Positions 1 to 64,000 of a stretch of DNA of 64,000 nt are shown here, one piece after another. Each line of letters starts with the position of its first letter. The stretch's first letter is position 1. The notes below the pieces were generated by a model that was given only the letters and a program-made list of their open reading frames with translations, searched no databases and was not told where the DNA came from. The translations under genes were made by a program, and so were the position numbers. The stretch is from contig NZ_PTJD01000005.1 in the NCBI RefSeq assembly GCF_002934625.1, forward strand, positions 186,001 to 250,000, written 5' to 3'. The DNA is from Kineococcus xinjiangensis. GTDB lineage: Bacteria > Actinomycetota > Actinomycetes > Actinomycetales > Kineococcaceae.

Positions 1-18
1 CCCGTGCGGGCCGGGAGC

Positions 19-64
19 GCGAACGGCGGGGGTGCCACCGTGAGGTGGCGCCCCCGCCGTTCGC
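19..64. terminator. Strong hairpin terminator of an upstream gene outside the window
   Basis: Arms at 19-39 and 44-64 pair over 21 positions (one G-U wobble) around a GTGA tetraloop. There is no U-tract, as is usual for actinobacterial hairpin terminators. It lies between the window edge and the tRNA and may work in both directions. Confidence 0.8.
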
Positions 65-100
65 TCGTGCGCACCGGCGCGTCGCGCCGGCCCTGCGAGG

Positions 101-174
101 TGCCCCGGGTGGGATTCGAACCCACACTGGATCGAGTTTGAGTCGATTGCCTCTGCCGATTGGGCTACCGGGGC
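101..174 (-). tRNA. tRNA-Leu (anticodon CAA), short variable loop
   Basis: Read on the minus strand the 74 nt fold as a full cloverleaf: acceptor stem GCCCCGG/CCGGGGC, positions 8-9 TA, D-stem GCCC/AGGC, anticodon stem ATCGA/TCGAT with loop CTCAAAC (anticodon CAA, reading UUG), a five-base variable loop CCAGT, T-stem GTGGG/CCCAC with TTCGAAT loop, and discriminator A. CCA is not encoded. Bacterial leucine tRNAs normally have a long variable arm and this one does not. The acceptor, D, anticodon and T stems are all well paired, so it is not obviously a pseudogene. Confidence 0.85.
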
Positions 175-282
175 GGCGGGAGCAACCCTAGCGAACGCGC
201 GGATCGGCGCCCCGGGCCGGGACTGCGGCGCCCCGTGCCGCCGGACGGTGGAGCGGGCGCGGAGCCGCCGCGGGCGCCCGAC

Positions 283-288
283 TAGGAT
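283..288 (+). promoter_or_regulatory. Leaderless -10 box for the ANTAR regulator
   Basis: TAGGAT lies 6 nt upstream of the GTG at 295, so transcription would start at or next to the start codon. No Shine-Dalgarno sequence is present. Confidence 0.6.
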
Positions 289-294
289 GCCGCC

Positions 295-918
295 GTGACG
301 AACGCACCTGAGGGCCCCACCGCTCCCGCCAGCCCCGCGCGCCGCGTGGTGGTCGCCGAGGACGAGGCGATCATCCGCCTGGACGTGGTGGAGATGCTGC
401 GCGAGGCCGGCTTCGACGTCGTGGGCGAGGCCGGTGACGGCGAGACCGCCGTCCAGCTGGCCGAGGAGCACCGCCCCGACCTCGTCGTGATGGACATCAA
501 GATGCCCGTGCTCGACGGCATCTCCGCGGCCGAGCGCATCGTCAAGGCCCGCATCGCCCCCGTGGTGCTGCTGACCGCCTTCTCCCAGGCCGAGCTCGTC
601 GAGCGCGCGCGCGACGCCGGCGCGATGGCCTACGTGGTGAAGCCCTTCACCGCGGCCGACCTGCTGCCCGCCCTGGAGATCGCCGTCAGCCGCCACCAGC
701 AGATCGTCGCGCTGGAGGAGGAGGTCGCCGACCTCGCCGACCGCTTCGAGACGCGCAAGCTCGTCGACCGGGCGAAGTCGAAGCTGCAGACGCAGTTCGG
801 CATGAGCGAGCCGGAGGCGTTCCGCTGGATCCAGAAGACGTCGATGGACAAGCGCCTGACCATGCGCGAGGTCGCCACGACCGTCATCAACGCGGGCGAG
901 GCGCGCTCCAAGGGCTGA
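295..918 (+). CDS. pdtaR: ANTAR-domain response regulator (PdtaR-like)
   Basis: Encodes 207 aa. The N-terminal receiver domain (about residues 17-135) has the acidic pair near AEDE, the phospho-acceptor D67 in VVMDIKMP, and a switch Thr and Lys (LLTAF, VKPF). A coiled linker leads to a C-terminal ANTAR RNA-binding domain (about 145-200) with the typical AKSKLQ and AFRWIQKTSM residues. Such proteins are phosphorylated by a histidine kinase and act by binding tandem hairpins in nascent RNA to prevent termination. The GTG start is chosen from the leaderless -10 box at 283 and the receiver domain beginning soon after. The cognate kinase is not in the window. The neighbourhood (tRNA-Leu upstream, polA-rpsA-coaE-uvrB downstream) resembles that of mycobacterial pdtaR (Rv1626). 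Confidence 0.93.
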   Translation: MTNAPEGPTAPASPARRVVVAEDEAIIRLDVVEMLREAGFDVVGEAGDGETAVQLAEEHRPDLVVMDIKMPVLDGISAAERIVKARIAPVVLLTAFSQAELVERARDAGAMAYVVKPFTAADLLPALEIAVSRHQQIVALEEEVADLADRFETRKLVDRAKSKLQTQFGMSEPEAFRWIQKTSMDKRLTMREVATTVINAGEARSKG

Positions 919-988
919 GTCGCACAACGGCTCTGTAACGGGGCGGTCAAACGTGTGGCGAATCGCCCCTGAAGGCGCACATTTTGCG

Positions 989-994
989 TATTGT
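989..994 (+). promoter_or_regulatory. Possible -10 box upstream of livK
   Basis: TATTGT stands out in an AT-richer patch (981-994) about 80 nt before livK. No good -35 hexamer is visible 17 nt upstream, so this is tentative. Confidence 0.35.
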
Positions 995-1072
995 CGCGGC
1001 GTCCGGGCCTGATGTGCCGGGACGCGGGGCACACCGTGGTGCCCCGGCCACACCGCTTCAGGAGGAGCCCTC

Positions 1073-2260
1073 GTGCGTCCAACCCTCAAGTTCCTCAGCC
1101 CGGTGGCCGCGGCCGCTCTCCTTCTCACGGCCTGCGGCGGTACGACGGGCGGCGACACCGAGACTCCCGCCCCCGGCTCGAGCGAGACCAGTGCCACCGG
1201 TGAAGGCGGCGGCGGCAGCTGCGACGGCGTCAAGATCGGCTTCTTCGGGGCCCTGACCGGCGACTACGCCAACCTCGGCCAGAACATCCGCAACGGCGTC
1301 GAGCTGGCCCTCAACGAGCACAACGCGGCCAACGCCGAGTGCCAGGTCGAGCTCGCCGACTTCGACTCCGCGGGCGCCCCCGACCAGGCCCCCGGTCTGG
1401 CCACCAAGGCGATCGGGGACGACAAGGTCCTCGGCATCGTCGGCCCTGCCTTCTCCGGCGAGTCCAAGGTCGCCAACCCGCTCTTCGCGGAGGCCGGGCT
1501 CGTGCACATCACCCCCTCGGCGACCAACCCCGCCCTGGCGGAGAACGGTTGGGAGACGTTCTTCCGCGTCCTCGGCAACGACGCCACGCAGGGCCCCGGC
1601 GCCGCGAAGTACATCAAGGACGTGCTGGGGGCCAAGAAGGTCGTCGTCATCGACGACGCCAGCGAGTACGGCAAGGGCCTCGCCGACATCGTGCGCGAGG
1701 ACCTCGGCGACCTGGTCGTGGAGAACGACACGATCCAGGCCAAGCAGACCGACTTCTCCGCGACCGTCAGCAAGGTCCGCGCGGCCGGTGCGGACGCCGT
1801 CTTCTTCGGGGGCTACTACCCCGAGGCCGGCCTGATGGTGAAGCAGCTGCGCGACGCCGGCATCGAGGCCACCTTCGTCACCGACGACGGCGCCAAGGAC
1901 GAGGGGCTCATCGTCGCCGGTGGCGAGGCCGCCAACGGCACCATCATCACCTGCCCCTGCCTGCCGCCCGAGGAGGCCGGCGGGACGTTCGCCCAGGACT
2001 ACGAGAAGGAGTTCGGCGCCCCGCCGGCCACCTACTCCGCCGAGGGCTACGACGCGGCGAAGGTCCTGCTCGACGGCATCGCCGAGGGCAAGACCGAGCG
2101 CGAGGCGCTGCTGTCCTACGTGGAGGACTACAACAAGGACGGCGTCACCAAGAAGCTCCAGTTCGACGAGCGCGGCGAGCCCTCCGAGGTCTCGGTCTGG
2201 GCCTACAAGGTGGAGAACGGTCAGATCGTGCCCGACCAGGAGATCAACGTGGCCTCCTGA
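1073..2260 (+). CDS. livK: Branched-chain amino-acid ABC transporter, substrate-binding lipoprotein
   Basis: Encodes 395 aa. An N-terminal signal peptide ends in a lipobox LTAC (C21), so the mature protein is a lipid-anchored extracellular receptor. It is followed by a Gly/Ser/Thr-rich linker and a type I periplasmic-binding fold beginning with KIGFFGALTGDYANLG, typical of the LivJ/LivK Leu/Ile/Val-binding family. GTG 1073 is preceded by AGGAGGAGC with good spacing. It is the first gene of livK-H-M-G-F. The exact ligand (branched-chain amino acids, urea, amides) cannot be told from sequence alone. A strong hairpin separates it from livH, which would favour higher expression of the binding protein than of the permeases. 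Confidence 0.92.
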   Translation: MRPTLKFLSPVAAAALLLTACGGTTGGDTETPAPGSSETSATGEGGGGSCDGVKIGFFGALTGDYANLGQNIRNGVELALNEHNAANAECQVELADFDSAGAPDQAPGLATKAIGDDKVLGIVGPAFSGESKVANPLFAEAGLVHITPSATNPALAENGWETFFRVLGNDATQGPGAAKYIKDVLGAKKVVVIDDASEYGKGLADIVREDLGDLVVENDTIQAKQTDFSATVSKVRAAGADAVFFGGYYPEAGLMVKQLRDAGIEATFVTDDGAKDEGLIVAGGEAANGTIITCPCLPPEEAGGTFAQDYEKEFGAPPATYSAEGYDAAKVLLDGIAEGKTEREALLSYVEDYNKDGVTKKLQFDERGEPSEVSVWAYKVENGQIVPDQEINVAS

Positions 2261-2283
2261 CGGTCCCTGACCCTTCACCTGCA

Positions 2284-2314
2284 GCGGGGTGCTCGCCACT
2301 GGCGGGCACCCCGC
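2284..2314 (+). terminator. Intercistronic hairpin between livK and livH
   Basis: Arms GCGGGGTGCTCGCCA (2284-2298) and TGGCGGGCACCCCGC (2300-2314) pair with one wobble and a very tight loop. Its place after the binding-protein gene suggests partial termination or 3'-end stabilisation of the livK message. Confidence 0.65.
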
Positions 2315-2338
2315 AGCCTGGACCCCCTGAGGTAGTCC

Positions 2339-3322
2339 GTGAGTCTTGCGACGTTCCTCGACCTGACCCTGTCCGGGTTGGTGGTCGGGGCCATCTACGC
2401 GCTGTTCGCCCTGGGGTACACCCTCGTCTACGGCGTCCTGCGCCTCATCAACTTCGCGCACTCCGAGGTCTTCATGTGGGGCAGCTTCGCCGCTGTCTGG
2501 CTGATGATGGCCATGGGTGCGCGCTCCGGCATGTCGATCCCGGCGGCCATCGGCTTCCTGCTGCTGGCCCTCATCGCGGCCATGGCGGTCAGCGGGGCCA
2601 TCGCCCTCGTCGTCGAGAAGGTGGCCTACTCCCGGCTGCGCCACAAGAACGCCCCGCCGCTGGTCGCACTCATCTCCGCGATCGGCGCCTCGTTCGTGCT
2701 GGCCGAGATCATGGGCCTGCGCGACAAGATCGCCGGCTGGGTCGGGCTCGACGGCGTGCTCGCCCCCTACGTCGCCCGCGCTCGCGACACGACGTCCTTC
2801 CCGAACCCGCTGCCCAACGTCACCCTCTTCGAGGTGGCGGACTTCCCCGTGCGCAGCAACCAGCTCATCGTGCTGTTCGCGGCGCTGATCATGATGGTCG
2901 CCCTCGACCAGTTCGTCCGCCGCTCCCGGCTCGGGCGCGGCGTGCGCGCGGTGTCGCAGGACCCGGAGGCGGCGGCGCTGATGGGCATCAACCGGGACCG
3001 GGTCATCCAGCTCACCTTCCTCCTCGGCGGCCTGATGGCGGGTGCGGCAGCGCTGCTGTACCTGATGCACATCGGCGTCACCCGGTTCAACGTGGGCTTC
3101 ATCCTGGGCATCAAGGCGTTCACCGCCGCGGTGCTGGGCGGCATCGGCAACATCCGCGGCGCGCTGCTCGGCGGGCTGACGCTGGGCCTGGCCGAGAACT
3201 ACGGCTCCCTCATCTTCGGCACCGAGTGGAAGGACGTCGTCGCCTTCTGCCTGCTGATCGTGGTGCTGCTCTTCCGCCCGACCGGCCTGCTCGGTGAGTC
3301 CCTCGGAAAGGCACGCGCATGA
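2339..3322 (+). CDS. livH: Branched-chain amino-acid ABC transporter permease LivH
   Basis: Encodes 327 aa with about eight hydrophobic membrane segments. Family signatures include YALFALGYTLVYGVLRLINFAH near the N-terminus and the EAA-like coupling segment around SQDPEAAALMGIN (about residues 214-226). It forms the membrane channel with LivM. The GTG at 2339 starts directly with the hydrophobic SLATFLDLTLSGL helix; GAGGTAG at 2330-2335 is a weak ribosome site. Its TGA overlaps the livM ATG (ATGA at 3319-3322), so the two are translationally coupled. Confidence 0.93.
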   Translation: MSLATFLDLTLSGLVVGAIYALFALGYTLVYGVLRLINFAHSEVFMWGSFAAVWLMMAMGARSGMSIPAAIGFLLLALIAAMAVSGAIALVVEKVAYSRLRHKNAPPLVALISAIGASFVLAEIMGLRDKIAGWVGLDGVLAPYVARARDTTSFPNPLPNVTLFEVADFPVRSNQLIVLFAALIMMVALDQFVRRSRLGRGVRAVSQDPEAAALMGINRDRVIQLTFLLGGLMAGAAALLYLMHIGVTRFNVGFILGIKAFTAAVLGGIGNIRGALLGGLTLGLAENYGSLIFGTEWKDVVAFCLLIVVLLFRPTGLLGESLGKARA

Positions 3323-4425
3323 GACGCTTCCTCGACGCGGTGGGCGATGCACCCCGCGGCGTGCGCATCGCCGGGCTCGTCGCCCTGGCCCTGCTCGCGT
3401 ACGCGCTGCCGCTGCTGAACCCGCCGATCATCACCACCCCCGAGAGCGACTTCCGCGCCGTCCTCTTCACCGTGGCGTCCTACGCCCTGGTGGCGCTCGG
3501 CCTGAACATCGTCCTCGGCTACGCCGGTCTGCTCGACCTGGGCTACGTCGGCTTCTACGCGGTCGGCGCGTACACCGTGGCGGTGTTCGGCTCGCTGCAC
3601 GGCAACCTGCCGTTCCCGCTGCTCATGGTGCTGGCTGTCTGCATCACCACGGCCTCGGGTCTGCTGCTGGGTGCCCCGACGCTGCGCGTGCGCGGTGACT
3701 ACCTCGCCATCGTGACCCTCGGGTTCGGCGAGATCATCCGGCTCGTCGCCCTGAACTCCGAGTGGCTCAACGGTGCCCGCGGCATCACGGGCATCCCGCG
3801 CCCGCCGAGCGTGGAGCTGTTCGAGATCCCGCGGCTGACGTGGGAAGGCTGGGTCGCCTACGTCGACCTGGGCGACAAGTCCGTCTTCATGAAGTTCGCG
3901 CTGCTGGACGCGACGCCCTACTACTGGCTGACCCTCACCGTCATCATCTTCGTCCTCTTCGCCGACGTGCTCCTGCAGCGCAGCCGCGTCGGGCGCGCGT
4001 GGGAGGCCACCCGCGAGGACGAGGAGGCCGCGGAGCTCAACGGCGTGCCGACGTTCCGGTTCAAGCTGCTCGCGTTCGCGATGGGTGCGTTCGTCGGCGG
4101 CATGTCCGGTGCGCTGTTCGCGAGCCGGCAGGGCTCCATCAACCCGGAGCCGTTCGTCATCCAGATCTCGATCCTGTTCCTCGCCGCCGTCGTCATCGGC
4201 GGCCAGGGCAACCGCTGGGGCGCCATCGTCGGCGCCATCGTGGTGGCCTACCTGCCGGAGCGCTTCCGCGAGGCCAGCGAGTTCCGGGTCCTGATCTTCG
4301 GCCTGGCGCTGCTGGTGCTGTCCAACTTCCGCCCGCAGGGCCTGCTGCCACCGCGGCGCAGGAGGCGGGTCAACCGGGAGACCGACCGGAAGCAGCAGAT
4401 GGAGGGAGGTGTCGTCCATGGCTGA
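3319..4425 (+). CDS. livM: Branched-chain amino-acid ABC transporter permease LivM
   Basis: Encodes 368 aa, hydrophobic with roughly nine to ten membrane segments. LivM-family residues are seen in ALGLNIVLGYAGLLDLGYV, the loop around LRVRGDYLAIVTLGFGEI, and the cytoplasmic coupling segment EDEEAAELNGV. It pairs with LivH. The start is coupled to livH by the ATGA overlap. The charged C-terminus (RRRRRVNRETDRK) runs past the start of livG, whose ATG lies 8 nt upstream of this stop codon. Confidence 0.93.
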   Translation: MRRFLDAVGDAPRGVRIAGLVALALLAYALPLLNPPIITTPESDFRAVLFTVASYALVALGLNIVLGYAGLLDLGYVGFYAVGAYTVAVFGSLHGNLPFPLLMVLAVCITTASGLLLGAPTLRVRGDYLAIVTLGFGEIIRLVALNSEWLNGARGITGIPRPPSVELFEIPRLTWEGWVAYVDLGDKSVFMKFALLDATPYYWLTLTVIIFVLFADVLLQRSRVGRAWEATREDEEAAELNGVPTFRFKLLAFAMGAFVGGMSGALFASRQGSINPEPFVIQISILFLAAVVIGGQGNRWGAIVGAIVVAYLPERFREASEFRVLIFGLALLVLSNFRPQGLLPPRRRRRVNRETDRKQQMEGGVVHG

Positions 4426-5236
4426 GACGACGGTCGACCGGGCGGGCGCGCACCGCGCGGAGTCCGCACCGCTGCTGCAGATGCAGCAGGTCACCCTCCG
4501 CTTCGGCGGCGTCGTGGCCCTCAACGAGGTCAGCTTCGAGATCCACCGCGGTGAGATCCTCGGGCTGATCGGGCCCAACGGCGCGGGGAAGACGACGTGC
4601 TTCAACGCCCTCACGGGGGTGTACCAGCCGACGTCCGGGCAGGTCGTCTTCGACGGCCAGCCGCTCGGGCGGCGCAAGCGGTACCAGATCAACCGCCTGG
4701 GCATCGCCCGCACGTTCCAGAACATCCGGCTGTTCCAGAACATGACGGCCCGGGAGAACGTCCTCGTCGGTGCCGACGCGCACCACCGCACGGGCGTCCT
4801 CAACGCGCTGTTCCGCCTGCCGCGGCACCGCCGCGAGGAGGCGGAGGGCCACCGGCTCGCCGACGAGCTGCTGGAGCTGATGGACCTCGGGCACCGGGGC
4901 GACGACCTGGCGCGCAACCTCTCCTACGGTGAGCAGCGCCGCCTGGAGATCGCCCGGGCGCTGGCCACGAAGCCGAAGCTGCTCTGCCTGGACGAGCCGG
5001 CCGCCGGCTTCAACCCGGTGGAGAAGCAGCGGCTGATGGACCTCATCCGCAGGGTGCGGGACATGGGCAACACGGTCCTGCTCATCGAGCACGACATGCG
5101 CCTGGTGATGGGCGTCACCGACCGCATCGTCGTGCTGGAGTTCGGCAAGAAGATCGCCGACGGCCGGCCCGAGCAGATCCAGAACGATCCCGCGGTCATC
5201 GCGGCCTACCTGGGGGTCGAGGATGACGAGTCCTGA
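4418..5236 (+). CDS. livG: Branched-chain amino-acid ABC transporter ATP-binding protein LivG
   Basis: Encodes 272 aa. It shows a Walker A GPNGAGKT, Q-loop, ABC signature LSYGEQRR, Walker B LLCLDEPAAG and switch His in LIEHDM, with the long insertion between Walker A and signature typical of LivG (RIARTFQNIRLFQNMTARENV). The ATG at 4418 is preferred over a GTG at 4409, because the GTG lies inside the GGAGGGAGGT ribosome-binding site (4401-4410). It overlaps livM by 8 nt and livF by 14 nt. Confidence 0.93.
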   Translation: MAETTVDRAGAHRAESAPLLQMQQVTLRFGGVVALNEVSFEIHRGEILGLIGPNGAGKTTCFNALTGVYQPTSGQVVFDGQPLGRRKRYQINRLGIARTFQNIRLFQNMTARENVLVGADAHHRTGVLNALFRLPRHRREEAEGHRLADELLELMDLGHRGDDLARNLSYGEQRRLEIARALATKPKLLCLDEPAAGFNPVEKQRLMDLIRRVRDMGNTVLLIEHDMRLVMGVTDRIVVLEFGKKIADGRPEQIQNDPAVIAAYLGVEDDES

Positions 5237-5990
5237 GACGTCGACGGCGCCGGAGCGCACGCTGGGGGAGCCGCTCCTCGTGGTGGAGGGGCTGTGCGTC
5301 AACTACGGGCGCATCGAGGCCATCCGCAACGTGGGCTTCCAGGTGCCGGAGCGGGGCATCGCCACCCTGATCGGCGCCAACGGGGCGGGGAAGACGACGA
5401 CGCTGAAGACGATCTCCGGCCTGCGCCCCGTGCGCGCCGGCCGGATCCTGTTCGAGGGGGAGGACATCACCAAGGTCCCCTCGCACAAGCTCGTCCAGCG
5501 CGGCATCTGCCAGTCGCCGGAGGGCCGGGGCGTGTTCCCGGGGATGACCGTCGAGGAGAACCTCGACATGGGCGCCTACTCCCGCAAGGACCGGCGCACC
5601 GGGGCGATCCGGGAGGACCGGGACCGGGTGTTCACCCTCTTCCCGCGCCTGCTGGAGCGGCGGAGCCAGTTCGCGGGCACCATGTCCGGCGGGGAGCAGC
5701 AGATGCTGGCCATCGGGCGCGCGCTGATGTCGCGGCCGAAGCTGATCCTGCTCGACGAGCCGTCGATGGGGCTCGCGCCGAAGCTCATCCAGCAGATCTT
5801 CACGATCATCAGGGAGATCAACGCCCAGGGCACCACGGTGCTGCTGGTGGAGCAGAACGCCATGCAGGCCCTGCGCACGGCGGACGTGGCCTACGTGCTG
5901 GAGACCGGCGAGGTCGTGCGCGAGGGCACGGGCGCCGCCCTCGCCGAGGACGACAGCATCAAGGCGGCCTACCTCGGCGGCGACGTCTGA
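5223..5990 (+). CDS. livF: Branched-chain amino-acid ABC transporter ATP-binding protein LivF
   Basis: Encodes 255 aa. Walker A GANGAGKT, LivF-type SPEGRGVFPGMTVEENL, signature MSGGEQQM, Walker B LILLDEPSMGLAP and switch residues LVEQNA are all intact. It heterodimerises with LivG to drive the transporter. The ATG at 5223 overlaps the end of livG, and a GGGGGTCGAGG purine run lies upstream. It is the last gene of the operon and is followed by a strong terminator. Confidence 0.93.
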   Translation: MTSPETSTAPERTLGEPLLVVEGLCVNYGRIEAIRNVGFQVPERGIATLIGANGAGKTTTLKTISGLRPVRAGRILFEGEDITKVPSHKLVQRGICQSPEGRGVFPGMTVEENLDMGAYSRKDRRTGAIREDRDRVFTLFPRLLERRSQFAGTMSGGEQQMLAIGRALMSRPKLILLDEPSMGLAPKLIQQIFTIIREINAQGTTVLLVEQNAMQALRTADVAYVLETGEVVREGTGAALAEDDSIKAAYLGGDV

Positions 5991-6006
5991 GGTCGGTCGA
6001 GGACCG

Positions 6007-6046
6007 CGCCGGCGGCCGGTGCCCTGCGGGGTGCCGGCCGCCGGCG
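6007..6046 (+). terminator. Terminator of the liv operon
   Basis: Arms at 6007-6024 and 6029-6046 pair over 18 positions (two wobbles) around a TGCG tetraloop. This is a very stable hairpin 16 nt after the livF stop. Confidence 0.85.
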
Positions 6047-6161
6047 TGTTCGACCCTGTTCGCAGGGCGTGGTGATCCACGTTCGGTGACGGTCGATGGG
6101 CGCAGCGTCGGGCGAACGGACTCCACCTGCCACGGACGCCGCAGAGGCCGTTCACGGGCCA

Positions 6162-6190
6162 TTTACGCCACGGCCGACGGGGCCTAGAGT
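6162..6190 (+). promoter_or_regulatory. SigA-type promoter for the GNAT gene at 6251
   Basis: TTTACG (6162-6167) and TAGAGT (6185-6190) are 17 nt apart. They would give a leader of roughly 55 nt before the GTG at 6251. Confidence 0.6.
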
Positions 6191-6250
6191 CGCCCCGGGC
6201 CGTCGTCTGCGGCCGTGGGCACGGGGGCCTGTCCGTTCGAGGAGGACGCT

Positions 6251-6925
6251 GTGGCACGACCTCCAGTGGAGGTGCGTCTGGCAACCACCGCTGATGTCGA
6301 CGCCCTGATGGAGCTGTACCAGCAGGCCCGCTACGAGCAGGTGCACCTGCGCACCCCCGTCGAGCAGGTCCGCACCCGGCTCGACCAGGCGCTGCGCGAC
6401 GGAGCGGTCCGGGTGCTGCTGGCGACCGTGGGGGAGCGCCCCGCCGGCTACGCCCTGCTGAGCCCCCATGCGCTGCTGCCCCTGACGGCGACTCCCGGCC
6501 CCTGCGTGGAGCACCTGCACGTCGTGCCCGAGATGCGCCGGCGCGGGGTCGGGCGCTGCCTGCTGCGGCGAGCCCTCGCGATGGCGCAGGAGGAGGGCGC
6601 CGAGGAGCTCTCGTGCACCGTCCTGCCGCAGGACCGCGAGTACACCCGCTACATGGCCCGCCTCGGCTTCGCGCCCGTCGTGGTGCGCCGGGCCGCGCCG
6701 CTGGCGGTGCTGCGCCGCAGGCTCTTCCCCGAGGACCCGGCCACCGAGGACGTGCTGGCCCGGCGACGGTCGCTGCGCGGGCGGCTGGCGCGCGCCCACG
6801 CAGCGGTCGTGGGCTCCGCCGGGGCGAGCCCCGCGCCGGAGGGGCTCGTGGCCCAGCGCAGGGAGCCGCGCCGGCGCGGCTCGCTGTCCGACGCCGTGAC
6901 CCCGACGGTGCAGTCGGCCTCCTGA
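6251..6925 (+). CDS. GNAT-family N-acetyltransferase
   Basis: Encodes 224 aa. The N-terminal 150 residues form a GNAT fold: EVRLATTADVDALMELY at the start and the acetyl-CoA-binding segment VVPEMRRRGVGRCLLRRALAMA (motif A, R-x-x-G-x-G/A), then a Y-x-R-L-GF-like end (YTRYMARLGFAPV). About 70 C-terminal residues are Arg/Ala/Pro rich and look disordered. GTG 6251 follows GAGGAGG with 5-6 nt spacing. The substrate is unknown. It lies between liv and polA on the same strand. Confidence 0.82.
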   Translation: MARPPVEVRLATTADVDALMELYQQARYEQVHLRTPVEQVRTRLDQALRDGAVRVLLATVGERPAGYALLSPHALLPLTATPGPCVEHLHVVPEMRRRGVGRCLLRRALAMAQEEGAEELSCTVLPQDREYTRYMARLGFAPVVVRRAAPLAVLRRRLFPEDPATEDVLARRRSLRGRLARAHAAVVGSAGASPAPEGLVAQRREPRRRGSLSDAVTPTVQSAS

Positions 6926-6986
6926 GCGCGGCCCCGCAGGAGCTCCTCCCCGCGGGCGCGAGACGCCGGGCGAACCTGCCCGCCCG

Positions 6987-7009
6987 GCGTCGGTGCCAGC
7001 ACCTACGCT
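6987..7009 (+). promoter_or_regulatory. RecA-NDp/PafBC-like promoter of polA
   Basis: GCGTCGGTG (6987-6995), 8 nt, then TACGCT (7004-7009), then GTG 7017. It matches the mycobacterial LexA-independent damage promoter (TTGTCRGTG-N8-TANNNT) at 7 of 9 upstream positions with the exact spacing. Confidence 0.6.
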
Positions 7010-7016
7010 GAGCGCC

Positions 7017-9815
7017 GTGACCGCGCCCGCCGCCCCGACCGCGAAGTCCCCCGCCGCGAACCGGCGCGCCGCCGCCGGTGCGGCCGAGGCCCGCAAGGGG
7101 GCGCCCACCCGACCCCGGCTGCTCCTCGTGGACGGGCACTCGCTGGCCTACCGCGCCTTCTACGCCCTCCCGCCCGAGAACTTCGCCACGAGCACCGGGC
7201 AGCACACCAACGCCGTCTACGGCTTCACGTCCATGCTCATCAACGTCCTGCGCGACGAGGAGCCGACCCACCTGGCGGTGACCTTCGACGTCTCGCGGCA
7301 GACCTTCCGCATGGCGGAGTACGCCGAGTACAAGGCCAACCGCGCCAAGAGCCCGTCGGAGTTCGCCGGACAGGTGGAGCTCATCAAGGAGGTCCTGGCC
7401 GCGCTGAACGTGCCGGTGGTGCTCAAGGACGGCTACGAGGCCGACGACGTCATCGCCACGCTCACCACGCGGGCCGTGGCGGCAGGCCACGAGGTGCTCG
7501 TCTCCACCGGCGACCGCGACTCCCTCCAGCTCGTCGGTGAGGACGTCACCGTCCTCTACCCGCGCAAGGGCGTCTCCGACCTGGTCCGCATGACCCCGGA
7601 GGTGGTCGAGGAGCGCTACGGGGTTCCGCCGCAGCGCTACCCGGACCTCGCGGCCCTGGTCGGGGAGGACAGCGACAACCTGCCCGGCGTGCCGGGGGTC
7701 GGGCCCAAGACCGCCGCGAAGTGGATCGGCACCTACGGGGACCTCGACGGGGTCATCGCCCACGTGGACCAGATCAAGGGCAAGGCGGGGGAGAGCCTGC
7801 GCGCGCACCTCGACGGGGTCCTGCGCAACCGCCGGCTCAACGCCCTCGTGCGCGACCTCGACCTCGACGTCGACGTCGCCGACCTGCACCGCAGGGCCTG
7901 GGACCGCGAGCGCGTGCACACCGTCTTCGACGGCCTGGAGTTCCGCGTCCTGCGCGACCGCCTCTTCGCGACGCTGAGCACCGCGGAGCCGGAGGCGGAG
8001 GAGGGCTTCGGCGTGGACGGGCGCATCCTCGACTCCGCCGAGGTCGCCGGCTGGCTCGCCGAGCACGCCACCGGCACGACCGGCCTGCACGTCAGCGGTT
8101 CCTGGAGCCAGGGCACCGGCGACGTCACCGGCCTGGCGCTGGCCACCGCCGCCGGCACCGCCGCGTGGCTGGACCCCGCGACCCTCGACGAGGCGGGAGA
8201 GCGCGCGCTGGCGGAGTGGCTGGGCGACGCCGGGCGACCCAAGGTCGCCCACGACCTGAAGGGCCCCAGCCACGCCCTCGCCGCCCGCGGCTGGGTGCTG
8301 CGCGGCGTCGAGCAGGACACGGCGCTGGCGGCGTACCTGTGCTACCCCGACCAGCGCAGCTACGACCTCGCGGACCTGGCGCTGCGCCACCTCGGCCGCG
8401 AGCTGCGGGCCGAGGCCGCCGCGCCCGCCGCCGGGGACCAGCTGGAGCTCGACGCGGGGGAGGGGCCGCTCGGCTCCGACCGCCACGCGGCCGCGGAGGA
8501 CGCCATGGTGCGCGCCCTGGCGGTGGCCGAGCTCGCCGGCGTCCTGGGTGAGGAGCTGCAGCGGCGCGGGGGCGAGCGCCTGCTCCGCGAGGTCGAGCTG
8601 CCGCTGGTGGGCGTCCTGGCGGGCATGGAGCGCGCGGGCATCGCCGTGGACGCGGACCTGCTCACGGACCTGGAGCGGCGCTTCGCCGACAAGGTCGCGC
8701 AGGCGCAGGCCCTGGCCTACGAGGTCATCGGCACCGAGATCAACCTCGGCTCGCCCAAGCAGCTGCAGACCGTCCTCTTCGAGCAGCTGCAGATGCCGAA
8801 GACGAAGCGCACCAAGACCGGTTACACCACCGACGCCGACGCCCTCGCCGCGCTCTACGTCAAGACGGAGCACCCGTTCCTGATGCACCTGCTGGCGCAC
8901 CGCGACGCCAGCCGGCTGCGGCAGACGGTGGAGGGCCTGCGCAAGGCCGTGGCCGCCGACGGGCGCATCCACACCACGTTCCAGCAGATGATCGCCGCGA
9001 CCGGACGGCTCAGCTCGACGGACCCGAACCTGCAGAACATCCCCATCCGCACCGAGGAGGGGCGGCGCATCCGCGAGGCGTTCGTCGTCGGTCCGGGCGG
9101 GGCCGGCGCGGTCCGCTTCGAGAGCCTCATGACCGCCGACTACTCCCAGATCGAGATGCGCATCATGGCGCACCTGTCCGGCGACGAGGGGCTCATCGCG
9201 GCCTTCAACTCCGGGGAGGACCTGCACCGCTTCGTCGGCTCGCGGGTCTTCCAGGTGCCGGCCCCGGAGGTCACCCCCGAGATGCGCGCCAAGATCAAGG
9301 CGATGTCCTACGGGCTGGCCTACGGGCTGTCACCGTTCGGGCTCTCGAACCAGCTCAAGATCTCCGTGGAGGAGGCCCGCGAGCTGATGGACGAGTACTT
9401 CGAGCGCTTCGGCGGTGTGCGCGACTACCTGCACGGCATCGTCGACGAGGCCCGCCGCAGCGGCTACACCGAGACCATCCTCGGCCGGCGCCGCTACCTG
9501 CCGGACCTGACCAGCGACAACCGCCAGCGCCGGGAGATGGCCGAGCGGATGGCGCTCAACGCCCCCATCCAGGGCTCTGCCGCGGACCTGATCAAGGTGG
9601 CGATGCTCGGGGTGGACGCGGCGCTGCGCGAGTCGGGGCTGCGCTCGCGGATGCTGCTGCAGGTCCACGACGAACTCGTGCTCGAGGTCGCGGAAGGGGA
9701 GCGGGAGGCGCTGGAGGCCCTGGTGCGGCAGCAGATGGCGGGGGCGGCGCAGCTGTCGGTGCCGCTCGACGTGTCGGTGGGCACCGGCCCGTCCTGGCAC
9801 GCCGCCGCGCACTGA
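7017..9815 (+). CDS. polA: DNA polymerase I
   Basis: Encodes 932 aa. Residues about 35-310 form the 5'-3' exonuclease/flap nuclease (LLVDGHSLAYRAFYAL, RDSLQLV, helix-hairpin-helix PGVPGVGPKTA). A middle domain is related to the 3'-5' exonuclease but lacks the catalytic D-x-E and other acidic residues, as in other actinobacterial and Taq Pol I, so it probably does not proofread. The C-terminal polymerase domain has motif A (ADYSQIEMRIMAHLSGD), motif B (KAMSYGLAYGLS) and motif C (QVHDELVLEV). It fills repair gaps and removes RNA primers. GTG 7017 is preferred over an upstream GTG because TACGCT at 7004 makes this start leaderless. It converges with the methyltransferase with only 28 bp between them. 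Confidence 0.96.
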   Translation: MTAPAAPTAKSPAANRRAAAGAAEARKGAPTRPRLLLVDGHSLAYRAFYALPPENFATSTGQHTNAVYGFTSMLINVLRDEEPTHLAVTFDVSRQTFRMAEYAEYKANRAKSPSEFAGQVELIKEVLAALNVPVVLKDGYEADDVIATLTTRAVAAGHEVLVSTGDRDSLQLVGEDVTVLYPRKGVSDLVRMTPEVVEERYGVPPQRYPDLAALVGEDSDNLPGVPGVGPKTAAKWIGTYGDLDGVIAHVDQIKGKAGESLRAHLDGVLRNRRLNALVRDLDLDVDVADLHRRAWDRERVHTVFDGLEFRVLRDRLFATLSTAEPEAEEGFGVDGRILDSAEVAGWLAEHATGTTGLHVSGSWSQGTGDVTGLALATAAGTAAWLDPATLDEAGERALAEWLGDAGRPKVAHDLKGPSHALAARGWVLRGVEQDTALAAYLCYPDQRSYDLADLALRHLGRELRAEAAAPAAGDQLELDAGEGPLGSDRHAAAEDAMVRALAVAELAGVLGEELQRRGGERLLREVELPLVGVLAGMERAGIAVDADLLTDLERRFADKVAQAQALAYEVIGTEINLGSPKQLQTVLFEQLQMPKTKRTKTGYTTDADALAALYVKTEHPFLMHLLAHRDASRLRQTVEGLRKAVAADGRIHTTFQQMIAATGRLSSTDPNLQNIPIRTEEGRRIREAFVVGPGGAGAVRFESLMTADYSQIEMRIMAHLSGDEGLIAAFNSGEDLHRFVGSRVFQVPAPEVTPEMRAKIKAMSYGLAYGLSPFGLSNQLKISVEEARELMDEYFERFGGVRDYLHGIVDEARRSGYTETILGRRRYLPDLTSDNRQRREMAERMALNAPIQGSAADLIKVAMLGVDAALRESGLRSRMLLQVHDELVLEVAEGEREALEALVRQQMAGAAQLSVPLDVSVGTGPSWHAAAH

Positions 9816-9843
9816 GGAGCGCCGGGCCCGACGCGCGGCGCGC

Positions 9844-10683
9844 TCAGCCGGCGGAGCGCGCCACGAACACCGCCGTGCCCGGCACCAGCTCACCGCGCAG
9901 CCGGCTCCAGCCGCCCCAGACCGCCTCTCCGGCCGACCACTGCGGCTCGACGAGGTCCTGGAGCACGAACCCGGCGGCCACCAGGGCGCGGACCCAGTCG
10001 GACATGGTCCGGTGGTGCTCGACGTAGCGGACGCTGCCGTCCTCCTCGGTCTCCACGTAGGGGGTGCGGTCGAAGTAGGAGTGGCGCACCACCAGGCCGT
10101 GCTCGCCGGGGTCGTCCGGCAGGGCCCAGCGCAGCGGGTGCGCCACGCTGAAGGCGAGCAGGCCGGCGGGGACGAGGACGCGCGCGATCTCCGCGAGCAC
10201 CTCGCCGACGTCCGCGACGAAGGGCAGGGCACCGTAGGCGGAGCAGACGACGTCGACGCTGGCGTCCGCGAACGGCAGCCGGCGGGCGTCGCACTGCACG
10301 AGGGCGGTGCGACTGCCGGTCGCGGCGTCGAGGGCACGTGCCTCCCGCAGCATCCCGGCGGAGATGTCCGTGCCCACCACCGCCGCACCCTGCGCTCCGA
10401 GCCATCGGGCGCACTGGGCCCCGCCGCAGCCGACCTCCAGCACCCGCTTGCCGCGCACGTCGCCGAGCAGCCGGGCCTCCTCCTCCCGCAGCCGTTCCGG
10501 CCCCCACACGAAGTCGGCGGCGCCGAGGAAGTCGCCGTGCTCGATCCGGTAGTCGGCGGCGTCGGCGTCCCACCACGTGCGGTTGGCCCGGGCGGAGGTC
10601 TCCGCGTCGACGGGCCAGCGCCCCACCCGCGGCGCTTCCTCGGCTTCCGGTGCCTGGACGGGGTCGCTGGGGGTGCCGCTCAC
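9844..10683 (-). CDS. Class I SAM-dependent methyltransferase
   Basis: Encodes 279 aa from the GTG at 10683. The Rossmann fold has motif I VLEVGCGGAQCARWL, an acidic residue after beta-2 (VVGTDIS), motif II/III segments VQCDARRLPFADASVD and a C-terminal Methyltransf_11/25-type core. The segment ANRTWWDADAADYRIEHGDFLG is typical of actinobacterial proteins in this family. The substrate is unknown. An in-frame ATG at 10719 would add 12 residues; I prefer 10683 because a GAGGAT box (10690-10695) lies 6 nt upstream of it on the minus strand, as in other leaderless genes here. It is divergent from the GGDEF gene. Confidence 0.83.
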   Translation of the reverse strand: MSGTPSDPVQAPEAEEAPRVGRWPVDAETSARANRTWWDADAADYRIEHGDFLGAADFVWGPERLREEEARLLGDVRGKRVLEVGCGGAQCARWLGAQGAAVVGTDISAGMLREARALDAATGSRTALVQCDARRLPFADASVDVVCSAYGALPFVADVGEVLAEIARVLVPAGLLAFSVAHPLRWALPDDPGEHGLVVRHSYFDRTPYVETEEDGSVRYVEHHRTMSDWVRALVAAGFVLQDLVEPQWSAGEAVWGGWSRLRGELVPGTAVFVARSAG

Positions 10684-10750
10684 TGCTCCATCCTCGTGGC
10701 AGTCGCTACCGGCGGTCATGCCGGGCGGCCTTCGGGTCGATGATGCAGCC
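10684..10750. promoter_or_regulatory. Divergent leaderless promoter region (methyltransferase / GGDEF)
   Basis: This 67-bp gap has ATCCTC at 10690-10695 (minus-strand GAGGAT, 6 nt from the methyltransferase GTG) and GATGAT at 10739-10744 (6 nt from the GGDEF GTG). Both lack the first T of TANNNT but keep the A and final T. Confidence 0.4.
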
Positions 10751-12016
10751 GTGGAGGAGGACGCGGCGGAGCTCACGCGCTTCGGCGCGCGCCTGCCCGA
10801 CCCGCGGCAGGAGCGGCGCTTCCTGGAGGGCACCACCCCGGCGCTGCGGCTGACGACGCTGGTGGTGTGCCTGGCGTGCGCCGGATGGAACCTCGCGGTG
10901 GTCCTGGTGGGGCTCGGGTCGCTGGACGCCCCCGGCGGCCGTGGCGTGCTGCTGGCGCACGCGGTGATGGCCCTCGTCGCCCTCGGCTGCGCCCCCCTGG
11001 CGCGCCTGGTCCGCGACTACGACAGCGGCCGGCTGGTGACGGTCCTCATCGCGACGATCTACACCGGGATCGTCGCCGCCCAGGTCCTGCTGGACCCGCA
11101 GGCCCGGGCCTCCGTCGGGCTGCTGCTGTCCTTCAGCGTCTTCTGCCTCTACATCTTCGCGCCGCTGCCGCAGGGCGTGACCACGGCGCTGGCGGTGGGG
11201 CTCTCGGTCGTGGGAACCGCCGCCTACGCCCTCGTGGCGTCACCGGCGGACCTGGCGCACACCCCCGTCTGGCTGCTGGCGGCGTACCTGTCGACGGCGC
11301 ACCCCGTCGGCTTCATCGCGGCGCTGCGGCACAACCGCAGCCAGCGCACCTCCTTCGCCCTGTGGGAGCGCACCCTCGACCTCAGCCGGCGGGACGACCT
11401 GACCCGGCTGCCGAACCGGCGCGCCGCGCAGTCGGCGATGGCGCGCGCCGAGCAGGACCGCACCCGGGAGGGGACGCCGGCGGCGGTGCTGCTGGTGGAC
11501 GTGGACCACTTCAAGGGCGTCAACGACGCGCTGGGTCACGAGGCCGGGGACGAGGTCCTGCGCCGGGTGGCCGAGGTGATGGACTCCGCGCTGGCCCGTT
11601 CCCCGCTGGGGGAGGGGGCGCTGCTGGCCCGCTACGGCGGTGAGGAGTTCGTGGTGGTGGCGACGGGACACGCCGCGGAGGCCGCCGCCGAGCTGGGGGA
11701 GGTGGTGCGCCGGGCCGTCCACGAGGAGGCCGTGCCCCGTCCCGCGGGCAGCGGCGCCGCCTCCGGCCGCGACCGCGTCACCGTCAGCGTGGGCGTGGCG
11801 GTGGCGTGGCCGAAGGAGCCCGTGCAGGCGGCGACGGCCCGCGCCGACGCCGCCCTCTACGAGGCCAAGCAGGACGGCCGCGACCGCGTCGTGCTGGCGG
11901 GGGAGCGCCGCGGCACGGGGGCGCCGCCCGGTGCGGGGACCCCGGAGGGCGGGCAGCGTGCGCCGGGTGCCCGCCCGGCGCAGGGGGGCTTTGCCCCCGT
12001 ACAGGCGCACGAGTAG
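10751..12016 (+). CDS. Membrane-bound diguanylate cyclase (GGDEF domain)
   Basis: Encodes 421 aa from the GTG at 10751. About six hydrophobic segments (residues 30-195) form a membrane sensor region. The C-terminal GGDEF domain starts at DDLTRLPNRRA and has an intact active site RYGGEEF near residue 296, with the metal-binding DVDHFKGVND. It should make cyclic di-GMP from two GTP. There is no obvious RxxD inhibitory site just before the motif. A poorly conserved Gly/Pro-rich tail ends the protein. The start rests on a weak leaderless box; an ATG at 10718 is possible. The stop codon TAG is also part of the rpsA -10 box. Confidence 0.85.
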   Translation: MEEDAAELTRFGARLPDPRQERRFLEGTTPALRLTTLVVCLACAGWNLAVVLVGLGSLDAPGGRGVLLAHAVMALVALGCAPLARLVRDYDSGRLVTVLIATIYTGIVAAQVLLDPQARASVGLLLSFSVFCLYIFAPLPQGVTTALAVGLSVVGTAAYALVASPADLAHTPVWLLAAYLSTAHPVGFIAALRHNRSQRTSFALWERTLDLSRRDDLTRLPNRRAAQSAMARAEQDRTREGTPAAVLLVDVDHFKGVNDALGHEAGDEVLRRVAEVMDSALARSPLGEGALLARYGGEEFVVVATGHAAEAAAELGEVVRRAVHEEAVPRPAGSGAASGRDRVTVSVGVAVAWPKEPVQAATARADAALYEAKQDGRDRVVLAGERRGTGAPPGAGTPEGGQRAPGARPAQGGFAPVQAHE

Positions 12017-12019
12017 GGT
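11991..12019 (+). promoter_or_regulatory. SigA-type promoter of rpsA
   Basis: TTGCCC (11991-11996), 17-nt spacer, TAGGGT (12014-12019). It is placed across the end of the GGDEF gene and gives a leader of about 160 nt before rpsA, long enough to hold a control element; no specific riboswitch fold was recognised. Confidence 0.7.
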
Positions 12020-12186
12020 GAAGGTGCGAGAACCGCGCCCTCCGCTGGTTCCGGCGACAGCCGGGCCCAGCACGCCGAAGCCGGTGGCAGGACCGTCCGG
12101 GCGAGGCAGGGCAGCGGCCTCGTGGCCGCCTGGGAGAACCCTGTGCGACCCCCAACGACGACTGTCCTCGACGGAGCCCCTCCTTC

Positions 12187-13707
12187 ATGACCACCACCAC
12201 GACCGCACCGGCGGGTTCGACTCCTCAGATCGCGATCAACGACATCGGATCGGCTGAGGACTTCCTCGCCGCGGTCGACGAGACGATCAAGTACTTCAAC
12301 GACGGCGACATCGTCTCCGGGACGATCGTCAAGGTCGACCGCGATGAGGTGCTGCTCGACATCGGCTACAAGACGGAGGGGGTCATCCCCTCCCGCGAGC
12401 TCTCGATCAAGCACGACGTCGACCCCAGCGAGGTCGTCGGCGTCGGCGACGAGGTCGAGGCCCTCGTCCTCCAGAAGGAGGACAAGGAGGGTCGCCTGAT
12501 CCTGTCCAAGAAGCGCGCGCAGTACGAGCGCGCCTGGGGCACGATCGAGGCCAAGAAGGAGGCCGACGAGGTCGTCGAGGGCGTCGTCATCGAGGTCGTC
12601 AAGGGCGGCCTCATCCTCGACATCGGCCTGCGCGGCTTCCTCCCCGCCTCCCTCGTCGAGATGCGTCGCGTGCGCGACCTGCAGCCGTACGTCGGCAAGA
12701 CGATCGAAGCCAAGATCATCGAGCTGGACAAGAACCGCAACAACGTCGTCCTGTCGCGTCGTGCGTGGCTGGAGCAGACGCAGTCCGAGGTCCGCCAGAA
12801 CTTCCTGACCACCCTGCAGAAGGGTCAGGTCCGCTCCGGCGTCGTCTCCTCGATCGTCAACTTCGGTGCGTTCGTCGACCTCGGCGGCGTCGACGGCCTG
12901 GTGCACGTCTCCGAGCTGTCCTGGAAGCACATCGACCACCCGAGCGAGGTCGTCGAGGTCGGCCAGGAGGTCACCGTCGAGGTCCTCGACGTGGACATGG
13001 ACCGCGAGCGCGTCTCCCTGTCGCTGAAGGCGACGCAGGAGGACCCGTGGCAGCACTTCGCCCGGACCCACGCGATCGGTCAGGTCGTGCCGGGCAAGGT
13101 CACCAAGCTCGTCCCGTTCGGTGCGTTCGTGCGCGTCGACGACGGCATCGAGGGCCTGGTCCACATCTCCGAGCTGGCCGAGCGCCACGTCGAGGTGCCC
13201 GAGCAGGTCGTCCAGGTCAACAGCGACATCTTCGTCAAGGTCATCGACATCGACCTGGAGCGTCGCCGGATCTCGCTGTCGCTGAAGCAGGCGAACGAGT
13301 CCGTCGCCGCGGCCGGCGAGGAGTTCGACCCCTCGCTGTACGGCATGGCCGCCGACTACGACGAGCAGGGCAACTACAAGTACCCCGAGGGCTTCGACCC
13401 CGAGACCAACGAGTGGCTCGAGGGCTACGAGTCGCAGCGCGAGGAGTGGGAGCGCCAGTACGCGCAGGCCCACGAGCGCTGGGAGGCGCACCGCAAGCAG
13501 GTCGCCGAGGCCGCCGAGGCCGAGGCCGCCCGCGAGGCGGCGGGGGAGAACGAGCCGGCTGCGGCGTCCTCCTCTTCCTCCTCCTCGTCCTCGTCCGCCC
13601 CGTCGAGCGCGTCGAGCTACAGCTCCGAGGCGCCGGAGGCCCAGGGCACCCTGGCCTCCGACGAGGCCCTCGCGGCGCTGCGCGAGAAGCTCACCGGCGG
13701 CGCCTGA
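12187..13707 (+). CDS. rpsA: 30S ribosomal protein S1
   Basis: Encodes 506 aa with four S1 (OB-fold) repeats at about residues 37-105, 122-190, 208-278 and 295-365. The first two differ from the RNA-binding last two, which carry the NFGAFVDLGGVDGLVHVSEL and PFGAFVRVDDGIEGLVHISE signatures. Four repeats is the actinobacterial form (six in E. coli). A tail of about 130 residues is acidic and then Ser-rich (a run of serines near 465), likely disordered. It helps the ribosome bind leadered mRNAs. Codon use is highly biased (many GTC, AAG, CTG), fitting high expression. It has its own promoter and a strong terminator. Confidence 0.96.
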   Translation: MTTTTTAPAGSTPQIAINDIGSAEDFLAAVDETIKYFNDGDIVSGTIVKVDRDEVLLDIGYKTEGVIPSRELSIKHDVDPSEVVGVGDEVEALVLQKEDKEGRLILSKKRAQYERAWGTIEAKKEADEVVEGVVIEVVKGGLILDIGLRGFLPASLVEMRRVRDLQPYVGKTIEAKIIELDKNRNNVVLSRRAWLEQTQSEVRQNFLTTLQKGQVRSGVVSSIVNFGAFVDLGGVDGLVHVSELSWKHIDHPSEVVEVGQEVTVEVLDVDMDRERVSLSLKATQEDPWQHFARTHAIGQVVPGKVTKLVPFGAFVRVDDGIEGLVHISELAERHVEVPEQVVQVNSDIFVKVIDIDLERRRISLSLKQANESVAAAGEEFDPSLYGMAADYDEQGNYKYPEGFDPETNEWLEGYESQREEWERQYAQAHERWEAHRKQVAEAAEAEAAREAAGENEPAAASSSSSSSSSSAPSSASSYSSEAPEAQGTLASDEALAALREKLTGGA

Positions 13708-13738
13708 GTCGCCCGCGGCAGTTCGCTGCCGCTGATCC

Positions 13739-13776
13739 ACGAGAGCCCCGGCCGGGAATCCGGCCGGGGCTCTCGT
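13739..13776 (+). terminator. Terminator of rpsA
   Basis: A perfect 17-bp stem (13739-13755 with 13760-13776) around loop GAAT, 31 nt after the rpsA stop. Confidence 0.9.
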
Positions 13777-13860
13777 GCGTCGGCCGCCGTCCCGGGGCGC
13801 CGGTGGCCCGCGCCGAGCGGTCGCCGCCCCGAGCCGTCACCGCCGCGCTCGGGCCGCCGC

Positions 13861-13889
13861 GTGGAAACGTGTCCACAGTGAACGCTCAC
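13861..13889. promoter_or_regulatory. Two small palindromes upstream of the sugar operon
   Basis: GTGGA-N6-TCCAC (13861-13876) is directly followed by GTGA-N4-TCAC (13878-13889). Both are candidate regulator-binding sites 130-160 nt before the xylF-like gene; the second resembles a CRP-type half-site pair with a short spacer. Confidence 0.35.
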
Positions 13890-13953
13890 ATCACGGCGCG
13901 GCTGCCTTCCTGGTCACGAGATGGCAACGGTGCTGGTCAGAGGGCCCTCGGGC

Positions 13954-13977
13954 TTATATGTTGGGCCGCACAACATA
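13954..13977. promoter_or_regulatory. Operator-like palindrome over the -10 region of the sugar operon
   Basis: TATGTTG (13957-13963) and CAACATA (13971-13977) are inverted repeats with a 7-nt spacer. The left arm overlaps a TTATAT -10 candidate (13954-13959). A ROK repressor gene ends this operon, so this is a candidate site for it (inference). Confidence 0.5.
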
Positions 13978-14018
13978 ACCCCGAGCGTTCCGCCGGGGTC
14001 AGATGCGAAGGAGCATCC

Positions 14019-15140
14019 ATGCGCGTCCGCAGCTCTGCACTCCTCGCCGCCGGCGTGGCAGGCGTTCTCCTCACCTCCGCGTGCGGTGGGGACTCCAGCA
14101 CCCCCGGCTCCGCCGGTGAGACCCCGGCAGCCGGTGGCGAGACCTCCGCCACCGGCGGGGGATCCGGCGCCCCCGAAGTGGGTGTGATCCTGCCCGACAC
14201 CGAGTCGTCGGTCCGCTGGGAGTCGTTCGACCGTCCCGCCCTGGAGAAGGCCTTCGAGGACGCCGGCGTCACCGCCGACATCCAGAACGCCCAGGGCGAC
14301 GCCAGCCGCATGCAGACCATCGCCGACCAGATGATCACGCAGGGCGTCAAGGTCCTCGCGATCGTCAACCTCGACTCCAACTCCGGCGCCGCGATCCAGC
14401 AGAAGGCCAAGGCCGCCGGCGTCCAGACCATCGACTACGACCGCCTCACCCTCGGCGGCACGGCCGACTACTACATCTCCTTCGACAACACCAAGGTCGG
14501 CGAGCTGCAGGGTGAGGGCCTGGCGAAGTGCCTCGGCGACAAGCCGGCCAAGATCGCCTACCTCAACGGCTCGCCCGACGACAACAACGCCACCCTGTTC
14601 TCGAAGGGCGCGCACAGCGTCCTCGACCCGATGACGCAGTACACCAAGGTCGCCGAGCAGGCCGTTCCCGAGTGGGACAACCAGCAGGCCGCGACGATCT
14701 TCGAGCAGATGCTGACCCAGCAGGGCGGTCAGATCGACGGCGTCCTCGCCGCCAACGACGGACTCGGCAACGCCGCCATCTCCATCCTGGCCAAGAACGG
14801 CCGCGCCGGGCAGGTGCCGGTCACCGGGCAGGACGCCACCGAGCAGGGTCTGCAGAACATCCTGGGCGGCCAGCAGTGCATGACGGTCTACAAGCCCGTC
14901 GGCGAGGAGGCGGCCGCGCTGGCGGACGTCGCCATCGCGCTGGCCAAGGGCGAGAAGCCCGAGACCACCGGGACCGTGGAGGACGCGGAGGGCGGGCGCG
15001 ACGTCAACGCCATCCTGCTGGAGCCGCAGGCCATCTTCCGCGACAACGTCAAGACGGTCGTGGACGATGGCTTCGTGAAGGCCTCCGACATCTGCACGGG
15101 CGACTACGCCGCCGCGTGCACGGAGCTGGGCATCTCCTGA
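14019..15140 (+). CDS. Sugar ABC transporter, substrate-binding lipoprotein (XylF-like)
   Basis: Encodes 373 aa. Signal peptide with lipobox TSAC (C22), Ser/Thr/Gly-rich linker, then a type I sugar-binding fold starting at VGVILPDTESSVRWESFDRPALEKAF, which is close to D-xylose-binding XylF and ChvE. Other family features are DADRMQ-like GDASRMQTIADQMITQGV and the late QDATEQGLQNILGGQQCMTVYKP. ATG 14019 follows GAAGGAG at 14007. It is followed by an ATPase, a permease and a ROK regulator. Xylose is the likeliest ligand by fold, but other monosaccharides are possible; no xylose catabolic genes are in the window. Confidence 0.88.
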   Translation: MRVRSSALLAAGVAGVLLTSACGGDSSTPGSAGETPAAGGETSATGGGSGAPEVGVILPDTESSVRWESFDRPALEKAFEDAGVTADIQNAQGDASRMQTIADQMITQGVKVLAIVNLDSNSGAAIQQKAKAAGVQTIDYDRLTLGGTADYYISFDNTKVGELQGEGLAKCLGDKPAKIAYLNGSPDDNNATLFSKGAHSVLDPMTQYTKVAEQAVPEWDNQQAATIFEQMLTQQGGQIDGVLAANDGLGNAAISILAKNGRAGQVPVTGQDATEQGLQNILGGQQCMTVYKPVGEEAAALADVAIALAKGEKPETTGTVEDAEGGRDVNAILLEPQAIFRDNVKTVVDDGFVKASDICTGDYAAACTELGIS

Positions 15141-15148
15141 CGCCCCAC

Positions 15149-15179
15149 GGGCGCCGGGGCGGATCCCGCCCCGGCGCCC
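15149..15179 (+). terminator. Intercistronic hairpin after the sugar-binding protein gene
   Basis: A perfect 14-bp stem, arms 15149-15162 and 15166-15179, around ATC. It lies between binding-protein and ATPase genes, the same place as the hairpin in the liv operon. Confidence 0.7.
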
Positions 15180-15278
15180 TCGCACGCCCCCGGCGCGCCG
15201 TCGCGCCGGGCCGGCCGTGGGCCCGGACCCCCTCGAGCAGACCACGCCTCGAGCAGACCAGGAACGGTGGACAGACCC

Positions 15279-16085
15279 ATGCAAGGAACGAACCCCCCGA
15301 CCGCGACGGGCGGTGCGCCGCTGCTGTCCCTGCGCGGCATCGACAAGAGCTTCGGCCCGGTGCAGGTGCTGCACGGCGTCGACCTGGACGTCCGGGCCGG
15401 TGAGGTCACCGCCCTCGTCGGCGACAACGGCGCCGGCAAGTCCACGCTCGTCAAGTGCATCGCCGGCATCTACACCACCGACGCCGGCGAGTACTTCTTC
15501 GAGGGTCGCCGCGTGCAGGTGCACGGCCCGCGCGACACGGCGGAGCTGGGCATCGAGGTCGTCTACCAGGACCTCGCCCTGTGCGACAACCTCGACATCG
15601 TGCAGAACATGTTCCTCGGCCGGGAGGAGAAGAAGGGCGTCCTCCTCGACGAGCCGACGATGGAGGAGATGGCCCGCCAGACGCTGGCCAGCCTCTCCGT
15701 GCGGACGGTGCGCTCCGTGCGCCAGCTCGTCTCCAGCCTCTCCGGCGGGCAGCGGCAGACCGTCGCCATCGCCAAGGCCGTCCTGTGGAACTCCAAGGTC
15801 GTCCTCCTCGACGAGCCGACCGCCGCCCTGGGCGTCGCCCAGACCAGGCAGGTCCTCGACCTGGTCCGCCGGCTCGCCGACAACGGCCTCGGCGTCGTGC
15901 TGATCTCGCACAACCTCAACGACGTGTTCGAGGTCGCGGACAACATCACGGCCCTCTACCTCGGCCGGGCCGCCGCCACGGTCCGCACGAAGGACGTCAC
16001 CAGCAGCCAGGTCGTCGAGCTCATCACCGCCGGGCGCTCCGGCGACATGGGCATCATCGACACGAGCGCCACCGCAGCGGTCTGA
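15279..16085 (+). CDS. Sugar ABC transporter ATP-binding protein, single-cassette type
   Basis: Encodes 268 aa with Walker A GDNGAGKS, Q-loop VVYQDLALCDNL, signature SLSGGQRQ, Walker B VVLLDEPTAALG and switch His in LISHNL. Carbohydrate importers of the XylG/MglA class usually have two cassettes in about 500 aa; this has only one and ends soon after the D-loop region, so two copies must pair in the transporter, as in FrcA-type systems. The start may be ATG 15279 (GGTGGA upstream) or GTG 15267 (AGGAACG upstream), 12 nt apart. Confidence 0.88.
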   Translation: MQGTNPPTATGGAPLLSLRGIDKSFGPVQVLHGVDLDVRAGEVTALVGDNGAGKSTLVKCIAGIYTTDAGEYFFEGRRVQVHGPRDTAELGIEVVYQDLALCDNLDIVQNMFLGREEKKGVLLDEPTMEEMARQTLASLSVRTVRSVRQLVSSLSGGQRQTVAIAKAVLWNSKVVLLDEPTAALGVAQTRQVLDLVRRLADNGLGVVLISHNLNDVFEVADNITALYLGRAAATVRTKDVTSSQVVELITAGRSGDMGIIDTSATAAV

Positions 16086-16098
16086 GGAGCAGCCACCC

Positions 16099-17451
16099 AT
16101 GAGCGCCACACCCGACAGCCCCACCCGCAACGGCGACGTCGCCGCGACGGCCGCGAAGGGCCCGCAGGACGAGTCCGCCCGCATCGCCGAGCTCGCGCGC
16201 GCCACCGCCAGCGGCGGCAGCCCGATGGCCCAGCCGGCCGAGGAGCCCACGTTCGGCGAGGGCATCCGCGCCTACATCACCCGCCTCAAGGGCGGCGACA
16301 TCGGTGCCCTGCCGGCGGCCCTCGGGCTCGTCGTCCTCTTCGTCCTGTTCGCCGCGCTGCGCCCGGACACCTTCCTGACCCCCATCAACATCGCCAACCT
16401 GATGGTGCAGGCGTCGTCGATCATCGTGCTGGCGATGGGCCTGACCTTCGTCCTGCTGCTCGGCGACATCGACCTGTCGGCCGGTGTCGCGGGCGGGGCC
16501 TCGGCGGCGGTCATGGCGCTCGTCATGAACGACGCCGGCCTCGGCTGGTACCTCTCCATCCCCGCGGCCCTCCTCACCGGCCTGGCCTTCGGAACCCTGA
16601 TCGGCATGTTCGTCGCCCGCGTCGGCATCCCGTCGTTCGTGGTGACGCTCGCCTTCTTCCTCGGCATCCAGGGCATCACGCTCTGGCTGATCGGCGAGGG
16701 CGGCACCATCCCCGTGCGCGACCAGGTCGTGGTGAACATCGCCAACGGCAACGTGCCCGTCGGTCTCGGCTGGGTCTTCGCCGTGCTCGCCGCCGCCGCG
16801 TACGCCCTGATCACCCTCGGCCGCTGGAACAGCCAGCGCCGCCGCGGCCTCAACCGCGACAACTTCATCCTCGTGGTGCTGCGCGTCGTCGGCGTGGCCG
16901 TGGTCCTGCTGGGCCTGACCGCGGTGCTGTCGCAGAACCGCGCCCGCGTGCCCGGCATCGAACTGGCCGGCGTGCCCTACTCGGTGCCGATCATCGGTGT
17001 CCTGCTGGTGCTGCTGTCGATCGTGCTGGGCCGCACCGCGTACGGCCGCCACGTGTACGCCGTCGGCGGCAACGCGGAGGCCGCGCGCCGTGCCGGCATC
17101 AACGTCACCCGCATCCGCATCTCCGTCTTCATGATCGGCTCCACGCTGGCCGCCTTCTCCGGCATCATCGAGGCGTCGCGGCTCAACTCCGTCGCCCCCG
17201 GCTCCGGCGGCGGCAACACCCTGCTCCTGGGCGTGGGCGCCGCCGTCATCGGCGGGACGAGCCTCTTCGGCGGCAAGGGCAAGGTGACCAACGCGGTCAT
17301 CGGTGGCCTGGTCATCGCTACCATCACCAACGGCCTGGGCCTCATGGGGCAGCGGGCGTTCGTGAACTTCCTCGTCACGGGTGCCGTGCTGCTGCTCGCC
17401 GCAGCCGTCGACGCCATCTCGCGTCGGCGCCGCGCCTCGGCCTCGAGCTGA
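16099..17451 (+). CDS. Sugar ABC transporter permease (XylH-like)
   Basis: Encodes 450 aa. About 65 hydrophilic N-terminal residues are followed by ten or more membrane segments of the BPD_transp_2 family, including the signature GLTFVLLLGDIDLSAG and the coupling segment NAEAARRAGINVTRIR. It is longer than RbsC (about 320 aa) and similar to XylH. It follows the ATPase by 13 nt with GAGGAGC as ribosome-binding site and forms the channel for the XylF-like receptor. Confidence 0.9.
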   Translation: MSATPDSPTRNGDVAATAAKGPQDESARIAELARATASGGSPMAQPAEEPTFGEGIRAYITRLKGGDIGALPAALGLVVLFVLFAALRPDTFLTPINIANLMVQASSIIVLAMGLTFVLLLGDIDLSAGVAGGASAAVMALVMNDAGLGWYLSIPAALLTGLAFGTLIGMFVARVGIPSFVVTLAFFLGIQGITLWLIGEGGTIPVRDQVVVNIANGNVPVGLGWVFAVLAAAAYALITLGRWNSQRRRGLNRDNFILVVLRVVGVAVVLLGLTAVLSQNRARVPGIELAGVPYSVPIIGVLLVLLSIVLGRTAYGRHVYAVGGNAEAARRAGINVTRIRISVFMIGSTLAAFSGIIEASRLNSVAPGSGGGNTLLLGVGAAVIGGTSLFGGKGKVTNAVIGGLVIATITNGLGLMGQRAFVNFLVTGAVLLLAAAVDAISRRRRASASS

Positions 17452-17476
17452 GACGCGGGAGAAGCACCTGAAGAGC

Positions 17477-18715
17477 ATGGTCGGCAGGCAGCCCCTCGGG
17501 CGCGGCCAGGACGACGTCCGCAGGCACAACCTCGCCGCGGTGCTCGGCCTCGTGCACGAGCAGGGCTCCAGCACCCGGGCCGACCTCACCCGGGCCCTGG
17601 GACTCAACCGCTCGACCGTCGGCGATCTCGTGGGCAGCCTCGTCGAGGCGGGGCTGCTCGTGGAGGAGAAGCCCGCCGAGGTGCCGGGCCGGGTGGGGCG
17701 GCCCTCGCTGGTCGTGCAGCCCAGGCCCGGGGCGGTCTCGGTGATCGCCGCCTTCGTCGACGTGCACGAACTCGACGTGGCGCGGGTGGGCCTGGGCGGC
17801 CACGTCCTCGGCCGGCGGCGCGAGCCGCTGGCCGGGGGCGCCTCCCCGCTCGCGGCCGCGCAGCAGGTCGCCACGGTCGCGGAGGACCTGCTGGCCGACC
17901 CCGGCGCCCCGCAGGCGGCGGGGGCCGTGCTGGCGGGCGTCGGGCTGGCGGTGCCGGGAACCGTCCACGCGGGCGCGGGCACCATCGCCGCGGCGCCCAA
18001 CCTCGGCTGGCACGACGTGCCGTTCAGGGCGCTGACCGCCGACGTCGTCGCCGCCCGCTTCGGCGCGGACGTCGCGGTGCACGTCGCCAACGACGCGGAC
18101 CTCGGCCTGCTCGGGGAGATCCGCCGGGGTGCCGCGGTGGGCCGCACGGACGTGGTCTACCTGTGCGGCACCTACGGCCTCGGCGGGGGTGTCCTCTCCG
18201 GTGGGCACCCCGTCACCGGGCGACGCGGCTACGCCGGCGAGGTCGGCCACATCAGCGTCGACCCCAGCGGCCGGGCCTGCCGCTGCGGCAGCCGGGGCTG
18301 CTGGGAGAGCGAGGCCCTCGCCGCGGCCTGGGCGGACCCGCTGGAACTGGACGCGGACGCGCCCGACATCGCGGAGCAGGTCCTGCGCCGGCTGGAGGCC
18401 GGGGGCGTCGCCGCACGCCGCACCCGGGACAAGCTGTCCCGGGCCTTCGCCCGCGGCCTCGCCAACGTCGTCAACGTCTTCGACCCGCAGTCGGTGCTGC
18501 TGGGCAGGGGACTCTGGCGGGACCTGTGGCCCGCCCTCTCCGACGACGTGCTGCCCTGGGTGGACCGTCTGGTGATGCCGGCCATGCGGGAGGGCCTGGA
18601 GGTCCGCACGGCCGGGCTCGGGGCCGACTCCACCGTCTGGGGCGCGGCGGAGCTCGCCTTCACGGAGCTGCTCGCCGACCCGCTGGGCCGCCCGTCGAGC
18701 GGCGTCGCGGTCTGA
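17477..18715 (+). CDS. ROK-family transcriptional regulator
   Basis: Encodes 412 aa. An N-terminal winged helix (about residues 15-75: STRADLTRALGLNRSTVGDLVGSLVEAGLL) is followed by a ROK sugar-kinase-like domain with the ATP/phosphate loop region and the zinc motif CRCGSRGCWE (C-x-C-G-x2-G-C-x-E). XylR and NagC repressors have this layout. It lies 25 nt after the permease gene in the same direction, so it is probably co-transcribed and regulates this operon, relieved by a sugar. ATG 17477 was chosen because the helix-turn-helix begins about 20 residues later; the ribosome site is weak (GGGAGA). Confidence 0.88.
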   Translation: MVGRQPLGRGQDDVRRHNLAAVLGLVHEQGSSTRADLTRALGLNRSTVGDLVGSLVEAGLLVEEKPAEVPGRVGRPSLVVQPRPGAVSVIAAFVDVHELDVARVGLGGHVLGRRREPLAGGASPLAAAQQVATVAEDLLADPGAPQAAGAVLAGVGLAVPGTVHAGAGTIAAAPNLGWHDVPFRALTADVVAARFGADVAVHVANDADLGLLGEIRRGAAVGRTDVVYLCGTYGLGGGVLSGGHPVTGRRGYAGEVGHISVDPSGRACRCGSRGCWESEALAAAWADPLELDADAPDIAEQVLRRLEAGGVAARRTRDKLSRAFARGLANVVNVFDPQSVLLGRGLWRDLWPALSDDVLPWVDRLVMPAMREGLEVRTAGLGADSTVWGAAELAFTELLADPLGRPSSGVAV

Positions 18716-18774
18716 TCCGGTGCGGACGCCGCGGTGAGGGTCCGGAAGTCCCGGCGCACGGGGTGAGCGGCCTG

Positions 18775-18780
18775 TACCGT
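18775..18780 (+). promoter_or_regulatory. Leaderless -10 box of the GGDEF-EAL gene
   Basis: TACCGT sits 6 nt before GTG 18787, and no Shine-Dalgarno sequence is seen. Confidence 0.55.
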
Positions 18781-18786
18781 CCGGCC

Positions 18787-21018
18787 GTGAGACGCGGCCC
18801 GGGCAGACGCACCCGTCGGGACTGGGCGCCGGCACTGCTGGGCGTGGTCGTGACGGTCGTGCTGCTCTCCGCGTGGGAGGTGCCGCCGATCGTGCCGGCG
18901 CTGGTGGCGCTGGCCGCCTGCGTCACCGTCCTCCTCGCGCTCGGCGCGCACCGCCCGAAGCGCTGGAGCCCCTGGGCGCTCATCGCGCTCAGCCAGGGGC
19001 TGTGCTCCGTGTCGAGCTTCGCCGCGGTGGCCGCGGGAGGCCGCTCCGCGCCCGCCACCACGCTGCTCGTCGCCGCCCAGCTGGCCAGTGCGGTGCTCGC
19101 CCTGCACGTGCTGCGGGTGATGGTGGGACGCCCGCGCCCGCCGGGGGGCGGCCCGGCGGCCCGGCTCGACGCGCTGATCGTGGCCGTGGTGGTCGCCCTC
19201 GCGGCCGCGCACGCGCTGGCCGCGGGCGCGGGTCAGGGCGGCCCGTCCCCACCGGCGCTCACCCCGGCGCTGAACCTCGTGCTCATGGGCCTGGTGCTGC
19301 GGCTGCTCGTCGTGAGCGCCACCTCCACCGCCGCGGTGCTGCGGTTGCAGCTCGCGGGCCTCTCCGCGGCCCTGAGCTACCTGCTCGCCAGCCTGCCCGG
19401 GGCGCGGGGGCACCTCGCCGCCGCACCCCTGGAGCCCGGCCTGACGGTGACGATGGCGCTGCTGGCGTGGGCGGCGACGCACCCGTCGATGGTCCTCGTC
19501 TTCGAGCCCGCCTCCCTGGGGCGCCGCCGCCACGCCTCGACGCAGATGCTCGCCGCGCTGCCCCTGGTGGCGGTGCCGCCGTGCCTGTGGCTGCTCGATG
19601 GCAGCGGCGCCGCCGCGGCCCTGCCGACGGCGGCCTACCTGCTGGTGGGCGCGCTCGTGGCCGGCCTGGCGCTGCTGCGGGGTGCGCTGGCGTTGCGGGC
19701 GAGCGAGCGCAGGGCGGCGCACGACCCGCTGACGGACCTGCTCAACCGACGCGGCCTGGCGCAGGCCTTCGCCACCCGGCAGAGGCGCGGTGCCGGGGCG
19801 GGCGGCTGGGTGCTGTGCCTGCTGGACGTGGACGACTTCAAGCACGTCAACGACACCTACGGCCACGACGTCGGCGACGCGCTCATCCTGGAGGTCGCGC
19901 GGCGGCTGGCGCGGGCTGTGGGCCCCGCGGACGCCGTCGCCCGCACGGGCGGCGACGAGTTCGTGCTGCTGCTCGCCGCCGGCCCCGGTCACCGGGCTCC
20001 GGAGGACGTGCTGGCGGCGGCGTTCGGGCAGCCGTTCCCCGTGGCCGGCCGCCTCGTCGCGGTGCGCGCGAGCACGGGGACCACGCCGGTGCCCGACGGC
20101 TCCTCGATGCTGCAGTTGCTCGCCGACGCGGACGTGGCGATGTACGCGGCGAAGGCCGCCGGTGGCGGGACGGTCGCCTTCAGCGAGGACCTGCGCCGGC
20201 AGGTGCTGGGGCGGCGGGCGCTGGTGGAGGACCTGCGGGCGGTCCTGGCAGGCGGCGAGGCCGAGCGCGTGGGCGGGCTGCACGTGCTCTACCAGCCCCT
20301 CGTGGACCTCGGGAGCAGCCGGGTCCTGGCCTGCGAGGCGCTGGTGCGCTGGCGCCACCCCGCGCGCGGGCTGGTCATGCCGGACGACATGCTCGGCGCC
20401 GCGGAGGAGCACGGGCTCGGCCGGGAGCTGGACCGGCTGGTGCTGCGGGCCGCCCTGGCGCAGCTGGTGCGCTGGGACGGCGCCGGCCTGCCGCCGCTGT
20501 CGGTCAGCGTGAACCTCGGCCGCTCCAGCACCTGCCACCCGGGACTCGCCCTGGACGTCCTGGACGCCCTCGCCAAGGTGGGGCTGCCCGCCTCCCGGCT
20601 GCGGCTGGAGATCACCGAGCACGAGCACCTGCCGGACGACCCGGCCATCGCCGAGGAGTTCCAGGCCCTGGTGGCCGCCGGGGTGGGGCTGTCGCTGGAC
20701 GACTTCGGCGCCGGCTACGCCTCCTTGGACTACCTGCTGCGCTACCCCGTCAGCACCCTGAAGCTGGACCGCTGCCTGACGGCCTCCCTCATCGACCAGT
20801 CCGCGTCGCCCCTGCTGGAGGGGGTGGTCGGTCTCGCGGCCCGGCTGGGCCTGACGGTGCTGGCGGAGGGGGTGGAGACCGCGGAGCAGCGCGAGCGCCT
20901 GGCGGGCCTGGGCATCGACCACGGCCAGGGCTGGTACTTCGCCCGTCCGCTCGGCGGCGACGACTTCGCCGGCCACGTCCTCGGGCGCGCGCCCGCCCCG
21001 GTGCTGCCCGCGGGCTGA
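18787..21018 (+). CDS. Membrane protein with GGDEF and EAL domains
   Basis: Encodes 743 aa. The N-terminal 290 residues hold about eight to nine membrane segments. The GGDEF domain begins at DPLTDLLNRRG and has an intact motif RTGGDEF near residue 388. The EAL domain follows with YQPLVDL, intact EAL in ACEALVRWRHP (about 515), DDFGAGYASLDYLL and the late KLDR. Both the cyclase and the phosphodiesterase may be active; the ITEHEHL segment, where ELTES is usual, is unusual. It is the second cyclic di-GMP enzyme in 8 kb. The GTG start is set by a leaderless box. Confidence 0.88.
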   Translation: MRRGPGRRTRRDWAPALLGVVVTVVLLSAWEVPPIVPALVALAACVTVLLALGAHRPKRWSPWALIALSQGLCSVSSFAAVAAGGRSAPATTLLVAAQLASAVLALHVLRVMVGRPRPPGGGPAARLDALIVAVVVALAAAHALAAGAGQGGPSPPALTPALNLVLMGLVLRLLVVSATSTAAVLRLQLAGLSAALSYLLASLPGARGHLAAAPLEPGLTVTMALLAWAATHPSMVLVFEPASLGRRRHASTQMLAALPLVAVPPCLWLLDGSGAAAALPTAAYLLVGALVAGLALLRGALALRASERRAAHDPLTDLLNRRGLAQAFATRQRRGAGAGGWVLCLLDVDDFKHVNDTYGHDVGDALILEVARRLARAVGPADAVARTGGDEFVLLLAAGPGHRAPEDVLAAAFGQPFPVAGRLVAVRASTGTTPVPDGSSMLQLLADADVAMYAAKAAGGGTVAFSEDLRRQVLGRRALVEDLRAVLAGGEAERVGGLHVLYQPLVDLGSSRVLACEALVRWRHPARGLVMPDDMLGAAEEHGLGRELDRLVLRAALAQLVRWDGAGLPPLSVSVNLGRSSTCHPGLALDVLDALAKVGLPASRLRLEITEHEHLPDDPAIAEEFQALVAAGVGLSLDDFGAGYASLDYLLRYPVSTLKLDRCLTASLIDQSASPLLEGVVGLAARLGLTVLAEGVETAEQRERLAGLGIDHGQGWYFARPLGGDDFAGHVLGRAPAPVLPAG

Positions 21019-21035
21019 GCGGCGCCACCGCCGGA

Positions 21036-21041
21036 TAGCGT
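21036..21041 (+). promoter_or_regulatory. Leaderless -10 box of coaE
   Basis: TAGCGT lies 6 nt before GTG 21048. Confidence 0.6.
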
Positions 21042-21047
21042 TCCCCC

Positions 21048-22241
21048 GTGCTGCGCGTGGGACTGACCGGGGGCATCGGGGCGGGCAAGTCGACGGCGTC
21101 GCGGCGGCTGCACGAGCTCGGCGCCGTCCTCGTCGACGCCGACGTCCTCGCGCGGGAGGTGGTGGCGCCGGGCACCCCGGGCCTGGCCGCGGTGGTGGAG
21201 GCGTTCGGCCCGGGCGTCCTGACGGCCGGCGGGGAGCTGGACCGCGCCGCGCTGGGACGGCTCGTGTTCGCCGACCCGGCGCAGCGGCAGCGGCTGAACG
21301 CCGTCGTGCACCCGCTGGTGGCGCGGCGGCGGGCGGAGCTGGCGGCCGCGGCGGGGGAGTCGGCGGTGGTCGTGGAGGACGTCCCGCTGCTGGTGGAGAA
21401 CGGCATGGCCGCGGAGTACCACCTCGTCGTCGTCGTCCACGCCGACGAGGCGGAGCGGCACCGCCGCCTCGTCGCGGACCGCGGCATGGACCCGGCCGAC
21501 GCCTCCGCCCGCATCGCCGCCCAGGCCCGCGACCCGGAGCGGCGCGCCGCGGCCGACGTGTGGCTGGACAACGGCGGCGACCCCGAGCGGCTGCGGCAGC
21601 AGGTGGACCGGCTCTGGTCGCGGCGGCTGCTCCCCTTCGAGGACAACCTCCGCGCGGGCCGGCTCGTCCCCGCCCCTGCGCTGGCCCTGCTGGAGCACCG
21701 GGTCGGCTGGGCGGCGCAGGCCGCGCGGCTGGCGGCGCGCGTGGAGCGGGCGGCCGGCGACGCGGGCCGCGGCGTGGAGCACATCGGCTCCACGGCCGTG
21801 CCGGGGCTGGTCGCGAAGGACGTCGTCGACCTCCAGCTCGCGGTCGGCTCCCTGGCGGCGGCCGACGCGGTGGCGGGGGAGCTGGCGGCGGCGGGCTTCC
21901 CCCGGGCCGAGGGGGACTGGTGGGACACGCCGAAGCCCTCCGACCCGGACCCGGACCGGTGGCGCAAGTGCCTGCACGGCGGGGCGGACCCCGGCAGGCC
22001 GGTGCACCTGCACGTGCGGGTCCACGGCTCGCCCGGCTGGCGCTGGGCGCTGCTGTTCCGCGACTGGCTGCGCGCCGACGCCGACGCGCGGGCCGCCTAC
22101 GCGGGGCTGAAGCAGCGGCTGGCGGCCGGCTGCACCAGCACCGGCGAGTACGCCGACGCCAAGGAGCCCTGGTTCACCGAGGTCGCCCACGGGCGCGCCG
22201 AGGCGTGGGCCGCGGCGAGCGGGTGGCGCCCGCCCGCCTGA
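21048..22241 (+). CDS. coaE: Dephospho-CoA kinase fused to a GrpB-family domain
   Basis: Encodes 397 aa. Residues 1-200 are dephospho-CoA kinase, which phosphorylates the 3'-hydroxyl of dephospho-CoA as the last step of CoA synthesis: P-loop GGIGAGKS (8-15), DADVLAREV, and the lid region [10 protein letters not shown]. From about residue 220 a GrpB/UPF0157 nucleotidyltransferase-like domain follows ([24 protein letters not shown], then [14 protein letters not shown]). This fusion is typical of actinobacteria; the role of the second domain is not firmly known. It lies upstream of uvrB, as in mycobacteria. Confidence 0.94.
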
Positions 22242-22255
22242 GCCGCCTCCGCCGG

Positions 22256-22278
22256 GTGTCGGTGGCGGCGCCTACTGT
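22256..22278 (+). promoter_or_regulatory. RecA-NDp/PafBC-like promoter of uvrB
   Basis: GTGTCGGTG (22256-22264), 8 nt, TACTGT (22273-22278), 6 nt, ATG 22285. It matches TTGTCRGTG-N8-TANNNT at 8 of 9 upstream positions and is the best copy in the window. Confidence 0.75.
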
Positions 22279-22284
22279 GGGTCC

Positions 22285-24405
22285 ATGCGGCCCACGACGG
22301 ACATCCAGCGCACCGTGGCTCCCTTCCAGGTCGTCTCGGAGTTCAGCCCCTCCGGCGACCAGCCGGCGGCGATCACGGAGCTCGCCCGCCGCATCCGGGG
22401 CGGGGAGCAGGACGTCGTGCTGCTGGGCGCCACCGGCACGGGCAAGTCCGCCACGACGGCGTGGCTGATCGAGCAGGTGCAGCGACCGACGCTGGTCATG
22501 GCGCCGAACAAGACGCTCGCGGCGCAGCTGGCGAACGAGTTCCGCGAGCTGCTGCCGAACAACGCGGTGGAGTACTTCGTCTCCTACTACGACTACTACC
22601 AGCCCGAGGCGTACATCGCGCAGACGGACACCTACATCGAGAAGGACTCCGCGATCAACGAGGAGGTCGAGCGGCTGCGGCACTCCGCGACGAACTCCCT
22701 GCTCACCCGGCGCGACGTCGTCGTGGTCGCCAGCGTGTCCTGCATCTACGGCCTCGGCACCCCGCAGGAGTACGTCGACCGGATGGTGTCGCTGCAGGTG
22801 GGGCAGAGCATGGACCGCGACGAGCTGCTGCGCCGGTTCGTGGACATGCAGTACACCCGCAACGACATGGCCTTCACCCGCGGCACGTTCCGGGTCCGCG
22901 GCGACACCGTCGAGATCATCCCCGTGTACGAGGAGCACGCGATCCGCATCGAGTTCTTCGGTGACGAGATCGACCGCCTCTACACGCTGCAGCCGCTGAC
23001 GGGTGAGATCCTGCGCGACGAGCAGCAGATGTACGTCTTCCCCGCCTCGCACTACGTCGCCGGCCCGGAGCGGCTGGAGCGGGCGGTCGGGCTCATCGAG
23101 GCCGAGCTCGCCGAGCGCCTCCCCGAGCTGGAGCGGCAGGGCAAGCTGCTCGAGGCGCAGCGGCTGCGGATGCGCACCACGTACGACGTCGAGATGCTGC
23201 GGCAGGTCGGCACGTGCTCGGGGGTGGAGAACTACTCCCGCCACTTCGACGGCCGCGGACCGGGCACGGCCTCGAACACCCTGCTCGACTACTTCCCCGA
23301 GGACTTCCTCCTCGTCATCGACGAGTCGCACGTGACGGTTCCGCAGATCGGCGGGATGTACGAGGGCGACATGTCCCGCAAGCGCACCCTCGTGGAGCAC
23401 GGCTTCCGCCTGCCGAGCGCCATGGACAACCGGCCGCTGAAGTGGGAGGAGTTCCTGGAGCGCGTCGGGCAGACCGTGTACCTGTCGGCGACGCCCGGGC
23501 CCTACGAGCTGGCGAAGGGCGAGGGCGTGGTGGAGCAGATCATCCGCCCCACCGGCCTGGTCGACCCCGAGGTGGTGGTCAAGCCCACGAAGGGCCAGAT
23601 CGACGACCTCCTCCACGAGATCCGCGAGCGCGCCGAGCGGGACGAGCGGGTCCTGGTCACGACGCTGACGAAGAAGATGGCCGAGGACCTCACGGACTAC
23701 CTGCTGGAGCAGGGTGTGCGGGTGCGCTACCTGCACTCCGACATCGACACGCTGCGGCGCGTGGAACTGCTGCGGGAGCTGCGCCAGGGCGAGTTCGACG
23801 TCCTCGTCGGCATCAACCTGCTGCGCGAGGGCCTCGACCTGCCCGAGGTGTCGCTGGTGGCGATCCTCGACGCCGACAAGGAGGGGTTCCTCCGCTCGGC
23901 GACGTCGCTGATCCAGACGATCGGCCGCGCCGCCCGCAACGTCTCCGGTCAGGTGCACATGTACGCGGACAAGGTGACCCGCTCGATGGAGCAGGCCATC
24001 GAGGAGACCAACCGGCGCCGGGAGAAGCAGGTCGCGTACAACCGCGAGCGGGGCGTGGACCCGATGCCGCTGCGGAAGAAGATCGCCGACATCACCGATC
24101 TCATCGCCCGGGAGGACGCCGACACCGCGGCGCTGCTCTCCGGCAGCGGCCGGTCCCAGTCGCGCGGCAAGGCCCCCACTCCCGCGCTGGGCTCGAAGGG
24201 ACGCGCCGCCGGCCGGGAGGGCGCGCCCCGTCCCGGTGCCGCGTCGCTGCCGCAGGGCGAGCTGGCCGACCTCATCCAGCAGCTCAGCGACCAGATGCAC
24301 GCCGCGGCGGCGGAACTGCAGTTCGAGCTGGCCGCGAGGCTGCGTGACGAGATCGGCGACCTGAAGAAGGAGCTGCGCGGGATGCAGGCCGCGCAGGGGG
24401 CGTGA
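22285..24405 (+). CDS. uvrB: UvrABC excinuclease subunit B
   Basis: Encodes 706 aa. It is the helicase-like damage-verification subunit of nucleotide excision repair. Visible are Walker A GATGTGKS (about 48-55), the beta-hairpin region [15 protein letters not shown], helicase motifs DESHV (DEAH-type), [11 protein letters not shown], and QTIGRAARN, and a C-terminal UVR motif (about 655-690) that contacts UvrC. A Gly/Ala/Arg-rich linker precedes the UVR motif. There is no ribosome-binding site; the ATG is leaderless behind a damage-type promoter. Confidence 0.97.
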
Positions 24406-24454
24406 GCCGGGGCGCGTGCGGGAGGGGCCGCCCCCGGGGGGAGAGGTGCGGTCC

Positions 24455-24934
24455 TCAGGCCGCCCGGCCGGCGCGCGAGCGCACGGCGGCGTAGCACCCG
24501 GCCAGCGCCCCGTGGGCGGGGACTCCGACGAGGAGCAGGAGGAACGGCGCGCCGAGGAGCAGGTCCCGCAGCAGGACGGCGCCGGAGAAACCGCCCCCGG
24601 CGAGGGCGCCCACGGCCGCACCCAGCAGCGGGAGGCCCGCGCCGACGACGAGGGCGACGACGGCCCAGCACACCAGGCCCGGCACGAGCGACTCCTCCAC
24701 CCGGGCGGCGCGCAGCCCGTCGCGCGCGCCCCACGCACCTGCGGTGAGGGCCAGCGCCCCCAGCAGGAGCAGCCCCACCCCGACGTTCGCCCCGCCGCTC
24801 TGGTCGCGCGAGGCCACCACCCACGAGATCAGGTGCCCGGCCACGCCCAGGCCGAGCAGTCCGGCCGCGCGGGGGGCGACGCGCCGGGCGAGTCCGTCCG
24901 ACCAGGACCCGGACTGGGGGTGCTGCTGCCTCAT
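24455..24934 (-). CDS. Small membrane protein of unknown function
   Basis: Encodes 159 aa. Four hydrophobic segments are visible (AAGLLGLGVAGHLISWVVA; VGLLLLGALALTAGAWGA; LVPGLVCWAVVALVVGAGL; and a last one around LLLLVGVPAHGALAGCY), with a short positive N-terminus. ATG 24934 is preceded on the minus strand by GGAGG with 5-6 nt spacing. I do not recognise the family. It converges with uvrB, with 49 bp between the stops. Confidence 0.7.
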   Translation of the reverse strand: MRQQHPQSGSWSDGLARRVAPRAAGLLGLGVAGHLISWVVASRDQSGGANVGVGLLLLGALALTAGAWGARDGLRAARVEESLVPGLVCWAVVALVVGAGLPLLGAAVGALAGGGFSGAVLLRDLLLGAPFLLLLVGVPAHGALAGCYAAVRSRAGRAA

Positions 24935-24972
24935 CGTCGCCTCCGGGAACGATCCGTCGAACGTGCGGACGC

Positions 24973-24978
24973 ACCGTA
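24973..24978 (-). promoter_or_regulatory. Candidate -10 box for the small membrane protein
   Basis: Minus-strand TACGGT, about 38 nt upstream of ATG 24934, which has its own ribosome-binding site. Confidence 0.4.
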
Positions 24979-25106
24979 GCGGGCGGCGCCGCCCGTGGGT
25001 CCTCCACCCCCGGAGAGCGGCGGGGCGCGGCGGTGGTGGGCGGGGGACCCGTGTTCGCGCGGCGCAGCACGGTGTCCTCCTCGCAGGCGTGCTCGGGTCG
25101 GCGCTC

Positions 25107-25553
25107 ATGGACGGTCCTGACCCGCAGCACCGGCTGACCACGGCCGGGCAGGACGCGGACCTGGACGGTCGGCTGAGCGCGGAACTGGACGCTTTCAACG
25201 TCGCCGCCTCCGGCGTCGCGGACCAGCGCGAGTTCACCGTCAAGATCGAGGACGACTCCGGTGAGCTGCTCGGCGGGCTCAGCGGATGGACGTGGGGGCC
25301 GTCGGCGGGCATCTCGATGGTGTGGGTCCGGGAGGACCAGCGCGGCAGCGGCCTGGGCGGCCGGTTGCTGGCCGCCGCCGACGACGTGGCGCGTGAACGT
25401 GGATGCAGGCGCGTGTTCGTCTCCTCGTTCACGTTCCAGGCACCCGGCTTCTACGAGCGGCACGGGTTCGTCGAGTGCGCCCGCACCCCGGAGCACCCAC
25501 TGGACGGCACGGCCGACGTCCACCTCGTCAAGCACCTGCCGCCCACGAGCTGA
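25107..25553 (+). CDS. GNAT-family N-acetyltransferase
   Basis: Encodes 148 aa. Acetyl-CoA motif A is seen in VWVREDQRGSGLGGRLLAAADDVA, followed by FVSSFTFQAPGFYERHGFVE, the usual beta-5/motif B end. This resembles small GNATs acting on antibiotics or small amines, but the substrate is unknown. ATG 25107 has no clear ribosome-binding site; an upstream start in the same frame cannot be excluded. It marks the left border of the accessory stretch. Confidence 0.78.
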   Translation: MDGPDPQHRLTTAGQDADLDGRLSAELDAFNVAASGVADQREFTVKIEDDSGELLGGLSGWTWGPSAGISMVWVREDQRGSGLGGRLLAAADDVARERGCRRVFVSSFTFQAPGFYERHGFVECARTPEHPLDGTADVHLVKHLPPTS

Positions 25554-25599
25554 CCGGCCCGGCACCCGCGTGCACAGGAATTCCCCTGCCGACGGTGCC

Positions 25600-26104
25600 G
25601 CCCCTGGAGGATGCCACGCGGGTCGAGTCGGGGAAGATCGCGGCTCGCCCGAACCGTCAGCAGCGCCTCGTCCAGCCTGCCCATCCGGCCCTGGACGAGA
25701 CCGGTGGTGCCGTCCGGGCGGCTGCTGATCCCTTCGCCCTCACCGTGCGCACGTGGTCCCAGTGGGTGAGCGAGCACGGCAGCGACGGCTCGGCCGATGC
25801 GCCGCGGTCGGGGCGTCCCCGTCTCCACGACGGCGACGCCGTGCGGCAGCTGCTCGCCCTGATCGCGTCAGGGCCGCCACGACCCGGGCTTGGACGCTCG
25901 AGTCGCCGCAGCGCAGGAGGCCGCTACCGGCGGCGTTTTCATGATCCCCGCGGCGGACGGATGGGCCCCGTCGCACCCGCCGATGTCTTGCAGCGCCTCG
26001 TCGACGTTCGCGGCGGGACCTTCATGCCGATCATGGACAACGGCTCCGCACACCAGTCGCCACGCCCACGGCCGCCTGACCCACCCACCCCGAAAGCCAA
26101 CTGA
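25600..26104 (+). pseudogene. Decayed IS630-family transposase
   Basis: Translated pieces match the IS630 layout across frames: a helix-turn-helix region (LTVRTWSQWVSEHGSDG), the linker APRSGRPRLHDGDAVRQLL, then after a frameshift near 25880 a TTRAWTLESPQ piece, and further on LQRLVDVRGGTF and the second catalytic Asp in MDNGSAH. The first catalytic Asp region and the C-terminal Glu region are missing or scrambled, so there are several frameshifts and at least one internal deletion. Terminal repeats were not identified. Confidence 0.7.
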
Positions 26105-26441
26105 ACTCGGGGCAGTCCCCGGGGTGAGGGGGCGGCGTTCCTGCCTCCCGTGCGCCGAGAGAATCAACTACTACGGTCTGCAGGTTGCCGAGTGGAGGGC
26201 CAGGCGAAGGGTGTGGAGCACAAGTCGCGACTGTGACCGGAACCGCGCGACTCGATCTCGACACCGCTACTGACAGAGCCTCATTGCGGACGGCCTCGTT
26301 CGTCGCCCCCCGGCAGGGATGGCCGGCAATGTGGGTGAGCGCTCATGCAACCGATGAGTTCTCACGGACCGTAGGGCCGCTCGCATAGCTCTAGGATCGG
26401 CCGGCCGGATCAACGGCGACTCCAGACCGAATTGGGAGACC
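26105..26441. other. Intergenic stretch before the secreted histidine-rich gene
   Basis: No gene is seen. It is less GC-rich than its surroundings. TAGGAT at 26392-26397 is a possible -10 box about 45 nt before ATG 26442, without a clear -35. The rest may be remains of the IS630 element. Confidence 0.4.
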
Positions 26442-28556
26442 ATGAAGAAGAGATCTACTGCATTGCTCGCCGTCATACCCCTGGTGGGTGGTGTGCTCGT
26501 CGCTTCCGCGCCGGCATCGGCCTCCGTGCCGGCATCGATCTCCACGTCGACGTCTGCGCTGGCTTCGGCGGGGACCACGTGGAACCTCGTCACGCCGGCT
26601 GGCGCGGGCAGCGCCGACGACTCGTACTTCCCGCTGGCCACCGCGTTCGATGCTCAACCACAACTCGACGCGACGGGAATGCCCTCCGGCGGCACCGGTG
26701 GTCAGGACGCTCCGAGCTACTCCTCGCGCGTCGGGTACATCGACTTCGGCGCCAACTGGTCCTCGGTCAAGATCGCGGCGACCTGGACGAGGTACCGCAC
26801 CTGGAGCTCCGGTGACCAGACTCCGTTCGCGGCCCTGTGGTGGGACGACGACAAGGACTCGGTCAACGAAGCCGGCCTGAACGAGACGTCGCTCAACTTC
26901 AACACCGCAAAGGGCCTCTCGACCGGAGGGAGCACCGAGCCGTGGATCCGTGACGTCGATCGCAGCGCGAACCCGGTCACGCCACGCGGGCGCTACCTCA
27001 TGCTGCGCAGCGCCACGGCGATGGCGAACCGGGCCAAGGAGTTCGCGATCGTCGCCGCCCCCGCATGCCAGCAGGGCGCCATCGTCAACGGACTGGTGCG
27101 TCAGTGCATCGACTTCCCGAGCGGTGTGCGCATCAAGGACGTCCCCGACGTCCAGGACAGCTTCGGCACGGCCGCCCCGCCCACCGGGACGACGTTCGCG
27201 GACACCTACACCCCCGGGTCGGGTGAGTGCTCGACGGCCACCCACGACCGGTACTGGACGCGCGGCTCGGACGGACACGTCTACCGCAGCTGGCACCCGG
27301 TGCGCACCACCGAGGTGGGCACGGGACGCGCCTGCAGCTTCGGCCACGAGCACGGCGACGACCCGCGCACGTCGCCGCTGTACGAGTGGTCCGGTGGCGT
27401 GCCGTTCGGCATCGCGAACCACTCCTCCGTGCATGCCGGCAACCACCGGCACGAGGACCACGTCGGGCACAAGGTCTTCGTGCAGAACGACTGGGAAGGC
27501 GTCATCGGCAACCCCCCGGACGCCGCGGCCATCACGCCCACCGGGTTCCGTTGCCACTGGCTCTCGAAGGTCCACATGGGCACCCACTCCGGGGACGCCA
27601 TCGGCAACAACGAGCACGAGTACCACAACAACGTCATGTGCGACGACGGCGCGCAGCGGCACTCGAAGACGGGCTGGGAGTCCTACGCCGGCCGCAACAA
27701 CCACACCGAGGCGTCGGTGAAGGTGCTGTCCGTCTGGGGTCGGCCCGGTTGGGTCAAGGCCTGCGACCTGAGCACGCAGACGCAGGTTCCTGGAGTGGGA
27801 CGTGAGATCCCTGAGGGTGCCGACACCAACCGTCAGATCAAGTGCGCGACGTCGAACGCGGGCTGGATGTGGGCGGCCCGCCCGACGGCCACGGTCAGCG
27901 AAACCGGGCACACCGATCACGTCGGGGCCGGCATCAATGAGCTGTGGAAGCCGTGGGCCCAAGTGGTGACACGAGGACAGCAGAGGATCTTCCTCTCCTC
28001 CGCCTACTACAGCGTGCTCAACCCTGCTCGTCTCTACAACGACGGCAGCATGATTCCCCAGCGTGACGTGGACGGTGACGGCAAGGTCGACAACTGGATC
28101 CCCACGCTGGAGGCCTGCCTCGCCAACCCGGACAAGACCGCGTGCAAGAACCTCCCCACATTCCCCTCGGATGTGCCGCGCGACAAGTGGTGGAAGCACC
28201 CGCTGAGCCCGTTCAACGGCACGGTGCGGGCAGTCCACCCGAAGGGCATCCGCGTGCACACCGAGTCCGGCAAGGCGTGGTTCTGCACGGACTACACCGG
28301 CCAGGAGACGTCGGCCGACCCCACCGTGTCGACGAACGGGACCCGGACCTGCCCGAGCGGACAGCTCCTGCAGTACATCGCTCCCACCCGGAATCTCTGG
28401 GTGATCAAGGAGAACACGTCCTGGGGCCCCAACCGCGCGGTCGGTGTCATCCAGGGTTCGGGTGTCAACGCGCGGGACAACGGCACGCGCGGGTCGGGCC
28501 AAACCCATGAGTGGGTTCGCTTCTACCCCGACGCCAGTATCCACGCGCCCAACTGA
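26442..28556 (+). CDS. Large secreted histidine-rich protein of unknown function
   Basis: Encodes 704 aa. A Sec signal peptide (KKRSTALLAVIPLVGG, cleavage near ASA about residue 28) precedes a soluble extracellular protein with no other membrane segment. The middle holds metal-ligand-like clusters: FGHEHGDDP (300-308), HAGNHRHEDHVGH (about 330-342) and a THSGD...NNEHEYHNN stretch (about 380-397), with paired cysteines nearby. DVDGDGKVDN (542-551) has the form of an EF-hand calcium loop. The ATG follows GGGAGA. Codon use is looser than in the neighbours and decayed transposases lie on both sides, so lateral gain is likely. I recognise no named domain; a metal-dependent extracellular enzyme or binding protein is a guess. 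A good terminator follows. Confidence 0.85.
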   Translation: MKKRSTALLAVIPLVGGVLVASAPASASVPASISTSTSALASAGTTWNLVTPAGAGSADDSYFPLATAFDAQPQLDATGMPSGGTGGQDAPSYSSRVGYIDFGANWSSVKIAATWTRYRTWSSGDQTPFAALWWDDDKDSVNEAGLNETSLNFNTAKGLSTGGSTEPWIRDVDRSANPVTPRGRYLMLRSATAMANRAKEFAIVAAPACQQGAIVNGLVRQCIDFPSGVRIKDVPDVQDSFGTAAPPTGTTFADTYTPGSGECSTATHDRYWTRGSDGHVYRSWHPVRTTEVGTGRACSFGHEHGDDPRTSPLYEWSGGVPFGIANHSSVHAGNHRHEDHVGHKVFVQNDWEGVIGNPPDAAAITPTGFRCHWLSKVHMGTHSGDAIGNNEHEYHNNVMCDDGAQRHSKTGWESYAGRNNHTEASVKVLSVWGRPGWVKACDLSTQTQVPGVGREIPEGADTNRQIKCATSNAGWMWAARPTATVSETGHTDHVGAGINELWKPWAQVVTRGQQRIFLSSAYYSVLNPARLYNDGSMIPQRDVDGDGKVDNWIPTLEACLANPDKTACKNLPTFPSDVPRDKWWKHPLSPFNGTVRAVHPKGIRVHTESGKAWFCTDYTGQETSADPTVSTNGTRTCPSGQLLQYIAPTRNLWVIKENTSWGPNRAVGVIQGSGVNARDNGTRGSGQTHEWVRFYPDASIHAPN

Positions 28557-28568
28557 CGCGATCATCAG

Positions 28569-28602
28569 CTGTGGGGTCCCCGGTCAACCGGGGGCCCCGC
28601 AG
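28569..28602 (+). terminator. Terminator of the secreted histidine-rich gene
   Basis: A 15-bp stem (28569-28583 with 28588-28602, two wobbles) around TCAA, 12 nt after the stop. Confidence 0.85.
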
Positions 28603-29011
28603 TGCGTCCACCCCGTCGAGCGGCGCCAGGGAAGCCTCACCGGCGTCCAGGACACAGACCGCACAACGAAGTGATCCAGGGGACCGACGGCGTGGTCAGC
28701 AAGGTCATCGAGGCCATCGCCAACGCAGCCCCCTGTCCCCTCCCAGTACCGCACGCTCGTGACGAGATTGCGGGTGCTCCTGCACGCCCGGTCGGTGGCG
28801 ACCGCCGGGGTCTTCGTCCACATCGCCGAGCGCTTCTGCAGATCGCGGCTACCCCGTGCGTCAGGCTGGCGTGAGACACCTCGGGTAGTTCTTCTTCCCA
28901 CCAGCACGGGGCGGGACAAGGGTTGATCACGATGACGATGGCGAGTGCGGACCTGCCCGCTCAGCGCGGGGCCACGGTCGATGATGGGGGGTGGGCCCGA
29001 GAGCTGGGCCG
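28603..29011. other. No recognisable gene
   Basis: Open frames on both strands are short and translate to Arg/Pro/Ala-rich sequence without a family match I can see. It probably consists of degraded mobile-element or gene remains. Confidence 0.4.
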
Positions 29012-29350
29012 CCTACGCCGCGGACGTTCACCGTGGAGCACAAGGCCGCGATCTTCGCCGAGTACGACGCCGCACCGCGGGTGAGAAGGGCGTGGTCCTG
29101 CGGCGGGAGGGGTTGTCTCCTCCCACGTGATCGAGTGGCGCAAGGCCCGCGACGTCGTCGCAGCTGAAGGACTCGCGCCGGCTGCTCGCCCGCGGCGCAG
29201 AGCTCGAGACGCTGAGATCGAGCGGCTACGGGCGCGGGCGGAGCGGGCGGAGGCGGAACTGGCCCGCACCCAGACGGCGTGGGGGAAGCGCACGCGCTCC
29301 TGGAGAAGCTCCCCGAGAGCACGGGCGCACCCGAGCCACCGAAGCAGTGA
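29012..29350 (+). pseudogene. Decayed IS3-family orfA (transposase N-terminal part)
   Basis: Across three frames the pieces read RRTFTVEHKAAIFAEYDAAP, then GEKGVVLRREGL, then HVIEWRKARD with the leucine-zipper-like EIERLRARAERAEAELARTQ, and finally GEAHALLEKLPESTGAPEPP before a stop at 29350. This is the order of an IS3-type orfA with at least three frameshifts, so no functional protein can be made. Confidence 0.75.
29307..29322. repeat. 16-bp direct repeat, copy 1
   Basis: AGCTCCCCGAGAGCAC, identical to 30327-30342. This copy lies in the 3' part of the orfA remnant; the other lies just after the orfB remnant, 1,020 bp away. Confidence 0.7.
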
Positions 29351-30328
29351 TCGCCCCCGCAGTCGCGGGACTGGTGGCGGTGACCTCGCTGCAGCGGGCG
29401 TGCGTCCTGCCGGGGCCGACCCGGGCCACCTACTACCGCCGCCAACGACCACAGGCTCCCCCTGCGCCGCTGCCGTCGCGGCCACAGCAGTGGTCGGTGC
29501 CGTCCAACGCGCTCGCCGCCGCTGAGCGGCAGGCGGTGCTTGCGGTGCTGACGAGCGAGCGGTTCGCGGGCAAGTCGGTGGCCCAGTGCTGGGCGACGCC
29601 GCTGGATGAGGGGGTCTGCCTCTGTTCGATGTCCACCAGGCACCGCATCCTGCGCAGTTCCGGGGCTGGCGGTGGGGAACGGCGCCGGCAAGCCAGTCAC
29701 CCGCCCCGAACCTGCCCGGAACTGCGCGCATCAGTCCCGATCCAGGTGTGGTCCTGGGACATCACCAAGCTGAGAAGCCGCCGGCGGGGCGTCTACTTCG
29801 ACCCCTGCGTCATCCTCGACATCTGCAGTCGTCACGTCGTCGGCTGGACCCTCGCGCCCACCGAGGACTCCCGGCCCGCGCCCGAGATGATTTCGCAGGC
29901 GGTCGCCGTCCACGGTGTTCCGACCACCCTGCACGCCGACCGCGGGGCCTCGATGACTGGAGGCGCCTCCCACGCAGCGGGGGACGAGGCCCGTCGCCCA
30001 GTTGCTGGTCGATCTGGGGGTCGCCCGGTCGCATTGCCGCCTGCGCGTCCCCAACGACAACCCCTGCTCCGAGGCGGCGTTCGAGACCCTCGTGCACGCC
30101 TCCGTCTTCCCCGAGCGGTTCGGGTCTCCGGCCGATGCGAGGGCGTTCTGCGAGGCGTTCTCCGGCCACCGCCATCCCCAGCCCCCGCGCCTGGCCGAGC
30201 AGGCATGGATCAACCCACCCCTGACAGCGGCCGCCCTGCAGACCGCCCGGCGCGATCTCGTCTCGCTCTGCTTGAGACGTTCCGTCGGGGCCGGGCCCCG
30301 CGACGTGTCCCTGTCGTGCACGCGGTAG
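29347..30328 (+). pseudogene. Decayed IS3-family orfB (DDE transposase)
   Basis: The first part reads PAVAGLVAVTSLQRACVLPG with TRATYYRRQRP, then the integrase core with the first Asp in VWSWDITKL and the second in LHADRGASM. A small insertion or frameshift near 29960-29990 moves the rest to another frame, where VAQLLVDLGVARSHCRLRVPN and NDNPCSEAAFETL give the catalytic Glu. The end (FPERFGSPADARAFCEAFSGH, then AWINPP) is rearranged. All three DDE residues survive, but not in one frame. Confidence 0.78.
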
Positions 30329-30342
30329 CTCCCCGAGAGCAC
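30327..30342. repeat. 16-bp direct repeat, copy 2
   Basis: AGCTCCCCGAGAGCAC, identical to 29307-29322. Its presence after the orfB remnant suggests a rearranged or second copy of the orfA 3' end. Confidence 0.7.
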
Positions 30343-30927
30343 CGAGGCGAGGCGCGATTCCAGCTGCACCCGTCCCTTCGTGACCGACAGGCGGTGCATG
30401 CAGGTGCCGGAGCCGCTTCCTCCCGGGGAACCCGCACCGGTACCTGCGGGTCACCCGGGCGGTGGCCGAGACGGAACCCGTGCGCTGGGTCCGTCTGCCT
30501 GGACCTCCGCCCCAGCGCTGGGGACGGGCCCAGCGGGGCACAAGGGCCGTGGACGCCGGGACCGGTCGGCGGAAACCGGCGCTCCGCCGGCAGAACAGGC
30601 GTATGTTGGAGGCAGTCTCATCGTGGGGCGAAGCCCCTCCGCTCGCGGAGGGAGACGGGCGTCCTCATGAGATCGACCAGGGCCCGGCAGGACTCCGCCG
30701 CGGCCGGGCAGTGCCCGAACCCCGGCGGCAGAGCCGGACGGTCATGGGTGGCCCTCCTCCCCGGCGCGCTCGGCGGCCTCGCCGTCCTCACCCCCGGCTC
30801 GGTGCGCATCGTGCAGTCGCGCCGGGCGGCACGTCGACCGGTCGCTCGCTGACCACACGGCACCACGTGGGGGCCGGGGACCCGGCTCGCACCTCGGCGG
30901 ACGAGCGAAGCGGAAGAGGCGTGCACG
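30343..30927. other. No recognisable gene; two small hairpins
   Basis: No family match was seen on either strand. GGGGC-GAA-GCCCC (30625-30637) and CCTCCGC-TC-GCGGAGG (30636-30651) form overlapping stem-loops that may be terminator or element-end remains. Confidence 0.35.
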
Positions 30928-31329
30928 ATGGAGATCCACGGCAACGACGAGCAGGGGACGTGCGTCCTCACCGTGAACGGCCCGGTGGGCAGCACGCACA
31001 CCCACCGGTTGCAGACGGCGCTGATCGAGGAACTGGGGCGCGGCGGCGGGCACGACCTCATCCTCGACATGCGGCAGGTCACGTCCCTCGACGACGCCGC
31101 GCTGGCTGCCCTGACGACCGGGCGGCAGCGGGCGAAGTTCCTCCACCGCAGGATCGTGGTCGTCGACGGCGACGACGGTGCGACGACGAGGGCGCTGCGT
31201 CGCAGCGGGCACATCTTCCGCTTCCCCGTCTACGCAGACGCCGACGCCGCCGGAGCCGCCCTCACAGCCGACCGCTCCGCGGTCGCGGCGCGCAACGCCA
31301 CGCGTCCCGCGGGTGTGCGGGCGGGGTGA
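30928..31329 (+). CDS. STAS-domain protein (anti-sigma factor antagonist-like)
   Basis: Encodes 133 aa. One STAS fold covers about residues 8-110: TCVLTVNGPVGSTHTHRL, then LILDMRQVTSLDDAALAAL, where SpoIIAA-type proteins carry the phosphorylatable Ser in a D-S-SG context. Here the residues are SLDDAAL, so the usual Ser is not in the standard place (acidic Asp instead). It may be a non-phosphorylated or constitutively active type. The ATG follows GAAGAGG. No kinase or sigma factor gene is adjacent. Confidence 0.75.
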   Translation: MEIHGNDEQGTCVLTVNGPVGSTHTHRLQTALIEELGRGGGHDLILDMRQVTSLDDAALAALTTGRQRAKFLHRRIVVVDGDDGATTRALRRSGHIFRFPVYADADAAGAALTADRSAVAARNATRPAGVRAG

Positions 31330-31486
31330 CTCCCGGGGGATCGCTGACGCACCGGGGCGCTCGCAGGGGCGAGGACCGGGCCGGCACGCCACCTGCGGGT
31401 CGCTGCCGGGGACCACGTGCACGCGTCGGACCGGCCGCGGCCGGCGGCCTCCGGCACGACCAGACCACCACTCCAGGAGGAACACC

Positions 31487-31942
31487 TTGACCCGCACCAC
31501 GGACGACGCCGCACTGGAAGTTCTCAGCGCCGAGGAGTGCTACCGGCTGCTCGCCACCCAGCAGCTCGGGCGGCTGGGCCTCATCAGCAACGGCAACCAG
31601 ATCATCATGCCGGTCAACTACGGCCTCGACGGGCCGGTCGTCGTCGTGCGGCTCGGCCAGGGGTCGGTCCTGCGTGCCGCCGACCACGCCAACGTCGCCT
31701 TCGAGGTCGACTCCATCGACCCCGCGACCCACAGCGGCTGGAGCGTCCTGGTGCGCGGCCTGGCCGAGGAGGTGGGCGACCGGCACGAGCGGGGACTGGC
31801 GCAGCGCACCCGCGACACCGCCGTCGAGTCCTGGGCGCCGGGGGAACGCGGGCACTGGTTGCGCGTCATCCCGCAGGCCATCTCCGGGCGCCGCATCGTG
31901 GCCGGGGTGCCGGTGGACCTCCTCGTGGACCTGGGGTCCTGA
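31487..31942 (+). CDS. Pyridoxamine 5'-phosphate oxidase-like flavin-binding protein
   Basis: Encodes 151 aa from a TTG at 31487 with AGGAGG (31475-31480) and 6-nt spacing, a strong reason for this rare start. The sequence LEVLSAEECYRLLATQQLGRLGLISN, PVNYGLDG and VAFEVDSIDPATHSGWSVLVRGLAEEV is typical of the Pyridox_ox_2 / NimA-like split-barrel family, small proteins binding FMN, F420 or heme. The substrate is unknown. Confidence 0.82.
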   Translation: MTRTTDDAALEVLSAEECYRLLATQQLGRLGLISNGNQIIMPVNYGLDGPVVVVRLGQGSVLRAADHANVAFEVDSIDPATHSGWSVLVRGLAEEVGDRHERGLAQRTRDTAVESWAPGERGHWLRVIPQAISGRRIVAGVPVDLLVDLGS

Positions 31943-31972
31943 CCGGGGTCCGCTGGCGCGGCACCCGTCGCG

Positions 31973-32545
31973 CTACGAGGCGGTGCGCTCCGCGGCCGCG
32001 GGGTGAGCGGGCGCGGGGAGCGGCGGCACCGGCGAGACAGCGCCCGTGGCGGTGAGGTGCTCGAGCAGCCGCTCGCTGATCTCGCGCAGGTGCGCGACCT
32101 GCTCCACGTCGAGCTGGTCGAAGAGGTTGCCGCGAACCGCCTCGACGTGGCCGGGGGCGGCGGACTCCAGCGCGGCGAAGCCCTCCTCGGTGAGCACGGC
32201 GATCAGGCCGCGCCCATCGGTGGGGCAGCTCTCCCGCCGCACCCACCCCCGCTCCTCCAGCCGGGCCACCGCGTGGGAGACCCGGGAGCGCGAGGACAGG
32301 GAGCTGGCGGCGAGGTCGCTCATCCGCAGCGAGCGGTCCGGCGCCTCGGACAGGCGCACCAGCATCTCGTAGTAGGTGTGCACGATGCCCGCCTCGTGCT
32401 GGAGCTGCCGGTCGAGGCGGTCCATGAGGAGCTGGGTGGCGGAGAGGAAGGCGCGCCACGTCTGCTGCTCCTCCAGGTCCAGCCAGCGGGGCTCCGCCGC
32501 CGTGGCCGAGGAGGTGTCCGGAATCGTGGCCGTGGCGTCGCTCAT
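31973..32545 (-). CDS. MarR-family transcriptional regulator
   Basis: Encodes 190 aa from the ATG at 32545. The winged-helix core (about residues 40-140) reads YYEMLVRLSEAPDRSLRMSDLAASSLSSRSRVSHAVARLEERGWVRR in pieces, as in MarR repressors; Ala/Pro-rich ends flank it. An ATG at 32572 would lengthen it by nine residues, but TATCAT lies 7 nt before ATG 32545 on the minus strand and would start transcription there. A 15-bp palindrome over the start is a likely self-control site. It is convergent with the flavin-binding gene. Confidence 0.87.
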   Translation of the reverse strand: MSDATATIPDTSSATAAEPRWLDLEEQQTWRAFLSATQLLMDRLDRQLQHEAGIVHTYYEMLVRLSEAPDRSLRMSDLAASSLSSRSRVSHAVARLEERGWVRRESCPTDGRGLIAVLTEEGFAALESAAPGHVEAVRGNLFDQLDVEQVAHLREISERLLEHLTATGAVSPVPPLPAPAHPAAAERTAS

Positions 32546-32558
32546 GGTCACCATGATA
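32542..32558 (-). promoter_or_regulatory. MarR gene -10 box with overlapping palindrome
   Basis: TCATGGT-N-ACCATGA (32542-32556) is a perfect 7-bp inverted repeat that overlaps the ATG and the minus-strand TATCAT box (32558-32553), as expected for an autorepressor site. Confidence 0.55.
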
Positions 32559-32624
32559 CGCAGCGCCTTCAACTATTCGCAGGCGCCTCGCCCCGGCCGA
32601 CCCGATCGGCGCAGGAGAGCCCTC

Positions 32625-33275
32625 TCACCAGCCGCGCGCCCGCCACTGCGGCAGGTGCGCACGCTCGGCGCCGAGCGTGGTCGGCTCCCCGTGCCCGGGG
32701 CGGACGGCCGTCCCGTCGCCGAGGCGGGCGAAGACCCGTTCCTCCAGGTCGTCCATCAGCGAGGTGAACGCCTCGGGGGAGCGGGTCTTGCCCGGTCCGC
32801 CCGGGAACAGGCTGTCGCCGGTGAAGAGCTGGGGCGCGGCGCCGGCCGGTTCCAGCAGGAGCGCCACCGACCCCGGGGTGTGGCCGCGCAGGTGGAGCAC
32901 CTCCAGGCGGAGGTCGCCCACACGCACCTCGTCGCCGTGGCGCAGCAGCCGGTCCGGCGGCACGGGCAGGTCGCCCGCGTCCTCGGCGCCGGCGGCGGTG
33001 GGAGCGCCGGTGGCGGCGACCACGTCGGGCAGGGCGCGGTGGTGGTCCCAGTGCCCGTGGGTGGTCACCACCGCGGCCAGCCGCGCCGACTCGACCCGGG
33101 CCAGGGCGCGGAGCAGGGCGGGGGCGTCGGCGGCGGCGTCGACGAGCAGCGTCTCCCCGGTGCCGGTGCAGGTCACGAGGTAGCAGGCGTTGTCCATCTC
33201 GGAGACGCGGACCGTGCGGACCTCGGCGCCGGGCAGGCGCAGCACCGCCTCGCCGGCGGCATCGGGATCGACCAT
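32625..33275 (-). CDS. Metallo-beta-lactamase-fold hydrolase (glyoxalase II-like)
   Basis: Encodes 216 aa. Metal motif THGHWDHH (H-x-H-x-D-H), later HLRGHTPGSVAL, FTGDSLFPGGPGKT and a final GHGEPTTLG supply the expected ligands of the MBL superfamily. The arrangement is that of small glyoxalase II-type hydrolases. The substrate is not known. ATG 33275 has a minus-strand TAGCGT (33287-33282) 6 nt upstream, so it is leaderless. It is divergent from uvrA. Confidence 0.87.
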   Translation of the reverse strand: MVDPDAAGEAVLRLPGAEVRTVRVSEMDNACYLVTCTGTGETLLVDAAADAPALLRALARVESARLAAVVTTHGHWDHHRALPDVVAATGAPTAAGAEDAGDLPVPPDRLLRHGDEVRVGDLRLEVLHLRGHTPGSVALLLEPAGAAPQLFTGDSLFPGGPGKTRSPEAFTSLMDDLEERVFARLGDGTAVRPGHGEPTTLGAERAHLPQWRARGW

Positions 33276-33281
33276 CCCGGC

Positions 33282-33287
33282 ACGCTA
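33282..33287 (-). promoter_or_regulatory. Leaderless -10 box of the MBL-fold gene
   Basis: Minus-strand TAGCGT, 6 nt before ATG 33275. Confidence 0.55.
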
Positions 33288-33338
33288 GCGCGGGGCGGGG
33301 CGCTCCGGCTCGGGCGCACCCGCTGTCGGCGGAGGTTC

Positions 33339-33361
33339 GTGTCGGAGGCGGCGCCTAGCAT
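33339..33361 (+). promoter_or_regulatory. RecA-NDp/PafBC-like promoter of uvrA
   Basis: GTGTCGGAG (33339-33347), 8 nt, TAGCAT (33356-33361), 6 nt, GTG 33368. It matches at 7 of 9 upstream positions with exact spacing. Confidence 0.7.
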
Positions 33362-33367
33362 GGCGGG

Positions 33368-36292
<2,925 letters not shown>

Positions 36293-36386
36293 GGGCCGCC
36301 GCGTTCACGGGGTCGACGCCCAGCCGTCCGGTCCCGTACCCCCGCATGCAAGACGACCGTCCCCCCGCGCGAGGAGAGTGACGCAG

Positions 36387-36593
36387 ATGGAGCCCCTGAT
36401 CGTGCAGAGACTGCGCGACGCCGCGGAGGACCGCCGTGTCGACCCCGACCGCACGGCGGACGTCACCCTGCACCTGATCGGTGGGCGGTCCCTGACCGGC
36501 AGCGTGCTCGCGGTGGAGGACGGCGCCGCCTACCTCGACCTGACGGGCGTGCCCACCGTCGTGGACCTGACGACGATCGTCGCCGCCGACTGA
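36387..36593 (+). CDS. Small conserved-looking protein, possibly Sm-like
   Basis: Encodes 68 aa. The beta-rich run VTLHLIGGRSLTGSVLAVEDG and AYLDLTGVPTVVDLTTI has the alternation of an Sm/Hfq-like barrel (a G-x-L-x-G-x-V strand, then an acidic turn), but it is too short to be sure. ATG 36387 has GAGGAG at 36371, about 10 nt spacing. It lies 94 nt downstream of uvrA and may be co-transcribed. Confidence 0.6.
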   Translation: MEPLIVQRLRDAAEDRRVDPDRTADVTLHLIGGRSLTGSVLAVEDGAAYLDLTGVPTVVDLTTIVAAD

Positions 36594-36650
36594 GGTCGCC
36601 GCGCGCACTCGCGTCACGGGCGATGACGCTGCGTCGGGGCCGCTGTCCCG

Positions 36651-36872
36651 ATGGGGCGACGCCGGAGGGCCGCCCGGGTGAGGCGGCCCGCGCGCCCTGC
36701 CGTGGCGAAGCGGCAGGTGCAGGGCGACCCGCAGCCCGACGCGTCCCTGGTGGTCGAGCACGGCGACACCGCCACCGTTCCCGGTGCCGCGCTCACGGCG
36801 GACGGGAGGGCCGCGGCGGGGGAGCTGCACCCGGTCCGACGGGACGGCCGGTGGTTCATCGCCGCCGCCTGA
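36651..36872 (+). CDS. Short hypothetical protein or gene fragment
   Basis: Encodes 73 aa. The C-terminal half (VVEHGDTATVPGAALTADG, then HPVRRDGRWFIAA) resembles the last strands of an NTF2/SnoaL-like domain, while the N-terminus is Arg/Pro/Ala-rich filler. This suggests a 5'-truncated gene rather than a complete one. No ribosome-binding site is evident. Confidence 0.35.
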   Translation: MGRRRRAARVRRPARPAVAKRQVQGDPQPDASLVVEHGDTATVPGAALTADGRAAAGELHPVRRDGRWFIAAA

Positions 36873-36881
36873 GTCCCTCGG

Positions 36882-36906
36882 CTCCCGGCGGTCCCCGCGC
36901 CGGGAG
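36882..36906. terminator. Small hairpin between convergent genes
   Basis: CTCCCGGC (36882-36889) and GCCGGGAG (36899-36906), just after the short ORF and just after the NAD-kinase-like stop on the other strand; it could serve both. Confidence 0.5.
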
Positions 36907-36914
36907 GCCGGGGG

Positions 36915-37805
36915 TCAGCGCAGCAGGCGCAGCGTGCGGGAGCTGACCTGCACGCTGAGGCGCTGCCCCCACCCCAGGGTCAGCCGGTCCTCCTCCAGCC
37001 CGTCGCCGAAGACGACCAGCTCCTCGCTGCGGGCCTCGACCAGGAGCGGCTCGTCGCCTGCGGCCACGGTCCCCGCGGTCAGGGCGGTGCCCGTCGCGGG
37101 CGAGGGCCACGCCTCCCGCACGAACCAGGCCAGCGAGGCGTCCGTGGGCGCAGGCAGGGTGCAGCCCGCGACCTGGCGGGCCAGCGAGCCGCACCAGCCC
37201 GTGGCGCCGGTGCCGGTGCCCACGAGCACCCCGCTGGAGGCCTGCACCTCCGAGCGCCCGCCCGCGGTGAGGGCGTAGCGGCTGGTCTGGTGGCTGCGGT
37301 GCCCGGCGAAGACCTCGTTGAGCGCATGCAGCTCCTGGCCGTCGTCGGTGCGCGCGCACACCATGGTGCGCCGCTCCACGTGCGCGTCGGCGGCGAGGGC
37401 GTGCTGCAGCAGGCTCGCCGCGGCCTGCGGGCGGTGCCGGACGAGCACCCCGGGGTTGCGGCCGGGGTCGGGGTCGACGCCGAGCACCACCTGGCCGTCC
37501 AGGTACTTCGCCACGTTGGCGACGAGGCCGTCCTGCCCCACGACCACGACGACGTCCTCGGGGGCGAAGAGGAACCGCGGCAGGTCCTCCCGCTCCACGC
37601 CGCCGCGGCGCCAGTCCAGCGGCACGGCGGCGGCCACCGCGGTCAGCGCCGCGTGCTGGCGCTCCGCCGCGGCGTCCAGCTCGGCCAGGGTGCGCCCGCG
37701 GGTGCGGAGGAAGAACTCCGCCTGCCCGCGGGTGCCGTGGCGGGCGAGCAGGCCGTCCAGCTCGGTGCGCCGGTGCACCAGGACGACGCGCGGTGCGAGG
37801 CTCAT
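36915..37805 (-). CDS. NAD-kinase-like protein with altered GGDG motif
   Basis: Encodes 296 aa. It follows the NAD kinase fold: VVVVVGQDGLVANVAKYLDG where GGDG is usual (here G90-Q-D-G93), a central LHALNEVFAGHRSHQTSRY in the place of the NE motif, and SGVLVGTGTGATGWCGSLAR for the T-G-S-T loop. The Gly-to-Gln change in the phosphate-binding loop may alter ATP or polyphosphate use. The ATG overlaps the stop of the SPFH gene (ATGA at 37802-37805). A true NAD kinase is expected elsewhere in the genome, so this may act on an NAD-like nucleotide or sense it. Confidence 0.78.
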   Translation of the reverse strand: MSLAPRVVLVHRRTELDGLLARHGTRGQAEFFLRTRGRTLAELDAAAERQHAALTAVAAAVPLDWRRGGVEREDLPRFLFAPEDVVVVVGQDGLVANVAKYLDGQVVLGVDPDPGRNPGVLVRHRPQAAASLLQHALAADAHVERRTMVCARTDDGQELHALNEVFAGHRSHQTSRYALTAGGRSEVQASSGVLVGTGTGATGWCGSLARQVAGCTLPAPTDASLAWFVREAWPSPATGTALTAGTVAAGDEPLLVEARSEELVVFGDGLEEDRLTLGWGQRLSVQVSSRTLRLLR

Positions 37806-38809
37806 GCCCGCTCCGGTGCCGCGCCGAGCCGGGCCAGTGCGCCGGTGAGCACGTCGGGGGTCAGCACGAGGCTGCCGATCGCGGGCAGGTTGCCGGCGAG
37901 CTCCCGCACGGCCAGCGCGAGCAGCAGCTCCGGGGCGGCGTCCGCGTGCGCGGCGATCCGGGCGGCCTCGGCCGCGGCGTCCGCCTCGCCGGTCAGGCGC
38001 CGGGCGGTGGCGCGGGCGGCGGCGAGGCGCTCCTCCCGCTCGGCCTCCGCGGTGGTGCGCACCGTGGAGGCGGCGGCCGCCTCCTCCGCGACGCGCCGCT
38101 CGTTGGCGCCGCGCTGGGCGACGAGCTGCTCCTCCCTGCGGGCCAGCTCGATCTGGTTCTGCAGCTCGTTCTCGCCGATGGCGCGCTCCCGCTCCACAGC
38201 CAGGGCGCGGCGCGCGTAGGTGGCGCGGTCGGCCTCCTCCTGCAGCTGCTCGCGGGTGGGGGTGCGCAGCGCCTTCTCCACCTCGGGGGTGGGGCGCACG
38301 GCGACGACCCGGACGTCGAGGACGGCCACGCCGGTCTGGGCGAGGCGGGTGTCGGCGCCGAGGCCGGTGCCGATCTGCTCGCGGGCCAGGGCGACGCCGG
38401 TGACGAGGACGTCGCGCAGGGGGCGGCGGGCGAGGGCGTCGAGGACGTGCTGCTGCGCGGTCTCGGTCAGCAGGGTCGCCAGCTGTTCCAGCGGTGCGCC
38501 GCGCCAGCGGCCGGTGGCGGGGTCGAGGGAGAAGTCCAGTCGGGACGCGGCGAGGTCGGGCTGGACGATGCGGAAGGTGACCGTGGCCTGGACGGTGACG
38601 TCCTGGAAGTCGGCGGTGCGGGCGTGGAACAGCAGGGGCAGTTCGCGGTCGTCCACCGGCACCTCGGAGAGGACGGCGGTGAGGGGGCGGAACCAGAAGG
38701 ACTGCGCCACTCCGGAGTGCACGCGCCGGCCCCGGCGCGTGTGCTCGACGTGGGCGGTGGGGGTTCCGCGCAGGTGGCGCAGGAACGGGTAGCGGGTGAT
38801 GTCGGCCAT
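37802..38809 (-). CDS. SPFH/band-7 domain protein
   Basis: Encodes 335 aa. The band-7 domain spans about residues 25-200 (VPVDDRELPLLFHARTADFQDVTVQATVTFRI, then GVAVLDVRVVAVRPTPEVEKAL), then a long Ala/Glu/Arg-rich coiled coil (200-300) typical of prohibitin/flotillin-like oligomers. There is no clear N-terminal membrane helix, so it may be cytoplasmic or peripherally bound. ATG 38809 is preceded by GAGGAG on the minus strand. It is the first gene of a two-gene operon with the NAD-kinase-like gene and diverges from the Nudix gene; paired operators lie between. Confidence 0.85.
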   Translation of the reverse strand: MADITRYPFLRHLRGTPTAHVEHTRRGRRVHSGVAQSFWFRPLTAVLSEVPVDDRELPLLFHARTADFQDVTVQATVTFRIVQPDLAASRLDFSLDPATGRWRGAPLEQLATLLTETAQQHVLDALARRPLRDVLVTGVALAREQIGTGLGADTRLAQTGVAVLDVRVVAVRPTPEVEKALRTPTREQLQEEADRATYARRALAVERERAIGENELQNQIELARREEQLVAQRGANERRVAEEAAAASTVRTTAEAEREERLAAARATARRLTGEADAAAEAARIAAHADAAPELLLALAVRELAGNLPAIGSLVLTPDVLTGALARLGAAPERA

Positions 38810-38824
38810 CGGGGCCCTCCTCTT

Positions 38825-38839
38825 TCGTCGAGATGACGA
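38825..38839. promoter_or_regulatory. Operator copy 1, TCGTC-N5-GACGA
   Basis: Inverted repeat TCGTC (38825-38829) and GACGA (38835-38839). It overlaps the minus-strand -10 box TATCGT (38841-38836) of the SPFH gene. Confidence 0.65.
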
Positions 38840-38865
38840 TAAGCAGGCCGGTCCGTTGTCGTCAA
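38836..38865 (-). promoter_or_regulatory. Promoter of the SPFH operon
   Basis: On the minus strand TTGACG (38865-38860) and TATCGT (38841-38836) are separated by 18 nt. Operator copy 2 covers the -35 and copy 1 the -10. Confidence 0.6.
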
Positions 38866-38878
38866 CCCGACGACAACG
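38854..38878. promoter_or_regulatory. Operator copy 2, 10-bp perfect inverted repeat
   Basis: CGTTGTCGTC (38854-38863), spacer AACCC, GACGACAACG (38869-38878). The core TCGTC-N5-GACGA is the same as copy 1, with centres 34 bp apart. It lies directly upstream of the Nudix -10 box. Confidence 0.75.
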
Positions 38879-38881
38879 GGC

Positions 38882-38887
38882 TAGGGT
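38882..38887 (+). promoter_or_regulatory. Leaderless -10 box of the Nudix regulator
   Basis: TAGGGT, 6 nt before GTG 38894 and 3 nt after operator copy 2. Confidence 0.6.
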
Positions 38888-38893
38888 TGCGGA

Positions 38894-39613
38894 GTGCCGC
38901 AGCCCTACGACCCCGCCGCCTTCCCGTCCGTCGCGGTCACCGTCGACCTCGTCGTCCTCACCGTGCGGGCGGGTCGCCTCGCCGTGCTCCTCGTCGAACG
39001 CGGCGAGGCCCCCCACCGCGGCCGCCTCGCGCTGCCCGGCGGGTTCCTGCGCCCCGACGAGGACCTGCCGGCCGCCGCGGCGCGCGAACTCGCCGAGGAG
39101 ACCGGACTGCCGCACGACTGCGTGCACCTCGAGCAGCTCGCCACCTACGGCACCCCCGGCCGCGACCCCCGCATGCGTGTCGTGACCATCTGCTACCTCG
39201 CCCTGGCCCCCGACCTGCCCAGTCCCGTCGCCGGCACCGACGCCGCCTCGGCCTCCTTCGTCCCCGTCGACGACGCCCTCGCCGCGGCCCTGGCCTTCGA
39301 CCACGACCGGCTGCTGCGCGACGGGCTCGAGCGCGCCCGCGCGAAGCTGGAGTACACCCCCCTCGCGGCGGCCTTCTGCCCCGAGGAGTTCACCGTCGCG
39401 GAACTGCGCCGCGTCTACGAGGCGGTGTGGGGCACCCCGCTGGACCCGCGCAACTTCCACCGCAAGGTCACCGGCGCGGACGGCTTCCTCGAACCCACCG
39501 GGCACAGCACCACCCGCGACGGCGGCCGGCCCGCCCAGCTCTACCGGCGCGGGCCCGCCCGCACCCTGCACCCGTCGATGCCGCGCAGCACCGGGGATCC
39601 CCACCCGGGCTGA
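38894..39613 (+). CDS. Nudix-domain transcriptional regulator (NrtR-like)
   Basis: Encodes 239 aa. The N-terminal Nudix domain has a complete Nudix box (G-x5-E-x7-R-E-L-x-E-E-x-G-L, about residues 49-71). The C-terminal part (about 150-225: YTPLAAAFCPEEFTVAELRRVYEAV, NFHRKV) is the winged helix of NrtR-type regulators of NAD metabolism, which bind ADP-ribose or NAD-derived ligands. Many NrtR proteins lost Nudix catalysis; here the box is intact, so it may be both enzyme and regulator. The leaderless GTG is adjacent to paired operators shared with the SPFH/NAD-kinase-like operon, its likely targets. Confidence 0.85.
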   Translation: MPQPYDPAAFPSVAVTVDLVVLTVRAGRLAVLLVERGEAPHRGRLALPGGFLRPDEDLPAAAARELAEETGLPHDCVHLEQLATYGTPGRDPRMRVVTICYLALAPDLPSPVAGTDAASASFVPVDDALAAALAFDHDRLLRDGLERARAKLEYTPLAAAFCPEEFTVAELRRVYEAVWGTPLDPRNFHRKVTGADGFLEPTGHSTTRDGGRPAQLYRRGPARTLHPSMPRSTGDPHPG

Positions 39614-39636
39614 TCCCCGCGGCGGGACCCCCGTGA

Positions 39637-39668
39637 GGTGATCCGCGCCACGGGTGATCCGCGCCACG
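39637..39668 (+). repeat. Tandem 16-bp repeat
   Basis: GGTGATCCGCGCCACG occurs twice head-to-tail (39637-39652, 39653-39668), about 115 nt before the CitE-like gene; it could be a pair of regulator sites on the same face with a 16-bp period, or a chance duplication. Confidence 0.7.
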
Positions 39669-39784
39669 AACAGGGCACGCCCGCCCCGCCTGCGCCAGAC
39701 TCGAACGGCACCGCCGCTGCGCGCCCGCCCGGCACCGCCCGGCCGGGCGCCCCGACCCAGCCCCACCGGAAGGACCCACCAGCC

Positions 39785-40612
39785 GTGCCCCGCACCGTGG
39801 AACCCCGCTTCGCCCGCACCTGGCTGCTCGTGCCCGCCACCGCCCCCGACCGCTTCGACGCGGCGCTGGCCTCGCGCACCGACGCGGTCGTGCTCGACCT
39901 CGAGGACGCGGTCGACCCCAGCCGCAAGGGATCCGCGCGCGAGGACGTCCTGCGCTGGCTGCGCGACAGCGGCCAGGGCTGGGTGCGCATCAACGACCGC
40001 ACCTCCCCGTTCTGGGCCGAGGACGTCGCCGGCCTGCGCGACGCCCCCGGCCTGACCGGCGTGATGCTCGCCAAGACCGAGGCCGGCGAGCAGGTGGAGG
40101 AGACCGCCGCCGCCCTCGGCGGGAGCACGCCCGTCGTCGCCCTCGTGGAGTCCGCCCTCGGCATCGAGGACGCCCGCGACATCGCCACCGCCCGCGGCGT
40201 CTTCCGCCTCGCCTTCGGCTCCGGCGACTACCGCCGCGACACCGGTGCCAGCGCCGACGCCCTCGCCATGGCCTACCCCCGCAGCCGCCTCGTCACCGCC
40301 AGCCGCATCGGCGGCCTGCCCGGTCCCGTCGACGGTCCCACCGTCGGCGGCGGACTGCCCGAGCTGCGCGAGCAGTCCGCCGTGGCCGTCTCCCTCGGCA
40401 TGACCGGCAAGCTCTGCCTCGACCTCGCGCAGGCACCCGTCATCAACGAGGTCATGAGCCCCACCGGCACCGACGCCGCGTGGGCGCGCGACGTCCTGCG
40501 CGCCTTCGAGGAGTCCGGCGGCATCGTCCGCGACGGCAGCGACCTGCCCCGCATCGGCCGCGCCCGGCGGATCACGATGCTCGCGGAGGCCTTCGGCGTC
40601 GAGCCGGTCTGA
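39785..40612 (+). CDS. CitE-like lyase (HpcH/HpaI aldolase family)
   Basis: Encodes 275 aa. TIM-barrel features of the CitE family: RTWLLVPATAPDRFDAAL, DAVVLDLEDAVDP (metal-binding acidic residues), WVRINDR, VMLAKTEAGEQV, ALVESALGIEDARDIA (catalytic Glu region) and FGSGDYRRD. Such proteins cleave or make malyl/citramalyl/citryl-CoA; the exact substrate is uncertain. It stands alone without CitD/CitF partners. GTG 39785 is preceded by GGAAGGA, and the tandem repeat at 39637 lies in its upstream region. Confidence 0.85.
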   Translation: MPRTVEPRFARTWLLVPATAPDRFDAALASRTDAVVLDLEDAVDPSRKGSAREDVLRWLRDSGQGWVRINDRTSPFWAEDVAGLRDAPGLTGVMLAKTEAGEQVEETAAALGGSTPVVALVESALGIEDARDIATARGVFRLAFGSGDYRRDTGASADALAMAYPRSRLVTASRIGGLPGPVDGPTVGGGLPELREQSAVAVSLGMTGKLCLDLAQAPVINEVMSPTGTDAAWARDVLRAFEESGGIVRDGSDLPRIGRARRITMLAEAFGVEPV

Positions 40613-40630
40613 CCCGCGCCTCGCCGCTCC

Positions 40631-40664
40631 CGCGCCGGGCCCCTCAGGTGGGGGCCCCGGCGCG
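40631..40664. terminator. Hairpin between convergent CitE-like and DUF1330 genes
   Basis: CGCGCCGGGCCCC (40631-40643) pairs with GGGGCCCCGGCGCG (within 40650-40664) with one bulge. It overlaps the DUF1330 stop codon. Confidence 0.45.
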
Positions 40665-40988
40665 CATCGCGGCCGCCAGGTGCGCCGCCTCGTAGCCGGG
40701 CGCCACCCCTTCGACGACGAGGACGTCCGCCCGCAGGTGCCGCGTCCGCAGCGGCAGGATCGCCCGGTAGCCGGGGGAGGAGTACCACGCCCGCGCGGCG
40801 GCGGCGTCGGGGAACTCCAGCAGGACCAGCACCCCGGGCCACTCGCCCTCCAGGACCTGCGGGGGCGCCCCGTGGACGAGGAAGCGCCCGCCGTGCGGGT
40901 CGAGGGTGGCCTGGATGCGGTCCAGGTACTCGGCGATGTCGGGGTGGGCGGACGTGGTGTGCAGGTGGCCGAGGGCATAGGCGGTCAC
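40644..40988 (-). CDS. DUF1330 family protein
   Basis: Encodes 114 aa. The ferredoxin-like dimeric barrel pattern is seen in YALGHLHTTSAHPDIAEYL, GGRFLVHGAPPQVLEGEWPG and LLEFPDAAAARAWYSSPGY, all typical of DUF1330. The function of the family is unknown. GTG 40988 follows AGGAGA with 7-nt spacing. It diverges from the XRE-type regulator, which may control it. Confidence 0.82.
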   Translation of the reverse strand: MTAYALGHLHTTSAHPDIAEYLDRIQATLDPHGGRFLVHGAPPQVLEGEWPGVLVLLEFPDAAAARAWYSSPGYRAILPLRTRHLRADVLVVEGVAPGYEAAHLAAAMRAGAPT

Positions 40989-41100
40989 GGCGGGTCTCCT
41001 CGATCTCGTGCGCGTGTCGAGCTGTCGACGCCACGCTCGCGCGGCGCGGTGGCCGCGGTCGATGACCTCCGAGGTCATGGCCGCGGCGGCGGCGGGTGCC

Positions 41101-41106
41101 TACGCT
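41101..41106 (+). promoter_or_regulatory. Leaderless -10 box of the XRE regulator
   Basis: TACGCT, 8 nt before ATG 41115. Confidence 0.5.
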
Positions 41107-41114
41107 CGCTCGCC

Positions 41115-41930
41115 ATGACCTCGCTCGCGGTCGCCCGCCCCACCGCCCCGGCTCCCGGCGCAGGCGCGCCCATCGCCGGGAGCCTGCTGCGCGCGTGGCG
41201 CGAGCGCCGCCACCTCAGCCAGCTCGGCCTCTCCGCCGCCACCGGCGTGTCCACCCGGCACCTCAGCTGCGTCGAGACGGGCCGCTCCCGGCCCACCGCC
41301 GAGATGGTCCTGCGCCTGTGCGAGGCGCTCGCCGTGCCCCTGCGGGAGCGCAACGCCATCCTGCTGGCCGCCGGCCACGCCCCCGCCCACCCGGACTCCC
41401 CGCTGCACTCCGAGCGCCTGCGGCCGTGCCTGGAGGCCGTGCGGGCCCTGCTCGACGCCCACGCCCCGTTCCCCGCCCTCCTCGTCGACGCCGAGTGGAC
41501 CCTCGTGGACGCCAACCGCGCCGTCGCCGTCCTCGTCGAGGCGGCCGCACCCGCCCTGCTGGAGCCGCCCGTCAACGTCCTGCGCCTGTCCCTGCACCCC
41601 GACGGTCTCGCCCCGCACATCGGCAACCTCCCCGAGTGGCGCTCGCACCTGCTGCACCGCCTCGCCCGGCAGGCGCAGGCCACCGCCAGCCCCGTCCTCG
41701 CGCAGCTGCTGGCCGAGCTGCGCGCGTACCCCGGCGGTGAGGCCGAGCCGCCCGCGGGCTCCGTCGTCGTGCCGCTGCGGATGCGGGCCCGGGGCCGGGA
41801 GCTGTCCCTGCTCAGCGCCACCTCCGTCTTCGGCACGCCGCTGGACGTCACGCTCGCCGAGCTGGCCGTGGAGTCGTTCTTCCCCGCCGACGGCCCCACC
41901 GCCGCCGCGCTGCGCGAGCTCACCGGCTGA
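41115..41930 (+). CDS. XRE-family regulator with MmyB-like ligand domain
   Basis: Encodes 271 aa. The helix-turn-helix (about residues 24-80) reads LRAWRERRHLSQLGLSAATG and STRHLSCVETGRSRPTAEMV. The rest (about 100-270) is the MmyB-like domain with PFPALLVDAEWTLVDANRAV and NVLRLSLHPDGLAPHI. Members are common, often divergent from the gene they control and thought to bind small ligands such as fatty acids. Here the divergent neighbour is DUF1330. Confidence 0.88.
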   Translation: MTSLAVARPTAPAPGAGAPIAGSLLRAWRERRHLSQLGLSAATGVSTRHLSCVETGRSRPTAEMVLRLCEALAVPLRERNAILLAAGHAPAHPDSPLHSERLRPCLEAVRALLDAHAPFPALLVDAEWTLVDANRAVAVLVEAAAPALLEPPVNVLRLSLHPDGLAPHIGNLPEWRSHLLHRLARQAQATASPVLAQLLAELRAYPGGEAEPPAGSVVVPLRMRARGRELSLLSATSVFGTPLDVTLAELAVESFFPADGPTAAALRELTG

Positions 41931-42027
41931 ACCGCCCGAAGGGGTGGACCGCGCCCTCCCGCCGGAGGAGGCTGGACGTCCGCACCCGATCCGCACGCCC
42001 GCACCCCGTCCGCGAGGAGGAGCCCCC

Positions 42028-42603
42028 GTGAGGACCCCGCACACCGCCGCCGTCACCGCCGTGGCCGCCCTCGCCGTCACCGTCCTGGGCACGGCCCCCG
42101 CCTCGGCCGACGTCGGGGACGGGCAGGTCGTCGTGCTGCACGCCGCGGGCAGCTTCGACCCCTCGGGCACGGGCGGCGCGTGGACCTACGACCCCGCGCT
42201 GGTGCCCGCCGGTGCGCGCGCCCGCGTGGTCTCCGTCTCGGTCGCCCCGGCCGAGCGCACCCGCACGAGGCTGTCCGTGCGCGGCCTCCTGCCGGACCGC
42301 GCCTACGGCGCCCACCTGCACGTCAGCCCCTGCGGTGCCCTGCCCGCCGCCTCCGGCCCGCACTACCAGCAGGTCCCCGACCCGGCGGTGCCGTCCGTCG
42401 ACCCCGCCTACGCCAACCCCGTCAACGAGGTGTGGCTCGACCTGCACACCGACGCCCGCGGCCGGGCGGTCGTCCGCGCCTCCAACCCGTGGTCCTACCG
42501 CGAGGTGCCCGCCTCCCTGGTGCTGCACGCGCAGCACACCCACACCGAGCCGGGCCGGGCCGGCACCGCCGGAGCCCGGCTGGCCTGCATCGACCTGCGC
42601 TAG
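42028..42603 (+). CDS. Secreted Cu/Zn superoxide dismutase-like protein
   Basis: Encodes 191 aa. A Sec signal (about residues 1-28, ending ASA) and a beta-barrel of the Cu/Zn-SOD family: GAHLHVSPCG holds the first His pair and a Cys, GPHYQQ the bridging His, NEVWLDLHTDARGRA the region of the zinc ligands, LVLHAQHTH the last copper His and ARLACIDLR the partner Cys. Metal ligands look mostly kept, but spacing in the zinc loop differs from classical SOD, so enzyme activity is not certain. GTG 42028 has GAGGAGG with 7-nt spacing. Confidence 0.8.
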   Translation: MRTPHTAAVTAVAALAVTVLGTAPASADVGDGQVVVLHAAGSFDPSGTGGAWTYDPALVPAGARARVVSVSVAPAERTRTRLSVRGLLPDRAYGAHLHVSPCGALPAASGPHYQQVPDPAVPSVDPAYANPVNEVWLDLHTDARGRAVVRASNPWSYREVPASLVLHAQHTHTEPGRAGTAGARLACIDLR

Positions 42604-42643
42604 GCCCGGCACCGCAGCAGGGGCCGGGGAGAGGGGCCGCGAC

Positions 42644-44221
42644 GTGGAGCGCTGGAACGGCTGGGGCGACCCGGACCACGACGTCGCGCTGCCCGCGGCC
42701 CTGCCCGGCCTGCTGCTGCACGAGCTGGGCCCCGGCACACCACCCCAGGACGCGCTGCTGGCCGACGTGCTGGGCGCCGCCCCGCCGCCGCGGCTGCCCG
42801 CCGGGGACGGGTTCTCCACCGACGCCCTCGACCGGGTCCTGCACGCGCGCGGGCAGAGCTTCCCCGACCTCGTCGCGCTGCGCTCGGGGCAGCTGGGCAC
42901 CCTGCCCGACGCGGTGGCCCACCCGTCCTCGGCCGCGGAGGTCCGGGCCCTGCTGGAACGGGCGTCGGCCGCCGGTGCGGTGGTCGTGCCCTACGGCGGC
43001 GGCACCAGCGTCGTCGGCGGCATCTCCGCACCCCCGGGCGACGCGCCCGTCCTCACCGTCGACGTCCGGCGCATGCAGCAGCTGCACGCCCTCGACGAGC
43101 ACTCCCGCCTCGCCACGTTCGGCGCGGGCGTGGCGGGCCCGCAGGTGGAGGCGCGGCTGCGGGCGCACGGCCACACCCTCGGCCACTACCCGCAGTCCTT
43201 CGAGCGCTCCACGCTGGGCGGCTGGGTCGCCACCCGCTCCAGCGGCCAGCAGTCCCTCGGCTTCGGCCGCATCGAGGACCTCTTCGCCGGCGGGCGCCTG
43301 GAGGCACCGGCGGGGACCCTGGAGCTGCAGCCCTTCCCGGCCTCCGCCGCCGGACCGGACCTGCGCCAGGCGGTGCTGGGCTCGGAGGGGCGCCTGGGGA
43401 TCCTCACCGACGTGACCGTGCGGGTGCGCCGGCTGCCCGAGGCCGACGTCGTGGCCGGCGCGTTCCTGCCCAGCTGGGACAGCGCCGTGACGGTCGCGCG
43501 GACCCTCGTGCAGGACGGCACGCCCCTGTCGATGGTCCGGCTGAGCACGCCCGCGGAGACGGCCGCCTCCCTGCTGATGGGCGGACGCGCCGGGCGGGCG
43601 ATGGCGGCCGCGCTGGACCTGCGCCGCCTCGGCGGTCAGCGCTGCCTGCTGCTCTTCGGGGTCACGGGCGGCGCGGGCACCGTCCGCAGCGCGCGCCGGC
43701 ACGTGACGCACGTGGTGCGCGCCGCCGGCGGTGTCGGCGCGGGCACGCCCATCGGTCGCAGCTGGCAGCGCGGGCGGTTCTCCGCCCCGTACCTGCGCAA
43801 CCACCTGTGGGAGCGCGGCTACGGCGTGGACACCGTGGAGACGGCGGCGGTGTGGTCGTCGGTGCCGGGTCTGGTGGAGCGGCTGGAGGCGGCCCTGCAC
43901 GGCGCGCTGGAGGAGCGGGTGCACGTCGGCACGCACCTGTCCCACGTCTACCGCAGCGGCTCCAGCGTCTACACGACGTTCGTCTTCCGCCTCTGCCCCG
44001 ACCCGGCGGAGACGCTGCAGCGCTGGGCCCGGCTCAAGGCCGCCGCCCTGCGCGCCATCGCCGAGGGCGGCGGCACCCTCAGCCACCAGCACGGCGTCGG
44101 CCTCGACCACCGCGACGCCCTGCCCGCCGAGAAGGGCCCGCTCGGCATGGCGGCGCTGGCGGCCCTGACGACGGCCTTCGACCCGGCCGGCCTGCTCAAC
44201 CCGGGCAAGCTCCTGCGCTGA
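42644..44221 (+). CDS. FAD-binding oxidase, alkyl-dihydroxyacetone-phosphate synthase-like
   Basis: Encodes 525 aa. A PCMH-type FAD domain (VVPYGGGTSVVGG, about residue 115) and the AgpS C-terminal cap: THLSHVYRSGSSVYTTFVF with the Tyr in the position of the AGPS active-site Tyr, and LSHQHGVGLDHRD where AGPS has a His triplet. In eukaryotes AGPS makes the ether bond of ether lipids; bacterial relatives are common in actinobacteria and often next to glpD, but their product is not settled. It precedes glpD by 11 nt and is probably co-transcribed with it. Confidence 0.85.
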   Translation: MERWNGWGDPDHDVALPAALPGLLLHELGPGTPPQDALLADVLGAAPPPRLPAGDGFSTDALDRVLHARGQSFPDLVALRSGQLGTLPDAVAHPSSAAEVRALLERASAAGAVVVPYGGGTSVVGGISAPPGDAPVLTVDVRRMQQLHALDEHSRLATFGAGVAGPQVEARLRAHGHTLGHYPQSFERSTLGGWVATRSSGQQSLGFGRIEDLFAGGRLEAPAGTLELQPFPASAAGPDLRQAVLGSEGRLGILTDVTVRVRRLPEADVVAGAFLPSWDSAVTVARTLVQDGTPLSMVRLSTPAETAASLLMGGRAGRAMAAALDLRRLGGQRCLLLFGVTGGAGTVRSARRHVTHVVRAAGGVGAGTPIGRSWQRGRFSAPYLRNHLWERGYGVDTVETAAVWSSVPGLVERLEAALHGALEERVHVGTHLSHVYRSGSSVYTTFVFRLCPDPAETLQRWARLKAAALRAIAEGGGTLSHQHGVGLDHRDALPAEKGPLGMAALAALTTAFDPAGLLNPGKLLR

Positions 44222-44232
44222 GAGGAGTCGCG

Positions 44233-45885
44233 ATGGGACGCGACCTGGTGGAACACGCCGTGCCCGGGGGCCACGGGGAGTTCCCGGCGGCCCGGCTGCG
44301 GTGGGACCCCGACCACCGCGAGCGCACCTGGTCGCGGCTGGAGTCGCAGTGGGACGTCGTCGTCGTGGGCGGCGGCATCACCGGGGCGGGGGTGCTGCGC
44401 GCCGCGGCCCGCCTGGGCCTGCGGGCGGTGCTGCTGGAGCAGGAGGACTTCGCCTGGGGCGCCTCCAGCCGCTCCACGAAGCTCGTCCACGGCGGGCTGC
44501 GCTACCTGGCCCGCGGGCAGGTGGGGGTGACCCGCGAGTCCGTGCGGGAGCGCGACGCGCTGGTGCGGGAGGTCCCCGGCCTCGTCGCGCCGCTGCCCGT
44601 CCTGCTGCCGCTCTACGACGGGCAGGCCGCCCGGTGGCTGGCGTACCGCAGCGCGCTCGGCGCCTACGACGCCCTCGAGGGCCGCCTGCACCGCCACGCC
44701 GTCGACGCCCAGGAGGTCCGCCTCCTCGTGCCCCCGCTGCGGCGGCGCGGGCTGCGCGGCGGCCTGCGCTACCGGGAGGCGCAGACCGACGACGCGCGGC
44801 TGGTCCTGCGGGTGCTGCGCGAGGCGGTGGGCGCCGGGGGCGCGGCGCTCAACGCCGTCCGCGTCGCCGGCCTGCTCCGCCGCGACGGCAGGGTCTGCGG
44901 CGTGCAGGTGGTGGACCGGCTGACGGGCCGGGAGGCGGAGCTGGAGGCGGCGGTGGTGGTCAACGCCACCGGGGCGTGGGCGGACCGGCTGCGCGGGCAG
45001 GTGGGGGCGCCGGCCCGGATGCGCCCCGTCCGCGGCAGTCACCTCCTCCTGCCCGAGTGGCGCTTCCCGCTGGCGATGGCCGTCAACGTCGTCTCCCCCC
45101 GCGACGGCCGCCACGTCAGCGTCGTGCCGTGGGAGGGCGCCACCCTCGTCGGCACCACCGACATCGACCACGGCGAGGTGCCCGACGGCGAGCCGTGCGC
45201 CAGCGCCGACGAGGTCGACTACCTCCTGGAGTGCCTGCAGGGGCCCTTCCGGTCGCTGGAGCTGACGGCCGCCGACGTGGTCTCCACGTGGAGCGGGATC
45301 CGCCCCGTCGTCTCCTCCGGCGCGGTGGCGTCCTGGGACGAGTCCCGCGGTCACGCGGTGTGGGAGGAGGAAGGCCTGCTGACGGCCGCGGGCGGGAAGC
45401 TGACGACGTTCCGGGTGCTGGCGCGTGACGTGCTGGCGGCCGCGGCGCCGCACCTGCCCACTCCCGGGCGCGCTCCCGCGCCCGCCGGGCCGCCGCCGGG
45501 TGTGCAGCCCGCCGGTCGCCTCGGCGCCCGCTTCGGCGCGGAGGCCGGTGCGGTCCTCGCCGCGGCGCACGAGGAGGACCGCGAGTTCGTGGCGGCCACG
45601 CCCACCACGTGGGCGGAGGTCCGCTGGTCGCTGCGCTGCGAGGCGGTGAACTCCCTGCAGGACCTGATGCTGCGCCGCACCCGCCTCGGCCTGCTGCTGC
45701 CGTTCGGGGGTGCGGAGGTGCTGGACCGGGTGGGTGCGCTCTGCGCCGAGGAGCTGGGCTGGGACGCGTCGCGCTGGGCCCGCGAGCGCAGCGCCTACGC
45801 CGCCCGCATCCGGGCCTCGCACTCCGTGCCGCCGCGGGAGGCCGCTCAGCCGGCGGACGGGGGGCGGGTTCCGGCGCCGGCGTGA
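44233..45885 (+). CDS. glpD: FAD-dependent glycerol-3-phosphate dehydrogenase
   Basis: Encodes 550 aa. The dinucleotide fold VVVGGGITGAGVLRAAARLG near the N-terminus, then GASSRSTKLVHGGLRYL and SGIRPVVSSG are GlpD signatures; a C-terminal helical domain follows. It oxidises glycerol-3-phosphate to dihydroxyacetone phosphate, passing electrons to quinone. ATG 44233 has GAGGAG at 44222. The last 40 nt overlap the convergent GMC gene. It likely forms a unit with the AgpS-like gene. Confidence 0.93.
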   Translation: MGRDLVEHAVPGGHGEFPAARLRWDPDHRERTWSRLESQWDVVVVGGGITGAGVLRAAARLGLRAVLLEQEDFAWGASSRSTKLVHGGLRYLARGQVGVTRESVRERDALVREVPGLVAPLPVLLPLYDGQAARWLAYRSALGAYDALEGRLHRHAVDAQEVRLLVPPLRRRGLRGGLRYREAQTDDARLVLRVLREAVGAGGAALNAVRVAGLLRRDGRVCGVQVVDRLTGREAELEAAVVVNATGAWADRLRGQVGAPARMRPVRGSHLLLPEWRFPLAMAVNVVSPRDGRHVSVVPWEGATLVGTTDIDHGEVPDGEPCASADEVDYLLECLQGPFRSLELTAADVVSTWSGIRPVVSSGAVASWDESRGHAVWEEEGLLTAAGGKLTTFRVLARDVLAAAAPHLPTPGRAPAPAGPPPGVQPAGRLGARFGAEAGAVLAAAHEEDREFVAATPTTWAEVRWSLRCEAVNSLQDLMLRRTRLGLLLPFGGAEVLDRVGALCAEELGWDASRWARERSAYAARIRASHSVPPREAAQPADGGRVPAPA

Positions 45886-47603
45886 GGGCCGGCGGGCCGC
45901 AGGCGCAGCGCGGTCGGGGCGTGCGCGGGCACGGCCGGGCGGTGCGGCGCGACGGGCGGGAGCCGCCGGTAGGGCGCACCCAGCGGCGGGCGCGGGTCCG
46001 CCTCGCCCCGGTTCGGCCAGAACGCGGCCGCGCGCTCGGCCTGCGCCGCGATGGTCAGCGACGGGTTGACGCCCAGGTTCGCGCAGACCGCGGAGCCGTC
46101 GACGACGTGCAGGCCGGGGTGGCCGAAGACGCGGTGGTAGGCGTCGACCACCCCGTGCTCGGGGGAGCCGCCGATCGCGCAGCCGCCGAGGAAGTGCGCG
46201 GTCATCGGGGCGTCGAGGACCTCCCCGGCGTTGCCGCTGGGGTAGCCGCCCACGAGCGCGGCGGTGCGGCGCAGCACGTCGGCGGCGGCGGGGATCCACG
46301 TCGGGTTCGGCGGCCCGTGGCCCGGCCCCGACGTCAGCGCGAAGCGCCCCAGGCGGGTGCGGGTGCCGCGCACGGTGATCGAGTTGTCGTGGCTCTGCAT
46401 GACCAGGCTGATGATCGTGCGCTCCGACCAGTGCCGCAGGCCCGCGAGGTGGGAGACGAGCAGGCCGGGGTGCCGCAGCACCTGCACCAGCCACGCCACC
46501 CAGCGGGGCAACCGCCCGCCCCCGTCGGTCAGCACGGTCTGCAGCAGCCCCATGGCGTTGGAGCCGTGCCCGTAGCGCACGAACTCCACCCGGGTGTGCT
46601 CGTCGAGGTCCAGGGCGCTCGTGATGGCGGTGCCCCGGGTGAAGTCGCGGCCGCGGCGGTCGCGCCAGCGCACGCTGACCCCGCCGATCGACTCCGAGTT
46701 CGTCCGCGTCAGCGCCCCCAGCCGCGGCGACAACCGCGGCAGGTGCCCCTCGGCCCGCATCCGGTGCAGGAGGAACTGGGTGCCCCAGGTGCCGGCGGCC
46801 AGCACCACGTGCCGCGCGGTGAACGTCCGCGCCGCGCGGCCGCAGCGCCGGGCGCCCGGGGGCACCGCGTCCACGGCGTAGCCGCCGCCCGGACGCGGGC
46901 GCAGCGCCACGGCCGCCGTCAGGGGGTGCACCCGCGCCCCGGCCCGCTCCGCCAGGTGCAGGTAGTTCTTCACCAGGGTGTTCTTGGCGCCGTGCCGGCA
47001 GCCGCTCATGCACTCCCCGCACTGCAGGCAGCCGGTGCGGGGCGGGCCGGCGCCGCCGAAGTACGGGTCCTCCACCCGGACCCCGGGTTCCTCCCGCCCC
47101 TCGCGGCCGAAGAACACCCCGACCGGCACCGAGGTGACGCGGCAGCCCGCGCCCATCCCGTCCGCCACCGCGCGCAGCACCTCGTCGCAGGGCGTCGTGG
47201 TGCGGCTGGGCACCACCCCCAGCATCCGCTCCGCCTGGTCGTAGAACGGGGCCAGCTCCTCCCGCCAGTCGGCCAGGTGCGCCCACTGCGGATCGCGGTA
47301 GAAGGTGTCCGACTGCGGCCGGTAGAGGGTGCCCGCGTAGACGAGGGAACCACCACCCACCCCCGCGCCGGCCAGCACGACCACGTCGGGCAGGACGTGG
47401 ATGCGCTGGATGCCGGTGCAGCCCAGGCGCGGGGCCCACAGGAAGCGCCGCACGTCCCAGGACGTCGCGGGCAGGTCCGCGTCGGCGAAGCGGCGCCCCG
47501 CCTCCAGCACGCCGACGCGGTAGCCCTTCTCGCTCAGGCGCAGGGCGGTGACCGAGCCGCCGAAGCCCGAGCCGACGACGAGCACGTCGTAGTCCTCGTC
47601 CAC
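45846..47603 (-). CDS. GMC-family oxidoreductase (cholesterol-oxidase-like)
   Basis: Encodes 585 aa. FAD motif DVLVVGSGFGGSVTALRLSE at the N-terminus, GVGGGSLVYAGT, a Cys cluster CLQCGECMSGC, and near the C-terminus AHFLGGCAIGG and VNPSLTIAAQAERAA, typical of the GMC sterol oxidase/dehydrogenase group. The substrate is probably a sterol or hydrophobic alcohol, unproven. GTG 47603 is fixed by a minus-strand TAGCGT 7 nt upstream. It diverges from uvrC and converges with glpD. Confidence 0.86.
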   Translation of the reverse strand: MDEDYDVLVVGSGFGGSVTALRLSEKGYRVGVLEAGRRFADADLPATSWDVRRFLWAPRLGCTGIQRIHVLPDVVVLAGAGVGGGSLVYAGTLYRPQSDTFYRDPQWAHLADWREELAPFYDQAERMLGVVPSRTTTPCDEVLRAVADGMGAGCRVTSVPVGVFFGREGREEPGVRVEDPYFGGAGPPRTGCLQCGECMSGCRHGAKNTLVKNYLHLAERAGARVHPLTAAVALRPRPGGGYAVDAVPPGARRCGRAARTFTARHVVLAAGTWGTQFLLHRMRAEGHLPRLSPRLGALTRTNSESIGGVSVRWRDRRGRDFTRGTAITSALDLDEHTRVEFVRYGHGSNAMGLLQTVLTDGGGRLPRWVAWLVQVLRHPGLLVSHLAGLRHWSERTIISLVMQSHDNSITVRGTRTRLGRFALTSGPGHGPPNPTWIPAAADVLRRTAALVGGYPSGNAGEVLDAPMTAHFLGGCAIGGSPEHGVVDAYHRVFGHPGLHVVDGSAVCANLGVNPSLTIAAQAERAAAFWPNRGEADPRPPLGAPYRRLPPVAPHRPAVPAHAPTALRLRPAGPHAGAGTRPPSAG

Positions 47604-47610
47604 CTCCTCG

Positions 47611-47616
47611 ACGCTA
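47611..47616 (-). promoter_or_regulatory. Leaderless -10 box of the GMC gene
   Basis: Minus-strand TAGCGT, 7 nt before GTG 47603; the intervening bases CGAGGAG also resemble a ribosome site, so a leadered start is possible. Confidence 0.5.
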
Positions 47617-47673
47617 GACCCGCGGCGGCCCGACGGGTAGGGCCCGCGCCCCGGTCCCGCTCGGCCGCCGGGG

Positions 47674-47696
47674 ACGTCGGGGGCGCGACATAGCCT
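47674..47696 (+). promoter_or_regulatory. RecA-NDp/PafBC-like promoter of uvrC
   Basis: ACGTCGGGG (47674-47682), 8 nt, TAGCCT (47691-47696), 6 nt, GTG 47703. It is the weakest of the four (6 of 9 upstream positions) but with the same spacing. Confidence 0.5.
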
Positions 47697-47702
47697 GGGG
47701 GG

Positions 47703-49757
47703 GTGCCGGATCCCGCCACCTACCGCCCCAAGCCGGGTGAGGTCCCCGACGAGCCCGGGGTGTACCGCTTCCGCGACCCCTCCGGTCGGGTCGTCTACGT
47801 CGGCAAGGCCAAGAGCCTGCGCTCGCGGCTGGCGAGCTACTTCCAGGACCTCTCCGCGCTGCACCCGCGCACCCAGACGATGGTGACGACAGCGGCGAGC
47901 GTGGAGTGGACGGTGGTCTCCACCGAGGTCGAGGCGCTGCAGCTGGAGTACTCCTGGATCAAGGAGTACGACCCGCGCTTCAACGTCAAGTACCGCGACG
48001 ACAAGTCCTACCCCTACCTCGCGGTCACGATGGGCGAGGAGTTCCCCCGCGTGCAGGTGCTGCGCGGCGCCAAGCGCAAGGGCACCCGCTACTTCGGCCC
48101 CTACACCCACGCCTGGGCCATCCGCGACACCGTGGACCTGCTGCTGCGCGTCTTCCCGGTGCGCACCTGCTCCACCGGCGTGTTCAAGCGGGCGAGGGCC
48201 TCGGGCCGCCCCTGCCTGCTCGGCTACATCGACAAGTGCGCCGCGCCCTGCGTCGGGCGGGTCGACGCCGAGGAGCACAAGGGCCTCGCCCGCGACTTCT
48301 GCGACTTCATGGCGGGGCAGACGTCCCGCTACGTGCGGCGGCTGGAGCAGCAGATGCGCGAGGCCGCCGCCGAGCTGGACTTCGAGCGCGCCGCCCGGTT
48401 GCGCGACGACGTCGCCGCGCTGCAGCGGGCGCTGGAGAAGAGCGCGGTCGTGCTGCCCGACGCCACCGACGCCGACGTGTTCGGCATCGCCGAGGACGAG
48501 CTGGAGGCGGCCGTCCAGGTCTTCCACGTCCGCGGCGGGCGGGTGCGGGGCCAGCGCGGCTGGGTGGTGGAGAAGGTCGAGGACGTCGGCCCGCCGGAGC
48601 TGGTGGAGCAGCTGCTGCTGCAGGTCTACGGCGCGGAGGCCGGGGAGGCGGTGCCGCGCGAGGTTCTCGTGCCGCACCTGCCCGCCACCGTCGAGGGGGA
48701 CGTGGAGGACTGGCTGTCCCAGCTGCGCGGCTCGCGGGTGGAGCTGCGCGTGCCGCAGCGCGGGGACAAGCGCTCGCTGATGGACACGGTGCAACGCAAC
48801 GCGACGCAGGCGCTGGCCCTGCACAAGACCCGCCGCGGGGGCGACCTGACCACCCGCGGCCTGGCGCTGGCGGAGCTGCAGGAGGCGCTCGGCCTGGACG
48901 AGGCGCCGCTGCGCATCGAGTGCTTCGACGTCTCCCACACGCAGGAGACCAACGTCGTGGCGTCGATGGTGGTGTTCGAGGACGGGCTGCCGAAGAAGGC
49001 CGACTACCGCCGCTTCGCGGTGCGCGGGGAGGGCGGCCTCGACGACACCGCCGCGATGCGGGAGGTGCTGACCCGCCGGTTCCGCCGGATGGCCGCGGAG
49101 CGGGCGCCGGGCGCGGCCGACGTCCCGGGCGGCGACGAGGACTCCGCGGACGTCCTGGGCGCGGCGGGCGGTGGCGCGGCGGACGGTGGCGCGGCGGACG
49201 GCGACGCGGCGCGCGACGGCGTGCTCGCGGGCATCGACCCGGAGACGGGGCGCCCGCGCCGCTTCGCCTACGCCCCCAACCTCGTCGTCGTCGACGGCGG
49301 GCAGCCGCAGGTCGAGGCGGCCGCGCGGGCGCTGGCCGAGCTGGGCGTGGTGGACGTGGCCCTGTGCGGCCTCGCCAAGCGGCTGGAGGAGGTGTGGCTG
49401 CCGGGGGAGGAGCACCCGCTCGTGCTGCCCCGCACGAGCCAGGGCCTCTACCTGCTGCAGCGGGTGCGCGACGAGGCGCACCGCTTCGCCATCACCTACC
49501 ACCGGGCCAAGCGCAGCAAGGTCATGACCGCCAGCGCCCTCGACGACGTCCCCGGTCTCGGGGCCACCCGGCGCGCGGCCCTGCTGAAGCACTTCGGCTC
49601 CCTGAAGCGGCTGCGCGCCGCCGGCGTGGAGGAGGTGCAGGCGGTGCCCGGCATCGGCCCGCGCACGGCGGCGGTCATCGTCGAGGCGCTGCGGGCCCCG
49701 GCGGCGGGCACGGGGGAGCCGGCGGTCAACACCGCCACCGGTGAGCTGCTCGACTGA
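47703..49757 (+). CDS. uvrC: UvrABC excinuclease subunit C
   Basis: Encodes 684 aa. An N-terminal GIY-YIG nuclease ([25 protein letters not shown]), the Cys-rich [15 protein letters not shown], a UVR motif near residue 220, an RNase H-like endonuclease ([30 protein letters not shown]) and a C-terminal double helix-hairpin-helix ([26 protein letters not shown]). It makes both incisions in nucleotide excision repair. An Ala/Gly/Asp-rich run (about residues 475-510) interrupts the RNase H-like domain. It is leaderless, with a damage-type promoter. Confidence 0.96.
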
Positions 49758-49833
49758 GGGGATCTTCCCCTCGCTCTCGCTGTGCGCATCCGTTCGGTCG
49801 CGGGGTGTTACAGCGGTGTGATGCTCCGGCTGG

Positions 49834-49839
49834 CAGGAT
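49834..49839 (+). promoter_or_regulatory. Weak leaderless -10 box of rapZ
   Basis: CAGGAT, 6 nt before GTG 49846; it lacks the first T. Confidence 0.4.
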
Positions 49840-49845
49840 GGCCCC

Positions 49846-50742
49846 GTGCACGAGGCAACCGAGCCGGAGACCCCGGCGCACGTCCGTCCCGAGCTGCTCA
49901 TCATCACCGGCATGTCCGGTGCCGGGCGCTCCACCGCCGCCAAGGCGCTGGAGGACCTCGGCTGGTACGTCGTCGACAACCTCCCCCCGCAGATGCTGGA
50001 GCCGCTGGCCGAGCTGGCCGCGCGCGCCGGGCTCTCCGTGCCGCGCATCGCCGTCGTCGTCGACGTGCGGGGCCGCTCCTTCTTCCTGGAGCTGCAGGGC
50101 GCCCTGGCGATGCTGGACACCCGCCACGTCTCCCCGCGCATCGTCTTCCTCGACTCCTCCGACGACGTCCTGGTGCGCCGGTTCGAGTCGGTGCGCCGCC
50201 CCCACCCGCTGCAGGGCGACGGCCGCATCGTCGACGGCATCGCGCACGAGCGGGAGCTCACCAGCGACCTGCGCGCCCGCGCCGACGTCGTCTTCGACAC
50301 CTCCGCCCTCAACGTGCACCAGCTCGGCGCGAAGGTCGCGGCACTCTTCGAGGGCGACCGCCCCGAGGAGCTGCGGGTGACGGTGATGTCGTTCGGCTTC
50401 AAGTACGGCACCCCCAGCGACGCCGAGCACGTCGCCGACGTCCGCTTCCTGCCGAACCCGCACTGGGTGCCGGAGCTGCGGCCCCTGACCGGCCGCGACG
50501 CCCCCGTCTCCGAGTACGTCCTCGACCAGGAGGGCGCCCTGCCGTTCCTGCAGCGCTACGCCGAGGCCCTGCAGCCCGTCTTGCAGGGCTACCGGCGGGA
50601 GAACAAGCGCTTCGCCACCGTCGCCCTGGGCTGCACCGGCGGCAAGCACCGCTCCGTCGCCCTCGCGGAGGAGCTGGGCGCGCGGCTGTCCGGCGCCGGC
50701 GTCCCGGTGCGCGTCCTGCACCGGGACCTGGGGCGCGAGTGA
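49846..50742 (+). CDS. rapZ: RNase adapter / nucleotide-binding protein RapZ (YvcJ)
   Basis: Encodes 298 aa. A P-loop GMSGAGRST near the N-terminus and the C-terminal block [21 protein letters not shown] and [14 protein letters not shown] define the family. It binds UDP-GlcNAc-type metabolites in some bacteria and links cell-wall precursor sensing to regulation; the role in actinobacteria is less clear. Its stop overlaps the yvcK GTG (GTGA at 50739-50742). The order uvrC-rapZ-yvcK-whiA is conserved in Gram-positives. Confidence 0.94.
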
Positions 50743-51848
50743 GCACCCCGCCCCCACCGGCTCCCGAGCCCTCCCCGCCGGGAGCCGCGCCCACCCGCGC
50801 GGCGGCCCCGCCGTGCCCGCCGCAGCCGCCGCCCGGCCACGGCAGCCTGCCCCGCGGCGTGCCCGCGCCGGGCGGGGCGCGCCGCAGCCCGGCGGTCGTC
50901 GCGCTCGGGGGCGGCCACGGCCTCGCCGCCTCGCTGTCGGCGCTGCGCCACGTCACCGACCGCCTCACCGCGGTCGTCACCGTCGCCGACGACGGCGGCT
51001 CCTCCGGCCGCCTGCGCCGCGAGCTCGGCGTCCTGCCCCCCGGGGACCTGCGGATGGCGCTGTCGGCGCTGTGCGACGACGGGGAGTGGGGCCGCACCTG
51101 GCGCGACGTGCTGCAGCACCGCTTCGACACCGACGGCAGCCTCCACGAGCACGCCACCGGCAACCTGCTCATCACCACCCTGTGGCAGCTGCTGGGCGAC
51201 CCGGTCACCGGGCTGGACTGGGTCGCGCGGCTGCTCGGCGCGCGCGGGCGGGTGCTGCCGATGGCGGCGGTGCCCCTGGACATCGAGGCCGACGTGCTCG
51301 GCCTGGACGCCGCGGATCCCGACGCCGCGGTGCCCGTGCGGGGGCAGGTGGCCGTGGCCACCACCACCGGGCGGGTGGCGGGGGTGCGGCTGGTCCCGGA
51401 GGACCCCCCGGTGCACGAGGACGTCCTGCAGGCCATCGAGGAGGCCGACTGGATCGTGCTCGGGCCGGGGTCCTGGTTCACCAGCGTGCTGCCGCACCTG
51501 CTGGTGCCGGCGCTGGCCGACGCGTTGCACCGCGCCCGGGCCCGGCGCTGCGTGACCCTGAACCTGGCCGCCCAGCCGGGGGAGACGGACGGCTTCTCCG
51601 CGGAGGCGCACCTGGAGGTGCTCGCCGCGCACGCCCCGGACCTGCACCTGGACGCGGTCCTCGCCGACCCCGTCGCGGTGGAGGATCCGATGTCCCTGTC
51701 ACGGGTGGCGGGTTCGCTGGGGGCGCGGCTGCTGCTGCGGCAGGTCTCCCTCGGCGACGGCACGCCGCGCCACGACGCGCTCCGGCTCGCCGCGGCCTAC
51801 CGTGACGTGTTCAGCTCGACCTTCTCAGACGTCCGGGAGGACCGGTGA
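50739..51848 (+). CDS. yvcK: YvcK/CuvA-family gluconeogenesis factor
   Basis: Encodes 369 aa. After about 40 Pro/Ala-rich residues the CofD-like fold begins with [45 protein letters not shown] and [12 protein letters not shown] follow. It is needed for growth on gluconeogenic carbon and for cell shape in relatives. The GTG start comes from the 4-nt overlap with rapZ; a start nearer the fold is conceivable. Its end is 89 nt before whiA. Confidence 0.92.
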
Positions 51849-51924
51849 GGAACGGTGGTCAGGAAGGCAGTGCGGGCGCCCCTGCGGGCGGCGGAGCGGT
51901 CACCGGGCGCACCGCCCGCGGTGC

Positions 51925-51930
51925 GAGGAT
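51925..51930 (+). promoter_or_regulatory. Weak leaderless -10 box of whiA
   Basis: GAGGAT, 7 nt before ATG 51938; it lacks the first T. Confidence 0.4.
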
Positions 51931-51937
51931 GGGGCCC

Positions 51938-52918
51938 ATGGCACTGACGGCGGCGGTCAAGGACGAGCTGAGCCGGCTGCCGGTGACCAGGTCCTGCTGT
52001 CGCAAGGCCGAGGTCTCGGCGATGCTGCGCTTCGCCGGCGGGCTGCACATCGTCTCCGGGCGCATCGTCATCGAGGCCGAGCTGGACTCCGCCTCGACGG
52101 CTCGGCGGCTGCGGCGGGACGTGGCCGAGGTGTTCGGCCACCCCAGCGACGTGGTCGTGCTGCAGCCCGGCGGCCTGCGGCGCGGCACCCGCTACGTGGT
52201 GCGGGTGGTGCGCGACGGGGAGTCCCTGGCCCGGCAGACGGGCCTGCTGGACACCCGTGGCCGGCCGGTGCGGGGCCTGCCCTCCCAGATCGTCTCCGCC
52301 TCCGCCTGCGACGCCGAGGCGGCCTGGCGCGGGGCCTTCCTCGCCCACGGCTCCCTCACCGAGCCCGGCCGCTCCGCCGCGCTGGAGGTCACCTGCCCCG
52401 GCCCGGAGGCCGCCCTGGCCCTCGTCGGGGCGGCCCGGCGCCTGCAGCTGCAGGCCAAGGCGCGGGAGGTGCGCGGGGTGGACCGCGTGGTGCTGCGCGA
52501 CGGCGACGCGATCGCGGCGCTGCTGACGCGCCTGGGGGCCCACGACGCGGTCATGACGTGGGAGGAGCGGCGGATGCGCCGCGAGGTCCGCGCCACGGCC
52601 AACCGCCTGGCCAACTTCGACGACGCCAACCTGCGCCGCTCGGCGCGCGCGGCGGTGGCGGCCGGCGCCCGGGTGGAGCGGGCGATGGAGCTGCTCGGCG
52701 ACGACATCCCGGACCACCTGCTGCAGGCGGGCCGGCTGCGGCTGGCGCACAAGCAGGCCAGTCTCGAGGAGCTGGGCCAGCTCGCGGACCCGCCGATGAC
52801 CAAGGACGCGATCGCCGGGCGCATCCGGCGGCTGCTGGGGATGGCCGACAAGCGCGCCGCGGAGCTCGGGCTGCCGGGCACCGAGGCCGGCCTGACCCCG
52901 GACATGCTCGAGGCCTGA
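51938..52918 (+). CDS. whiA: DNA-binding protein WhiA
   Basis: Encodes 326 aa. Begins [15 protein letters not shown], the conserved family start, which fixes ATG 51938 over a GTG at 51845 in the same frame. A LAGLIDADG-like fold without catalytic residues ([18 protein letters not shown]) is followed by a C-terminal helix-turn-helix ([18 protein letters not shown]). WhiA works with WhiB to start septation during sporulation in Streptomyces. Its presence points to an actinobacterium with regulated division. Confidence 0.96.
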
Positions 52919-52932
52919 GCCGCCGGAGCGCC

Positions 52933-52947
52933 TGTGGTCCTACCACA
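52933..52947. promoter_or_regulatory. Small palindrome upstream of gap
   Basis: TGTGGT (52933-52938) and ACCACA (52942-52947) with 3-nt spacer, 180 nt before gap; a possible regulator site, no known consensus assigned. Confidence 0.3.
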
Positions 52948-53009
52948 CCCGCCCCCGGCTTCCCCGACCCCGCGCGGGACCCGGGGGGCCGGGCGGGCGC
53001 GGGAGGCCC

Positions 53010-54131
<1,122 letters not shown>

Positions 54132-54138
54132 TCCGCAC

Positions 54139-54180
54139 CGCCCCGGCCCGGGACCCGCACGAGGGTCCCGGGCCGGGGCG
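54139..54180 (+). terminator. Hairpin between gap and pgk
   Basis: Perfect 18-bp stem (54139-54156 with 54163-54180), loop GCACGA, starting 7 nt after the gap stop. It probably ends most gap transcripts while some read through to pgk, or stabilises the gap message. Confidence 0.85.
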
Positions 54181-54241
54181 CGCCCACCTGCACGGTGGCG
54201 AGCACGGGCACTGCCGCAGACGGTACGGAGGAGAGGGAACC

Positions 54242-55471
54242 GTGAAGACGATCGACGACCTCGAGGCGCAGCTGGGAGGCCTGCGGGGCCGCACCGTGCT
54301 GGTGCGCAGCGACCTCAACGTCCCCCTGGACCACTCCGGGGACACCCCCCGCATCACCGACGACGGGCGCATCCGCGCGTCCCTGCCCACGCTGGGCCGC
54401 CTCGCCCAGGCCGGAGCCCGCGTCGTCGTCGTCTCCCACCTGGGCCGCCCCAAGGGCGCCCCGGAGGCGAAGTACTCGCTCGCCCCCGTGCACGCCCGCC
54501 TCGCGGAGCTGCTGCCCGGCACCGAGGTCGCCTTCAGCACCGAGACCGTCGGTGAGCAGGCGCAGGCGGCCGTCGCCGCCCTGCCCGAGGGCGGCGTCCT
54601 CCTCCTGGAGAACGTGCGCTTCCACGCCGGTGAGACCAGCAAGGACGACACCGAGCGCGGCGAGTTCGCCGACGCCCTCGCCGCGCTGGCCGACGCCTAC
54701 GTCTCCGACGGCTTCGGCGCGGTCCACCGCAGGCACGCCAGCGTCTACGACGTCGCCCAGCGCCTGCCGCACGCGGCCGGCGGCCTCGTCCTCGCCGAGG
54801 TCGAGGTGCTGCGCCGCCTCACGCAGGAACCGGAGCGGCCCTACGCGGTCGTCCTCGGCGGCTCCAAGGTCTCCGACAAGCTCGGCGTGATCGACAACCT
54901 CCTCGGCAACCTGCTCACCGCCGGTGACCGCCTCCTCGTCGGCGGCGGGATGGTCTTCACCTTCCTCGTCGCCCAGGGCCACGGCGTCGGCAGGAGCCTG
55001 CTCGAGGCCGACCAGGTCGAGCGCGTCCAGGGCTACCTCGCCACGGCGCAGGAGAAGGGCGTGCAGGTCGTGCTGCCCACCGACGTGGTCGCCGCCGACG
55101 CCTTCGCCGCCGACGCCGCCCACGACGTGGTCGGGGCCGCCGCCATCCCCGAGGACCGGCTCGGCCTCGACATCGGCCCCGACTCCGCCGCCGCCTTCGC
55201 CACCGCCCTCACCGACGCCCGCACCGTCTTCTGGAACGGGCCCATGGGCGTCTTCGAGTTCGAGGCGTTCAGCGCCGGCACCCGGGCGGTGGCCGAGGCC
55301 ATCACCCGCGCGCCCGGCCTCAGCGTCGTCGGCGGTGGGGACTCCGCCGCCGCCGTGCGCACCCTGGGCTTCCCCGACGAGGCCTTCGGGCACATCTCCA
55401 CCGGGGGCGGCGCCAGCCTGGAGTACCTGGAGGGCAAGAACCTCCCCGGCCTCGACGTCCTGGAGGACTGA
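54242..55471 (+). CDS. pgk: Phosphoglycerate kinase
   Basis: Encodes 409 aa. [10 protein letters not shown] (substrate Asp/Asn), [31 protein letters not shown] and the late [14 protein letters not shown] are PGK signatures. It makes ATP from 1,3-bisphosphoglycerate. GTG 54242 follows GGAGGAGAGGG. tpiA starts 6 nt after its stop. Confidence 0.96.
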
Positions 55472-55477
55472 CATCCC

Positions 55478-56275
55478 ATGGCCACCACCGCAGGCCGCAC
55501 CCCGCTCATCGCCGGCAACTGGAAGATGGTCCTCGACCACCAGTCCGGCACCCACCTGGTGCAGAAGCTGGACTGGACGCTGAAGGACGCCAAGCACGAC
55601 TACTCGGCCGTCGAGGTCGCCGTGCTGCCCTCCCACACCAGCCTGCGCTCCATCCAGACCCTCATCGAGGGCGACAAGCTCGACCTCGCCCTGGGCGCGC
55701 AGGACCTCTCCGCGCAGGACTCCGGCGCCTACACCGGCGAGGTGTCCGGCGCGCAGCTGGCCAAGCTCGGCGTGCGCTACGTCGCCGTCGGCCACAGCGA
55801 GCGCCGGCAGTACCACTCCGAGGACGACGCGCTCGTCGCCGCCAAGGTCCAGGCCGCCCTGCGCCACGGCCTGGTGCCGATCGTCTGCGTCGGCGAGGCG
55901 CTGGAGGTCCGCAAGGAGGGCCGCCACGTCGAGCACACCACCGCGCAGGTGCTCGCGGCGCTGGAGGGCCTCAGCGGCGAGCAGGTCGCCGGCCTCGTCA
56001 TCGCCTACGAGCCCGTCTGGGCCATCGGTACCGGCGAGGTCGCCACCCCCGCCGACGCGCAGGAGGTCTGCGCAGCCATCCGTGCGGCCGTGGCGCAGCA
56101 GTGGGACGAGGCCACCGCCGCCGCGGTGCGCATCCTCTACGGCGGCTCCGTCAAGCCGGCCAGCATCGCTGCGATCATGCGCGAGGAGGACGTCGACGGT
56201 GCCCTCGTCGGCGGTGCCAGCACCGATCCCGGTGACTTCGCGGCCATCGTGCGCTTCCGGGAGCACCCCGCCTGA
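55478..56275 (+). CDS. tpiA: Triose-phosphate isomerase
   Basis: Encodes 265 aa. GNWKM near the N-terminus, catalytic His in VGHSERR, catalytic Glu in [11 protein letters not shown], and the phosphate loop LYGGSVKP. It interconverts dihydroxyacetone-P and glyceraldehyde-3-P. It lies 6 nt downstream of pgk, with GGAGGAC inside the end of pgk as ribosome site. Confidence 0.96.
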
Positions 56276-56305
56276 GCGGGCCCGGCCGCCGCGATCCCGG
56301 CCGGA

Positions 56306-56340
56306 CGGGGTGCGGGGGCGCTCGGAGCCCCCGCACCCCG
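56306..56340 (+). terminator. Terminator of the gap-pgk-tpiA unit
   Basis: 14-bp stem, arms 56306-56319 and 56327-56340, 30 nt after the tpiA stop. Confidence 0.8.
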
Positions 56341-56401
56341 GACCGGGTGACCCGCTTCCGCGGGCCGGGCGGGTGCGGCCACCGCTGAGCACGCGATGGC
56401 C

Positions 56402-56407
56402 TAGGCT
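56402..56407 (+). promoter_or_regulatory. Candidate -10 box of secG
   Basis: TAGGCT about 75 nt before GTG 56482; it fits the terminator just upstream, but no -35 match is seen. Confidence 0.45.
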
Positions 56408-56481
56408 CGGCGACAGTCCGTGTCCACCCCAGACGCGCCCGCGCACTCCGCGTGCGGGCCCCGACGAGACGAAGGATCCGC

Positions 56482-56724
56482 GTGGACGTTCTGCGCATCT
56501 CGCTGCAGGTGCTGCTGGCTCTGACGAGCCTCTTCCTGACCCTGCTGATCCTCATGCACAAGGGCAAGGGCGGTGGGCTCTCCGACATGTTCGGCGGCGG
56601 CATGTCCTCCAGCCTGAGCGGCTCCAGCATGGCCGAGCGCAACCTCAACCGTTTCACGGTCGCGGTGGCCCTGTCCTGGGCCGTGAGCGTCATCCTCCTC
56701 GGCGTCGTGCAGCGCTTCGCGTGA
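56482..56724 (+). CDS. secG: Preprotein translocase subunit SecG
   Basis: Encodes 80 aa with two membrane helices (about 5-25 and 55-75) joined by HKGKGGGLSDMFGGGMSSSL, the SecG signature loop. It assists the SecYE channel. GTG 56482 follows GAAGGA with 5-nt spacing. The tpiA-secG order is common in Gram-positives. Confidence 0.94.
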   Translation: MDVLRISLQVLLALTSLFLTLLILMHKGKGGGLSDMFGGGMSSSLSGSSMAERNLNRFTVAVALSWAVSVILLGVVQRFA

Positions 56725-56794
56725 GCAGCCCCCTCTGCCCCCTCCCACGGAGGGCAGTGCGTCGGTGCTGGCCCCGGCGCCCCCGGCCAGCGCT

Positions 56795-56800
56795 TACCCT
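56795..56800 (+). promoter_or_regulatory. Candidate -10 box of rbpA
   Basis: TACCCT about 82 nt before GTG 56883; the -35 is unclear. Confidence 0.35.
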
Positions 56801-56882
56801 GTTCCAGGCGCTCCGGCGGGGGCCGGCGCTCCGCACGCATCCTGACGCAGTACGACCGAGCACGACCGACGAGGAGTTTCCC

Positions 56883-57233
56883 GTGGCCAGTGGCAACGCG
56901 ATCCGTGGCAGCAGGGTCGGCGCCGGCCCGATGGGGGAGGCTGAGCGCGGCGACACCGCCCCGCGCATCCGCATCTCCTACTGGTGCGCCAACGGCCACG
57001 AGACGAAGCCGAGCTTCTCCCAGGAGTCCGGGGTGGAGCCGCCGGAGCAGTGGGACTGCCCGCGCTGTGGCTTCCCGGCCGGCACGGACAAGGACAACCC
57101 GCCCGCGCCGCCGCGCAACGAGCCGTACAAGACGCACCTGGCCTACGTGAAGGAGCGGCGCAGCGACGCCGACGGCGAGGCCATCCTCAACGAGGCCCTG
57201 GAGGGTCTGCGAGCCCGCGGCCTGATCCGCTGA
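56883..57233 (+). CDS. rbpA: RNA polymerase-binding protein RbpA
   Basis: Encodes 116 aa. A basic N-terminal tail (GNAIRGSRVGAGPMGEAERG), a zinc-ribbon-like core (WCANGHE, then WDCPRCGFPAG) and a C-terminal sigma-interacting helix (HLAYVKERRSDADGEAILNEAL). It binds the principal sigma factor and helps open promoters; found only in actinobacteria, where it affects rifampicin response. GTG 56883 follows GAGGAG. Confidence 0.95.
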   Translation: MASGNAIRGSRVGAGPMGEAERGDTAPRIRISYWCANGHETKPSFSQESGVEPPEQWDCPRCGFPAGTDKDNPPAPPRNEPYKTHLAYVKERRSDADGEAILNEALEGLRARGLIR

Positions 57234-57350
57234 GCCCGCTGCGACCCGGGCTGCTGCCGCGGCCCGGGGTGCGCGGCGGGCGCGCCGGCGGTGACGCCCA
57301 CCTCGGCTGAGGAGGGGCGCGCCAGGAGCGCTTCGCACGACGCAGGCACG

Positions 57351-57402
57351 ACGACGGGAAGGGCCCCGGACCGCGATCGCGGTCCGGGGCCCTTCCCGTC
57401 GT
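57351..57402. terminator. Bidirectional terminator between rbpA and pgl
   Basis: A perfect 52-bp palindrome: arms 57351-57374 and 57379-57402 around GATC. It lies between convergent genes and serves both strands equally. Confidence 0.9.
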
Positions 57403-57442
57403 CCCGGCGCAGCCGCGCTCGGCTGCCGAGGTGGGCGTCGCC

Positions 57443-58195
57443 TCAGCCGCTGTGCCGGCTCGCGGCGGCCTCGTCCAGCAGCCACAGGGTCGCCTCCCGG
57501 CCGGCCGCCCCCGCGGCGGGGATGGAGCCGACGTCGGCACCGGCCAGGCCTGCGGCGACGGCCTCGGCCTTCTCCGCCCCCGCCGCGACCAGCCACACCT
57601 GACGGGCGCGGCCGATGGCGGGCAGGGTCAGCGAGATGCGCGCCGGCGGCGGCTTGGGGGAGTCGGGGACCCCCACGACGGTGCGCTGCGCCTCGTGCAC
57701 GAACTCCTGCCCGGGGAAGAGCGAGGCGACGTGCCCGTCGGGGCCGACCCCGAGCAGCAGCACGTCGAAGTCCGGCACCCCGTCGCCGCCGGCCGCGGCG
57801 GCCAGCTCCCCGGCGTAGGCGCGCGCGGCGGCGTCCACGTCGGGGCCCGCACCGTCGGCGGCGGGCGGGAGGTGCACGTTCTCCTCCCGCAGCGGCAGGT
57901 GGCGCAGCAGCGCCTCCTCCGCCTGGGTGCAGTTGCGGTCGGCGTCGCCGGCGGGCAGGTGCCGCTCGTCGCCCCACCACACGTGCACGCGGGACCAGTC
58001 GACCGCCTCCCGGGCCGGGGACTGCGCCAGGGCCGCCAGCGCCCGGGTGCCGATGGTGCCGCCGGTGAGGACCACGTGGGCCTCACCGCGCTCGGCCTGC
58101 GCGTCCGCGAGCGCGGTGACGAGGCGGGCCGCCACCGCGTTCGCGAGCACCTCCGCCGACGGGTGCACCAGCACCCGCCGGGCGGCGGTCGTCAC
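57443..58195 (-). CDS. pgl: 6-phosphogluconolactonase
   Basis: Encodes 250 aa. The DevB/SOL fold shows LTGGTIGTRALAALA, VHVWWGDERHLP, LLGVGPDGHVASLFPG and the C-terminal VAAGAEKAEAV. It hydrolyses 6-phosphogluconolactone, the product of Zwf. Its GTG overlaps the opcA stop (GTGA at 58192-58195). Last gene of the pentose-phosphate operon. Confidence 0.94.
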   Translation of the reverse strand: MTTAARRVLVHPSAEVLANAVAARLVTALADAQAERGEAHVVLTGGTIGTRALAALAQSPAREAVDWSRVHVWWGDERHLPAGDADRNCTQAEEALLRHLPLREENVHLPPAADGAGPDVDAAARAYAGELAAAAGGDGVPDFDVLLLGVGPDGHVASLFPGQEFVHEAQRTVVGVPDSPKPPPARISLTLPAIGRARQVWLVAAGAEKAEAVAAGLAGADVGSIPAAGAAGREATLWLLDEAAASRHSG

Positions 58196-59517
58196 TGCGC
58201 CCTCCGCCGCTTCGCGCCCGTGCCGCGCGCCGAGGCGGAGCCGCTGCCCTCCTCGCCGGACGCGGCAGCAGTGCGCTTGGTCGCCGTCGCGGTCCGCTTG
58301 GCGGTCCCCGTCGCAGCGGGCGTCTTCGGCGGCCGCGCCGAGGGGCCGCCGCGGGGGCTGCGCTTGGGCTTCTCCGCGCTCTGGGCGGTGCCGGCCGCCG
58401 GCTGGGCGGCCTCGCCCGCACCCTCCTCCCCGCCCGCGTCTCCGGCCCCGGAGGGGTCCGTGCCGCGCTGGGTGGGCTCCGTGGGGGTGGCGCGCTTGAT
58501 GGCCCGGGAGCGGCGTGCGGAGGCCTTCTCCGCCTCCGCCTGCTCCTCCGCGACCCTGGCCATGGACCTCTGCGCGCTCCGGCCGGTGGTGGCCGTGCGC
58601 CCGGCCTCGACCTTGGGCAGGCCCTGCACCAGTGCCTCGCCGTAGACCTCGTCGGGGTCGAGGCGGCGCAGCTCCTCCGTGAGGCAGTCCTTCACGGGCC
58701 GCCGCGCCAGCGCGATGCGCCGGTCGGGCTGCCCGGGCTGCGTCAGGGTGGCCACGGTCTGGTCGGGACGGACCAGCTCCACGGGCCCCGACTTCCGCTC
58801 CAGGCGCACGCTCTGCACGCCGCCGCCGCGCTTGGTCCGCACCCGCGTCACGGGCACCTTCAGCCGGTGCGCCAGCCAGGCGGCGAGCAGTTCGGTGCTG
58901 GGGGAGTCGGGCGCACCCGCCACCGTCGCCGCCGTGACCGGCTCGAACGGCGGCTGGTCGATCGCCGCCGCCAGCAGCGCCCGCCAGTTCGTCAGCCGCG
59001 TCCACGCGAAGTCGGTGTCGCCGTCGCGGTACGTCGCGCGGCGCTGCTCCAGCGCCTTGGCCGGGTTCGGCGACTCCGCGGAGTCGGTGATGCGCCGCTG
59101 CGCGAGCCGGCCGAGCGGGTCGGCGGAGGCGTCGGTCGGCGCCGCCCCCACCCACCAGGTGACGATCGGCGCGTCGGGCAGCAGCAGCGACATCACGGTC
59201 GTCTCGCCGTGCTCCACGAGCGGGCCGTAGAGGCGCAGCACCACGACCTCGCTGGCCCCGGCGTCACCGCCGACCCGCAGCTGGGCGTCGAGGCGCGCAG
59301 TGCCGCGCTTGTTGCCGCGGGCGAGGACCAGGACGCGGCAGGGGTGCTCGCGGCTGGCCTCGTTGGCCGCGGTGATGGCCTCCTCGGCGTGCGCGTCGTC
59401 GGTGACGACCACGAGCGTCAGCACGCGGCCGAGCGCCACGACGCCGCCGGAGTCACGCAGGTCGACCAGCGCCTTGTTGATGGCGCTCGTCGACGTGCTG
59501 GGCAGGTCGATGATCAT
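58192..59517 (-). CDS. opcA: Glucose-6-phosphate dehydrogenase assembly protein OpcA, with long C-terminal tail
   Basis: Encodes 441 aa. The conserved part (about 1-325) reads MIIDLPSTSTSAINKALV, ARGNKRGTARLDAQ, LLLPDAPIVTWWVGAAP and ends with CLTEELRRLDPDEVYGEAL, as in actinobacterial OpcA, which activates Zwf. Usual length is about 300-330 aa; here about 110 further residues form an Ala/Thr/Arg/Lys-rich, low-complexity tail. It starts 109 nt after zwf with AGAGGTGAG upstream and overlaps pgl. Confidence 0.93.
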   Translation of the reverse strand: MIIDLPSTSTSAINKALVDLRDSGGVVALGRVLTLVVVTDDAHAEEAITAANEASREHPCRVLVLARGNKRGTARLDAQLRVGGDAGASEVVVLRLYGPLVEHGETTVMSLLLPDAPIVTWWVGAAPTDASADPLGRLAQRRITDSAESPNPAKALEQRRATYRDGDTDFAWTRLTNWRALLAAAIDQPPFEPVTAATVAGAPDSPSTELLAAWLAHRLKVPVTRVRTKRGGGVQSVRLERKSGPVELVRPDQTVATLTQPGQPDRRIALARRPVKDCLTEELRRLDPDEVYGEALVQGLPKVEAGRTATTGRSAQRSMARVAEEQAEAEKASARRSRAIKRATPTEPTQRGTDPSGAGDAGGEEGAGEAAQPAAGTAQSAEKPKRSPRGGPSARPPKTPAATGTAKRTATATKRTAAASGEEGSGSASARGTGAKRRRAQ

Positions 59518-59626
59518 CGGTTCGGCTCACCTCTGCTCGGGATGCTCGTCGGCTGCTGCGCGCGGGCCCGGACGGCGCGGGACGGCGCCACCGCGCGCGG
59601 CGTGCTCCCCACGGCCGGCGCGCCCC

Positions 59627-61168
59627 TCACGGCCGCCGCCAGGTGCGGCCGGTGCGGGCGAGCATGGCGTCCGCCGACGGCGGGCCCCACGTGCCGGACG
59701 CGTAGGGCTCGGGCTTGCCGTTCTTGGCCCAGAAGGCGGTGATGGGGTCCAGGATCTTCCAGGACAGCTCCACCTCCTCGTGGCGGGGGAACAGCGGCGG
59801 GTCGCCGAGGAGGACGTCGAGGATGAGGCGCTCGTACGCCTCGGGGCTGGACTCGGTGAAGGCGTGGCCGTAGCCGAAGTCCATCGTGACGTCGCGGACC
59901 TCCATGGCGGTGCCCGGCACCTTCGAGCCGAAGCGCAGGGTGACGCCCTCGTCGGGCTGCACCCGGATGACGAGCGCGTTCTGCCCGAGCTCCTCCGTCG
60001 CGGTCCGCTCGAAGGGCAGGTGCGGGGCCCGCTTGAAGACGACGGCGATCTCGGTGACGCGCCGTCCCAGCCGCTTGCCCGCACGCAGGTAGAACGGCAC
60101 GCCCGCCCAGCGGCGGGTGTCCACCTCGAGCTCGATCGCCGCGTAGGTCTCCGTGATGGAGTCGGCGGGGATGCCGTCCTCGTCCAGGTAGCCCTTGACG
60201 TGCTCCGAGCCCTGCCAGCCGGAGGCGTACTGCCCGCGGGCCGTCGCCTTCGACAGGTCCGCCGGCAGGCGCACCGCGGAGAGGACCTTCGCCTTCTCCG
60301 CCCGCAGGTCCGCCGCGTCGAAGGAGACGGGCTCCTCCATCGCGGTCAGCGCCAGCAGCTGCAGCAGGTGGTTCTGGATGACGTCGCGCGCCGCGCCGAT
60401 GCCGTCGTAGTAGCCGGCGCGGCCACCGATGCCGATGTCCTCGGCCATCGTGATCTGCACGTGGTCGACGTGGCGGGCGTTCCACAGCGGCTCGAACATC
60501 TCGTTGGCGAAGCGCAGCGCCAGGAGGTTCTGGACGGTCTCCTTGCCCAGGTAGTGGTCGATGCGGAAGACCGAGTCGGGCGGGAAGACCTGCTCCACCA
60601 CGGAGTTCAGCTCCCGCGCGGAGGCCAGGTCGTGGCCGAACGGCTTCTCGATGACCACGCGCCGCCAGGAGTCGCCGTTCTGCGCGGACAGCCCGGAGCG
60701 GGCCAGCTGGCGGGCCACGACGGGGAAGAAGCGCGGCGGGATCGACAGGTAGAAGGCGTGGTTGCCGCCCGTGCCGCGCACCCGGTCGAGGTCGGCGACC
60801 GTCTGCGCGAGCTTGTCGAACGCGTCGTCGTCGTCGAAGTCACCCGGCACGAACCGGAAGCCCTCGGCCAGCTGCGCCCACACCGACTCCCGGAACGGGG
60901 TGCGGGCGTGGGCGCGCACCGCGTCGTAGACGACCTTGCCGAAGTCCTGGTCGGCCCAGTCGCGGCGGGCGAAGCCGGTCAGGGCGAACCCCGGCGGCAG
61001 CAGCCCGCGGTTGGCGAGGTCGTAGATCGCGGGCATGAGCTTCTTGCGGGCCAGGTCGCCCGTCACCCCGAACAGCACCAGCCCGCACGGGCCGGCGATG
61101 CGGGGCAGGCGCTTGTCCCGCGGGTCCCGCAGCGGGTTCTCGTTGCGGGAGATCCTGCTGGGGCTCAT
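59627..61168 (-). CDS. zwf: Glucose-6-phosphate 1-dehydrogenase
   Basis: Encodes 513 aa. NADP-binding FGVTGDLARKKLMPAIY, active-site RIDHYLGKETVQNL and EKPFGHDLASARELN are all present. It oxidises glucose-6-P to 6-phosphogluconolactone, making NADPH. ATG 61168 overlaps the pgi stop (ATGA at 61165-61168), so it is coupled to pgi. Confidence 0.96.
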   Translation of the reverse strand: MSPSRISRNENPLRDPRDKRLPRIAGPCGLVLFGVTGDLARKKLMPAIYDLANRGLLPPGFALTGFARRDWADQDFGKVVYDAVRAHARTPFRESVWAQLAEGFRFVPGDFDDDDAFDKLAQTVADLDRVRGTGGNHAFYLSIPPRFFPVVARQLARSGLSAQNGDSWRRVVIEKPFGHDLASARELNSVVEQVFPPDSVFRIDHYLGKETVQNLLALRFANEMFEPLWNARHVDHVQITMAEDIGIGGRAGYYDGIGAARDVIQNHLLQLLALTAMEEPVSFDAADLRAEKAKVLSAVRLPADLSKATARGQYASGWQGSEHVKGYLDEDGIPADSITETYAAIELEVDTRRWAGVPFYLRAGKRLGRRVTEIAVVFKRAPHLPFERTATEELGQNALVIRVQPDEGVTLRFGSKVPGTAMEVRDVTMDFGYGHAFTESSPEAYERLILDVLLGDPPLFPRHEEVELSWKILDPITAFWAKNGKPEPYASGTWGPPSADAMLARTGRTWRRP

Positions 61169-62868
61169 GCGCCCGTGCCCCCTCCGTCGCCGGAGCCGGT
61201 GGCGCCGGAGCGGACGGCGGCGAGCAGCTGCGCGATGCCGGCGCGGCGGTCGGCGAGGTGCACGCGCAGCACGGGCCGGCCGTGCTCGGCCAGCACCGAG
61301 GCGTCACCCGCGGCCTGGGCGGCGATGAGCTCCCCGAAGCTGAACGGGATGCCCGGGATCGGGACCTCGTCCACGGGGGCGCCCGTCACCTGCAGGTAGA
61401 CGCCGGTGGCGGGGCCGCCCTTGTGGTACTGCCCCGTGGAGTGCAGGAAGCGCGGGCCCCAGCCGAAGGTGACCGGGCGGGACGTGCGCCGGGCCAGCAG
61501 CTCGCGCAGCTCGGCCAGCTCGGTGTCGGCCTCCCGGTCGAGGTAGGCCATCACCGCGATGTAGCCGCGCTGCGGGTCGAGCCGGCCCAGCAGCGCCTCC
61601 AGGGCGCCGGCGAGGGTGGTCTCGCCCTCGGGCAGCAGGCCCTCGACCGCGCGGACCTCCACGGCGGCGTCGGTGAACAGCGCCTCCTGGGTCTGGCCGC
61701 GCTCGTCGAGCAGTGCACGGGTGGCCTTCTTGGCGCTCTCCACGTCTGGCTGGTCGAACGGGTTGATGCCCAGCAGCCGGCTGGCCACGGCGGTGGCGTA
61801 CTCCCACAGCAGGAACTGCGCCCCGAGCGGGCCGGCGACGCGCACCTGCGCCCCGGAGCCCTCGCCGGAGCCGGTGTGGTCGCTGCCGAGCGCGTCGTCG
61901 GCGACGAGGCGCACCACGGTGGCGTCGGCGGCGGCGGAGGCGACCTCGGGGGCGTGGGCGCCACCGACGACGACGGGCAGCACACCGGTGCCCTCCTTGC
62001 CGGTGGACTCCGCGACGAGCTGCTCGGCCCAGTCGCCGAAGCCGACCAGGGGCGTGCCGTCCTCGACGACGATGACCTTGTCGCGGGCGGGCGGGTCCTG
62101 CCGCGCGTCGCCGCGGGCCGAGGCACCGCCGGCGATGGCGGCGCCGAGCACGAGGGCGGGGTTGCCCTCGTCGTCGGCGGCGAGCATCTCCGCCGCCTCC
62201 TCCGCCTCGTCGAGGAGCCCGCCGATGTCCACGCCCGCCAGGCCGCAGGGGACCAGGCCGAACGCGGTCAGCGCCGAGTAGCGCCCACCGACGGTGGGGT
62301 CGGCGGCGAAGACGGCCCGGTAGCCGGCCTCCTTCGACGCGGCCTCGAGGGGGGAGCCGGGGTCGGTGACGACCACGATGCGCCGGGCCGCGTCGATGCC
62401 GGCGCGGGTGAACGCGTCGGCGAAGGCGCGGCGCTGGCTGTCGGTCTCCACGGTGTTGCCCGACTTGGAGGAGACGACGACCACCGTGCGGTCGAGGCGG
62501 TCGTCCAGCGCCCGGCGGACCTGGCCGGGGTCGGTGCCGTCGAGGACGGTCAGCTCCACCCCGGCGGTGCGGGTGATGACCTCGGGTGCGAGGGAGGAAC
62601 CGCCCATGCCGCAGAGCACGACGCGGTCGACGCCCTCCGCGCGAAGGTCCTCGCGCAGCTCCGCGATCTGCTCCACGAGGGGGCGGGAGGCGGTGGCCAG
62701 CGAGACCCACCCGAGGCGGACGGACGCCTCCTCCTCGGCCGCCTTCCCCCACAGCGTCGCGTCCTGCGCGGCGATGCGGGAGGCGACGGAGTCACCGACG
62801 AGGACGGGCACGACTGCGGCGACGGCCTCGGCCGCAGCTCCTTCGGCGCGGACTTCCAGCGCCGTCAC
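61165..62868 (-). CDS. pgi: Glucose-6-phosphate isomerase
   Basis: Encodes 567 aa. SIS-type sugar-phosphate binding is seen in [26 protein letters not shown] and the late [12 protein letters not shown]. It is the long, divergent actinobacterial PGI rather than the classical one. It links glycolysis with the pentose-phosphate route. GTG 62868 overlaps the tal stop. Confidence 0.9.
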
Positions 62869-63989
62869 TTCTCGGTGCCCTGGACGGCGCGGGCGTTGTC
62901 CAGCTCGTCGGTGACGGTCTGCAGCAGCTCGCCCCAGCTGGCCTCGAACTTGGTGAGCCCCTCGGTCTCCAGCTTCTCGGTGACCTCCTCGTAGGAGACG
63001 CCGAGGCGCTCCAGCGCGTCGAGGACCTGGCGGGACTCGTCGTAGCTGCCGCGGACGGTGTCGCCGGTGACCTCGCCGTGGTCGGCGGTGGCCTCCAGCG
63101 TCTTGCCGGGCATCGTGTTGACGGTGCCGGGGGCGACGAGCTCGGTGACGTAGAGCGTGTCGGGCAGCTTGGGGTCCTTCACGCCGGTGGAGGCCCACAG
63201 CGGCCGCTGCGGCTTGGCGCCGGCGTCGGCGAGCACGTCCCAGCGCGGCGTGGAGAAGACCTCCTCGTAGGCCTGGTAGGCCAGGCGGGCGTTGGCGAGG
63301 CCGGCCTTGCTGCGCAGGGCGGTGGCCTCCTCGGAGCCGACGGCGTCGAGGCGCTTGTCGACCTCGGCGTCCACGCGGGAGACGAAGAAGGAGGCCACGG
63401 ACGCGATGGAGGAGACGTCGAGGCCCTTCTCGCGGGCCTGCTCCAGCCCGGTGAGGAAGGCCTGCATGACCGCGCGGTAGCGGTCGAGGCTGAAGATGAG
63501 GGTGACGTTGACGCTGATGCCCTCGGACAGCACCTGGGTGATGGCGGGCAGGCCCTCGACCGTGGCGGGGATCTTGATGTAGAGGTTCGGGCGGTCCACC
63601 GCGGCCCACAGCTGGCGGGCGGAGGCGATGGTGCCCTCGGTGTCGCGCGCCATGCGCGGGTCGACCTCGAGGGAGATGCGCCCGTCGAGGTGCTGGCTGC
63701 TCTCGTAGACCGGCTTCAGCAGGTCGCAGGCGCGGCGGACGTCCTCGGTGGTGATCTCGAAGACGGCCTTGTCGACGTCGGCGCCGGCGGCCGCGAGTTC
63801 GCGGACCTGCTCGGCGTAGGCGTCGCCCTTCGACAGGGCGGAGGCGAAGATCGTCGGGTTGGTGGTGATGCCGACGACCCCGCGGTCGACGAGGCGGGAC
63901 AGCTCGCCGCTCTCGATCAGCTCCCGGGACAGGTCGTCGAGCCACACGGAGACCCCGTGCTGCGCCAGCTGGGCAAGGGCGTTGCTCAT
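62865..63989 (-). CDS. tal: Transaldolase
   Basis: Encodes 374 aa. The Schiff-base Lys is in [23 protein letters not shown]-like [16 protein letters not shown] near the N-terminus and [16 protein letters not shown] later are family signatures of the long actinobacterial type. It moves dihydroxyacetone units between sugar phosphates. ATG 63989 has GAGGAG at the window edge. It is the first gene of this operon seen in the window; tkt is expected upstream (outside). Confidence 0.95.
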
Positions 63990-64000
63990 TGCTTCTCCTC

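What the first reader, a model, noticed from the sequence alone, without database searches (positions are those of the whole stretch)
38825..38878. Paired operators TCGTC-N5-GACGA control a divergent SPFH / NAD-kinase-like / Nudix-regulator group
The 84-bp gap has two copies of the same 15-bp inverted repeat (38825 and 38859, centres 34 bp apart). One covers the -10 and the other the -35 of the SPFH operon, and the second also sits just before the -10 of the Nudix gene. The Nudix protein has the NrtR layout (Nudix plus winged helix), so it is the likely binder and would control itself and the SPFH/NAD-kinase-like pair. An NAD-linked nucleotide sensor governing a membrane-raft-type protein and a changed NAD kinase may be a poorly described module.
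Basis: partly seen in the sequence, partly recalled or inferred. Interest (0 to 1): 0.65.

Follow-up and report, generated by a model that had tools for sequence, protein, structure and literature searches.

The report
NAD-sensor operators controlling SPFH–NAD-kinase-like pair
Two neighbouring DNA switch sites in this bacterium are kept in distant relatives and tie a NAD-type sensor protein to an unstudied pair of genes (an SPFH protein and an altered NAD kinase), which makes the pair a testable new part of how bacteria manage NAD.

Summary
The 84-bp gap has two 21-bp palindromes (TTRTCGTC-N5-GACGAYAA) 34 bp apart, the only places in the genome within two mismatches. Of 102 actinobacterial gaps, 99 have at least one such site and 87 have two; in the 71 pairs spaced 33-36 bp the distal site holds the SPFH -35 (TTGACG/A) and the proximal one the -10. 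SPFH lies upstream of the NAD-kinase-like gene in 112 of 112 loci, with a divergent NrtR-type Nudix regulator in 91. Where the regulator lies elsewhere (Streptomyces, Plantactinospora), it carries the same operator at its own start. In 8 of 80 genome handles the operator also precedes pncB, pnuC, nadA or nadE. Regulator-operator pairing and the NAD link are thus well supported by comparison; binding is not shown. Departures from known NrtRs: an intact Nudix box (93 of 94 module-type regulators of actinobacteria, though not unique to them) and a target with NADK fold but GQDG for GGDG. The SPFH protein shows no membrane-helix stretch, so 'membrane-raft-type' is doubtful. New variant of a known kind; the pair's function is inference.

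The parts
38822..38842 (.). Operator O1 (proximal to SPFH), 21-bp imperfect palindrome CTTTCGTC-GAGAT-GACGATAA; overlaps the SPFH -10
38856..38876 (.). Operator O2 (distal), TTGTCGTC-AACCC-GACGACAA; arms extend to 11 bp each (38853-38879); contains the SPFH -35 and ends 17 bp before the nrtR GTG
38860..38865 (-). SPFH -35 (TTGACG), inside O2
   Evidence: TTGACG/A in 71 of 71 pairs spaced 33-36 bp
38837..38842 (-). SPFH -10 (TTATCG; TATCGT one base on), inside O1
38882..38887 (+). -10-like TAGGGT, 6 bp before the nrtR GTG (possibly a leaderless message)
   Evidence: by eye; similar TAnGCT before the start in some family relatives; inference
38894..39613 (+). nrtR-type regulator: NUDIX domain with intact Nudix box plus NrtR winged helix
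37802..38809 (-). SPFH/Band 7 protein, no predicted transmembrane stretch, long C-terminal helix
36915..37805 (-). NAD-kinase-like protein (GQDGLVAN, LNE, TGTGATGW motifs); 4-nt overlap with SPFH

Best explanation
A NrtR-type repressor (Nudix sensor plus winged helix) binds two palindromes between its own gene and the SPFH/NAD-kinase-like operon. The SPFH promoter is built into the pair (-35 in O2, -10 in O1), so bound dimers shut out RNA polymerase; O2 also lies close to the nrtR start, giving autorepression. A NAD breakdown product, most likely ADP-ribose, binds the Nudix domain and releases the DNA when NAD turnover is high. The released operon makes an SPFH protein and a NADK-fold enzyme, translationally coupled, which act together on the NAD pool (most likely phosphorylating NAD(H) or a NAD-derived nucleotide, with the SPFH oligomer as scaffold). 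Shown by comparison: operators, promoter embedding, regulator-operator pairing, NAD genes as further targets in some genomes, NADK fold (predicted). Inferred: binding, repression, ligand, catalytic reaction, SPFH role. The confidence given is for the regulatory part; for the reaction it would be about 0.4.
For: Domain make-up. Paired operators in 87 of 102 gaps, shuffles 3 of 2040. Promoter geometry in 71 of 71 pairs of the 33-36 bp class. Free-standing regulators: the 10 NrtR genes that score highest against the module regulator (350 or more, a line drawn after seeing the list) all carry the operator at their start; of 8 Streptomyces paralogues, 5 carry TTATAGTC or TTATGGTC with GACTATTA and 3 do not. 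NAD genes with the operator: pncB in 5 genomes, pnuC in 1, nadA and nadE in 2. The operator changes with lineage to TGTC-N5-GACA in Proteus and Acinetobacter copies. NADK fold: best match mitochondrial NADK2, Z 25.1, rmsd 2.9, 276 aligned, 21% identity; D92 and N163 kept in 112 of 112. Four-nt overlap of the pair in 67 of 102 loci tallied. Published NrtRs: DNA binding is undone by ADP-ribose (passages of PMC6800001, and PMC4666351).
Against: No binding or expression data. In the own genome no NAD gene was found to carry the operator (and no site in the nadABC stretch); nadABC there follows a second NrtR. C. glutamicum NdnR is reported to respond to NAD, not ADP-ribose, so the ligand may differ. 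Some loci have the SPFH/kinase pair without operators or without the regulator in reach (L046, Allorhizocola L096, Hamadaea L103, Roseomonas L131, Treponema L135), and the genome of L096 does hold an operator-bearing NrtR (L189). In two Actinomadura genomes four of the five NrtR matches were fetched and none has the operator nearby. 9 of 22 off-module sites read lie by other or unknown genes. The NrtR tree does not make the module regulators one clade.
Confidence: 0.7

Rival explanations
1. The NrtR here is a bifunctional enzyme-repressor: its intact Nudix box hydrolyses the ligand (ADP-ribose) that induces it, so the switch resets itself.
For: GX5EX7RExxEExG is intact in 83 of 84 actinobacterial neighbours and 10 of 10 operator-bearing distant regulators, and in 0 of 7 proteobacterial neighbours. 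Passages state that the box is impaired in NAD-type NrtRs (PMC4666351) and that MsNrtR is inactive (PMC6800001).
Against: 13 of 21 NrtRs without this operator also pass the box pattern, so it is not special to the module. A box does not prove activity.
Confidence: 0.35
2. The kinase-like protein is not a kinase but a NAD(P)- or nucleotide-binding sensor or pseudoenzyme that regulates the SPFH oligomer.
For: GGDG is GQDG (106 of 112) or GPDG (6 of 112); no Pfam match in the window protein and weak NAD_kinase matches in 8 of 46 relatives; the genome has a separate regular NADK.
Against: The Asp of the motif, the N of NE/ND and most of the glycine-rich stretch are kept, unlike a decayed enzyme.
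Confidence: 0.35
3. Another transcription factor binds the palindromes and the Nudix gene is only a neighbour.
For: No binding data; some loci have operators without an adjacent regulator.
Against: In those, a distant NrtR with the same operator exists in all 7 Streptomyces and both Plantactinospora genomes searched (the genomes behind the two Streptomycetaceae plasmid loci were not searched). Hamadaea (G162), without such an NrtR, lacks the site before SPFH, and Nocardia rosealba (G156) has an altered one; but Hamadaea has one strong site elsewhere (L162).
Confidence: 0.06
4. The palindromes are chance repeats of a GC-rich genome.
For: The 15-bp core with 2 mismatches is at chance level in the window.
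Against: The 21-bp form is found only here in the genome within 2 mismatches and is kept in 99 of 102 gaps.
Confidence: 0.01

Closest known systems
NrtR family (S. oneidensis NrtR, M. smegmatis NrtR, C. glutamicum NdnR)
   Same: NUDIX plus NrtR winged helix, palindromic operators, autoregulation layout, NAD genes as targets in some relatives
   Different: Operator TTRTCGTC-N5-GACGAYAA, unlike GTTTTCGA-N7-TCGAAAAC of mycobacteria (passage of PMC6800001); Nudix box intact; main target SPFH plus NADK-like
NAD kinase, closest mitochondrial NADK2
   Same: Predicted fold over the whole length (Z 25.1); Asp of the GGDG-type motif, NE/D and glycine-rich motifs
   Different: GQDGLVAN where GGDG stands in NADK2; conserved VREAWPS and F-DG-E-D motifs; no Pfam match in the window protein; about 21% identity
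SPFH proteins (HflK/C, stomatin, erlin, flotillin; also major vault protein)
   Same: Band 7 domain and long helix; HflK/C best Foldseek match
   Different: No transmembrane-scale hydrophobic stretch in 38 rows; paired with the kinase-like gene in all 112 loci, which were found through that gene

Membership tests
NrtR | N-terminal NUDIX domain | tested here: met
   PF00293 E 2.5e-21
NrtR | C-terminal NrtR winged helix | tested here: met
   PF21906, 63 bits, cut-off 27
NrtR | Palindromic operators at own and target promoters | tested here: met
   sequence only:
NrtR | NAD-metabolism genes as targets | tested here: met
   operators before NAD genes in 8 of 80 genome handles; in the own genome only the NADK-like operon
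NrtR | NCBIfam equivalog model cut-off (NF050029) | tested here: not met
   148.9 bits, cut-off 400; so not that equivalog, only the wider family
NrtR | Response to ADP-ribose or NAD | not testable with these tools
   needs a gel shift
NAD kinase | NADK fold | tested here: met
   predicted model, pLDDT 92.8; Z 25.1 to NADK2
NAD kinase | GGDG motif | tested here: not met
   GQDG 106, GPDG 6 of 112
NAD kinase | NE/D motif and the Asp of the GGDG-type motif | tested here: met
   N163 and D92 in 112 of 112, E164 in 100 and D in 12
NAD kinase | Pfam or NCBIfam cut-off | tested here: not met
   no Pfam match; best NCBIfam 23.4 bits, cut-off 316
NAD kinase | Phosphorylates NAD | not testable with these tools
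   needs an enzyme assay
SPFH | Band 7 domain | tested here: met
   PF01145 47.9 bits, cut-off 23.6
SPFH (membrane raft type) | Membrane anchor | tested here: inconclusive
   no 19-aa hydropathy window of 1.6 or more in 38 rows; hairpin or lipid anchors not tested

The most novel reading that the evidence does not exclude
A spreading NAD-homeostasis module: a soluble, vault- or HflK/C-like SPFH cage that houses or controls a new class of NADK-fold enzyme (GQDG type), switched on by a self-resetting NrtR that both senses and destroys ADP-ribose.
Probability: 0.15. Interest if true: 0.85.

Novelty: new variant of a known kind. Interest (0 to 1): 0.6.

Why it matters
It gives a first functional handle, NAD turnover, on an SPFH/kinase-like gene pair found in Actinobacteria, on Rhizobium plasmids, and in Proteus, Acinetobacter and Treponema records, whose kinase-like member the Pfam library does not name in the window and which records call 'hypothetical protein', 'sugar kinase' or, in two, 'ATP-NAD kinase PpnK-type protein'. 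If the Nudix box is active, it would also be a NAD-type NrtR that removes its own signal.

Tried and rejected
Phage or defence links: no tblastn match of the kinase-like protein in phage records; in viral contigs 113 stretches matched a pattern but none was confirmed; PADLOC gave only one weak match, for the Nudix protein (E 0.0085). Chance palindromes rejected. More operator copies in the own genome: none convincing. The second NrtR there heads nadA-nadB-nadC, and no site of this motif scoring 15 or more lies in that 18-kb stretch, read on one strand with a symmetrised matrix.

Papers: no paper in the library holds both 'SPFH' and 'NAD kinase'; none holds SPFH, NAD kinase and Nudix or SPFH, Nudix and sugar kinase; one search gave one listing, a review on plants and mammals; one search gave five listings, none opened. 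Papers opened: PMC6800001 (passages) and PMC4666351 (passages); the rest were seen as listings. Two look-ups for the founding NrtR papers failed (by a DOI written from memory), so an earlier report of this target there cannot be excluded.

Tree of 78 NrtRs (47 neighbour rows, subsampled, plus 31 free ones): the labels cluster far better than shuffles, but neighbours need 7 changes, operator-bearing free ones 3, operator-less ones 6. The seven Streptomyces operator-bearing regulators form one clade (100/99); 12 of the 21 operator-less ones form another (99/88), but Actinomadura and a few more fall among the module regulators.

Off-module sites: I read all 7 off-module places at E<=0.3, all 13 at E<=1, and 2 of 3 at E<=0.3: 10 before NAD genes, 3 before nrtR, 9 by other or unknown genes (one SIR2-like, one DUF3788, one TPR). 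Of these nine, L202 had no site over 15 on re-scan and L158 and L200 scored low (20.8, 16.2). Not read: one place and eight of E 0.3-1; G000:C1:127284 was read and has no site over 15. One search got 20 of the 21 genomes with the gene (G093 left out); of the 80 named loci, 47 handles went to and 14 to (one in both). One search ran with stricter filters.

Full report
What is there. Between an SPFH gene (37802-38809, minus) and a Nudix gene (38894-39613, plus) lies an 84-bp gap with two copies of TCGTC-N5-GACGA, at 38825 and 38859. Downstream of SPFH and overlapping it by 4 nt is a NAD-kinase-like gene (36915-37805). Pfam finds Band_7 in the SPFH protein, NUDIX plus NrtR_WHD (and the related AraR_C) in the regulator, and nothing in the kinase-like protein; NCBIfam gives the last weak NAD kinase matches.

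More than chance. The 15-bp core with 2 mismatches is common (52 places, 59 expected). The 21-bp palindrome is not: only the two gap sites match within 2 mismatches in the whole genome. The decisive evidence is conservation. I gathered 112 loci of the kinase-like gene: 20 relatives plus the window's own, 80 named genome loci (a capped list of the best 80 of 570) and 11 plasmid-collection loci (chosen from 57 records). They are not independent; L039 and L094 are probably the same genome, since their contigs have the same length. SPFH is directly upstream on the same strand in 112 of 112, and a NrtR-type gene is present and divergent in 91; two of the other 21 are cut by contig ends (L035, L100). 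Of 102 actinobacterial gaps (L100 dropped because its SPFH gene is cut), 87 hold two sites, 12 one and 3 none; 71 pairs are 33-36 bp apart, the other 16 are 27 or 44-53; shuffled gaps gave a site in 3 of 2040. The scoring matrix was trained on 48 of these sites; 122 of the 186 sites are not identical to a training site.

How the operators sit. In all 71 pairs spaced 33-36 bp the distal site has TTGACG (69) or TTGACA (2) on the SPFH strand, and the proximal one begins TTATCGT (62), ATATCGT (6) or another form (3). In 87 pairs the TTGAC of the distal site is invariant, while the bases in place of its TT vary in the proximal site. The window follows this: TTGACG 38860-38865, TTATCG 38837-38842, 17-bp spacer. 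So the spacing of the two operators appears to be set by the promoter, with both boxes inside operators. This is the layout of a repressor.

Which protein binds. In Streptomyces and Plantactinospora the operators stay before SPFH but no NrtR is adjacent. A search of 16 genomes for the NrtR winged helix and a scan of the upstream DNA found that the 10 free NrtR genes scoring highest against the module regulator (350 or more) all carry the same operator at their start: one in each of 7 Streptomyces and 2 Plantactinospora genomes and one in Allorhizocola. The lower-scoring ones do not; five of eight Streptomyces paralogues have TTATAGTC or TTATGGTC with GACTATTA instead. Hamadaea (G162), with no NrtR of the first kind, has no operator before SPFH, though one strong site elsewhere (L162). 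Exceptions: Allorhizocola (G160) has such an NrtR but no operator before SPFH; in two Actinomadura genomes the four NrtR loci fetched have no operator nearby although SPFH and NAD genes there have it. The tree groups the labels far better than shuffles but does not give one clade.

The NAD link. A sequence model of 48 sites was run on 20 genomes, 14 genomes and 2 plasmids, and 47 genomes (one already counted): 80 genome handles. Most hits are the module itself. The other 9 have no NAD assignment, apart from one by a SIR2-like protein (L146). In the own genome no NAD gene was found to have the operator; nadABC follows a second NrtR, and a regular NADK is elsewhere.

The kinase-like protein. The predicted structure (pLDDT 92.8) matches NAD kinases over its length, best mitochondrial NADK2 (Z 25.1, 276 aligned, rmsd 2.9, 21% identity). 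GGDG reads GQDG in 106 and GPDG in 6 of 112; the Asp, the following GLVAN, the N of NE/ND, SSG and the W of TGW are invariant. Pfam NAD_kinase is reached, weakly, by 8 of 46. This is a constrained, separate subfamily; its reaction is unknown.

The SPFH protein. Predicted as SPFH domain plus a helix of over 100 residues (pTM only 0.54); Foldseek's matches include HflK/C, erlin, stomatin, flotillin and vault. None of 38 rows has a hydropathy window of 1.6 or more. A soluble or peripheral oligomer is at least as likely as a raft protein.

The Nudix box. GX5EX7RExxEExG is intact in 83 of 84 actinobacterial neighbours and in all 10 operator-bearing distant regulators, but in 0 of 7 proteobacterial neighbours and in 13 of 21 other NrtRs. 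PMC4666351 (passages) says the box is impaired in NAD-type NrtRs; PMC6800001 (passages) reports MsNrtR inactive and released from DNA by ADP-ribose. The intact box is worth an assay, but it is not unique to this module.

Spread. 21 of 149 genomes of the order, 12 of 296 of the phylum (own genome counted in both), 57 plasmid-collection records, 42 of them Rhizobium, with two Proteus records of chromosome size; none in phage records. Rhizobium, Proteus, Providencia, Acinetobacter, Methylomonas and Cupriavidus copies keep the divergent Nudix gene; the Proteus and Acinetobacter gaps have TGTC-N5-GACA-type sites 35 bp apart. The Rhizobium, Cupriavidus and Methylomonas gaps gave no clear counterpart.

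Verdict. What the SPFH/kinase-like pair does remains inference.

Noticed in passing
L146 (G155:C48:11388), position 1501: A strong operator-like site lies at the start region of a Streptomyces gene with a SIR2_2 domain, a possible NAD consumer.
   Followed up: partly
L195:3487 and L196:3396 (Actinoplanes regularis): Two very strong operator-like sites by genes with no Pfam match.
   Followed up: partly
L073 (Nocardia rosealba), 35 bp before SPFH: A perfect palindrome with an altered core, TTATGGTCACTATGACCATAA, and no close NrtR found in the genome.
   Followed up: no
L132 and L134: Module copies in Proteus mirabilis and Acinetobacter lwoffii lie beside tet(J) and tet(H) genes; in L134 the SPFH match is partial.
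   Followed up: no
L047:7530-12182 (own genome): A second NrtR gene heads a nadA-nadB-nadC cluster.
   Followed up: yes
window 39785-41078: Next to nrtR are an HpcH/HpaI aldolase-type gene and a DUF1330 gene; not tested for a link to the module.
   Followed up: no
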